Source of the DNA: Candidatus Terraquivivens yellowstonensis
Lineage (GTDB): Archaea > Thermoproteota > Nitrososphaeria_A > Caldarchaeales > Wolframiiraptoraceae
Length of the DNA: 37,543 bases
NCBI GenBank assembly: GCA_023539445.1
Contig: JAKCEW010000008.1
Span: 1 to 37,543 of the forward strand
Direction: 5' to 3'
A model generated the notes under the pieces. It saw nothing but the letters and a program-made list of their open reading frames with translations. It had not been told where the DNA came from and ran no database searches. A program made the translations under genes and the position numbers. This document shows, piece after piece, positions 1 to 37,543 of the stretch (positions are counted from its first letter, which is position 1; every line of letters starts with the position of its first letter).

Positions 1-169
1 TGTCGGCCGGCTCCCTGATCGTAAGTGGTCCACCATCAGGCCAATACCTGTAAAAAGCTCGGACGCCACCACCCGATCGGCACTCCAGAGCAACCCATCT
101 ACCGGAGCAGAATTTCGAAATCTCCGCCGCAACGTCCTCCCTTAGATAGTGTTTTAAGATGACCTCCAT
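1..169 (-). CDS. 5' end of an unidentified gene (partial)
   Basis: Reading leftward from the ATG at 169-167 gives 56 open codons to the window edge, beginning MEVILKHYLREDV and including the stretches FCSGRWVALEC and GGPLTI. An in-frame stop (TAG at 193-191) precedes the ATG and there is no other start between, so the start is well defined. The composition is that of a real protein. The GRWVAL...PLTI pattern faintly recalls N-termini of archaeal small-subunit-primase-like proteins, but this is an impression only and the catalytic part lies outside the window. It is on the same strand as the PLP enzyme ending at 272, with about 100 bases between; that spacer holds a 10-base palindrome (GAGTATACTC, 182-191) that may be part of its promoter. 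Confidence 0.6.
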   Translation of the reverse strand, partial: MEVILKHYLREDVAAEISKFCSGRWVALECRSGGGVRAFYRYWPDGGPLTIREPAD

Positions 170-271
170 CCTCGCCCACTTGAGTATACTCTAGATTAGG
201 CTTTAACTTCAGGCCTAGAGGGGAGCGGAATTAATACCTAGGATCTCATGGACGTATAACTTCACGAAAGG

Positions 272-1477
272 CTATACTCTCGAGAGAGCCCTATCTAGAT
301 CCTCTTTTAGGTCCTCGACGTCCTCGAGGCCGACTGATAGTCTGAGGAGGTTGTCGCTTATCCCGAGTACCTCCATCTGCTCCCTGCTCATGTTCTTCGC
401 GGCCGTCCATATCGGGTATGTTAGGAGGCTCTCAACACCACCTAGGCTCGGTGTCGGCTTGATCAGCTCAGTGCCCCTGAGAACCTCGATGGTCTCCTTC
501 TGGCCTCCCCTTACCTTGAAGCTCAGGACGCCGCCATAGAGTCGCCGTTTGAAGAGCTTATCAGCCACGCTCTTGTATGGGCTACTCGAGAGTCCAGGAT
601 AATAGACCTCCGTTATCTTCGGATGATCCTCTAGGAACTCTGCTATCTCCATGGCACTACTCGACTGCTTCTCAAACCTTGCCTCGAGGGTGGCCACGCC
701 GCGGATCGTGAGAAAAGCATCGAATGGAGCCATGATCGATCCAAGCTTCCTCCTCCAATTCCAAAATGTTTTCGCATCCTCCTCGCTCCCAACTATTATC
801 GCGCCGCCCACGACGTCATTATGTCCAGCGATATATTTTGTTAGGCTGTGTATCGTGATCCAAGCGGCATCCTCGAGCGGGTTATAGAGTATCGGCGTTG
901 AGAAGGTATTATCAACGATAAGAGGTATCCCCAGCTCCTTACACCTCTTCGCAATTTCCTTAACATCAACAACCCTGATCATCGGGTTCGTGATCGTCTC
1001 AACTATGGCGAGTGAGATGCCATCCTCAAGTCTCTCAAGAAACTCGCCAGTGTCCGACCTAGCGAGAACGCACTCGACGCCGAACTTCGAGAGATTCTGA
1101 GCAAGCTCTTGGGTGGTCCCATAACATTCTAAGGGGACTAAGAGCCTCGATCCAGCGCTGAGCCTTGAGATATATGCGGCGGCTATCGCGGCCATTCCAC
1201 TTCCGAAGGCGAGGCAGTCAAAACCCTTCTCAAGCCTAGCCAGAATCTTCTCGAGAGCCCTAACCGTGTAATTCTCTTCTCTGCTATACTTGAGGTCCAA
1301 GCCTCGATCACTGCGCCGAGGCTCTCCCATGACAGCATCGGGATACTCGTAGATGGCCGTCTGGTAGATGGGAACCTTAAATACCCCCCTCTCCCGATCC
1401 TGGTATCCATGCCCATGAATTGCCTCAGTTGATTGTCTTCGCATCACTTTTGCCCGTAATCTGTTACTCATAAACAT
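272..1477 (-). CDS. Trans-sulfuration family PLP enzyme (cystathionine gamma-synthase/lyase-like)
   Basis: Cys/Met-metabolism PLP-dependent enzyme of fold type I, cytosolic, acting in methionine/cysteine trans-sulfuration or sulfur-amino-acid cleavage. The PLP lysine is K214 in the motif SLTKY. D189 in VDNTF would hold the pyridine nitrogen, FGSGMAA near residues 91-97 is the phosphate loop, and KYSR at 63-66 matches the family's substrate/PLP Tyr-Arg pair. About 400 residues is the normal length. The sequence does not distinguish gamma-synthase, gamma-lyase and methionine gamma-lyase. Starts at residue 1, residue 3 or residue 12 (ATG at 1444) are all possible; family alignment fits residue 12 best because the conserved AIHGHG begins at residue 19. 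It is divergent from the HTH-CBS regulator, with only 37 bases between, so regulation by that neighbour is likely. Confidence 0.9.
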   Translation of the reverse strand: MFMSNRLRAKVMRRQSTEAIHGHGYQDRERGVFKVPIYQTAIYEYPDAVMGEPRRSDRGLDLKYSREENYTVRALEKILARLEKGFDCLAFGSGMAAIAAAYISRLSAGSRLLVPLECYGTTQELAQNLSKFGVECVLARSDTGEFLERLEDGISLAIVETITNPMIRVVDVKEIAKRCKELGIPLIVDNTFSTPILYNPLEDAAWITIHSLTKYIAGHNDVVGGAIIVGSEEDAKTFWNWRRKLGSIMAPFDAFLTIRGVATLEARFEKQSSSAMEIAEFLEDHPKITEVYYPGLSSSPYKSVADKLFKRRLYGGVLSFKVRGGQKETIEVLRGTELIKPTPSLGGVESLLTYPIWTAAKNMSREQMEVLGISDNLLRLSVGLEDVEDLKEDLDRALSRV

Positions 1478-1514
1478 TTATAATAATATATTCCAATAGG
1501 AATCATGATGTGCA
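1478..1514. promoter_or_regulatory. Compact divergent promoter (PLP enzyme / HTH-CBS regulator)
   Basis: Only 37 bases separate the two outward-facing starts. An A/T run at 1478-1492 (TTATAATAATATATT) is centred about 30 bases before the ATG at 1515, consistent with a leaderless transcript of the regulator. The same run must also serve, or lie very close to, the leftward promoter, so one bound protein could control both genes. Confidence 0.55.
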
Positions 1515-2096
1515 ATGGTCTTGGAGAATCTCTGGGACCTTGAGTCCATTGCGAAGCTTAGAAAAATGCTGGGCCTTACGCAGAGGGAGCTCGCAAGGAT
1601 GTCGGGGCTAAGCCAATCACTGATCTCGAAAATCGAGCGCGGTCGGGTTAACCCATCCTACGAAGCTGTTAGGCGCATTCTCCAGACTCTTGAAATGATT
1701 AGGGCTGAGAAAGATGCTAAGCTCCTAGCCAAGGATATATGCACCAAGGATGTTATTTGCGTGGAGGTATCGGACCCGCTGAGCAAAGCGATAAACCTGA
1801 TGAGAAAGCATGGGATATCACAATTACCGGTCCTAAAGAACGGCAGACCTGTAGGGAGTATCTCGGAGTCAACGATCGTGAGGAAGCTCGAGAAGGTGAG
1901 GTCCACGGAGATTCCTGTGAATGAGATTATGGATGAGGTCTTCCCAATAATACCTGAGGAGGTCTCCCTAAACACCGTCAGGCAACTCCTCCAAGAGTAT
2001 CCCGCCGTTCTCCTCCAGAGGGATGGTAGAATAACGGGTATTGTGACGAAGGCAGACCTATTCAAGGTGCTTGAGTCGGGAGCGAAGGAGCTCTGA
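1515..2096 (+). CDS. HTH-CBS transcriptional regulator
   Basis: Residues 10-60 form an XRE-type helix-turn-helix (LGLTQRELARMSGLSQSLISKIERGRVNPS), including the typical SQSLISKIERG recognition helix. Residues 70-190 hold a pair of CBS domains, which commonly bind adenine nucleotides or S-adenosylmethionine and would act as the sensor module. The 193-residue length is usual for this archaeal architecture. The ATG at 1515 is chosen from the TATA-to-start distance of about 30. It sits back to back with the trans-sulfuration enzyme, so control of sulfur amino acid metabolism is a reasonable inference, not shown by the sequence. It converges with eL13, leaving 5 bases between the stops. Confidence 0.9.
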   Translation: MVLENLWDLESIAKLRKMLGLTQRELARMSGLSQSLISKIERGRVNPSYEAVRRILQTLEMIRAEKDAKLLAKDICTKDVICVEVSDPLSKAINLMRKHGISQLPVLKNGRPVGSISESTIVRKLEKVRSTEIPVNEIMDEVFPIIPEEVSLNTVRQLLQEYPAVLLQRDGRITGIVTKADLFKVLESGAKEL

Positions 2097-2101
2097 CATA
2101 C

Positions 2102-2347
2102 TCACGAAGTTTTTCCGAAGTTCGCTTTCACAGTATCACTCGCAGCGTTCAACAACGTTTTTAAGGCCTCAACGTTCTCCATCCTACAACTCCTCCGCCT
2201 CTTGTCGATGTAGAGTCCGAGTCTTCTTGCCTGATCAATCGTTATACCCGCCTCTCTAAGCTCCTTCAAGCTAAAGCCCCTACCTTCCCTCTCGATAATC
2301 CTACCATCCTTAAGCTTTCTCCTAACCATCGGAATCGGCAAGCTCAT
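2102..2347 (-). CDS. rpl13e: Ribosomal protein eL13 (L13e)
   Basis: An 81-residue basic protein of the large ribosomal subunit. The family core is visible as GRGFSLKELREAGI, then the LGLYIDKRRRS segment and ENVEALK near residues 57-63. Length matches the short archaeal L13e. A TATA-like ACTAAATAT (2373-2381, read leftward) lies about 27 bases before the ATG at 2347, implying a leaderless monocistronic transcript. eL13 is typical of crenarchaeal and related TACK lineages and generally absent from euryarchaea, making it a useful lineage marker here. Confidence 0.88.
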   Translation of the reverse strand: MSLPIPMVRRKLKDGRIIEREGRGFSLKELREAGITIDQARRLGLYIDKRRRSCRMENVEALKTLLNAASDTVKANFGKTS

Positions 2348-2464
2348 AACACGAACCCCCAGAGGATGAGGACTAAATATCCCTCTGTGTCGGGATTCAA
2401 GGCTAAATTTAGCCCTAACGCTCGCTCAAAACCTTGATTAACGGGAAATCATCGGTTAAGGACT
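2348..2464. promoter_or_regulatory. Divergent promoter region eL13 / TatD with a 14-base palindrome
   Basis: It contains a leftward TATA-like element at 2373-2381 for eL13 and a rightward one (TTGATTAAC, 2434-2442) about 27 bases before the TatD ATG. Between them, at 2401-2414, is the perfect palindrome GGCTAAATTTAGCC. This is roughly equidistant from both start codons and could be an operator or simply an A/T-rich promoter element. Confidence 0.5.
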
Positions 2465-3208
2465 ATGCTCGTCGACGTACACTGCCACCTGACGGATGAG
2501 AGCATAAGGACAAACCTAGCGGAAGTGATAGACGATGCCAAGAAATCAGGAGTAGCTATAGTTGTAACGTCTGGGCTTGGATACGAGGATTGCTTAAAAG
2601 CCTTGGAGATCTCCGATTACAAGATGATATTCCCATCTTTGGGGATCATGCCGTACGAGCTTGGTGGATATGAAAACGTGTTAGATTTGATAGAGAAAAA
2701 TGCTAAGAAGATAGTCGCCATAGGGGAAGTTGGTCTTGATTTTCATATAAGCGTCAAGACAGATAGGGAATTGCAAAGAAGGGTCTTCAAAGAGTTCATA
2801 GAATTGTCTTTGAGGCTGGACCTTCCGTTGGTAGTACATTCTAGGAGCGCTGGAAAGTATGCGTTAGAGGTGCTAGTAGAGTGTGGTGCGAAGGATGTGA
2901 TAATGCATGCATTCGATGGCTCGGCATCCCACTCTATAATTGGTGTCAAAAATGGTTATTTCTTCAGCATACCGCCTTCCGTAGTTAGGAGTGTCCAGAA
3001 ACAAAAGCTCGTAAGCAAGGTACCGCTAGATAACATACTGCTGGAATCTGATGCTCCAGCCCTTTCTCCTGTTCCTGGCAACGTAAATCTTCCGTCCAAC
3101 GTGAGGATATCCGCAGAGATGGTGAGTAAGATAAAGGGCGTACCATTGGAGAAGGTAGAGGAGGTAACTACGGAGAATGCCATGAGGATACTTAGGATAA
3201 GGGCTTAG
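2465..3208 (+). CDS. TatD family metal-dependent hydrolase / DNase
   Basis: A 247-residue TIM-barrel amidohydrolase of the TatD family, which includes 3'-5' exonucleases and D-aminoacyl-tRNA-deacylase-like members. All metal ligands are present: H6 and H8 in DVHCH, E88 in GEVGLDF, H125 in VVHSR, H148 in MHAF and D196 in LESDAP. Length is slightly below the bacterial 260. The start ATG at 2465 fits a leaderless transcript. It converges with the radical-SAM gene, with 5 bases between the stops. The exact substrate cannot be read from sequence. Confidence 0.9.
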   Translation: MLVDVHCHLTDESIRTNLAEVIDDAKKSGVAIVVTSGLGYEDCLKALEISDYKMIFPSLGIMPYELGGYENVLDLIEKNAKKIVAIGEVGLDFHISVKTDRELQRRVFKEFIELSLRLDLPLVVHSRSAGKYALEVLVECGAKDVIMHAFDGSASHSIIGVKNGYFFSIPPSVVRSVQKQKLVSKVPLDNILLESDAPALSPVPGNVNLPSNVRISAEMVSKIKGVPLEKVEEVTTENAMRILRIRA

Positions 3209-3213
3209 AGATA

Positions 3214-4431
3214 TTAAGGACCTATGTGGCCGCGTGGTGTTTGACATATCACAGTCTTAAGTCCAACATCTTTCAAAGCCTTCCAAACGTCCAGCATCTC
3301 TGCATAGCTAGGCCTAGGGATTGTGACATTCCTAAACTCTGGCCTGTAGTCGAGGACGCAGACTTGTACGCTGTCATCTATCTTCATAATCTCCTCACCG
3401 ATCTTCACTATTTCATCCATACTGATAAGCATCTTGTTGTACGGTATACCGATACCTATGAATAGTCTTTCTTTGTAATTGTCTACCAAGTACCTGAATG
3501 CATCCCAAGACGTCCTCAGATACTTCTCGGCGAGTTCTTTCTCCTTTATTCCGGTTATCTTCATGAAAGTTTCAACCTTTAGTCCCTTAAGGTCTGGCCC
3601 TATGTCCGTCATCCCTGCATCGACAAGGTCGTCTATGTAATCCCTCGTTAGTATCGTCGCGTTCGTGTCCACATGTATCCTTGCATCGCTATCTTGGTTA
3701 AGTTCCTTCAGCGCTTTAATGTAACTTAAGAGCCACCTCCTATTGAGCGTGCTCTCGCCTCCCGATATGGCCATCCTATCCACTCGATACCTGTTTCTCA
3801 TGTAGGTTGTTATCCTTGCTGCCTCGGAGGGTGATAGGGGTTTATCCTTACCACAGTAGGTCGTCGTCCAGTTTTGGCATTGCGGACATCTCAGGTTGCA
3901 TCCGCATGCAAAGCATGCAACCTCTATGTATCTATGACCCTTCAACCACCAAGGAGTTCCTACGCCGCCGACGGGATGTCCCATCCATCCGTGCACTATC
4001 CTCTTTGGAACATAATCTTCCGAAAGGTCTGTTGATATCTCCATACCTTCCGTGACACCTGTGACGCAACTTGGCACGAGTGCACCATTCACCAATACAG
4101 CACAAGAATAGCAGCCTCCGACGGAGCATGGAGCAAATATACTACCCTTCTCTGGAAAACGTGAAAACCTGTAACCGAGTAATTCCAAGGCAGCTTTTAC
4201 GGTAACCCTTTCCGGCACCCAGAACTTCTCACCATTTACCTTGATCTCGACATCCCTCGTCTTTGTCCTCTCAAGCATCACAACAGCATCTCCCGGACAC
4301 GCTAGCTGGCACGCACCGCAACCGAAGCAGAGAGCTTCTGAGAATGGTTTTCCGGCAGGGCATGCTACTATCTCTTCGCATGCGCCACATCCTAAGCACT
4401 TATCCGGCATCTTCTTAGCAAACCTTAACAT
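3214..4431 (-). CDS. Radical SAM protein fused to 2x[4Fe-4S] and [2Fe-2S] ferredoxin domains
   Basis: 405 residues in three parts. Residues 12-45 carry two 4Fe-4S motifs (C12, C15, C18, C24 and C35, C38, C41, C45). Residues 60-135 are a plant/XDH-type 2Fe-2S domain with C102-x4-C107-x2-C110-x11-C122 in the context CSVGGCYSCAVLVNG. Residues 165-400 are a radical SAM domain with C178-x3-C182-x2-C185 (CNLRCPQCQNW) and a GGE motif at 224-226; C173 and C176 just before may bind another cluster. The N-terminal half looks like a built-in electron wire feeding the SAM cluster. The radical SAM part resembles pyruvate-formate-lyase-activase and AmmeMemoRadiSam-type enzymes, but the substrate is unknown. 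A TATA-like AGCTTTAATTGG about 27 bases upstream supports the ATG at 4431. No glycyl-radical enzyme partner is adjacent. Confidence 0.88.
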   Translation of the reverse strand: MLRFAKKMPDKCLGCGACEEIVACPAGKPFSEALCFGCGACQLACPGDAVVMLERTKTRDVEIKVNGEKFWVPERVTVKAALELLGYRFSRFPEKGSIFAPCSVGGCYSCAVLVNGALVPSCVTGVTEGMEISTDLSEDYVPKRIVHGWMGHPVGGVGTPWWLKGHRYIEVACFACGCNLRCPQCQNWTTTYCGKDKPLSPSEAARITTYMRNRYRVDRMAISGGESTLNRRWLLSYIKALKELNQDSDARIHVDTNATILTRDYIDDLVDAGMTDIGPDLKGLKVETFMKITGIKEKELAEKYLRTSWDAFRYLVDNYKERLFIGIGIPYNKMLISMDEIVKIGEEIMKIDDSVQVCVLDYRPEFRNVTIPRPSYAEMLDVWKALKDVGLKTVICQTPRGHIGP

Positions 4432-4539
4432 TCAAAGAAAAATTATTCTTGCGCCAATTAAAGCTAATTACATACCCTGCAATCGCGAGAACAACACTTA
4501 ATAGCACCTCCAAGTCCTTTACCAAAAGGGTAAGTCGCC
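4432..4539. promoter_or_regulatory. Divergent promoter region (radical SAM / eS25)
   Basis: A leftward TATA-like element at about 4456-4467 is positioned for the radical SAM ATG. A rightward element (CACTTAATAGC, about 4494-4504) precedes the eS25 TTG by about 40 bases, implying a short leader. No strong inverted repeat was seen. Confidence 0.45.
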
Positions 4540-4929
4540 TTGGGAGGGCCGAAAAAACCCACATTGTCTCAAGCTGAGAAGAAGCAGATGAAGCAACAAC
4601 AAAAGCCTTCTGAGAAGAAAGAGTCAGCGCCGCAGAAATACACCGGTAGCATAACCTTACCGGAAGAAAGGGACGTCTTAAACTACATCAGGAGCATGAA
4701 GTATGCTACACCATACCTCATTTCTGAGAAGTACGGTATCAGGTTGTCGGTTGCGAAGAACTTACTGAATAGCTTGGCTTCAAAAGGTCTTCTCGTACCG
4801 ATAGTCGGCGATAATAGGCTAAGAATATTTGCACCGGCACAAGCCGTAGCGGAGCCTGCGAAAGCTTCGGAGGCTGCAAAGCCACCCGAGCCTGCGGAGG
4901 CAAAAACCAAGTCAAAAAAGAAGAAGTAG
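4540..4929 (+). CDS. rps25e: Ribosomal protein eS25 (S25e)
   Basis: 129 residues beginning MGGPKKPTLSQAEKKQ, the characteristic archaeal S25e N-terminus. The lysine/glutamine-rich tail is followed by the winged-helix core at residues 38-105 (EERDVLNYIRSMKYATPYLI...GLLVPI). The C-terminus carries an extra low-complexity Ala/Glu/Pro tail ending in KTKSKKKK, longer than usual. The start is TTG at 4540; no ATG lies in frame nearby and the family alignment begins exactly here. eS25 belongs to the small subunit head and is a TACK/eukaryote-type protein absent from most euryarchaea. It converges with the cyclophilin-like gene. Confidence 0.9.
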   Translation: MGGPKKPTLSQAEKKQMKQQQKPSEKKESAPQKYTGSITLPEERDVLNYIRSMKYATPYLISEKYGIRLSVAKNLLNSLASKGLLVPIVGDNRLRIFAPAQAVAEPAKASEAAKPPEPAEAKTKSKKKK

Positions 4930-4935
4930 CTTATC

Positions 4936-5325
4936 CTAACCCTTGAGGATCCTTATCCTAGCTCCAGGTCTTGTATTTGCAAGTGCTGTTAAGTCCCCGG
5001 ATAGCTTCCCGACTTTTACTGTCTGAGCGTAGGGCTTAGCTTTCTTGAATACGAAACCCAAAGCACCGGCTGGAGGCCAGTATATTATGTCACCGTAATT
5101 CACTTCTTCCACCGGCTTCTCAGCACCCCTCGCTATACGAGTCTCTATGTAGACAGCATAGTCCCAAAGTCCAGCCATACCTTCTATCGGTAGGAGCCTT
5201 ACGAGCTCTGTCACTGTTGCTGGTGCTAAAAATTTTATCAGCTCGGCCTCATACTCACCCACACCTTCAACCCAAACCTTCACAGGAACCCTTACCGGAA
5301 CTGATGTGCTCAATCTACTCACCAT
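4936..5325 (-). CDS. Cyclophilin-like fold protein (DUF369/TM1367-type)
   Basis: 129-residue small beta-barrel protein of the archaeal/bacterial cyclophilin-like family. Diagnostic features are VNYGDIIYWPPAGALGFVF near residues 79-97, the AELIKFLAPATVTELVRLLPIEG segment and a start rich in beta strand. The cellular role of this family is not established, and peptidyl-prolyl isomerase activity is uncertain because the usual cyclophilin catalytic residues are not evident. The start ATG at 5325 overlaps the 3' end of the phosphoglycerate mutase gene by 11 bases, so the two are translationally linked in one operon. Confidence 0.75.
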   Translation of the reverse strand: MVSRLSTSVPVRVPVKVWVEGVGEYEAELIKFLAPATVTELVRLLPIEGMAGLWDYAVYIETRIARGAEKPVEEVNYGDIIYWPPAGALGFVFKKAKPYAQTVKVGKLSGDLTALANTRPGARIRILKG

Positions 5326-6562
5326 ACATCGGAACTTTTCCGAGGAAATTCATGATGATCGGCATAAGGTCGACCCCTCTTATCCTACCGAGCGTACCTG
5401 ACGCACAAGAGATTTCATCGAACCTTTCAGTGCCACCATATCTTGCGCCTGGAGCGTACAAAGCTACGGGGACGGGGTCACCAGTATGCTCCCCTAACTC
5501 CGATGGTGTCGTGTGGTCGCTCGTTATTGTTATGCATGTATCTTCCAAGTTTACCTCTGATATGATTGTGGAAAATGCCTCGCTTATTCTTGATATTATT
5601 TCTACCTTCTTTACTGGGTTCCTGTCATGGCTAACGACGTCCGTTGCCTTAACGTGTAAGAACACGAGGTCATAACTCTTAATCGCACTTACTGCCGCTC
5701 TCATCTTAGCATTCAAATCTGTGTCTACTGTGCCTGTTGCTCCCTTAACATCAAGAACCTCAAAGCCTGCCGCCTTACACACGCCCTTATAGACTGCACC
5801 TCCAGCTATAACCGCGGCCCTAATACCGAATTTTGTCGGAAGCTTCTCCAACATCGGCAAAGTTCCCGCGCCCCTTGGCAATACAACGTTAGCTGGTGGT
5901 TGACCGCATTTTACCCTGCGCTTGTTAATCTCATGTTCCGCGAGTACTCTTCTTGAAGTTTCAACAAATTCGTTCAAAACATCCGCCGTCTTTTTCGATG
6001 CAGGAGAATCCGTTAACGGTTTGGAGTATAGGAACTTTACACCTACTTTGTGGGGGTCGACATCTGAAACAAACCTCGACAAGCCTTCGCCCCTTAGGAC
6101 TAGCACGCCCCTGTGTTCCACCGTATGCTTAAACATTATTTTGATATCTGAGTTTCTGACGAGCCTTATATCATTCAGGCTCTCTGACAGAGCCTCAGCA
6201 TCCTCGTTGGATATCCTTCCTGCCCTTCTGTCAACTACTATACCCTCGTCGTTTACTGTAGCAAAGTTGCACCTGAAGGCCACATCGTTGGGCTCGAGTT
6301 CGATACCAGCACCCAAAGCCTCGAAGGCACCCCTACCCGTATAATGCTTGTATGGATCGTAACCAAGTATTGCTAAGTGGGCTGTGTCGCTACCAGGCGG
6401 CACTCCCGGCGATATCGGGTCCATCAAGCCACACTCGCCTCTCGACGCTATCCAGTCGAAGGACTTTGGCCTTGCCGCTTGAAGCGGTGTGAGCCCTCCA
6501 AGCGCCAAGCACCTTCTATCCGCCATGCCGTCGCATACTAGGATGATTGCTTTGGATGCCAT
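5315..6562 (-). CDS. apgM: 2,3-bisphosphoglycerate-independent phosphoglycerate mutase, archaeal type
   Basis: Interconverts 3- and 2-phosphoglycerate in glycolysis/gluconeogenesis; alkaline-phosphatase superfamily, about 415 residues as in other archaeal ApgM. D11 in LVCDGMAD binds metal and S58 in GVPPGSDTAHL is the phosphorylated serine. Downstream metal ligands occur in FLHVKATDVVSHD and TSDHTTPSELGEH. The TATA-like AAACTTAAGCAT about 27 bases upstream fits a leaderless ATG at 6562. It is followed by the overlapping cyclophilin-like gene. Confidence 0.93.
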   Translation of the reverse strand: MASKAIILVCDGMADRRCLALGGLTPLQAARPKSFDWIASRGECGLMDPISPGVPPGSDTAHLAILGYDPYKHYTGRGAFEALGAGIELEPNDVAFRCNFATVNDEGIVVDRRAGRISNEDAEALSESLNDIRLVRNSDIKIMFKHTVEHRGVLVLRGEGLSRFVSDVDPHKVGVKFLYSKPLTDSPASKKTADVLNEFVETSRRVLAEHEINKRRVKCGQPPANVVLPRGAGTLPMLEKLPTKFGIRAAVIAGGAVYKGVCKAAGFEVLDVKGATGTVDTDLNAKMRAAVSAIKSYDLVFLHVKATDVVSHDRNPVKKVEIISRISEAFSTIISEVNLEDTCITITSDHTTPSELGEHTGDPVPVALYAPGARYGGTERFDEISCASGTLGRIRGVDLMPIIMNFLGKVPMYGE

Positions 6563-6648
6563 GTAAAGCTACATACTACGCCCATGCTTAAGTTTTGTCT
6601 ATGCGTTTTTACCCTAGAGGCGCTCGAAAGAGCACATGTTTTTTGCTA

Positions 6649-6660
6649 GTGTTTAAATAT
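6649..6660 (+). promoter_or_regulatory. radA TATA box
   Basis: GTTTAAATAT is centred about 30 bases before the ATG at 6686. Initiation would therefore fall at or just before that ATG, arguing against the upstream in-frame TTG at 6665. Confidence 0.55.
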
Positions 6661-6685
6661 CTCGTTGAAGATCGTCAATACGGGA

Positions 6686-7690
6686 ATGAGTCAAAAAGAA
6701 AAGGTAAAAGAGAAGGAGAAAAAGACGTTCGTCGATATAGAGGATCTGCCATCAGTGGGTCAGGCTACGGCAGAAAAGCTTAGGGAGATAGGATACAACA
6801 CAATAGAGGCATTGGCAACCGCAACAGTATCAGAACTAGTTGCAGCCGGTATTGGAGAGAAAAAGGCGGCAGAGATAATAGCCGCGGCTAGACAAGCGAT
6901 AGAAATATCTTGGGTAACAGCAAAGGATCTAGCATCACTTAGGATGAACGTCGGCAGGATAACGACGGGTGTCAAGCAACTAGATGCTCTGATAGGAGGC
7001 GGTGTGGAGACACAAAGCATAACCGAGTTCTATGGTGAGTTCGGCAGCGGAAAGTCACAACTATGTCACCAATTGGCTGTATGCGTACAACTACCTGTTG
7101 AAATGGGTGGCTTGAACGGTGCGGCGCTCTACATAGACACGGAGAACACGTTCAGAACTGAAAGAATCGAAAGCATCGCAAAGCGCTTCGGGCTTGACTT
7201 TGATGAGGTCTCGAGAAGAATAATCTATGCCGAGGCCTATACAAGCGATCACCAGATGCTACTTCTTGAAAAATCTGATAAGGTAATAAAAGAGAACAAC
7301 GTGAGGTTAATAATAATCGACTCATTGACGTCACACTTCAGAAGCGAATACATCGGTAGGCAGACTCTAGCCGAGAGGCAGCAAAAGCTTAACAAGCATC
7401 TTCATAAGTTAATAAGGCTCGCGAGGGCCTTCAATGCGGCCGCTGTGGTAACCAATCAGGTTATGGCAAGGCCGGATGAGTTCTTCTCACCGGCCGCTGT
7501 TTCGCCAGTCGGCGGGCATATAGTCGGTCATACAAGTCACACGAGGATTTTCCTTCGCAAGTCTGTCGGTAAGAACATAAGGATAGCAAGGCTCGTGTCA
7601 AGTCCCTATTTACCTGAAGGTGAGGCTGTGTTTAAGATAACTGAAAATGGTTTAGAGGATGTGGAGGAGGATGAACTTAAGTCTAGGTGA
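6686..7690 (+). CDS. radA: DNA repair and recombination protein RadA
   Basis: Archaeal RecA/Rad51 recombinase, which forms filaments on single-stranded DNA and catalyses strand exchange. An N-terminal helix-hairpin-helix domain ([15 protein letters not shown]...[11 protein letters not shown]) is followed by the ATPase core with Walker [10 protein letters not shown], Walker [12 protein letters not shown] and the NQVMARPD loop-2 region. The length of 334 residues is standard. The ATG at 6686 is preferred over the TTG at 6665 because of the TATA spacing. The stop overlaps the GGTGAT ribosome binding site of the next gene, so the two are probably cotranscribed. No intein is present. Confidence 0.96.
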
Positions 7691-7695
7691 TGCTT

Positions 7696-8097
7696 ATGCC
7701 ACAACATAACAAGATGATAAAATCGTTCTACGTAAACCTGTTCACCGGCAAAATCTCAGAGGCCGAGAAAATCTTGGAGAAGTTTAAGAAAAACCTGAAC
7801 GAGGAAAATGATGCGGGCTACTATGATGCGCTCTATGGCATATATTATGCATACATAAATGACGACCTCGAGTCGTTTGTGTACAAGATTTGGATGGATG
7901 AAAACTTAAAGAAGCAAAGGAAGAAGCTGGCGGAGGAATTCGAGAAAAAGGCTAAGTTACCTTTTACGATAAGACCAGGTTTTTACAGGGCATGGTCAGA
8001 CTTCCTCAACATGCTCCATGAATTACCAGTCCCTCACAAGCTTTCGCAGAAAGAGTCATCTCAAAATGATGTTGTAGAAGAGTATCCAGCTCACTAG
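7696..8097 (+). CDS. Conserved-looking hypothetical protein downstream of radA
   Basis: 133 residues, not recognised. It is highly charged and almost entirely helical by inspection (SEAEKILEKFKKNLNEEN, LKKQRKKLAEEFEKKAKL), with aromatic-rich stretches (YYDALYGIYYAYI) suggesting a helical-repeat or TPR-like bundle. The start at ATG 7696 is set by GGTGAT at 7686-7691, spaced exactly as before two other genes here; GTG 7687 and ATG 7690 lie inside that site. It overlaps the radA stop, so it is an operon partner of the recombinase and could modulate it; that is inference from position only. The last 14 codons overlap the opposite-strand membrane protein gene. Confidence 0.75.
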   Translation: MPQHNKMIKSFYVNLFTGKISEAEKILEKFKKNLNEENDAGYYDALYGIYYAYINDDLESFVYKIWMDENLKKQRKKLAEEFEKKAKLPFTIRPGFYRAWSDFLNMLHELPVPHKLSQKESSQNDVVEEYPAH

Positions 8098-8331
8098 CCA
8101 AACGAGGAAGTACGTCGTCAGACCCGTTATGTATGGTTTCTTGGTCTTCAAATACCCTCTTTGTGCTCTGAATATGAGCGGCGATATTATGCTATACACC
8201 ACATAAACCGTTATGGCAACCGTTATGGCAACCATGGATGTGGGTTCGTGCAACCTTAAGAGGGCCGAGAGGAAACCTATAAAGATCCCCAAGAACACTT
8301 TGGACCAGTACAGTTTATCTTCAAGGATCAT
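8056..8331 (-). CDS. Small three-helix membrane protein resembling EMC6
   Basis: 91 residues with hydrophobic segments at about 11-27, 33-53 and 68-90. The short loop between helices 2 and 3 reads RAQRGYLKTKKPYITG, followed by a W-rich last helix (FLVWLVSWILFYN). Eukaryotic EMC6 (Rab5ip family) has the same three-helix plan and size, with a basic K-S-R-R-P-x-x-T-G loop before a terminal aromatic helix ending in a W-x-x-x-Y pattern. I infer homology from this pattern, which needs a profile search. The gene is divergent from the Rqc2/NEMF homologue and overlaps the radA-operon gene by 42 bases at its 3' end. Codons 31-38 contain a 12-base tandem repeat (AITVAITV). Confidence 0.65.
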   Translation of the reverse strand: MILEDKLYWSKVFLGIFIGFLSALLRLHEPTSMVAITVAITVYVVYSIISPLIFRAQRGYLKTKKPYITGLTTYFLVWLVSWILFYNIILR

Positions 8332-8354
8332 CGCCTCAAACCTCGGTGATTTTT

Positions 8355-10286
8355 ATGGAAATATCAACTCATGAACTTTCCGTTTTATTAAGGGAGATGG
8401 CGGGCGCCCTAATCGGATGTATAGTGGATAATGTGTATCAGCTTGATGACGGCAGCATAATCCTTAAGCTCAGGGGAAGAGAGAGCGATTATGAGCTTAG
8501 GGCCTCAGCTGGCAAATGCTTGTACTTTACCTCCCACACTTATCCAAAACCTAAGACGCCGACAAATCTCGCCATGAAATTCAGGAAATTCCTAAACGGA
8601 AGTCGGCTTAAGTGTTTGGAACAAATGGGCAGTGAAAGGATCGCCATCATAAGCTTTGAGCGGGACGGTAATTTAAAACTGATTGTAGAACTCATACCGA
8701 AGGGGAACATAGTGCTTGTTGATGAATCGAATAAAATTCTCGTCGCACTCTTCCACACCAAGATGAGGGATAGAGAAATAGCAGAAGGGAAGCACTACAC
8801 GTCACCTCCGTCCAGGTTTACGCTAACAGAAGATGTTGACGTGGAGAAAATAATAGAGAAGGCTAGCTCTAAAAAGAAACTCGTATCTTGGCTGGCCTCC
8901 GAGCTGGGCCTAGGTGGCAAGTACGCGGAGGAGGTAGTTGCGCTGGCGAGTCTCGACAAAAATGCACCAGTAGATACGCTTGATGGGGACGAAAGGCGCA
9001 GGATTGTTGAAGCTATTAAGCACATACTTACAGCGTTTAAAGAACCAAGGCCACATCTAGCAAGGCGTGATTCGGATGTAAGGGCCGTACCTTTCATTCT
9101 GAAGAGTCTAGAGCAGAATGGCTACTCTTTCGAGCCGGTTAATTCATTCAACGAGGCCGTTGCAGCGGAGTACGAGGCATATTTGGTGAAAGAATATGAA
9201 GAGAAGGCTGCGATGGAACTTAAGCAAAGGTTAAAGGAAATTCAGGAAGACATTGAGTCGAAAAAGGGCGCGATTAAAGAATTGGAAGAAAGTATTGAAC
9301 GCATCAAGAACGTTGCGGAGAGGCTTTTTATAATGCTACATGATGTGGAAAGTTTCAGACAATCAATTAAAGAAGGAAGTCCCCAAAATGTGGATAATCT
9401 GAAAATCATCAGCATAGATAGAACAAAAGGTGTAGCCATAATCTCCGTTAACGATGTCGAATTTGAGCTTTCGTTAAGCGAGCCTGTTCCCAAACAGGTT
9501 GAGAAGATGTTCGATGAGGTGAAAAGGCTAAGGTTAGCAAAGGAAAGAATATTAAATGAGATAAACGAGCTAGAATCTGAAATTTCAAAAATAACAGCCG
9601 AGCTCGAGTCTAAAAAGCTTTCAATTTCCGAGCAAACTAAGCATAAAGTACGTGAAAGGAAGAAGTGGTTTGAAAAATTCAGATGGTTCGAAACATCCGA
9701 GGGGCTCCTAGCCGTTGCTGGCAAGGATGCGTCCTCCAACATTACCCTACTTAGAAAGTATCTACAGCCCGATGATCTAGTTTTTCATGCAGAAATAACT
9801 GGCGCTCCTGTTGTCATACTTAAAGGCGGCAAAAAGGCTAGCGAACGCTCGATAGAGGAGGCTGCCCAGTTTGCCGCATCCTATAGCAGAGCATGGCGCG
9901 AAGGACTATCGTCCATTAGTGTTTACTACGTTAGACCTGAACAGGTGTCTTTTTCAGCACCATCCGGAGAGTACCTTCCAAAGGGCTCCTTCATGGTTAC
10001 TGGCAAGAGAAATTACGTTAAGACAAGACTGGCCGTGGCGTTTGGTCTTCGCAAGAGTGACGGGGCTTACGAAGTGCTCCATGGACCACCATCTGCTGTA
10101 GCCGCTAAGTCCAAGGCCCTTGTGGAAGTTGTGCCTGGCGACGAGGACGCGGGCAGCCTATCGCTAAAAATACTCGATTCTTTATGCCGCCAATCGGGAT
10201 ACGAGCTAAGTGACGAAGAAAGGCGTCCTTTAGCCGCATTGATAGCCCAGTCAATCCCCTATGGAAAGGGCGCACTACAAAGGTAA
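8355..10286 (+). CDS. Rqc2/NEMF homologue (NFACT protein, RqcH-type)
   Basis: Ribosome quality-control factor that binds stalled large subunits with peptidyl-tRNA and in bacteria and eukaryotes directs C-terminal tailing. 643 residues are laid out as expected. NFACT-N is residues 1-200, with KMRDREIAEGKHY carrying the conserved Asp-Arg pair. A helix-hairpin-helix-like middle follows, then two long coiled-coil arms (about 275-320 and 390-430) and the NFACT-R/DUF814 domain (about 445-560; KWFEKFRWFETSEG, DLVFHAEITGAP). The ATG at 8355 is chosen because GGTGAT lies at 8345-8350 with a four-base gap; the GTG at 8346 is inside that site. Archaeal members are less studied than bacterial RqcH. Confidence 0.93.
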   Translation: MEISTHELSVLLREMAGALIGCIVDNVYQLDDGSIILKLRGRESDYELRASAGKCLYFTSHTYPKPKTPTNLAMKFRKFLNGSRLKCLEQMGSERIAIISFERDGNLKLIVELIPKGNIVLVDESNKILVALFHTKMRDREIAEGKHYTSPPSRFTLTEDVDVEKIIEKASSKKKLVSWLASELGLGGKYAEEVVALASLDKNAPVDTLDGDERRRIVEAIKHILTAFKEPRPHLARRDSDVRAVPFILKSLEQNGYSFEPVNSFNEAVAAEYEAYLVKEYEEKAAMELKQRLKEIQEDIESKKGAIKELEESIERIKNVAERLFIMLHDVESFRQSIKEGSPQNVDNLKIISIDRTKGVAIISVNDVEFELSLSEPVPKQVEKMFDEVKRLRLAKERILNEINELESEISKITAELESKKLSISEQTKHKVRERKKWFEKFRWFETSEGLLAVAGKDASSNITLLRKYLQPDDLVFHAEITGAPVVILKGGKKASERSIEEAAQFAASYSRAWREGLSSISVYYVRPEQVSFSAPSGEYLPKGSFMVTGKRNYVKTRLAVAFGLRKSDGAYEVLHGPPSAVAAKSKALVEVVPGDEDAGSLSLKILDSLCRQSGYELSDEERRPLAALIAQSIPYGKGALQR

Positions 10287-10332
10287 CAACAAGTTTAATA
10301 TCTAACGCCAATCACTACCATGCGGAGGACGG

Positions 10333-10914
10333 ATGGTTAAGCCAGCGTCGCTTGCAGAAGAGTTAAGGGTTAAGGACATAATGAGCAGCCCCGTGATTGA
10401 CGCTGATGTTGAAGAAACCGCAGAAGAAGTCGCGAACAAGATGGTACGTTATGGCATAGGCAGTGTAGTGGTTACGGAGAAGGGCTTTCCGGTCGGGATA
10501 ATAACAAAAAGGGACCTAGTATACAAGGTAGTTGCGAAGAACCTGAAACCTAACGAGGTTAAAGCCAAGGATATAATGAGCAGTCCCATACATGTCGCAA
10601 ACCCGGACGACCTAATAGACAATGCTTTGAGGGAGATGAATAAGCTGAAGATCGACCATCTTGCGGTTGTTCACAAGGATAAGCTCGTAGGCATAATCAG
10701 CACAACCGATATATTACAGGTAACGCCGGAGATACTAGAGATCGTCAGAGAAAAAATGAGGATGGGTAACGTGAAAACTAGTGGCGAGGGTTACACGGAG
10801 GGATTTTGCGATGCTTGCGGCGAATGGTCAGACATGCTGCTTAGGGTTAACGACCAATATTTATGCGAAGATTGTAGGATGGAACTAGAAACGAGGGGCG
10901 GAGAAGAATCATAG
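10333..10914 (+). CDS. CBS-domain pair protein with C-terminal zinc ribbon
   Basis: 193 residues. Two CBS domains (about 12-70 and 76-135; KDIMSSPVIDADVEETAEEV and KDIMSSPIHVANPDDLIDNAL) are followed by a four-cysteine zinc ribbon at about 157-185 (FCDACGEWS...YLCEDCRMEL). CBS pairs usually bind adenine nucleotides; the zinc ribbon suggests nucleic-acid or protein binding. TATA-like TTTAATAT (10292-10299) and GGAGG at 10324-10328 support the ATG at 10333. It is followed after 2 bases by the Mut7-C protein, another ribbon-bearing protein, suggesting a common operon. The specific function is unknown. Confidence 0.85.
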   Translation: MVKPASLAEELRVKDIMSSPVIDADVEETAEEVANKMVRYGIGSVVVTEKGFPVGIITKRDLVYKVVAKNLKPNEVKAKDIMSSPIHVANPDDLIDNALREMNKLKIDHLAVVHKDKLVGIISTTDILQVTPEILEIVREKMRMGNVKTSGEGYTEGFCDACGEWSDMLLRVNDQYLCEDCRMELETRGGEES

Positions 10915-10916
10915 AG

Positions 10917-11378
10917 TTGAGTCAAGAAAAGAAGTTCCTGGTCAACTCCATGTTGGGAAATCTTGTAACTTGGCTTAGGATTTTAGGCTATGATACAGAA
11001 TACTGGAAGGGCGACGACAAGGAAATGCTCGAGATTGCTAAGAAAGAGGGCAGGATAATTTTAACAAAGGATAGAGGCGTTGCGAGGTTTGCTGAGAAGA
11101 ACGGCATACCTGTGCTTGAGTTAATGAGTTCAGACGTCCCAGAAGCTCTTGCGACCACCGCTGAAGCTTTCGGAATAAGCTTGGAATTTGACCGAAAAAG
11201 GACACGCTGTCCAGTCTGCAACACTCCATTGAAGAGTTATGGTTCCCGCTGGCTCTGCGATAAGTGCGGCAAGGAGTACTGGATAGGAAGCCACTGGGTC
11301 GACATAAGCAAGAGGCTCTCGGAGGCTAGAAGGATATTCCTAGAGCGTAAAAGTTTGGGCAGCAACGTATTAAAATAG
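10917..11378 (+). CDS. Mut7-C domain (PIN-like) protein with zinc ribbon
   Basis: 153 residues. The Mut7-C fold, a PIN-related putative RNase domain, is recognised by FLVNSMLGNLVTWLRILGYDT at the start and GRIILTKDRGVARFA near residues 42-56, with the acidic residues expected for metal binding. The C-terminal ribbon is CPVCNTPL...WLCDKCGKEYW. Start TTG at 10917 lies 2 bases after the preceding stop, so translation is coupled to the CBS/ribbon gene. Ribonuclease activity is a family-level expectation, not demonstrated here. Confidence 0.88.
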   Translation: MSQEKKFLVNSMLGNLVTWLRILGYDTEYWKGDDKEMLEIAKKEGRIILTKDRGVARFAEKNGIPVLELMSSDVPEALATTAEAFGISLEFDRKRTRCPVCNTPLKSYGSRWLCDKCGKEYWIGSHWVDISKRLSEARRIFLERKSLGSNVLK

Positions 11379-11408
11379 ATAATAACAAGCGCTTCAACAT
11401 TCTGCTCG

Positions 11409-12029
11409 ATGGATATGCTAAGCTTAGACGAAGGGATAAAGCTCGTAAGGCTTGCAAGAGCAGCAATACAGGAGTACCTAAAATCCGGCAAGATATACGA
11501 AGTGTCCGAGGGGAGCGGAATCCCAACAAAAGAAACGGGAGTTTTCGTTTCGCTCTACACGTATCCAGAGGGCGATCTTAGAGGATGCATAGGCTTTCCT
11601 TTTCCGGTCATGAGTCTCCCAGAAGCTATCGTGAAGGCCGCGATTGCCGCGGCAACCGAAGACCCTAGATTCCCGCCGGTAGAGCTCGCCGAGATGGATA
11701 AGATCGTGATAGAGGTAAGCGTGCTAAGCGTTCCAGAGAAGATAGAATTTAAGAGTCCAAAAGAGTTGCCATCCAAGATCGTTATAGGGAGGGATGGGTT
11801 AATAATAAAGAGCAGCCGTGGTTCTGGGCTGCTCCTCCCTCAAGTGCCAGTTGAGTATGGATGGGATCCCGAGGAGTTTCTGTGCCATCTCTGTCTGAAG
11901 GCAGGCCTACCCGCCACCTACTGGCTGACTGGAAAATTCGATATTTACAGGTTCACGGCGGAAATATTTGCCGAAGAAAGCCCAGGCGGAAATGTCGTCA
12001 GGAAAGAGCTGAAGGGTTGTGAAGTTTGA
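11409..12029 (+). CDS. AMMECR1 domain protein
   Basis: 206 residues with the hallmark LRGCIGFP motif at about 59-66 and the conserved AAIAAATEDPRFPPVELAEMD region. The function of AMMECR1 proteins is unsettled; many prokaryotes encode them beside Memo and a radical SAM enzyme, but here neither is adjacent. An A/T-rich TATA-like element centred near 11382 overlaps the end of the previous gene and lies about 27 bases before the ATG at 11409, consistent with its own leaderless promoter. The stop overlaps the TTG start of the glycosyltransferase gene. Confidence 0.92.
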   Translation: MDMLSLDEGIKLVRLARAAIQEYLKSGKIYEVSEGSGIPTKETGVFVSLYTYPEGDLRGCIGFPFPVMSLPEAIVKAAIAAATEDPRFPPVELAEMDKIVIEVSVLSVPEKIEFKSPKELPSKIVIGRDGLIIKSSRGSGLLLPQVPVEYGWDPEEFLCHLCLKAGLPATYWLTGKFDIYRFTAEIFAEESPGGNVVRKELKGCEV

Positions 12030-13189
12030 GGGCATACTTTGGTATCTGCGGAATCGGCATGGGCCATGCCGCTAGGAGTTCACTTCTTATTAGAGCGCTA
12101 GTTAACAAGGGATGGGATGTCGCGGTTTCAAGTTACGGCGAAGGCGTAGAGTACCTCGAGGCACTCGGTATCCCAGTCAACAAGGTTGATCCGGTATCTT
12201 ATGGCGTCCTTCCGGATGGCAAGGTCAGCATAAAGATGACAATATTCAAGAACCTTCATCTTCCGCTCAAAGTATCGCTCCAGACTGCAAGGGAGGTATC
12301 CAACATATCTTGCTTTGAACCATCCGTCGTCATCTCTGACACTAGGGTATCAACGGTCGTGGCTGCAAAATCCTTGGGTTATCCTGTCGTGCTGATACTC
12401 AATCAATTTAACGTGTTGGTGGAATATCACAAGTACAAGACGCTAGTAGAACTCGTTGAAAGCGGTGCACAGCTCATCACCAAGTTTTGGGAAATGGCGG
12501 ATAGGATTGTGATATCAGATTTCCCACAACCATACACAATATCGCGCATGAATCTCGTACTGAGCGATGCCGCAAAGTCGAAGAGCACGTTCGTCGGCCC
12601 TTTGCTCGAGCTACCGAAAGAAGACCTGCCGACGAAGGATGAGGTCTGTAAGAAGTACGGAATACCGCCGGAGAAGCCATTAGTTTTTGCACATATCAGT
12701 GGCCCGGTCCTTGAGAAGACTGTACTTGCCGAGAAGTTGATGAGAATTGCTAGAAAACTTGACAAATATTTCTTTATGATGACGCTCGCAGAACCAAAGG
12801 CATCCAACATAAAAAGAGAGGAAAACGTACTGCTCATGAATTGGGTCGAAAACCCTGACGAGCTTTACAATGTATCCGACGTCATCGTATCAAGGTCGGG
12901 ACATGGAAGCATAACGAGGGCGCTGGCATTCGGAAAGCCCATGGTCTTGATACCCATAAGGGCTCATGGTGAACAGAAGTCAAACGCTGAATCGGTTGCA
13001 AAACATGGTGCCGGCATAGTGATCGATGAGGACGAGTTGAATGAGAGCAACCTCGGATACGCACTAGATAGAATTCTTGATGATGATTCTTACTCGAGGA
13101 GCGCCCTTTCTTTCAAGAAGATGATGGAAAGGCTAGACCCTGTGAACACAACTGTCTCGATAATCGAAGGGTTAGCGCATAAGCTTTAA
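12026..13189 (+). CDS. MJ1255-like glycosyltransferase (GT28/UGT fold)
   Basis: 387 residues. An N-terminal acceptor-side Rossmann domain begins AYFGICGIGMGHAARS (nucleotide-sugar glycosyltransferase glycine motif). The C-terminal donor-binding domain has VSRSGHGSITRALAFGKPMVLIPI and GEQKSNAESVAKHGAG, matching the donor signature of GT28/UDP-glycosyltransferase-like proteins. The acceptor and sugar are unknown; surface or lipid glycosylation is plausible. Start TTG at 12026 overlaps the previous stop, and an in-frame TGA sits two codons upstream. Its 3' end overlaps the convergent XTPase gene by 18 bases. Confidence 0.85.
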   Translation: MRAYFGICGIGMGHAARSSLLIRALVNKGWDVAVSSYGEGVEYLEALGIPVNKVDPVSYGVLPDGKVSIKMTIFKNLHLPLKVSLQTAREVSNISCFEPSVVISDTRVSTVVAAKSLGYPVVLILNQFNVLVEYHKYKTLVELVESGAQLITKFWEMADRIVISDFPQPYTISRMNLVLSDAAKSKSTFVGPLLELPKEDLPTKDEVCKKYGIPPEKPLVFAHISGPVLEKTVLAEKLMRIARKLDKYFFMMTLAEPKASNIKREENVLLMNWVENPDELYNVSDVIVSRSGHGSITRALAFGKPMVLIPIRAHGEQKSNAESVAKHGAGIVIDEDELNESNLGYALDRILDDDSYSRSALSFKKMMERLDPVNTTVSIIEGLAHKL

Positions 13190-13732
13190 CCATTCAGCAA
13201 GTAGTCTGACGGACTTTCCCCTATGCGATATCGCGTTCTTCTCTTCGATGTTCATCTCGGCAAAAGTCCTTCCATCACCTTCTTCCGGTATAAATATTGG
13301 ATCGAATCCAAAACCGCTAGATCCTCTAGGCTCATTGGAGATCCTTCCGACACATATGCCACTGAACAAGTTAATAATGTCCCCAGAGATCTTGCACGCT
13401 ATGCAGGACTTAAAGTGTGCCGCCCTATTTTCTTCACCCTCCATCAGCCTCAGTATACCGGAAAAACCTATCGTCCTATACACATAAGATGAGTAGGGTC
13501 CTGGAAAACCATTTAAGCGCTCGATGAAAAGACCAGCGTCCTCAACGAATACTGGCCTCCTTAAAATCTCATAAGCCTCTTCGCAGCTTCTCGTCGCTAT
13601 TTCCTCAAGAGAGTCGGACTGTATCTCGGTGAGCTTGATTGTGCATACATCTATTTCTATGCCAAAAGTCTTCAATAAACTCCTAACCTCATCCACCTTT
13701 CCCATGTTCGTCGTCACGAATGTTAGCCTCAA
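13172..13732 (-). CDS. XTP/dITP diphosphatase (RdgB/Ham1 family)
   Basis: Housecleaning nucleotide pyrophosphatase that removes dITP, ITP and XTP. 186 residues with the family N-terminus TFVTTNMGKVDEVR, the catalytic/metal segment PVFVEDAGLFIERLNGFPGPYSSY and SGFGFDPIF...FAEM...KNAISHRGK near the C-terminus. Its ATG overlaps the Bud32 stop by 4 bases, so Kae1, Bud32 and this gene form one leftward operon, an arrangement seen in other archaea. Confidence 0.94.
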   Translation of the reverse strand: MRLTFVTTNMGKVDEVRSLLKTFGIEIDVCTIKLTEIQSDSLEEIATRSCEEAYEILRRPVFVEDAGLFIERLNGFPGPYSSYVYRTIGFSGILRLMEGEENRAAHFKSCIACKISGDIINLFSGICVGRISNEPRGSSGFGFDPIFIPEEGDGRTFAEMNIEEKNAISHRGKSVRLLAEWLKLMR

Positions 13733-14394
13733 CGCCTTCTCCTCTCCCTCTCCACGTACCTTCCCCTCGATTCTATCTCCTTAACTTTTTCCAAGACCTC
13801 GTTTAACATATCGCCCAAGACCGTCCTATAACCTTCTAAGAAAGCGTGCATGAATTCATCCCTTACACCGTAATGCGTGCTCTGAAGAGATCTGTCAAGC
13901 AGGTGGATATCAACAGCAAATTCTTCGACGTCCTTAGTGAAAGTAGCTAAGCCGAAGTCAACGAGATAAGGGTTCATCTGCTCGTCAACTATTACATTGG
14001 AGAGCGTTAGATCGCCATGCGCTATGCCGCCGCCGTGTAGCATGCCCGCAAGAACTCCGATACGTTCCGCGAGCGTGGATAAAGCCTCATGATTAAGGCT
14101 TCCTATGAGTTCCCTAGCCTCCATGCCGCGTATCTTTTGCATGTATATCGTCGCATTTTCTAAATCTACGAGAATTATCGCCGGGCATGCAACGCCGTGC
14201 TTCTTAGCCTCAGAGATTATCTTTGCCTCGGAAGCTGTTCTCTGCATCCTTATCTCTTTATCTAGCAAAGGATGTCTATAGGACTTAGGAATCCTCCTCT
14301 TCGCCACGAGTTCCATGCCATTCCAGTTCAGCGCATAGATCGCCGCTTCAGCACCGAGCCTTATAATCGCTGTTGGTTCTCCCAACCTCAGCAA
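13729..14394 (-). CDS. bud32: KEOPS complex kinase/ATPase Bud32
   Basis: Small atypical kinase partner of Kae1 in the KEOPS complex that makes tRNA t6A37. 221 residues with the catalytic loop GIAHGDLTLSNVIVD, the metal-binding VDFGLATF in place of classical DFG, and the N-terminal lysine region ELVAKRRIPKSYRHPLLD. The C-terminus is basic (RGRYVERERRRR), like the tRNA-contacting tail of other Bud32 proteins. It is encoded separately from Kae1, 7 bases after its stop, rather than as the fusion found in some archaea. Confidence 0.94.
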   Translation of the reverse strand: MLRLGEPTAIIRLGAEAAIYALNWNGMELVAKRRIPKSYRHPLLDKEIRMQRTASEAKIISEAKKHGVACPAIILVDLENATIYMQKIRGMEARELIGSLNHEALSTLAERIGVLAGMLHGGGIAHGDLTLSNVIVDEQMNPYLVDFGLATFTKDVEEFAVDIHLLDRSLQSTHYGVRDEFMHAFLEGYRTVLGDMLNEVLEKVKEIESRGRYVERERRRR

Positions 14395-14401
14395 CCCACC
14401 C

Positions 14402-15394
14402 TCACCTGAACCATCTAACCTCTATCTCATCTATCCTCATCCTCGGTTTAATCCTGCTATCTTCAACGTCAACAACCATGCCAGACATGAGTTGTAGGAC
14501 ACCATTCCAAGCTATCATCGCGCCGTTGTCTCCAGCGTACTCATCGGGTATCGTGTAGACTTTGGCTCCGCGCTCCATCGCCATAGTGTCGAGCATGCTC
14601 TTCAGCCTCTTGCTCCTCGCAAGACCTCCAACAACGAGTATCTCATTTTTTGTAGTGTACGCAACGGCCCTTTCGGTCACCTCAGTCAGCATGCTATAGA
14701 CAGTCTCCGTCAAGCCGTAACAAACGTCCTCCAGCGCGGCTCCTTGCTTGAGCTTTAAGAAGGCCGCGGTCAGTAAACCCGAGAACGATACATCCATGCC
14801 CTTAACTGTGTAGGGAAGCTGGATGAATGACTTTGCCCTTTCCGCCATAAGCTCCGGCATCGGCATGGGCCCTATGCCTGCCTTTATTCCGAAGGTGTCA
14901 AGGCAGTTGCCGGCCGCTATGTCCAAAGTTTCACCAAATATCCTATACCTGCCTGCATTAAAGGCAGCTATCAGGGTGTTGCCGCCGGCCACATAAAGGA
15001 CTACTGGATCCTTACAGCCCGTGACCAGTCTTCCGATCTCTATGTGAGCAACACCATGGTTCACGGCTATGAGGGGCTTACCAAGGCTGAGGGCGAGTGT
15101 TCTGGCTATCGTCGCACCGGTCCTTAGGCAAGGGCCAAGGCCAGGCCCGACAGAGAACGCTATACCATCCAACTCATCGAGGGAAATTCCTGCTTTTAAT
15201 AAGCCGGCTCTAAGTGCCTCAGGAGCTACACGGGTATGGTGCTGTGCCGCCTCCCTCGGATGTATGCCTCCTTTGGAAGGCCTGTATACCCTATTCTCGT
15301 TGGCCAGTATCCGGCCATCTGACGATGCTATCCCCACGCCGAAGGTGTGGGCTGTGGACTCTATGCCAAGGACTATTTTCGTGCCTTCCTTCAA
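14402..15394 (-). CDS. kae1: KEOPS complex tRNA threonylcarbamoyladenosine transferase Kae1
   Basis: Catalytic subunit for t6A37 formation; ASKHA-fold metalloprotein. It begins KIVLGIESTAHTFGVGIAS, carries the metal-binding histidines in NHGVAHIEIG, and has ILVVGGLARSKRL and DEYAGDNGAMIAW near the C-terminus. I place the start at the TTG at 15394, giving 330 residues (normal length) with the conserved block from codon 5. TATA-like ATAAGTATCTTAG about 27 bases upstream agrees. An ATG at 15433 is the alternative. A further open extension to 15631 is an artefact overlapping the divergent aIF5B gene. Confidence 0.95.
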   Translation of the reverse strand: MKEGTKIVLGIESTAHTFGVGIASSDGRILANENRVYRPSKGGIHPREAAQHHTRVAPEALRAGLLKAGISLDELDGIAFSVGPGLGPCLRTGATIARTLALSLGKPLIAVNHGVAHIEIGRLVTGCKDPVVLYVAGGNTLIAAFNAGRYRIFGETLDIAAGNCLDTFGIKAGIGPMPMPELMAERAKSFIQLPYTVKGMDVSFSGLLTAAFLKLKQGAALEDVCYGLTETVYSMLTEVTERAVAYTTKNEILVVGGLARSKRLKSMLDTMAMERGAKVYTIPDEYAGDNGAMIAWNGVLQLMSGMVVDVEDSRIKPRMRIDEIEVRWFR

Positions 15395-15475
15395 CGCTTC
15401 TCGACAAGAAGGTCGTACTAAGATACTTATCATCCTTGTGATCGCATGCCGGGCTGAAAGCAAAAGACCCATTAG
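15395..15475. promoter_or_regulatory. Divergent promoter region Kae1 operon / aIF5B operon
   Basis: About 80 bases separate the two outward-facing operons. The element near 15422-15433 can be read as a TATA-like box on either strand and is best spaced for the Kae1 TTG. For aIF5B it would give a leader of about 20 bases. No additional structure was seen. Confidence 0.4.
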
Positions 15476-17284
15476 ATGGCGGGCAGGACTAATGAGTGTA
15501 GACCTGACATGCGGCTGAGGCAACCGATCGTGGTTGTGCTGGGACATGTCGACCATGGCAAGACGAGCTTGCTCGATAAAATGAGGGGCACACTGGTAGC
15601 TGCAAGGGAGGCTGGCGGGATAACGCAGCACATAGGCGCGAGTCTCTTCCCGCTTGATGCGATAATCTCAACATGTAGGACGTTGCTCGGGGAGATTAAG
15701 GTACAGCTGAAGGTCCCTGGCTTGCTCTTCGTTGATACACCGGGTCATGCGGCCTTCGCAAACTTGAGGAAGAGGGGAGGTTCGATAGCGGACTTGGCAA
15801 TACTCGTCGTTGACGTGATGAAAGGGATACAGGAGCAGACCCTCGAGAGCTTGGAGTTGCTTAAGAGCAGGAAGACACCGTTCGTCGTGGCTGTGAACAA
15901 GATAGACCTGATACCAGGCTGGAAGTCCGTCGAGTATGAGCCCTTCCCTAAAGCGTTCCAGAGGCAAAGTCAAGCCGTAAGGGACGAGCTTGAGCAAAGG
16001 ATCTATGCAATGGTTGGCGAGTTTGCAGGCCTTGGATTTAGGGCAGACATTTACACAAAGATTACGTCATTCGCCACCACGGTCGCTATGGTCCCAGTTA
16101 GTGCCAAGAGCGGTGAAGGCATACCTGATCTGCTCCTAGTACTTTTAGGCCTTGCCCAAGCATTCATGAAAGAACAGCTCACGCTCCACGAAGACGCGCC
16201 GGCGGAGGGTGTTGTGCTGGAGATAACGGAGGAGGAAGGGCTTGGTACGACCGTCAACGCAATAATATATGACGGCATACTAAAGGTCGGTGATAGGATA
16301 GCCCTGCTTGGTCCAGAGGGTGCGTTCACGACAAAAGTCAAAGCCATATTGATGCCGAAACCTCTCGATGAGATGCGGGACCCGAGGGACAGGTTCAAGT
16401 CAGTGGATCATGTCTTGGCAGCCGCGGGTTTAAAACTCGTGGCAGAAGGGTTGGATAGGACATATCCAGGCTCGCCCATATATGTTATTGGCCAGAATGA
16501 GGACGAGATACTGGAGAGGATTACGAAAGAAGTTGGCGAGTTTAGGCTGTTTACGGACAAAATTGGCGTCGTACTTAAGGCAGACACGCTCGGCTCGCTT
16601 GAGGCGGCCGTCAACTTTCTCCGTGAAAGGGGAGTGCAGATAAGGGTTGCCGACATAGGCGAGCTCTCAAAAAGAGACATAGTCGAGGCGGAAGTTGTCA
16701 GGATGAAAGATGAGCTGAGCGGCGTCATTCTAGCATTCAACGTTAAAGTCGACCCGGACCTCGAGCGCGAGGCCAATAGCAGGGGCATCAGGGTCTTCAA
16801 ATCGAACGTGCTTTTTAGACTCGTAGAAGAGTATACAAGTTGGGTGAGGCAAGAAAAGGAGAGAAGAGAGACTGCTCAGTTTGAGTCTCTCACAAAACCT
16901 GGCAAGATAAGGATACTTCCTGGTTATGTGTTCAGGAGGAGCAACCCTGCAATAGTAGGCGTGGAAGTCTTGGGTGGAAGGATTAGGCCAAAGTATGTAC
17001 TGATGAATTCAGAAGGAAAGCATGTTGGTACGATATCGCAGATACAGGACAAAGGCCAGAGCATACCGGAGGCCACCGCAGGCATGAGCGTAGCGATATC
17101 GATGAAGGAACCGATTGTCGGCAGGCATGTGAAGGAAGGTGAGATACTTTACACAGTAATACCGGAAAATGAGGCGCGTTTACTCTTCAAGTCGTTCTCC
17201 AACAGATTAACGGATGACGAGAGGGCAGTACTCGACGAGATAGCCCAGATAATCAGAAAGAACAACCCCCTCTGGGCCAGATAA
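15476..17284 (+). CDS. infB: Translation initiation factor aIF5B
   Basis: GTPase that promotes subunit joining and initiator-tRNA positioning. 602 residues. The GTPase motifs are GHVDHGKT (G1, about residue 25), DTPGHAAF (G3) and NKID (G4). Domain II follows (EGVVLEITEEEGLGTT), then domain III (FRLFTDKIGVVLKADTLGSLEA) and a C-terminal domain IV with YVFRRSNPAIVGVEVLGG. No intein is seen. The start could be ATG 15476 or ATG 15509 (MRLRQPIVVV), the latter closer to typical aIF5B beginnings. It heads an operon with eS6, eS24 and S27ae, a classical archaeal translation cluster. Confidence 0.96.
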   Translation: MAGRTNECRPDMRLRQPIVVVLGHVDHGKTSLLDKMRGTLVAAREAGGITQHIGASLFPLDAIISTCRTLLGEIKVQLKVPGLLFVDTPGHAAFANLRKRGGSIADLAILVVDVMKGIQEQTLESLELLKSRKTPFVVAVNKIDLIPGWKSVEYEPFPKAFQRQSQAVRDELEQRIYAMVGEFAGLGFRADIYTKITSFATTVAMVPVSAKSGEGIPDLLLVLLGLAQAFMKEQLTLHEDAPAEGVVLEITEEEGLGTTVNAIIYDGILKVGDRIALLGPEGAFTTKVKAILMPKPLDEMRDPRDRFKSVDHVLAAAGLKLVAEGLDRTYPGSPIYVIGQNEDEILERITKEVGEFRLFTDKIGVVLKADTLGSLEAAVNFLRERGVQIRVADIGELSKRDIVEAEVVRMKDELSGVILAFNVKVDPDLEREANSRGIRVFKSNVLFRLVEEYTSWVRQEKERRETAQFESLTKPGKIRILPGYVFRRSNPAIVGVEVLGGRIRPKYVLMNSEGKHVGTISQIQDKGQSIPEATAGMSVAISMKEPIVGRHVKEGEILYTVIPENEARLLFKSFSNRLTDDERAVLDEIAQIIRKNNPLWAR

Positions 17285-17325
17285 TTGAGACTTATTAAGA
17301 ACCTATTAATTGACGGGTATAAACC

Positions 17326-17332
17326 GGAGGTG
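17326..17332 (+). promoter_or_regulatory. Ribosome binding site for eS6
   Basis: GGAGGTG, a full match to the archaeal anti-Shine-Dalgarno, lies 5 bases before the TTG at 17338 and fixes that non-ATG start. A possible TATA (CTTATTAAGA, 17291-17300) upstream could provide an internal promoter. Confidence 0.7.
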
Positions 17333-17337
17333 CCTCG

Positions 17338-17748
17338 TTGTCCGAGAAGAAGGCCGGTCCTAGGCTCGTCCTGTCTGATCCGTCCACAGGTAAGGCGCAA
17401 ACAATTCAGCTGACACCACAACAGTTTTCGCTATTCATAGGAAAAAAGATAGGTGATGAGTTGGACGGCTCGATATTGGGCAAGTCGGGTTTCAAAATTA
17501 AGATAACAGGCGGTACAGACGTTGACGGTTTTCCTATGAGGCCAGATGTGAGTGGCCCAAGAAAAGTGAGGGTGCTTCTTTCTGGAGGTGTCGGCTTCCA
17601 TCCGAGGGAGAAGCCACCCTCCAAGAGAAAGAAGAAGAGGAACAGGAGAAGGAAGAAGGGTCTTAGGAAAAGGGTGACGGTGAGGGGAAACATGATAAGC
17701 GATGCGATTGCGCAAATAAACGCGGTCCTAATACCTGTGAGTGGGTGA
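17338..17748 (+). CDS. rps6e: Ribosomal protein eS6 (S6e)
   Basis: 136-residue small-subunit protein. The S6e core is visible in SDPSTGKAQTIQL, IGKKIGDELDGS, FKITGGTDVDGFPMRPDV with KI before the glycine turn, and SGGVGFHPREK. A very basic tail (SKRKKKRNRRRKKGLRKR) matches archaeal S6e rRNA-binding segments. The TTG start follows a perfect GGAGGTG. Its 3' end contains the GGTGAT ribosome binding site for eS24, so translation is coupled. Confidence 0.95.
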   Translation: MSEKKAGPRLVLSDPSTGKAQTIQLTPQQFSLFIGKKIGDELDGSILGKSGFKIKITGGTDVDGFPMRPDVSGPRKVRVLLSGGVGFHPREKPPSKRKKKRNRRRKKGLRKRVTVRGNMISDAIAQINAVLIPVSG

Positions 17749-17753
17749 TGCTT

Positions 17754-18056
17754 ATGGCTAAGATATCAATCTTATCAGAATCCTACAACAAGTTGCTTCA
17801 CAGAAAAGACATCCAGATGCTAGTTGATTATGATGGAGCGACACCCAAGAGGGCTGAACTTTTGAAGCTCATAGCGGAACACCTAAAGGCATCGGAGGAC
17901 AGAATAGCGATCATCAAAATGGAGAGCCTTTTTGGGCAGCATAGACTCTCGGTACATTGCCACGTTTATGACACCGTAGAGGACATGAAAAAGTATGAAA
18001 GGGAATACGTTTTAAAGAGGCAGCAGGAGGTGGAGGCCTCTGGGAAGACAGGCTAA
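17754..18056 (+). CDS. rps24e: Ribosomal protein eS24 (S24e)
   Basis: 100-residue small-subunit protein with the S24e signature (ISILSESYNKLLHRKDIQMLVDYDGATPKR and FGQHRLSVHCHVYDT). The ATG at 17754 is chosen because GGTGAT at 17744-17749 sits before it with a GCTT spacer, exactly as before the gene at 7696; ATG 17748 and TTG/GTG codons just upstream lie inside the site. Its C-terminal codons contain the GGAGGTG site and first codons of S27ae, an overlap of 17 bases. Confidence 0.95.
   Translation: MAKISILSESYNKLLHRKDIQMLVDYDGATPKRAELLKLIAEHLKASEDRIAIIKMESLFGQHRLSVHCHVYDTVEDMKKYEREYVLKRQQEVEASGKTG
18026..18032 (+). promoter_or_regulatory. Ribosome binding site for S27ae
   Basis: GGAGGTG inside the end of the eS24 gene, 7 bases before a CTG codon at 18040. 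It is the same sequence used before eS6 and supports CTG as the S27ae start. Confidence 0.6.
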
Positions 18057-18222
18057 GCTTTGGAAAAAGTACAAGCTTGAGGGGAACACCCTGACGAAGA
18101 GCGTCCTGTTCTGTCCAAGGTGCGGAAAAGGCTACGTAATGGCCGAGCATGCCGACAGGTACACGTGCGGGAACTGCCACTACACGGAGTTTAAGAGTAA
18201 GGGCGAAGTGAAGAAGACCTAA
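18040..18222 (+). CDS. rps27ae: Ribosomal protein S27ae (eS31), apparent CTG start
   Basis: 60-residue zinc-ribbon protein of the small subunit. The frame reads GRQAKLWKKYKLEGN, then CPRCGKGYVMAEHADRYTCGNCHYTEFK with the C-x2-C...C-x2-C zinc site, and ends KKT-stop. Between the upstream in-frame stop (18013-18015) and the first cysteine there is no ATG, GTG or TTG. The CTG at 18040 is correctly spaced from GGAGGTG and gives the normal archaeal N-terminus. Alternatives are a different non-standard codon or frameshifting from eS24, both less likely. It closes the aIF5B-eS6-eS24 operon. Confidence 0.85.
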   Translation: MGRQAKLWKKYKLEGNTLTKSVLFCPRCGKGYVMAEHADRYTCGNCHYTEFKSKGEVKKT

Positions 18223-18224
18223 AA

Positions 18225-18785
18225 TTATTCCCTCTTGATGCTTCTTAGCATTGCGCATATTTCCCGCTTCTTATCTTCTGTGACCTCGACAGCTACCACG
18301 CCGACACTTGGCTGACCATACACGACCATCGATCCCAACGGAGCTAGCACGATGGCAGGGAGTGTCAGCAAATCTTCTTCACCTTCAACGTAAACCACAG
18401 CTCTCTTCCCAGAGCGAATCGCTTCCTTTAACGCATTCGCAGCATCGGTGGATATCGTACCTGCGGGGTTCTTCGTAAAAACCTGAAAGGCACTTTCATC
18501 CGTGAACTTCTCTGAAAGCTTTCTCTCAACTCTTCCATCAACTACGTAGATGTCCGCATGAATACCGATCCTGCTCAGCTCCTTCGCGGAGAAATCACCA
18601 ACGATTATCAACATCGTTGGCTTCCTTTCCCGTATGTATTCGGCGAGTCTTTCGGTCGTTTCTGGTGGTTTACCCTCGAAAAGCTTGCCCAGAGGCTTCC
18701 TAACCTTCTCCTTAGCATCCTCGCTGAAGATTATTTCCTCATCGAATCGATAGTCTGACATATTGCGCGGACTCCAGAACGGCAT
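18225..18785 (-). CDS. GTP-dependent dephospho-CoA kinase (DUF359 family)
   Basis: Last step of archaeal CoA biosynthesis: phosphorylation of dephospho-CoA using GTP. The family blocks are KPLGKLFEG near the N-terminus, IVGDFSAKELSRIGI, IYVVDGRVERK and the C-terminal VEGEEDLLTLPAIVLAPLGSMVVYGQPSVGVV. The frame is open to 18833, but an A/T-rich TATA-like stretch at about 18815-18830 would lie inside that extension, so ATG 18785 (186 residues) or ATG 18761 is preferred. It follows the 2-oxoacid:ferredoxin oxidoreductase genes on the same strand, a logical pairing because those enzymes consume CoA. It converges with S27ae. Confidence 0.9.
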   Translation of the reverse strand: MPFWSPRNMSDYRFDEEIIFSEDAKEKVRKPLGKLFEGKPPETTERLAEYIRERKPTMLIIVGDFSAKELSRIGIHADIYVVDGRVERKLSEKFTDESAFQVFTKNPAGTISTDAANALKEAIRSGKRAVVYVEGEEDLLTLPAIVLAPLGSMVVYGQPSVGVVAVEVTEDKKREICAMLRSIKRE

Positions 18786-18873
18786 CGCTGCCGAGTTGTC
18801 ATCTTGCGATTTTGTAAAAATAAAGCTTTCCATTATGTTGCTAGATGGTCATTCTCAAAGCACCACCAATATC

Positions 18874-19419
18874 TCAGACAATCACTCCACTTTCCTTGGC
18901 GTACCTAACGCCTTCCATGAAGATCCTCTCATTAAGCTCTACAGCTTTTGGGAACGTCTTTTTTATCACATTAAGCAGGGACTCATGCTTCACGATTTTG
19001 GTAATCTCTGAGAAAGCTCCGAGCATCATGATGTTCGCGACTAACCTCCTTCCGAGTTGCTCGGCTACCTTGGTAGCGGGAAGCCCCACCATATTTATTC
19101 CCTTAACCTTAGACACATCCACAAGCCCGCTGTCGTATATGAGTAGCTTTTTCGGTGCCCTGCCTTCATTAAAACTCCTATCCAAACCCTCCTGAGACAT
19201 AACAATCAGTACATCCGGTTTTGTAATTAGTGGAAAGTCTATTGGCTCGTCCGATATCACAACGTCAGCTCTCGACCAGCCGCCGATTTGTTCCGGCCCA
19301 TAGGCCACGGTTAACGCAGCATCCTTTCCCTCCAAAACCGCGGCCTCCCCGAGTATCTGTCCGCCCCTGATTATGCCCTGACCGCCGAAACCAAACAGGC
19401 TTATGTCCCACCTGACCAT
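18874..19419 (-). CDS. korC: 2-oxoacid:ferredoxin oxidoreductase, gamma subunit (first enzyme)
   Basis: 181-residue gamma domain with the N-terminal glycine motif FGFGGQGIIRGGQILGEAA and YGPEQIGGWSRADVVISDEPID, both typical of 2-oxoglutarate-type (Kor) gamma subunits. It helps bind CoA and assemble the complex. It lies one base beyond the beta-subunit stop, so the genes are tightly coupled. Substrate cannot be fixed from sequence; 2-oxoglutarate is the best family-based guess. Confidence 0.9.
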   Translation of the reverse strand: MVRWDISLFGFGGQGIIRGGQILGEAAVLEGKDAALTVAYGPEQIGGWSRADVVISDEPIDFPLITKPDVLIVMSQEGLDRSFNEGRAPKKLLIYDSGLVDVSKVKGINMVGLPATKVAEQLGRRLVANIMMLGAFSEITKIVKHESLLNVIKKTFPKAVELNERIFMEGVRYAKESGVIV

Positions 19420-19420
19420 A

Positions 19421-20272
19421 CTACTTCCTCTCCTCCCTGACGGACTCTACCAATTTTCTCCACATGTCGTTATATGATGGTTTTTCTTTATGAACGAAGT
19501 TTCCTACGATTATCGGCTTGCCGGACCTCAGGTCTATATCAACTGTCCTAAGGTCGGCTTCATGGTTTATGACGCTCATCTTCTTAAAATATCTCATCAT
19601 CTCGAGGCCCGTTGGAAAGTTATTATCCCTGCCGTAATGTGTCGGGCATGGTGATAGAACCTCTATGAACGCAAGGCCATTTACTTTCATTGCCTTAAGC
19701 ATCGCATCAATCAATTGATTTACATGGAAAGTCGTCCACCTTGCGACGAAAGGAGCGCCAAGCGAGGCGACCAGAAGAGGTAGGTTGAAGGGATTGTCTA
19801 TCGTACCGTAAGGAGCGGAAGTTGCCTTGGAGCCTGCGGGTGTTGTGGCCCCATGCTGTCCGCCAGTCATACCGTAAATAAAGTTGTTGATTAGCACGAC
19901 GTTGATGTCGTGGTTCCTCCTGATAGTATGTATGAAGTGGTTTCCGCCTATAGTAACTAAGTCACCGTCACCGGCTATTACCGTTATCTCAAGTTCTGGC
20001 TTCACGAGGTTCATACCTATCGCGAAAGGTAGTGCTCTACCATGCGTGGTATGGTAAGAGTCGATGTTCACGTAACCCGGAAGCCTTGAGGAGCAGCCTA
20101 TACCAGACACGACTACGTGCCTTTCGGGTGGTATGCCGCTCCTTTTTATCGCCTTGATATAACACTTCATCACTATTCCTATCCCACAACCAGGACACCA
20201 TATGTGTGGCATCCTGTCTGTCCTTATCAGATCGTCATCAGGGTGCTCCGTAGCTAAAACTTCCTTAGGCAT
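19421..20272 (-). CDS. korB: 2-oxoacid:ferredoxin oxidoreductase, beta subunit (first enzyme)
   Basis: TPP-binding subunit. HIWCPGCGIGIVM near residues 23-35 carries cysteines of the proximal 4Fe-4S cluster, and AGDGDLVTIGGNHFIHTIRRN followed by NNFIYGMTGGQ is the TPP/Mg binding region. 283 residues. The start is set at ATG 20272 by GGTGA just upstream; an open extension to 20332 overlaps the alpha gene and lacks family similarity. It couples to the alpha subunit gene with a 4-base gap. Confidence 0.93.
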   Translation of the reverse strand: MPKEVLATEHPDDDLIRTDRMPHIWCPGCGIGIVMKCYIKAIKRSGIPPERHVVVSGIGCSSRLPGYVNIDSYHTTHGRALPFAIGMNLVKPELEITVIAGDGDLVTIGGNHFIHTIRRNHDINVVLINNFIYGMTGGQHGATTPAGSKATSAPYGTIDNPFNLPLLVASLGAPFVARWTTFHVNQLIDAMLKAMKVNGLAFIEVLSPCPTHYGRDNNFPTGLEMMRYFKKMSVINHEADLRTVDIDLRSGKPIIVGNFVHKEKPSYNDMWRKLVESVREERK

Positions 20273-20276
20273 ACTC

Positions 20277-21425
20277 TCACCTCGAGACGGCCCTAATCGT
20301 ATCGAGTATGACGTCCGGTGTCGGCACCGCACCGGGAGCCCAACTTAAACCGACAACAAGACACTCAGCAGCCTCTTTTACTGGATGAATCATCTGACCC
20401 ATATTTATCTCAGGAACTATGATCACCTTAGCCTGCTCGCTTACCTCCCTGACGATCTCGTCCGGAAACGGCCATGCTGTTATTAGCCTCAGCATGCCAG
20501 CCTTGATCCCTTCGGACCTTGCCATCTTCACTGCTTGATATGCCGGCCTGGATGTTATACCGTAGGTTATTATGATCGTGTCAGCATCATCCAGCATGAA
20601 ACGCTCCACCTCCCATATCTTCTTAGCGTTGTTTCTGACTTTCGATACCAGATGCTTTACACACCAAGTCGAAACCTCGTGCGTATAATACGGGTAACCC
20701 CTTTCGTCGTGTGTCAGACCAGTGACGTGTACCCTGTATCCCATACCAGCCAGCGCCATAGGCGGTACCTCATACCTTGAGTCAAACGGCTTAAAGTCTG
20801 GAATGCTCGGCGGAACGTTAGGCAACTTCCTATTCACTATCTTTATCTCCTCATGCGGAGGTACAACTAATGAGCCATACATATGGCTGATAACTTGGTC
20901 GGACATCAAGATAACTGGTTGTCTGTATTCTTCTGATGTATTGAAGGCTTTTATCGTAAGATCGAACATCTCTTGAACGCTGTTCGGGACGTATACTATG
21001 GCCTCATAATCTCCATGCGAGCCCCACTTAGCCTGCATCATGTCGCCTTGACCGACCAGCGTCGGTATGCCAGTGCTCGGACCTCCTCTCTGGACGTTCA
21101 CGATGACGCAAGGCGTTTCAGTCATCATACCAAATCCTATGCCCTCTTGCATGAGCGAAAAACCGGGGCCGGACGTAGCTGTCATAGACTTTGCGCCGGC
21201 ATTCGACGCGCCCAGTACCGCCATTATGCTGGCTATCTCATCTTCCATCTGTATGAAGTGGCCGCCGACCTGCGGAAGCCTGTAGCTCATCCACTCTAAA
21301 ATCTCGCTGGATGGTGTTATTGGGTATCCGGCAAAAAACCTGCAACCCGCTATTAGAGCGGCTTCAGCGCAGGCGATGTTTCCCTGCATGAAGTACTTTC
21401 CTGGAGGGAGCAGACCTTCCGTCAT
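20277..21425 (-). CDS. korA: 2-oxoacid:ferredoxin oxidoreductase, alpha subunit (first enzyme)
   Basis: 382-residue pyrimidine-domain subunit. GKYFMQGNIACAEAALIAGCRFFAGYPITPSSEI is the conserved alpha N-terminus, with YPITPSSE contacting substrate and TPP. The transketolase-like C-terminal domain includes IIITYGITSRPAYQAV and IIVPEINMGQM. The ATG at 21425 (or 21428, overlapping the ferredoxin stop) follows GAGGTG. The open frame to 21476 runs into the upstream gene and is not needed. The Kor-like rather than Por-like N-terminus distinguishes it from the second enzyme at 23752. Confidence 0.93.
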   Translation of the reverse strand: MTEGLLPPGKYFMQGNIACAEAALIAGCRFFAGYPITPSSEILEWMSYRLPQVGGHFIQMEDEIASIMAVLGASNAGAKSMTATSGPGFSLMQEGIGFGMMTETPCVIVNVQRGGPSTGIPTLVGQGDMMQAKWGSHGDYEAIVYVPNSVQEMFDLTIKAFNTSEEYRQPVILMSDQVISHMYGSLVVPPHEEIKIVNRKLPNVPPSIPDFKPFDSRYEVPPMALAGMGYRVHVTGLTHDERGYPYYTHEVSTWCVKHLVSKVRNNAKKIWEVERFMLDDADTIIITYGITSRPAYQAVKMARSEGIKAGMLRLITAWPFPDEIVREVSEQAKVIIVPEINMGQMIHPVKEAAECLVVGLSWAPGAVPTPDVILDTIRAVSR

Positions 21426-21712
21426 CATTCCACCTCTTTTATAAATATCGCAAAATCTGGACAGAGCAACTCGCACATCTTACAAGCGGTGCAAGAATCC
21501 TCCTTACCGGGTTTGACTCTTGGGTAATGAAAACCCTTGTAGTTTATATTCTCCGACTTTTCTAGGACTGATTGTGGACAGAACTCAATACAATACATAC
21601 ATTCCTTACATCTGTTGGGTATAATATAGACGATGCCCCTCCGACGGCCCTTAGGGACCCCTACGCTCGGAGCCCCCTGCTCCAAAACCGGGCTTTCTTG
21701 ATGTTCGTACAA
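21425..21712 (-). CDS. korD: 2-oxoacid:ferredoxin oxidoreductase, ferredoxin-like delta subunit (first enzyme)
   Basis: 95 residues with two 4Fe-4S motifs: CKECMYCIEFCP and CTACKMCELLCP. It would pass electrons from the TPP subunit to ferredoxin. The start TTG at 21712 heads the leftward D-A-B-C operon. An A/T-rich region at about 21724-21760 supplies the promoter, shared back to back with the putative regulator. The N-terminal 20 residues before the first strand are variable and low in similarity. Confidence 0.9.
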   Translation of the reverse strand: MYEHQESPVLEQGAPSVGVPKGRRRGIVYIIPNRCKECMYCIEFCPQSVLEKSENINYKGFHYPRVKPGKEDSCTACKMCELLCPDFAIFIKEVE

Positions 21713-21776
21713 AATTGTGTTCCCAATAATTTTATCTGCAATTTCCTACTAAAAAATTTAATTTGTCAAATATACG
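21713..21776. promoter_or_regulatory. Divergent promoter between first oxidoreductase operon and putative regulator
   Basis: 64 very A/T-rich bases. TTTAATTT-type elements occur on both strands near 21748-21762, about 20-27 bases before the ATG at 21777 and about 40 before the TTG at 21712. The inverted repeat at 21788-21808 follows directly. Confidence 0.5.
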
Positions 21777-22823
21777 ATGTTAAGCTTATATTACACAGCG
21801 TGTAATATTGTATTGAAATTGAGGAAAAATAGCGCATTTAGAGGACTTTTTGTCCTTCTCGAGAACTTTTTCCCCCTTCAGTGGAGCGAAAACGCATACA
21901 TCTACAACCCACCCTTCACATTATTCAAGATGAATAACTCGGTAATCCTTGGTTTAGATCCTCTTTACGACCCGGCCGTAGAGCATGCGCTAGGCAATAT
22001 TGGTGTAAAACTTAGCCAAGATAACTCTTACTTTTTGTTAATACCCCCCGTTCAAAAAACCCTCATGATGTTTGACTGGTTTGTAAGGCGTAGCTGGCAC
22101 AAAGCGGAATACACCGTAGCTTGGTCTATACTAAACTTGATGAAGGGCGCGCCGGAGTGTAGCCTAAACATCGAGCAGATATGCGAGCGGAGCGGTCTCG
22201 ATCAGATAACATGTATGAAGGTTCTAAGCTCATTCGGCATTAAAATGAAAGATGATGATTCAATCACCGTCCCGAGGGGAAAAATCTCATCGATAATCGA
22301 GGAGCTAGTACGCGCATTGCCGAGCTGGATCGAAGAGAGCGTCATGGACTTTATTTGCTCTAATGTAAACGTTTCCGCATCAGATGTCCACTCCTACCTA
22401 TCGTACTATGGCATAAGCCCGAGCATGACGTATAAGATACTAAGGAAGCTAAAGTCCGAAGGCTGCATTAAAGTGGTGAGACATGTAAGGGTGAAGTCGA
22501 AGGGACCTATGCGTGAGCTAATGTCTTCCGATTGTAGAAACTGCTTCTTCGGTTACTCATCCTCCATCAACTGCTTTAAATCATGTTTCTACCAGCTTGA
22601 GAAGTTGGTAGAAAAACTGATTGGTAGGCCGATGAAGGTGCATGAAGTTGAAGAACTCTATCGAGAGATTAGCAAGCTACCTTTTAGCGAGAAAACATTA
22701 AGGTCTGTTAACAAGGCATTGATACTTGCACTACAGTTCTCAGAGATGTCAAAAGAAAAGAATGTCGCAACAGTCCTTCGCAAATTGGGTGCAACTTTAG
22801 ACTTTAAAATGCTCGGTATATAG
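21777..22823 (+). CDS. Unrecognised protein with HTH-like segments and a four-cysteine cluster (putative regulator)
   Basis: 348 residues from the ATG at 21777; TTG starts at 21813/21819 would shorten it by 12-14. I do not recognise the family. Two winged-helix-like segments are visible: about 110-165 (SLNIEQICERSGLDQITCMKVLSS) and about 183-243 (SASDVHSYLSYYGISPSMTY, then a basic KVVRHVRVKSKG wing). Next come four cysteines, C253-x2-C256-x9-C266-x3-C270, able to bind an Fe-S cluster or zinc, and a helical C-terminus that may dimerise. No membrane segments. It sits alone between two oppositely directed ferredoxin oxidoreductase operons. A redox- or metabolite-sensing regulator is inferred from architecture and position. 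Confidence 0.7.
   Translation: MLSLYYTACNIVLKLRKNSAFRGLFVLLENFFPLQWSENAYIYNPPFTLFKMNNSVILGLDPLYDPAVEHALGNIGVKLSQDNSYFLLIPPVQKTLMMFDWFVRRSWHKAEYTVAWSILNLMKGAPECSLNIEQICERSGLDQITCMKVLSSFGIKMKDDDSITVPRGKISSIIEELVRALPSWIEESVMDFICSNVNVSASDVHSYLSYYGISPSMTYKILRKLKSEGCIKVVRHVRVKSKGPMRELMSSDCRNCFFGYSSSINCFKSCFYQLEKLVEKLIGRPMKVHEVEELYREISKLPFSEKTLRSVNKALILALQFSEMSKEKNVATVLRKLGATLDFKMLGI
21788..21808. repeat. Inverted repeat, 9-base arms, 3-base spacer (candidate operator)
   Basis: Left arm ATATTACAC (21788-21796), spacer AGC, right arm GTGTAATAT (21800-21808); the arms are perfect complements. If the adjacent gene starts at the TTG at 21813 or 21819 rather than the ATG at 21777, the repeat is a non-coding site just before the start codon, as expected for autoregulation. 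Confidence 0.6.
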
Positions 22824-22912
22824 CTTTCGTCAAATTCTTTAGCATAAAGTATTTATTGAAAAACATCACATAACAAAGATATAGTGAAGTATAGGTTTCG
22901 TAGGCGATCGAA
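22824..22912 (+). promoter_or_regulatory. Promoter region of the second oxidoreductase operon
   Basis: A/T-rich stretch with TATA-like candidates around 22848-22856 and 22880-22886. GGCGA shortly before the TTG at 22913 is spaced like the GGTGA sites of other genes here. I see no copy of the 21788 inverted repeat. Confidence 0.4.
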
Positions 22913-23476
22913 TTGAAAAAGTTAATTGAAGTGAGATTTCATGGAAGAGGAGGCCAAGGTGTTGTTACCGCCGCAAGGCTTTTAGCTGAGGCTTGTCTTC
23001 TGGAAAACAAGTACTCGCTTTCGTTCCCTGAATTCGGTCCTGAGCGCTCCGGTGCACCTGTAAGGGCCTACGTCAGAATATCCGACGAGCCCATAGATAC
23101 TAGGTCATTAGTTTACGATCCGGAGATAATTATAGCAATAGACCCGAAGATAGCCTCTTCTGTTGAAATACTGGCTGGTTTGGATGACGAGGGCATCGTC
23201 GTCATAAACTCGAAGAACGCTAGTGATGCCCTCTTGAAGGCCCTATCCTCTAAACCGCGAGCAAAGTTATTCTATGTGGATGCAAGGGGTATAGCGCTCT
23301 CTTTGGGTGACGCTAGGTTCGAAAACTCAGCGATTCTTGGGGCCACCGCCAAGGCTACGGGGATCGTATCTTTAGGTTCGCTTGAATCTGTGCTAAGAAC
23401 AAGGTTTAAAGGGACAGTCCTCGAAAATAACCTTAAAGCCATGCAGTTAGGATATGATAAAGTGGGGCAGGCATAA
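22913..23476 (+). CDS. porC: Pyruvate/2-oxoacid:ferredoxin oxidoreductase, gamma subunit (second enzyme)
   Basis: 187 residues with EVRFHGRGGQGVVTAARLLAEA at the N-terminus and SFPEFGPERSGAPVRAYVRIS, the signature of Por/Vor-type gamma subunits and distinct from the Kor-type gamma at 18874. Start TTG at 22913. First gene of the rightward C-D-A-B operon; its stop overlaps the ATG of the next gene by one base. Pyruvate is the likeliest substrate, with branched-chain 2-oxoacids as the alternative. Confidence 0.9.
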   Translation: MKKLIEVRFHGRGGQGVVTAARLLAEACLLENKYSLSFPEFGPERSGAPVRAYVRISDEPIDTRSLVYDPEIIIAIDPKIASSVEILAGLDDEGIVVINSKNASDALLKALSSKPRAKLFYVDARGIALSLGDARFENSAILGATAKATGIVSLGSLESVLRTRFKGTVLENNLKAMQLGYDKVGQA

Positions 23477-23748
23477 TGGCAGAGGTTGAAAAAATTATAC
23501 TTCCCGGAGGCATTATAGACAGACCGGGATCCACTCTTGATTACAAAACAGGAACTTGGAGGGTTAAGAAGCCAGTAGTGGACTTGAATAAGTGCACAGG
23601 TTGCCTCCTATGTTGGATATACTGTCCTGAGCCAGCCATTAGGAAGAGGGATGATGGCAAGATTGAGTTCGACTACGATTACTGCAAAGGCTGCGGCATA
23701 TGTTCCGTTGAGTGCCCAACTAAGGCCATAAAAATGGAGGAGGAGTGA
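23476..23748 (+). CDS. porD: Pyruvate/2-oxoacid:ferredoxin oxidoreductase, delta (2x4Fe-4S) subunit
   Basis: 90 residues with two 4Fe-4S motifs: CTGCLLCWIYCPEP and CKGCGICSVECPTKAI. The N-terminal DYKTGTWRVKKPVVD segment is typical of PorD. It carries electrons from the catalytic subunits to ferredoxin. It overlaps the gamma stop (TAATG) and is followed after 3 bases by alpha. Confidence 0.93.
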   Translation: MAEVEKIILPGGIIDRPGSTLDYKTGTWRVKKPVVDLNKCTGCLLCWIYCPEPAIRKRDDGKIEFDYDYCKGCGICSVECPTKAIKMEEE

Positions 23749-23751
23749 GGA

Positions 23752-24951
23752 ATGATGTCGCTTCTTCAACCCAAGACCCTTAAGCCGATGTCAACATCAG
23801 AGGCAATAGCATACGCTGTTAAGCAAGCAAACGTCGACGTCATAGCCGCCTACCCGATCACACCACAGACGATAATAGTTGAGCGGCTTAGCGAATATGT
23901 CAACAATGGTGAGCTCGACGCCGAGTACGTTGCCGTCGAATCAGAACACTCTGCGATGTCAGCATGTGTTGCTGCAAGCCTCACTGGTGCAAGGGTCTTC
24001 ACATCAACCGCCAGTCAAGGACTCGCGCTAATGCACGAGGTCCTCTACGTAGCTTCTGGTTTAAGGTGTCCGATCGTCATGGCTATTGCGAATAGGGCAC
24101 TGTCTGCACCAATAAACATTCATTGCGACCACTCCGATGTGATGGGCTCGAGAGATGCTGGATGGGTACACATATTTGTAGAGAATGCTCAACAAGCATA
24201 CGATAGGATCTTTCAAGCCTTCAGGCTGGCAGAGGACAATGACATATTACTTCCAGTAGGAGTAAATCTTGACGGTTTCTTCCTCTCGCATGCTGTGGAA
24301 GGGGTTGCGACAATATCAGACAGCGAGGCGGCATTGTTCCTTCCACCCAGAAAAGCAAAGTATTACATCGATTCCTCGATGCCAATGACTTTTGGTGCCT
24401 TCGCGCTACCAGATTGGTACTTCGAGATAAAGTATCAAGTAGTTGAGGCGATGGAGAAGGTTCCGAAGAAGCTAGCAGAGGTTGAGGAGGCCTACTATAA
24501 AATGACCGGAAGGATGTATGGCCATGTCGGTGCCTACAGGACAGAGGATGCCGATGTTTGTTTGATATGCGCAGGCTCAGCGGCAGCCACAGCAAAATTT
24601 TCCGTGGCAAGGATGAGGGAGAAGGGCATTAAGGCAGGGCTTCTAAGCATTAGACTCTTCAGGCCCTTCCCGGTCGAAAGCATACTCCCCCACGTGAAGG
24701 ATGCGAAAGCCTTGATTGTGATGGACAGGGCGATGAGTCCCGGTGCACCGTCTGCACCGATAGGCCAGGACATAAAAACCATGCTATACGACGCTGGTCT
24801 CAACATACCGGTCGCTAATTTCGTCTACGGCCTTGGAGGCAGAGACATCTCTGCCGCAGAGTTTGAGAGCATAACCACGAAAGTGATAGAAGACCTGAAG
24901 GCAGGAAGGCCTATAGAAAGAGGTGTAAAGTATTGGGGGGTGAGGATATGA
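23752..24951 (+). CDS. porA: Pyruvate/2-oxoacid:ferredoxin oxidoreductase, alpha subunit
   Basis: 399 residues. AYPITPQTIIVERLSEYV (Por-type alpha motif), VAVESEHSAMSACVAASLTGARVFTSTASQGLALMHE, and a C-terminal transketolase-like domain with LICAGSAAATAKFSVARMREKG and RAMSPGAPSAPIGQDI. Either of the consecutive ATGs at 23752 and 23755 may be used; GAGTGAGG lies just before. It ends overlapping the start of the beta subunit (ATGA). Confidence 0.94.
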   Translation: MMSLLQPKTLKPMSTSEAIAYAVKQANVDVIAAYPITPQTIIVERLSEYVNNGELDAEYVAVESEHSAMSACVAASLTGARVFTSTASQGLALMHEVLYVASGLRCPIVMAIANRALSAPINIHCDHSDVMGSRDAGWVHIFVENAQQAYDRIFQAFRLAEDNDILLPVGVNLDGFFLSHAVEGVATISDSEAALFLPPRKAKYYIDSSMPMTFGAFALPDWYFEIKYQVVEAMEKVPKKLAEVEEAYYKMTGRMYGHVGAYRTEDADVCLICAGSAAATAKFSVARMREKGIKAGLLSIRLFRPFPVESILPHVKDAKALIVMDRAMSPGAPSAPIGQDIKTMLYDAGLNIPVANFVYGLGGRDISAAEFESITTKVIEDLKAGRPIERGVKYWGVRI

Positions 24952-25886
24952 TGTCGGTAAGTGAAATTAAATCAATAAAGGAACTTTATGGTTTAGACCT
25001 AATAGCTCCGGGTCATAGAGCTTGCGCTGGTTGCGGCGCTCTCGTAGGCGTGAGGCAGATACTGTTGGCCTCCAAGAGACCTCTTATCGTGGTGAATGCC
25101 ACAAGCTGCTTAGAGGTAACAAGCACACCGTATCCGCAGACGATGTGGAAGGTTCCTTGGGTCCACCTGCTGTTCGAGAATGCAGCCGCTGCCGCCTCTG
25201 GTATAGAAGCCGCGCTAAAGGTCCTTTCTAGAAAATACGGCCGTCAGGAGCACTACATCATAGCCTTCGGCGGCGATGGCGGTACGTTTGACATAGGAAT
25301 ACAAGCGCTTTCTGGAGCGCTCGAAAGGGGCCATAGATTCCTTTACGTATGTTACGACAACGAAGCATACATGAACACGGGCATACAGAGGTCTGGCGCG
25401 ACACCTTTAGGAGCGGCCACAACGACGTCACCTGTGGGCGCAAGAATCGTTGGAAAGCAGCAACAAAAGAAAGACCTAATGGAGATCGTTGTAGCCCATA
25501 AGATACCGTACGCAGCCACGGCCTCGCCATCGCACTGGAAAGACCTTGTGAACAAGGTAAGGAAGGCACAGAGTTACGACGGCCCGTCCTTCATCCATCT
25601 TATAGCAACGTGCACCAGAGGATGGTACTTCGACCCAAGCGAGTCAATAAAAGTAGCGAGGTTAGCGGTAGAGACGAGGTATTGGCCGCTCTACGAGGTG
25701 GAGAACGGAAGATACAGAATAACCAACCCAGTCCCGAATCCTAAGCCCTTGGAAGAATTCTTGAAAGTGCAGAGAAGGCTTAGCCACCTGCTACTGCCAG
25801 AGAATGCCGACCTACTTGAAAAGCTGAAGGCTTACGTAAACGAAAGATGGGAGAGGCTCAATAAACTCTCCACTTGCTTCGCCTAA
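24948..25886 (+). CDS. porB: Pyruvate/2-oxoacid:ferredoxin oxidoreductase, beta subunit
   Basis: 312-residue TPP-binding subunit. PGHRACAGCGALVGVRQ holds the first cluster cysteines, NATSCLEVTSTPYP follows, and FGGDGGTFDIGIQALSGALERGH with CYDNEAYMNTGIQRSG is the TPP/Mg motif. The late cysteine in ATCTRGW completes the cluster ligands. The start is set at ATG 24948 by GGTGA-GGAT-ATG; an upstream TTG at 24933 is in the ribosome binding site region. Last gene of the operon; a T-rich tract follows. Confidence 0.94.
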   Translation: MMSVSEIKSIKELYGLDLIAPGHRACAGCGALVGVRQILLASKRPLIVVNATSCLEVTSTPYPQTMWKVPWVHLLFENAAAAASGIEAALKVLSRKYGRQEHYIIAFGGDGGTFDIGIQALSGALERGHRFLYVCYDNEAYMNTGIQRSGATPLGAATTTSPVGARIVGKQQQKKDLMEIVVAHKIPYAATASPSHWKDLVNKVRKAQSYDGPSFIHLIATCTRGWYFDPSESIKVARLAVETRYWPLYEVENGRYRITNPVPNPKPLEEFLKVQRRLSHLLLPENADLLEKLKAYVNERWERLNKLSTCFA

Positions 25887-25919
25887 CGCACTAACGATGC
25901 CAGCTGAGTCCTAAAGTCG

Positions 25920-25957
25920 CTTATTATTAGCTAACAACTTATTTGTTTATCTATTTT
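25920..25957 (+). terminator. T-rich archaeal-type terminator after porB
   Basis: Several T runs (TTATTATTAG, then TTATTTGTTTATCTATTTT, 25939-25957) lie 35-70 bases after the porB stop, as expected for intrinsic archaeal termination. No strong hairpin. Confidence 0.4.
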
Positions 25958-26013
25958 GAGAGGACGGGTTGGAGTGGCTTGACGTTTAGCATCTATGTTG
26001 CTTTTCTATCGGC

Positions 26014-26964
26014 TTAATCCCAATCCGACTTTTTCGTGGGAAGTCCTCTTAAACGCTGTACGTAATTGTAAGCTGAGAGAGCGGCTATAGCACCTTGGGC
26101 CGCCGCTATTACCGCCTGTTTATAGAGAATGTCGGTCACGTCACCCGCGGCAAAAACTCCGGGCCTGCTCGTCATCCCGAGCTTGTCCGTAACTATCTCA
26201 CCGTTCTCGTTCAGTTGGACGAAACCTTTCATCCAATCCGTTTTTGCCGTGTAACCCATCTCGACGAAAACGCCGTCAACCTCCAACTCGCCCTCCTCAC
26301 CTGTCTTGGCGTTCTTCAAAACTATTGACCTAACCCTTGTGTCGCCCTTTATCTCCAATACCACGCTGTTAGGCATATAAACAACGTTCATACTCTCGGA
26401 TTCCCTTACCAGCTCCTCGTCCGTGAGCTTGGCTTCGCCCCTATGTATTATGTAAACCTTGTTGCCGTAAGCGCGTAGAACTTTCACGGCCTTGAATGCA
26501 TGCTCGCCCCAGCCGACGACTGCGACCTTTTTACCCCTGAATAGAGGAGCGTCGCATATCGCGCAATAAGAAACACCCCTGCCCACAAGCCCATCCTCCC
26601 CCGGAACGCCAAGAGACCTTGGTGTCTTCCCGAACGCAAGTATTACAGCGAGCGCATCGTAATCTCCGCTAACCTTCGTGGATATTCGGAAAGCATTGTC
26701 TAGCTGGGATATGCCGATGGCCTCATCGTAGACGAATTCTGCTCCGAATTCCTCTGCCTGCTCTTTTATTGACTGAGCGAGCTCCAGACCGGCAATAGCC
26801 TTTATTCCAGGATAGTTCTCGATTTGAGATGCAAGGGTCAGCTGCCCTCCGATGTCTTTTGCCACGACCAAGGTCTTCAGGCCCTGTCTTGTTGCATAGA
26901 GCGCTGCGGTAAGTCCCGCGGCGCCCCCACCCACAATTATTATATCGTAAACTACTCCGCTCAT
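26014..26964 (-). CDS. Thioredoxin-reductase-like FAD-dependent disulfide oxidoreductase
   Basis: 316 residues, low-molecular-weight TrxB family. FAD motif VGGGAAG at 11-17, redox-active C134-A-I-C137, and FAD-binding PGVFAAGDVTD near residue 270. The nucleotide-binding loop is altered: GWGEHA (151-156) instead of the usual GGGxSA, and H174-R175-G-E-A-K-L replaces the HRRxxxR motif that holds the NADPH 2'-phosphate. The electron donor may therefore be NADH, reduced ferredoxin or another carrier. A TATA-like GGTTTATATC about 30 bases upstream supports the ATG at 26964. Confidence 0.92.
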   Translation of the reverse strand: MSGVVYDIIIVGGGAAGLTAALYATRQGLKTLVVAKDIGGQLTLASQIENYPGIKAIAGLELAQSIKEQAEEFGAEFVYDEAIGISQLDNAFRISTKVSGDYDALAVILAFGKTPRSLGVPGEDGLVGRGVSYCAICDAPLFRGKKVAVVGWGEHAFKAVKVLRAYGNKVYIIHRGEAKLTDEELVRESESMNVVYMPNSVVLEIKGDTRVRSIVLKNAKTGEEGELEVDGVFVEMGYTAKTDWMKGFVQLNENGEIVTDKLGMTSRPGVFAAGDVTDILYKQAVIAAAQGAIAALSAYNYVQRLRGLPTKKSDWD

Positions 26965-27084
26965 GCAGCTACGTGGTTAAGATACGTGTTAGAAGATATA
27001 AACCCTAGTATGACTTTAAGAAAGCATTGGGGTAACCTTAAATCTGCTCCGCCGAAATAAACTTGTAACGTCGGTGGTCGAAGG
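26965..27084. promoter_or_regulatory. Divergent promoter region TrxB-like / archease
   Basis: A leftward TATA-like element at about 26994-27006 and a rightward one (AAATAAAC, about 27053-27060) are spaced about 30 and 27 bases from their respective starts. No further inverted repeat noticed. Confidence 0.45.
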
Positions 27085-27516
27085 TTGGGCGAGAGCGGAA
27101 GAAGGTTCTTAGAACATATGTCCGACGTTTACGTAGAGGCATACGGACCTACGATGGAAGATGCTTTCAGGGAGGCGGGGCTTGCGTTATTCGATGTTAT
27201 ATCAGACACTAAGGATGTCAATCCAAAGTTAGAGAGGGAGGTTTATGCGGAAGGCTTTGACATGCATTCCCTTCTTTACAACTGGCTGGAGCAGTTGCTA
27301 CTCTTGTTTGAACTGGAAGGTTTCTTGGCATCCAGCATAGAGGTGCATGCCATAGAGAAGTCCGATGACGTGTTCAGGATTAGGGCAACTGTGAAGGGGG
27401 AGAAGTTTGACCCATCAAGGCATAAGCATGGCATAGGAATAAAGTCGGTCACTTACGCCCTCATGGAGATCATAGATGAGGATGTGAAGAAGGTCAGGTT
27501 CGTCTTGGACATATAA
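27085..27516 (+). CDS. Archease
   Basis: 143-residue small chaperone-like protein that activates RtcB RNA ligase (and tRNA methylation in some archaea). Family features: FLEHMSDVYVEAYG at the N-terminus with the metal-binding His-x-x-Asp, LLYNWLEQLLLLFE, GEKFDPSRHKHGIGIKSVTY and a C-terminal ending in FVLDI. Start TTG at 27085 is consistent with a leaderless transcript from the TATA at about 27056. RtcB itself is not in the window. Followed after 15 bases by a SPOUT methyltransferase gene, both RNA-related. Confidence 0.93.
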   Translation: MGESGRRFLEHMSDVYVEAYGPTMEDAFREAGLALFDVISDTKDVNPKLEREVYAEGFDMHSLLYNWLEQLLLLFELEGFLASSIEVHAIEKSDDVFRIRATVKGEKFDPSRHKHGIGIKSVTYALMEIIDEDVKKVRFVLDI

Positions 27517-27531
27517 TGAAGGAGAGACCAC

Positions 27532-28380
27532 ATGCCTACGAGGTTTGAGGAGGTCCCGAGAAGGAAGCGGAGGCTCGACGTCCTACTCCCGTCGAGCCTG
27601 ACGGCCGAGACGCAACATCTAAGGGAGAAGACCTTTAGGGTTGGGCTCGTCGCGAGGTTCCTTGCGGCATTCAGGGTTGACAACCTGATAATCTATTACG
27701 AGGACCTCGAACCCGATAAGAACGCGGAATTCATAAAGGAAGTCATGGACTATCTAAATACCGCGCCGTACCTCAGACGGAAGTTGTTTCCACTCAAGCC
27801 TTCCTTGAGGTACGCAGGCTTGCTTCCACCCCTAAACATACCGACGCATCCTGAGGTAGGATCTGAGAATACATTCCATTATAGGGAGGGTGTTGTCGTC
27901 TCGCAAGGCAGGATAGATGCGGGTTTAGGGAGACTCATAAAAACGAAGAAGCCCCTGAAGAAGGGCACGAGAGTCATAGTTGTTGTGAACCCAGAATCCG
28001 GCGAGTTCAAGTTGATCTCTAGAAAGAAATCACCGGTATACACCGGTTTTAAGACAGCGATAGTGCCCGAGAGGTTGGACGAGATAGTAGCGCACTATGA
28101 GGTCAAGATTGCGACGTCTAGGCTCGGTAAACCATTCCACGAGTTAGCTCAACCTTTGGTCTCGAGACTTTCTACGGCCAAGAGCGTCTGCATAGCATTC
28201 GGCTCAGCTAAGAGAGGCCTGTACGACATAGCCAAACTTCAAAACTTCAACTTGGACAAAGTCTTCGATTTCGTAATCAACGTAGTTCCGGAGCAAGGCG
28301 TGAGGACCATAAGGACAGAGGAAGCGGTCTGCATAACGCTTACAACAATATCCGCACTAGAGTTGCTCTTCGGGCGCTAG
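27532..28380 (+). CDS. SPOUT-superfamily RNA methyltransferase (DUF171/COG2106)
   Basis: 282 residues. Begins RKRRLDVLLPSSLTAET and TFRVGLVARFLAAFRVDNLIIYY, the family N-terminus; a small beta-rich OB-like insertion occupies about 105-175 (GVVVSQGRIDAGLGRLIKT). The knotted SAM-binding end is at 215-282 (SVCIAFGSAKRGLYDI, FVINVVPEQGVRTIRTEEAVCITLTTISALE). Probably methylates rRNA; the archaeal target is not established. GGAG lies 8 bases before the ATG. It follows archease in a probable operon. Confidence 0.88.
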   Translation: MPTRFEEVPRRKRRLDVLLPSSLTAETQHLREKTFRVGLVARFLAAFRVDNLIIYYEDLEPDKNAEFIKEVMDYLNTAPYLRRKLFPLKPSLRYAGLLPPLNIPTHPEVGSENTFHYREGVVVSQGRIDAGLGRLIKTKKPLKKGTRVIVVVNPESGEFKLISRKKSPVYTGFKTAIVPERLDEIVAHYEVKIATSRLGKPFHELAQPLVSRLSTAKSVCIAFGSAKRGLYDIAKLQNFNLDKVFDFVINVVPEQGVRTIRTEEAVCITLTTISALELLFGR

Positions 28381-28425
28381 CGTCAGTTTATATTCAACCG
28401 CCCTAGCTTTAACCCTTGAAGACTG

Positions 28426-29643
28426 TTGTCGGACGAGAGGCAGAAGGCTTTCGAGTTCAAGTTCCCCTTCATAATCCTCAGGTCGAGGAGGGTTACTGGG
28501 CTTTTCACAAAGACTGCGGGGAGAAGAATCCTCGACCCACTTGGCTGGTTCATGGTAGCACTCCTTCCAATAGCTTCGGCTATTGGAATATTCTTGATAG
28601 TGAATGCAGTTTCCACAATCCTGATCTCGCCGGAAGTGAGGGAGGCAGGAAGGCAGATGGGCGCTCAGGCATACCTTCTGATACCCGGTATAAACCCTTA
28701 CCTGCCGATAGCTTACGGCTGGATAGGCATCGTCGTGGCAATCATCGTCCACGAGTTCTCGCACGGGATTCTGGCAAGCCGGCTCGGCTTTAAGGTAAAG
28801 TCCAGCGGCATCTTACTGCTCCTCGGCATACCCGTAGGCGCTTTCGTCGAGGTTGACGAACAACAGCTAAAGGAGGCAAGTTTAAGAAATTCTGCAAGGG
28901 TACTTGCGGCCGGTCCCGGCGCAAACATAACCGTCGCTGTCGCATGCCTCCTCGCTCTGCTCGTGCTAGTCTCGGGCCTATCACCTTCTTTGGATGGCCT
29001 TTACGTTTCAAAGGTCGAGGAGGGCATGCCGGCCCAACAAGCGGGAATATCCGAGGGGGACGTCATAGTATCAGTTAATGGTGTGCAAGCGCTTACAGTA
29101 GACGTCCTAAAGCAGGCTCTGGACAAGCCGCCTCCTGATGGTATGCTAGTTCTAGAAATCAGAAGGGGCGAGGGATGGAAGGATAGTCTAACCATCAGGT
29201 TAGCACCAGTCGAGACACCAGAAGGTCCGAAGATAGGCGTGCGTGTAGTGGAGCTCAAGACGACAAGCATCCTTGAGAACTACAAGAGGCTTGCCTACTC
29301 GTCACCCATCTTGCACTTCGTCCCTCCAACGTTAGGTGGCGCTCAGGGCTTCATTCCCTTCTCCGATACACTTCACGTCTTTTATCAGCATCCTATTGGG
29401 CCGAGCTACTATTATTTGGCTAACCTCCTTTTCTGGCTTTGGTTTGTCAACGTGAATGTCGGAATCTTCAATTCCCTTCCGATCTACCCACTCGACGGGG
29501 GTCAAGTGCTTATGAATGGTCTAAGGGCCTTCGCCAAAGGTAGGTTGACGGAGTCCGCAATCAGAGGCATAACAGGAGCAATCTCGGTGGCGCTCGCGAT
29601 GTTGGTCATTTCCATGGTCCTGCTACCATTCCTGATCAAGTGA
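28426..29643 (+). CDS. Membrane-embedded M50 zinc metalloprotease with PDZ domain (site-2-protease family)
   Basis: 405 residues. Zinc motif HEFSHG (VAIIVHEFSHGILASRLGF, about residue 108) and the third ligand region YPLDGGQVLMNGL (about residue 360). A PDZ domain of about 190-270 (GLYVSKVEEGMPAQQAGISEGDVIVSVNG) lies between, and at least six hydrophobic segments are seen. It performs regulated intramembrane proteolysis; substrate unknown. The first 30 residues are a soluble lead. Start TTG at 28426; TTTATATT at 28387-28394 is about 27 bases before the presumed transcription start. Confidence 0.92.
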   Translation: MSDERQKAFEFKFPFIILRSRRVTGLFTKTAGRRILDPLGWFMVALLPIASAIGIFLIVNAVSTILISPEVREAGRQMGAQAYLLIPGINPYLPIAYGWIGIVVAIIVHEFSHGILASRLGFKVKSSGILLLLGIPVGAFVEVDEQQLKEASLRNSARVLAAGPGANITVAVACLLALLVLVSGLSPSLDGLYVSKVEEGMPAQQAGISEGDVIVSVNGVQALTVDVLKQALDKPPPDGMLVLEIRRGEGWKDSLTIRLAPVETPEGPKIGVRVVELKTTSILENYKRLAYSSPILHFVPPTLGGAQGFIPFSDTLHVFYQHPIGPSYYYLANLLFWLWFVNVNVGIFNSLPIYPLDGGQVLMNGLRAFAKGRLTESAIRGITGAISVALAMLVISMVLLPFLIK

Positions 29644-29687
29644 AGTTAAATAAATGAATCATAAAACCAAAATCGTTGGGAGTTGAT

Positions 29688-29775
29688 GCCGGGGTAGCCT
29701 AGCTGGTAAGGCGCAGGCCTGGAGAGCCTGTGGCCCTTTCGGGCCTCGTGGGTTCGAATCCCACCCCCGGCGCCA
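29688..29775 (+). tRNA. tRNA-Ser (anticodon GGA), CCA encoded
   Basis: An 88-base cloverleaf. Acceptor GCCGGGG pairs with CCCCGGC; the anticodon stem-loop is CAGGC-CTGGAGA-GCCTG with anticodon GGA; the variable arm is long, class II (GGCCC-TTTC-GGGCC); the T arm is GTGGG-TTCGAAT-CCCAC; the discriminator is G followed by encoded CCA (29773-29775). No intron. A TATA-like TTAAATAA at about 29645-29652 lies upstream. Confidence 0.97.
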
Positions 29776-29813
29776 TATCTAAATCATAGAAAATCGGTTA
29801 AAAGCCGCTAAAA

Positions 29814-29836
29814 TCTTTGCTTAGTTTTGTATTTTT
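29814..29836 (+). terminator. T-rich terminator after tRNA-Ser
   Basis: The tract TTTGCTTAGTTTTGTATTTTT begins about 40 bases after the tRNA and precedes the convergent MFS gene. Typical of archaeal T-tract termination. Confidence 0.4.
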
Positions 29837-29853
29837 GGCAAAGGAATGAGTGC

Positions 29854-31017
29854 CTAGAGTGTTGTCTTTTTAAGTGCCGCGTAAAAGCATAGTGAGGTTA
29901 TTGATGTTATAAGGGCGTAGAGTAACATGTAGAGGGGTTCTCCAAGCAAAGTCGTGTATATGTAGCCTCCAAGCGCCCATGCGAGTCCAAATGCCAATCC
30001 AAAAACACCGTATGCTAGTGGCCTATTAGATGGCTCCACGAGTAGTGCTATCGAGGCTCTCATAATGCTCTCTTCAGAACACATTACGATGCCCCAAGGT
30101 ATAGCTGAAAGGTACACTAATTCGCGCGGGGCATAAGCTACTAGAACTATGAATGCTGGTGCTAAGAGCGGTATTGCAAGTAATGTTTTAAACTTGACTT
30201 TGTCGAAGAGAGCGCCTAGCGGTACAGCTACAACCGCATCGACCAACATTGCCACAGCATAAATTAGCCCAATCTCCACGTCGCCTACAATACTACGTGT
30301 TTTCAGATAATATGATGCTATTGACCAATGCATGAACCCAAGCGCTAGAATGCTAGTTGCGACAACATAAGCCCAGAATGTGCGACTATAACCCCTAAAC
30401 ATTAGTTGGGGTCTCCTAGTAGTGGAGGGGATAGATTTAAGGGTTGGATGGAACTTCCACGCTGCGACAACTAGCAGCACCGCTATTAAACCTGGAATTA
30501 TGAGCGCAAAATATGCCACTTTATAACTATAAAATGCTAGTAATACGCTGACTAATACTGGTCCTATAAACGCGCCTATTTGATCTAGCAGCTCATGTAT
30601 TCCGAAACCCTTACCCACACCAATTCTTTCAGAGACCTCTGCTAGTATGACGTCTCTGCTAGGTGCTCTCAAACCCTTACCAAGCCTATCAACAACGTAA
30701 AGCGCTACTACACTCTGCCACGTTGGCATAAAAGCTATCATTGGTATACTCAAGGAAGTTAACATGTAGCCCAGTAACGTTGAGCCCCACAATACACTGG
30801 ATGAGCAAAAGACTGTTGCAATATAGCCGGAGAAGAACCTGAGTGCAAGCCCCAGAAACTCTCCTACACCAATCAGCGCCGCAGCTACCTCGGGCGCCTT
30901 AATCTCAAATAAGTAAGCTCCACTAATAGATCTACCACCCTCATAGACGATGTCAGCAAACAATGAGACTAAACCTAATAGTAGAAAAACCAACAGCACT
31001 TTACGTTGAGAGCTCAA
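29854..31017 (-). CDS. Major facilitator superfamily transporter
   Basis: 387 residues with about 12 hydrophobic helices. Between helices 2-3 and in the central loop are the charged MFS-type motifs VDRLGKGLRAPSRDVILAEV and, in the second half, GALFDKVKFKTLL. The first is typical of a drug/metal-efflux-like MFS subgroup (RLGKGLRAPSRD). Substrate cannot be read. Start TTG at 31017 with AGGTG upstream. Same strand as the downstream-oriented CDF transporter, separated by 77 bases. Confidence 0.88.
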   Translation of the reverse strand: MSSQRKVLLVFLLLGLVSLFADIVYEGGRSISGAYLFEIKAPEVAAALIGVGEFLGLALRFFSGYIATVFCSSSVLWGSTLLGYMLTSLSIPMIAFMPTWQSVVALYVVDRLGKGLRAPSRDVILAEVSERIGVGKGFGIHELLDQIGAFIGPVLVSVLLAFYSYKVAYFALIIPGLIAVLLVVAAWKFHPTLKSIPSTTRRPQLMFRGYSRTFWAYVVATSILALGFMHWSIASYYLKTRSIVGDVEIGLIYAVAMLVDAVVAVPLGALFDKVKFKTLLAIPLLAPAFIVLVAYAPRELVYLSAIPWGIVMCSEESIMRASIALLVEPSNRPLAYGVFGLAFGLAWALGGYIYTTLLGEPLYMLLYALITSITSLCFYAALKKTTL

Positions 31018-31094
31018 TGTTCCACACCTAAGATTCTAGTTTGATTTCACGACGAGCTTATCGGAAAGTGGATTTATTTATGATTTTTGCCACC

Positions 31095-31970
31095 CTATGC
31101 GTATTGTGAGCACTCCTCGCCTTCCGGTTCAATGTGTATTATGATGTCGATGTTACTTAGTTTCTGCTTTAACATCCTTTCTGCCTCGTCGCAGATCCTA
31201 TGGGCTTCCTTAACCGTTAGCCTTCTATCAACCTCGAGGTGCACGTCGGCGAAGATCTTTTTCCCAGCCTGCCTTATGCGTAGATTATGAATCCCCCTAA
31301 CGCCGTCTACGCTAGCGAGTGTACTTTCAAGGACTTTAATCACTTCCTCTGAAGGGCTTTCAGCGATTATGGATGCCCTCAACTCGTGGAATGTCCGGGC
31401 GACGAAGAAAGCAACCAATGCCAGTAGAACAAACGTTACCGCGACGTCGTACATCGCTGAGACGTAAACTCCCAACGATACACCGGAAAGCGACAATATG
31501 CCCTCTACAACGTCAAGGCTTATGTGCCGAGCCTCGACATTCGCTATAGTGCTCTCCCGTCCGAAGGTTCTGAGTAGCATGAGCATGGCCAGGTTGAGAA
31601 CCAAAGAAGCGACGGCAAAAGGAATGCCTATTGGGTCGATGGGTTCTATGAGGTTGTGTTTGAGCTTGTCAATCGCGATGAATGCGATGAACGACAAAAT
31701 GAAGACCATCAACGCGAGTATCAGCAAGGAGCCATAGACTTCGAGAAGCGAATGTCCATAATGGTGCTTAGAGTCCGGGGGCTTCTCTGACTTTGTCCTA
31801 AAAGTGTATGCTACGGTCCCGCTGGCAACGTTGAGTAACGAGTCGCTGCCGTCGGCGAGTAGAACGGTGCTTCCGGACAGCACACCACCAGCTATCTTTA
31901 ACCCGCAAATGGCAGCGTTGCCAAGAATTGACGCCAGCAAGATATTGCGGATTGAGCTTCGCTTTGTCAT
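31095..31970 (-). CDS. Cation diffusion facilitator (CDF) family metal transporter
   Basis: 291 residues. Transmembrane part at about 1-200 with the metal site in LLADGSDSLLNVASG (D-x3-D in place of the more frequent H-x3-D) and HHYGHSLLEVYGS (H-x3-H-like second half). Cytosolic ferredoxin-like C-terminal domain at 205-285 (VDGVRGIHNLRIRQAGKKIFADVHLEVD), usual for CDF dimers. Probably exports Zn, Fe, Mn or Co by proton antiport; the D-x3-D variant hints at non-zinc specificity, but that is weak. An inverted repeat TTTAAC-6-GTTAAA lies at 32018-32035 upstream. Confidence 0.9.
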   Translation of the reverse strand: MTKRSSIRNILLASILGNAAICGLKIAGGVLSGSTVLLADGSDSLLNVASGTVAYTFRTKSEKPPDSKHHYGHSLLEVYGSLLILALMVFILSFIAFIAIDKLKHNLIEPIDPIGIPFAVASLVLNLAMLMLLRTFGRESTIANVEARHISLDVVEGILSLSGVSLGVYVSAMYDVAVTFVLLALVAFFVARTFHELRASIIAESPSEEVIKVLESTLASVDGVRGIHNLRIRQAGKKIFADVHLEVDRRLTVKEAHRICDEAERMLKQKLSNIDIIIHIEPEGEECSQYA

Positions 31971-32064
31971 GCTTACGCAGACGCCGTTAGGAATGCCGGG
32001 AACGATATAGGTATTTCTTTAACTAATCGGTTAAAATCGTTCATTTCGTAACGCGTGGCGCATT

Positions 32065-32397
32065 CTAGGTTATCAAACCTTGCTCTCTTAGTACTTCTTC
32101 GACCTTTAGACCCGGCTTAACTATCAACACTCTTATTCCAAACTGTTCAAGCGCGCCGGATGCTCCTGGGCCTATATTACCCGATATTACCGCGCTCACG
32201 TTTTTATTAGCCAACATTCTGGCGATTGTCGGCCCTCTTTTACGCTGTAGGTTTTCCGCGGGGTTGTTTACGGTCTCAACGCTCTTGATCTTCCCATCTT
32301 CTATCTCAACTATTGTGAACGTCCTCGAGCGGCCGAAATCAGGAGCTACAACATCCTGTAGACCTTTGTCTCCGCAGGTAGCTATCGCAACCCTCAT
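32065..32397 (-). CDS. NifX/NifB C-terminal-like dinitrogenase Fe-Mo cofactor family protein
   Basis: 110 residues with an RNase-H-like fold (VAIATCGDKGLQDVVAPDFGRSRTF; NKNVSAVISGNIGPGASGALEQFGIRVLIV). Members outside diazotrophs are small proteins of unknown role that may bind metal clusters. Follows the small W/Y-rich gene by 3 bases on the same strand, and the pair diverges from a DUF134 protein, a combination frequent in anaerobic archaea and bacteria. No nitrogenase genes occur in the window. Confidence 0.88.
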   Translation of the reverse strand: MRVAIATCGDKGLQDVVAPDFGRSRTFTIVEIEDGKIKSVETVNNPAENLQRKRGPTIARMLANKNVSAVISGNIGPGASGALEQFGIRVLIVKPGLKVEEVLREQGLIT

Positions 32398-32400
32398 CTC

Positions 32401-32628
32401 TTACCTCTTCTCTTCGAGGGATTTCCTTAATTCCTCTATTTTCTTACTGATCTCTGATACCTGTCTTTCTAGCTCTTTCTTGACCTCCTCTAGGTACCTT
32501 AATTCATCGCTCGGATCTACCGGATACCCATACCACGGAGAATATGCTCTGGCCCAAGCAGGCGGCCATGGGTGCCTTGGACACCACCAGCCCCTATACC
32601 AATACTGGTAAAACCATCCTCCGCGCAT
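32401..32628 (-). CDS. Small W/Y-rich protein, DUF5320-like
   Basis: 75 residues from the ATG at 32628. The N-terminal half is extraordinarily aromatic (MRGGWFYQYWYRGWWCPRH, then PWPPAW and SPWYGYP), and the C-terminal half is a coiled coil (ELRYLEEVKKELERQVSEISKKIEELRKSLEEK). The same plan, a glycine/aromatic head followed by a short coiled coil, is seen in DUF5320 proteins encoded beside NifX-like and DUF134 genes. The ATG at 32643 is open too, but GGAGGTGAG read from it is the ribosome binding site for 32628. One Cys is present. Function unknown. Confidence 0.75.
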   Translation of the reverse strand: MRGGWFYQYWYRGWWCPRHPWPPAWARAYSPWYGYPVDPSDELRYLEEVKKELERQVSEISKKIEELRKSLEEKR

Positions 32629-32652
32629 ACCTCTCACCTCCATTACCTAATA

Positions 32653-32665
32653 TGTGATATTTCAC
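32653..32665. promoter_or_regulatory. Operator copy 1 (left of shared TATA)
   Basis: TGTGATATTTCAC, a near-palindrome (GTGA...TCAC arms). It lies between the shared TATA box and the start of the leftward small-protein/NifX-like operon. The second copy is at 32681-32694, 28 bases away start to start. Confidence 0.75.
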
Positions 32666-32669
32666 GAAA

Positions 32670-32679
32670 TATTTAAATT
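32670..32679. promoter_or_regulatory. Shared palindromic TATA box
   Basis: TATTTAAAT-type element (ATTTAAAT is self-complementary) lying between the two operator copies. It is about 27 bases from the DUF134 ATG at 32702 to the right and suitably placed for the leftward operon, so one box can serve both directions. Confidence 0.65.
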
Positions 32680-32680
32680 T

Positions 32681-32694
32681 TGTGATATGTCACA
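32681..32694. promoter_or_regulatory. Operator copy 2 (right of shared TATA)
   Basis: TGTGATATGTCACA, differing at one position from copy 1 over 13 bases. It lies between the TATA box and the DUF134 start, where bound protein would block transcription initiation. Confidence 0.75.
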
Positions 32695-32701
32695 TAAAAA
32701 C

Positions 32702-33016
32702 ATGCGTGAATGCTGTTGGCGCAAAAGGTACAGGTACGGCAGGGTCGGCAGGTGTCCAAAGCCAGTCCTCGTCTCGACCGTGCCACTTGCTGAAAAGGTG
32801 GACCCATCGCCGAAGGGTAGCGACGAACCAATATACTTAGATGTCGCGGAGATTGAGGCGTTGAGGCTCGTCGACCTAGATAAACTAACCTTCGAGGAGG
32901 CGGGCGAGAGGATGAACGTGTCCAGGAACACGATTTGGAGGCTTGTTCAGAGCGGTAGGGAAAAGCTCATAAGGGCAATAATCGAGGGTAGACAGATCTT
33001 GATTCGGAAAGATTAG
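32702..33016 (+). CDS. DUF134 family HTH protein (putative autoregulator)
   Basis: 104 residues. The sigma-r4-like helix-turn-helix is at about 55-92: EIEALRLVDLDKLTFEEAGERMNVSRNTIWRLVQSGREKL, with the DUF134 hallmark VSRNTIWRL. The N-terminal CC and RYGRVGRCPKP segments match the family's cysteine/basic head. The ATG at 32702 is chosen because the TATA box is about 27 bases upstream; a GTG at 32654 and ATG at 32687 lie within the operators. The promoter layout suggests that it represses itself and the divergent NifX-like operon. The ligand may be a metal or Fe-S cluster. Confidence 0.88.
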   Translation: MRECCWRKRYRYGRVGRCPKPVLVSTVPLAEKVDPSPKGSDEPIYLDVAEIEALRLVDLDKLTFEEAGERMNVSRNTIWRLVQSGREKLIRAIIEGRQILIRKD

Positions 33017-33052
33017 CCGCAGCTTTGGAAAACTTTCAGGGCTCGGTGCACG

Positions 33053-33103
33053 GCGGAAAAATTTTTCCGCGATGCTGAACTGATTCAGCGGTACGAGCGT
33101 ACC
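33053..33103. repeat. Three consecutive hairpins between convergent genes (probable bidirectional terminator)
   Basis: 33053-33070 is a perfect 18-base palindrome (GCGGAAAAA/TTTTTCCGC). 33074-33089 is GCTGAA-CTGA-TTCAGC. 33090-33103 is GGTACG-AG-CGTACC. The hairpins are back to back between the ends of DUF134 (33016) and the surface protein (33109). The A5/T5 stretch gives T-tracts on both strands. Confidence 0.65.
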
Positions 33104-33108
33104 GACGG

Positions 33109-34137
33109 CTAGTACCCGTATCCGCCGTACCAACCTTCGACGGATGATGTCCTTCTTCTCAGGACGAGCGCCACGACCGTGATCCCTACTATGACAGCCA
33201 CCGAGATTATCACCAGCTGCCTTGCAAGCCCCTTATCCAACAAGTTTATCGGCACCTCTGGCTCCGGCTTTGTAACCGTTAGGTTGAAAACGCTGATACG
33301 TACAGAATACCTTCCGCCACCACCAAAACCATCCATGTTGTCTACTTTCAGGTAGAATGTTTTGTTGCCCGCTATGTCTCCCTTGAGTGTTAGCGTGAAG
33401 CCCTTGCCCGGTGACATAGAGCTATTCCGGGTGACCGTGAAACCGTCAGGAAGGTGAATGGATGCCTTCAAGGACGTTTGAGCATCAGGTATCACGGTAA
33501 TTCTAACAGCATCCATATTTCTCAACATCGTGTCGAAGGCATAGAAATCCACAAAGTCGTCACCTTGGCCCGAAGCCGCTAGGTAGCCAAAAAACGAGAT
33601 TTCTTTACCGTAGTATGTTAGGCCCGCATAGGTCGCTTCATTTATGCTCGGACCCGCCTCTTCCTTTCCCATATCCCTTTTATCGAGAAGCGTTGCCGAG
33701 ACATTGTAATCATAGCTTCCCCCGACTGCGCTTATCTTTAGGTAGAAATCCCCTCCCTTTTCTGTTAGCCATTTCAGGGATACGGACCTGGTCTCATTAT
33801 CTCTTAATATAAAGCCTTCATCCGACGTTGTTGTCTTGAGTTTTGCTCTATTCTCTGCAAAGAGCGAGATCATAACCTTCCCTCCCTCCTTAGCATGTAC
33901 GCTTACGTTCATGACCAATTCGTGTCCAGCAATCGCACCGGATAACCTGTAGTAATGCTCCTCCAATTGTGAGATGGTACCGCCAAACTGCGAAGTCTTC
34001 CCTACCTCCAAGCGTACTTCCTTCGCGCTATCGAAGGAGCCGCCCGGGCCCGGTATAGGCTGGGAGCTAGCTGCCAATAACGGCATCAAGAGTATTAAAA
34101 CCACTAAGGGCAACAGGAGGGCGCGCGCTTTCCCCAT
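33109..34137 (-). CDS. Secreted, membrane-anchored protein with PPC-like beta domains
   Basis: 342 residues. Signal peptide at 1-25 (basic start, then a long leucine-rich run before AASSQP). Two Asp/Gly-rich beta-sandwich units resembling bacterial pre-peptidase C-terminal (PPC) domains follow (about 40-140: FGGTISQLEEHYYRLSGA; and about 160-285: GQGDDFVDFYAFDT). A transmembrane helix occupies 308-326, followed by RRR and a tail ending WYGGYGY. Topology: outside, with a short cytosolic tail. Several NxS/T sites could be glycosylated. It may bind polysaccharide or act as an S-layer-associated protein. Adjacent to and co-oriented with the S-layer candidate, but that gene's terminator separates them. 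Confidence 0.8.
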   Translation of the reverse strand: MGKARALLLPLVVLILLMPLLAASSQPIPGPGGSFDSAKEVRLEVGKTSQFGGTISQLEEHYYRLSGAIAGHELVMNVSVHAKEGGKVMISLFAENRAKLKTTTSDEGFILRDNETRSVSLKWLTEKGGDFYLKISAVGGSYDYNVSATLLDKRDMGKEEAGPSINEATYAGLTYYGKEISFFGYLAASGQGDDFVDFYAFDTMLRNMDAVRITVIPDAQTSLKASIHLPDGFTVTRNSSMSPGKGFTLTLKGDIAGNKTFYLKVDNMDGFGGGGRYSVRISVFNLTVTKPEPEVPINLLDKGLARQLVIISVAVIVGITVVALVLRRRTSSVEGWYGGYGY

Positions 34138-34220
34138 TTTTTCGTCACAACTCTGTAAGATTAGTCATAGAAATACGTTTCCCTAAATTTTTGCGATATA
34201 AATACCCTGATAAGATTCGC

Positions 34221-34266
34221 ATAAAAAAGAAAAAAGGGGTTTTGTAGGAGCGCCGCAGGCTCCTAC
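34221..34266 (-). terminator. Hairpin plus T-tract terminator of the S-layer candidate
   Basis: Read on the minus strand: GTAGGAGC, a 7-base loop, GCTCCTAC (34266-34244), then CCCC and two T6 runs (34236-34222). The stem begins within the stop codon TAG of the gene. The strong bacterial-like form suggests efficient termination of a highly expressed transcript. Confidence 0.75.
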
Positions 34267-37200
34267 TTCTTTGGTGGCGGGGGCGGGAATATTCCCACCC
34301 TTCTACCGCGCCAGCGCACGTACTCGAAGGCTATGACGACGACCACTATGATCAGCAGTATTATGCCGATTATCAGCGCTAGGAACGTGGCAAACGTCAG
34401 TGGCATGCCAGCTATCTCTATGTACGGCGGCAGCGTTATCTCAGCACTCTTGCCAGCGATCAGGTCTGCCTTGGATACCTTCACAGTTCCTGTGTATCCC
34501 TTGTATGTTGCCTCAACCTCATAGTCTGCAGCCACCAGCTTCGGTATCGTCACCGAACCTCCCTCGTCCGTTGTGAAGTGTCCCACCACCACGCCTGCCT
34601 TCTTCAACGTTACCGTTGCGAATGGCAGGCCTTGGCCTGCGGCACCCTTCACAAACACGGTAAGGTCGAACAGCTCTCCTATTACAGTTATCGAGGTCTT
34701 CGTCGTCGAGAAGGTCACAGTATCCTTGAAGACCTCCTCGCCCTCGCGTGTGACGGTTATCTGGTAGGTTATGCCTCTGCCTTCCTTCTCAAGCGGTACA
34801 CTCTCGAATACCGCCTTTCCTGCCGCATCTGTCTTAGCCTTTACGGCACCCAGCGATACCTCAGCTCCTGATACAGCCCTTCCCTTGCCATCCACGACGT
34901 TGATCGTTACAGCACCTACCGGTAGCACTATCTCCTTCTTCGCATTGATTCCGTCAACTGTATCAATAATCGAGACCTTTGCCTCAGTTCCGAAGTCAGG
35001 CGATGTCCACGATACGTCTAGGCTGTACCTTATGTTCGTCGGTATCGGTAGCTTCGTCACGAACACAGCGCCCACCGCCTTCAGGCTCTTAGCATCCTCC
35101 TCGCTCGCGATCTTGTACTTCTCGAGTATCTCTCGCGGTATCGTCAGCTTATACTCGATGCCCTCGAACTTTGCGATGGCGTCGCTCAACAACCTTCCGT
35201 TCAAGTCCTTAACGGCCACGCTCATGTCGCCTACTGCAACCTCGAGCTCTCCAGCCACTGTGCCAACGTTAGCAGCGCTCAGGTCGAAGGTCTTCCTTCC
35301 GACAGGAACGCCAAGCCACTTGGCTACCTCCTCGTAGGTTCCTCTGTTCAGCCTATTGACCTCTATGACCTCCTTAGCAGTAAAGTTCACTGTTCCACCA
35401 GGCTCGTATGGGAACTCCCTGTAGAACGTTGCATCTACCTCTATCGGCTTGGATGTCGCGTAGTAGTGCCTTATCTTGATGTCGAATATCCTAGCGGTTA
35501 TGTCCCAGTGGGCACCTGGCCTTATCCTCCACACGCCGTGGTATTCATGAGCTAGTGTCGTGACCTTGACCCTCTTTGCCAGCTCTCCGAATATTCCAGG
35601 TCCTGGTTGTGTCTCGTCAGCGTCGCTGTAGTAGCTTACAGGCCACTTTCCGAAGGCGTTGAACGGCCAGGCAGGCTTGCCGTCAGCATCCCTTCCTAGG
35701 TAGGAGACCCTCAGCAACAGGGTCCACTCAGGCTTCCTCAGGTAAACGGTCTCGGTGACACCGTCCTTTCCTGCGTAAGACCAGCCTGCTGTCTTGCCAG
35801 TTACCGAGTCTATCATCCAGAGGAATGCGCCAGGTAGCGGCCTGCCGTTGAAGTCCAGTATCCTAGCCGTCACAGGCATGTACTGGAATATCGGTGAGAA
35901 TGGCACGTGCTGCGAAGTCTTCGGGTCGTTAGGCCATACGTTTATCCTAGCGTACCATGCACCGCCTATCCTCGACCAGCCTGAGCCATCTACGCCTCCG
36001 AAGTACGAAGGCAGCCAGAGGCCTGCACCCCACTCGTTCTGAACCTCTAGTTCTACTGGAAGTCCGTAGAGGTCGTATATCTTGCTCTTAGCACCTTCAT
36101 ACGGATCTTTGACCCATAGCGATGGGTCTGGCAGCCATGCGAAGTATCCCTCTGGCGTGAGGTCTACTCCAACCATCGCAGATGGATCCTGCGTTCCCTC
36201 AAAGACCGAGAGGCCGTGTGCCTCGGCTCCAGGCTTTACTACGTTGTTCAGCCAGTACGGATCCTTCTCGTTCAGCATGTAAGCAGGCGGGCTCACGACC
36301 AGCCATGACGTGTCCTTAGTCATTCCAGCCTTTATCCTGCTGGCGTTCCATATGACAGTGTCCGGTGTGCTGCCGCTCCTTATCCATGCAGTTCCCGTCT
36401 CGTCCGTTGTAACCACGAACGTCTTCTTCCATGCAGTCCACAGAGCCTCCCTCTCCGCATCGGTCAAGTACTCTGCTGGCGGCACGAACGTCAGCTTGAC
36501 GGTCCAGCCTACCAACGGGCCTGTTACGTAGGTAGCGGTTGCGTTCTCGCCTTGCTGCCATACTACCCTGACAGCTATGTCAGTTGCGTTCAGCTTCAAC
36601 GCGACGTGCTTCACGGTCCTAGTTGCCTCGATTATCTCTGTTGTCTTCGCAGGCTCCAAGTATTTGATGAGCGGTAACTCTTTGGTAACCGTGTATGGGC
36701 CTATCTTGCCGATGTTCGAAGGTACAATATTATCATCATCCATCATACTGGTTACCTCCTTCTCGGTTATTCCGCTGACTACATCGTAGCTGACGAGCAG
36801 GCCTTTGTTAGTCGTTCCAGGCATGTAGGTGTAAGTCGTGTGGTCGAACGGAGCTGCACCTATTATCACATAGACCGCAGAGTTTACCGGCGATTTGTCA
36901 GTACCGCTTCCGAACATCAGCTGCTTGTAGCTCTTGCCGTCAGGTGCCTGGACCGGTCCCTTCTGGAGACCAGTGTACCAGGCTGCGACCCTCCATAGAT
37001 GGCTTACGTTCCACTCAACGTAGTCGTTCACGAAGTAGTCGTATACCCTGTAGTGCATGGCAGTCGGCACTAGGTTAAGCTCGAGCTCTCCGTCGACCCA
37101 TGGTGCCTTGCCCATCGTCTCATTCAATGGCTCCAAGATCCATGTCTTCGCGGTGTCGTTAGCCACGAGCCTGCCTGGATGGACGTATTTGTCCGGAGCT

Positions 37201-37543
37201 GTGACGTTGACCCATGCTAAATCTGCGTAGAGTCCCTTGACAGGCCTGTTCCAGTCTGAGCATACCGTGTGGCGGAGGACCACATCGGATACCGCTACCT
37301 TATCGACCTTCCAGCCCATCTTCGTCAGGTTGAAGTAAGCCTCGTAGACGACCGAGCTGTTCAGGTACCAGTACACGGTTATGTTGAAGTACTTTATTAC
37401 ACCCACGCCATCCTTCTTCAGCGTGTAGTTCAGGAACCCTGCTGTCGGAGCGATTATCTCTGCCTTGCCCTCAGCATCGGTCTTGCCTGCCCACTGTGCC
37501 TTCTTTCCGTTCAATGTGAGTACCGGGTATGCTGAGTGCTCTT
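34263..37543 (-). CDS. Large surface protein, S-layer candidate (5' end outside window)
   Basis: At least 1,093 residues; the frame stays open through the window edge at 37543, so the N-terminus and signal peptide are missing. It consists of repeated beta-sandwich units with Gly/Asn/Asp turns: a large central part rich in W, Y and P (about 100-700 of the visible part), then carboxypeptidase-regulatory-like domains (VTINVVDGKGRAVSGAEVSL; LTVFVKGAAGQGLPFATVTL). It ends in a transmembrane helix (LALIIGIILLIIVVVVIAF) and a short basic tail with PPPPPKK. Many NxT/NxS sites. Codon choice is strongly biased (CTC/GCC/AAG-rich) relative to neighbours, as in abundant proteins. Family assignment as S-layer is by size, topology and composition only. 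Confidence 0.75.
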   Translation of the reverse strand, partial: EHSAYPVLTLNGKKAQWAGKTDAEGKAEIIAPTAGFLNYTLKKDGVGVIKYFNITVYWYLNSSVVYEAYFNLTKMGWKVDKVAVSDVVLRHTVCSDWNRPVKGLYADLAWVNVTAPDKYVHPGRLVANDTAKTWILEPLNETMGKAPWVDGELELNLVPTAMHYRVYDYFVNDYVEWNVSHLWRVAAWYTGLQKGPVQAPDGKSYKQLMFGSGTDKSPVNSAVYVIIGAAPFDHTTYTYMPGTTNKGLLVSYDVVSGITEKEVTSMMDDDNIVPSNIGKIGPYTVTKELPLIKYLEPAKTTEIIEATRTVKHVALKLNATDIAVRVVWQQGENATATYVTGPLVGWTVKLTFVPPAEYLTDAEREALWTAWKKTFVVTTDETGTAWIRSGSTPDTVIWNASRIKAGMTKDTSWLVVSPPAYMLNEKDPYWLNNVVKPGAEAHGLSVFEGTQDPSAMVGVDLTPEGYFAWLPDPSLWVKDPYEGAKSKIYDLYGLPVELEVQNEWGAGLWLPSYFGGVDGSGWSRIGGAWYARINVWPNDPKTSQHVPFSPIFQYMPVTARILDFNGRPLPGAFLWMIDSVTGKTAGWSYAGKDGVTETVYLRKPEWTLLLRVSYLGRDADGKPAWPFNAFGKWPVSYYSDADETQPGPGIFGELAKRVKVTTLAHEYHGVWRIRPGAHWDITARIFDIKIRHYYATSKPIEVDATFYREFPYEPGGTVNFTAKEVIEVNRLNRGTYEEVAKWLGVPVGRKTFDLSAANVGTVAGELEVAVGDMSVAVKDLNGRLLSDAIAKFEGIEYKLTIPREILEKYKIASEEDAKSLKAVGAVFVTKLPIPTNIRYSLDVSWTSPDFGTEAKVSIIDTVDGINAKKEIVLPVGAVTINVVDGKGRAVSGAEVSLGAVKAKTDAAGKAVFESVPLEKEGRGITYQITVTREGEEVFKDTVTFSTTKTSITVIGELFDLTVFVKGAAGQGLPFATVTLKKAGVVVGHFTTDEGGSVTIPKLVAADYEVEATYKGYTGTVKVSKADLIAGKSAEITLPPYIEIAGMPLTFATFLALIIGIILLIIVVVVIAFEYVRWRGRRVGIFPPPPPKK

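Follow-up and report, generated by a model that had tools for sequence, protein, structure and literature searches.

The locus and its gene model

We analysed a 37,543-nt stretch of contig JAKCEW010000008.1 (hereafter the window) from Candidatus Terraquivivens yellowstonensis, a hot-spring member of the order Caldarchaeales (formerly Aigarchaeota) whose 1.16-Mb genome is 96% complete. Its genus relatives include Candidatus Terraquivivens tengchongensis and Ca. T. ruidianensis, and the genomes compared are draft assemblies. Open reading frame and NCBIfam calls confirmed the arrangement described in the initial annotation, in which one gene, here called the regulator gene, lies between a leftward Kor-type and a rightward Por-type operon; korA was assigned by NF006412 and porD by NF040684, both above cut-off. 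The locus comprises the following features:

18874..21712, minus strand: KorD-type ferredoxin-korA-korB-korC operon, the likely target (NCBIfam; linkage)
21785..21792, plus strand: TATA-like CTTATATT, overlapped by the left arm of the palindrome and some 25 bases ahead of the TTG start
21788..21808, no strand: palindrome ATATTACAC-AGC-GTGTAATAT, candidate operator, with perfect 9-base arms and partly kept in four congeners
21813..22823, plus strand: regulator gene, TTG start at 21813 and stop at 22823, 336 aa (homologue alignment and predicted fold)
22913..25886, plus strand: porC-porD-porA-porB operon, pyruvate:ferredoxin oxidoreductase, adjacent but probably not the universal target (NCBIfam)

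A longer reading frame (21777-22823) would give a 348-aa product from the first ATG at 21777, but the 15 aligned homologues begin at the TTG at 21813, and the longer frame is probably not the actual gene. The alignment thus makes the palindrome non-coding, a possibility that had been raised from the position of the TTG starts.

Predicted fold and family assignment

To describe the protein we used an AlphaFold2 model built with 15 homologues (mean pLDDT 85), which consists of two winged-helix units followed by a four-helix C-terminal part. The corresponding segments of the gene, together with the codons of the invariant cysteines, are:

22104..22277, plus strand: first winged-helix domain, residues about 98-155 (AlphaFold2 H-E-H-H-E, pLDDT mostly >90)
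22326..22529, plus strand: second winged-helix domain, residues about 172-239 (AlphaFold2, Foldseek; weak TrmB/HTH_24 profile matches)
22356..22358, plus strand: invariant C182 codon (C194 of the 348-aa form), where helix 1 of the second winged helix ends (alignment)
22533..22574, plus strand: invariant C241-x2-C244-x9-C254, directly after the wing (alignment)
22563..22799, plus strand: C-terminal four-helix part, residues about 251-329 (AlphaFold2)

The model and the Foldseek matches bear out the two winged-helix-like segments that had been noticed in the sequence. Searches against Pfam and NCBIfam profiles brought the protein to no family cut-off: the closest Pfam family, TrmB (PF01978), scored 19.1-19.3 bits against a cut-off of 25.6, and Rrf2 (PF02082) 13.2 bits against 30. 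A profile search of PDB sequences returned chance-level matches only. With the whole model, Foldseek found generic tandem winged-helix proteins, ScpB being among the top matches, and none below an E-value of 0.001. The C-terminal half alone matched PH1932, an archaeal ArsR homologue, with an E-value of 3e-5, and MarR/PadR regulators at about 1e-3. The family is unnamed and is covered by none of the Pfam, NCBIfam or PDB entries searched. In the second winged helix, recognition helix and wing (Y-K...L-K...R...G-P-M-R-E) are among the best-conserved stretches of the alignment, which is the pattern expected for a DNA-binding surface. The protein is probably DNA-binding, and the four-helix C-terminal part is a possible dimerisation region.

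Four invariant cysteines

Residues C182, C241, C244 and C254 are invariant in 16 of 16 sequences, namely the 15 aligned homologues and a further member, L080. Members from beyond the genus are just 21-29% identical to the window protein, yet keep all four. The initial annotation had pointed to C253-x2-C256-x9-C266-x3-C270 in the longer numbering. This pattern is present and its C253, C256 and C266 are conserved; C270 (C258 of the 336-aa protein), however, is replaced in all homologues, the fourth conserved residue being C194 (C182) instead. By the topology of the fold, helix 1 of a winged helix ends beside the point where the last wing strand ends, which should make C182 a neighbour of C241 and C244. 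As a set, the four cysteines would be enough to hold a single Fe-S cluster or a single zinc ion.

Distribution and linkage to kor

A single-sequence search of the genome contigs found nothing; an alignment-based search gave 14 loci. The family occurs in 15 of the 44 Caldarchaeales genomes, with one further member (L080) on a contig labelled Nitrososphaerales, and no additional true member was seen among 398 genomes sampled across the phylum. Extra matches in G284, G291 and G326 were dismissed as partial and weak, and the two extra matches inspected, L046 and L048, had neither the cysteine motif nor linkage to kor.

The gene accompanies one clade of KorA. The clade of the window's KorA is found in 14 of the 44 genomes, all 14 of which carry the regulator, as compared with one (G007) of the 30 genomes without that clade (Fisher p about 1e-10, not corrected for phylogeny). 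At every one of the 15 loci with this kor clade the regulator is divergent from the kor ferredoxin gene, the Ca. Pelearchaeum locus being divided by a contig break; a link of homologues to a ferredoxin oxidoreductase operon had been anticipated. Two genomes whose KorA is more distant, at about 50% identity, have no regulator. In phylogenetic trees, KorA and the regulator fall into the same three main clades, with several long branches on the regulator side, consistent with joint inheritance of the two proteins. The predicted winged-helix domains, the conserved cysteines (three of the four first named) and the oxidoreductase linkage, on whose absence the initial annotation would have been given up, were all found.

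The por genes behave differently. They occur in 36 of the 44 genomes irrespective of the regulator, 21 of these having none, so por is no predictor of its presence. The regulator adjoins por in Terraquivivens, Geocrenenecus (where por is convergent with it) and Pelearchaeum; in the Calditenuaceae it lies at kor and por is located elsewhere.

In the one genome that has the regulator but not this kor clade, G007 (Ca. Benthortus), the gene (L025:5402-6388) stands directly after a tRNA-like sequence, away from por.

The kor operon of relatives and a natural deletion

The kor operon is accompanied by a full-length hdrA2-like gene in 10 of the 14 genomes with this KorA clade; the product in G003 has an FlpD domain and 1139 aa. 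Where the flank was read further, the operon continues with hdrB/C-like, etfA and etfB genes. Its extended form is found at:

L119:12318-19199, L120:144-9016, L121:166-9270 and L080:1-7830: kor operon extended by FlpD-fused hdrA2, hdrB/C-like, etfA and etfB

We regard KOR-Hdr-Etf as a putative electron-furcating module. The window genome and three congeners have korDABC alone and retain the regulator, indicating that it tracks the kor core and not the hdr-etf extension.

One congener, G004, has por and the genes that flank the locus, while hdr, kor and the regulator are missing together. Between its DUF359 gene and porC (L122:7927-8980) there remain just a broken etfB, the tail of etfA and a decayed fragment of a small cysteine protein. 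These remnants mark a deletion that took hdr, kor and the regulator and spared por. Together with the phyletic pattern, this co-loss suggests that the regulator serves kor.

The small cysteine protein has about 100 aa, the pattern C-x2-C...C...C with C-x2-C...H-x2-H at the C-terminus, and no match in Pfam. Its gene lies after the regulator or beside por in 11 genomes (e.g., L016:7172-7480, L020:5613-5933 and L123:3371-3670), with one further weak match, and is absent from the window genome, where por comes straight after the regulator.

Candidate operator and promoter

The perfect 9-base-arm inverted repeat that had been reported before the gene was confirmed. Perfect arms of this length arose in 30 of 2000 dinucleotide shuffles (1.5%) of the 100-base AT-rich intergenic region. 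A genome-wide check gave no second match with two or fewer mismatches in the 1.16 Mb, and at three mismatches the pattern was no commoner across the whole genome than a reversed control. In four congeners the position is kept and the symmetry is partial, the arms matching at 6-8 of 9 positions; the stretch TTATATT is invariant across the five species. Among these species 82% of cells pair, vs. 11-60% for slid pairings, and covariation was no better than in shuffles. In other families of the order the palindromes upstream of the regulator differ from that of the window, which was not seen there. TCCAATAT was found upstream in Geocrenenecus and Calditenuaceae; it is absent from the window's promoter. 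No inverted repeat precedes por in the window.

The TATA-like element may serve as the promoter of the regulator gene. As the palindrome overlaps it, self-repression is the simplest reading; the same palindrome also sits upstream of the divergent kor promoter.

A probable dedicated regulator of kor

The linkage, the co-occurrence, the co-loss with kor in G004 and the far wider occurrence of por make it most likely that the regulator is dedicated to kor and does not balance the two operons. We put the probability that the protein is a local regulator of kor at about 0.8. The fuller version, which adds Fe-S or redox sensing and self-repression, we favour with less assurance. Against it stand the imperfect keeping of the palindrome in congeners and its absence from other families, as well as G007, which has the gene but not this kor clade. 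The regulator's target would be the divergent ferredoxin-korABC operon, in most relatives the longer kor-hdrA2-hdrBC-etfAB. A dimer would grip DNA through its winged-helix domains and, once bound to the palindrome, block the regulator's own promoter; from its position upstream of the kor promoter the same complex could help or hinder kor transcription. If C182 and C241/C244/C254 meet as the fold topology predicts, they may form one metal or thiol site. An Fe-S cluster or a redox-switchable thiol site seems somewhat more likely here than structural zinc, and a redox response of the regulator is plausible. Such a site could make DNA binding depend on redox, oxygen or Fe-S status, and synthesis of the Fe-S-rich, oxygen-sensitive KOR would thereby be matched to conditions. 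A more specific proposal, tentative and short of an even chance, is that the family represents new archaeal Fe-S transcription factors, in which a cluster on the helix-1 cysteine and the three post-wing cysteines of the same winged helix would tie the grip on DNA to cluster state, and which would be dedicated to a possibly electron-furcating kor-HdrA2-HdrBC-EtfAB operon.

The nearest competitor is a kor winged-helix regulator with a structural zinc site, since four cysteines that include a CxxC pair could hold zinc just as well as Fe-S. The signal would then be a metabolite (a 2-oxoacid or a CoA ester) read by the N- or C-terminal domain; residues 1-97 at the N-terminus and the helices at the C-terminus, both unassigned, could bind a ligand. 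We consider this possible but rather doubtful: KOR contains Fe-S and is sensitive to oxygen, and in its anaerobic-type setting sensors based on Fe-S or thiols are common. This is an argument from context. The initial annotation had instead proposed a redox regulator that balances the two ferredoxin-reducing pathways, which would act on both the kor and por promoters. Adjacency to por in three genera speaks for it, but the gene follows KOR (14/14) and not POR (36/44, 21 without the gene), por is non-adjacent in Calditenuaceae, G004 kept por and lost the regulator, and por in the window has no inverted repeat before it. That proposal now looks improbable.

A KOR assembly or maturation factor, using its winged helices for protein contacts with no role in transcription, would explain why the gene is so closely tied to a single enzyme. 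Some winged helices do bind proteins, and ScpB is one such top match of the whole model. The divergent orientation, the promoter palindrome, the conserved basic wing residues and the DNA-binding regulators found as best domain matches argue against such a factor, which we judge less probable still. Least likely of all is a general promoter role through kinship with TFE-beta / RPC39, a basal factor that combines a winged helix with 4Fe-4S. The regulator shares tandem winged helices and a four-cysteine cluster with this group, and Foldseek linked it weakly to subunits of RNA polymerase III and to TFIIE. The TFE-beta ligands C92, C95, C101 and C112, however, are spaced C-x2-C-x5-C-x10-C (PMC4495717), vs. 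C-x58-C-x2-C-x9-C in the regulator. Moreover, PF05158 has no match at the regulator gene in the window's genome (other loci match weakly), and the distribution within the order is patchy and operon-linked, unlike that of a basal factor. The kinship was rejected on the absent PF05158 match and the different cysteine spacing.

Comparison with known regulators

By analogy, the proposed kor regulator would work most like SurR or OxsR, and by profile, domain layout and cysteine pattern it belongs to neither. SurR of the Thermococcales is a redox-active cysteine winged-helix regulator of ferredoxin-linked energy metabolism that controls its own gene (PMC12162507). The regulator resembles it as an archaeal winged-helix protein associated with ferredoxin-linked metabolism, its own redox activity being putative. 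The CxxC of SurR, however, lies in an N-terminal winged helix, whereas the conserved CxxC described here (C241, C244) lies beyond the wing of the second one; SurR recognises GTTn3AAC-type sites, from which the candidate site of the regulator differs, and the two proteins have no sequence match. OxsR is a thiol-based archaeal regulator (PMC9426492). Likeness to OxsR and the TrmB family (PF01978) is seen in the regulator's best Pfam match, which falls in the TrmB winged helix and below the cut-off, but OxsR has a single winged helix and one sensing cysteine (C24), as compared with two winged helices and four cysteines.

Closest among solved structures to the C-terminal half is the ArsR-like PH1932 of Pyrococcus horikoshii (PDB 2cwe/1uly), although identity is 13%, overall superposition is poor (rmsd 15) and one winged helix is compared. 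Regulators of the Rrf2 type (IscR, NsrR, RirA) carry cysteines near a winged helix, and the state of their cluster controls DNA binding. The cysteines of the regulator are likewise close to a winged helix, but differ in spacing and are accompanied by tandem winged helices.

Beyond the Thermococcales, methanogens and haloarchaea, only a few regulators of ferredoxin-linked metabolism have, to our knowledge, been described in archaea. In the parts of the Caldarchaeales and Hdr/Etf literature accessible to us, mostly outside subscription papers, neither the regulator nor the kor-hdr-etf operon was found described. Should redox or Fe-S status be its signal, the regulator would offer a compact means of switching a 2-oxoacid:ferredoxin oxidoreductase in an order with few cultured members. 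The gene also flags an unusual operon joining KOR to Hdr and Etf subunits. Downstream of etfB in G003 lies a 284-aa open reading frame (L119:11247-12101) that matches nothing in Pfam or NCBIfam and may encode a further HTH protein.
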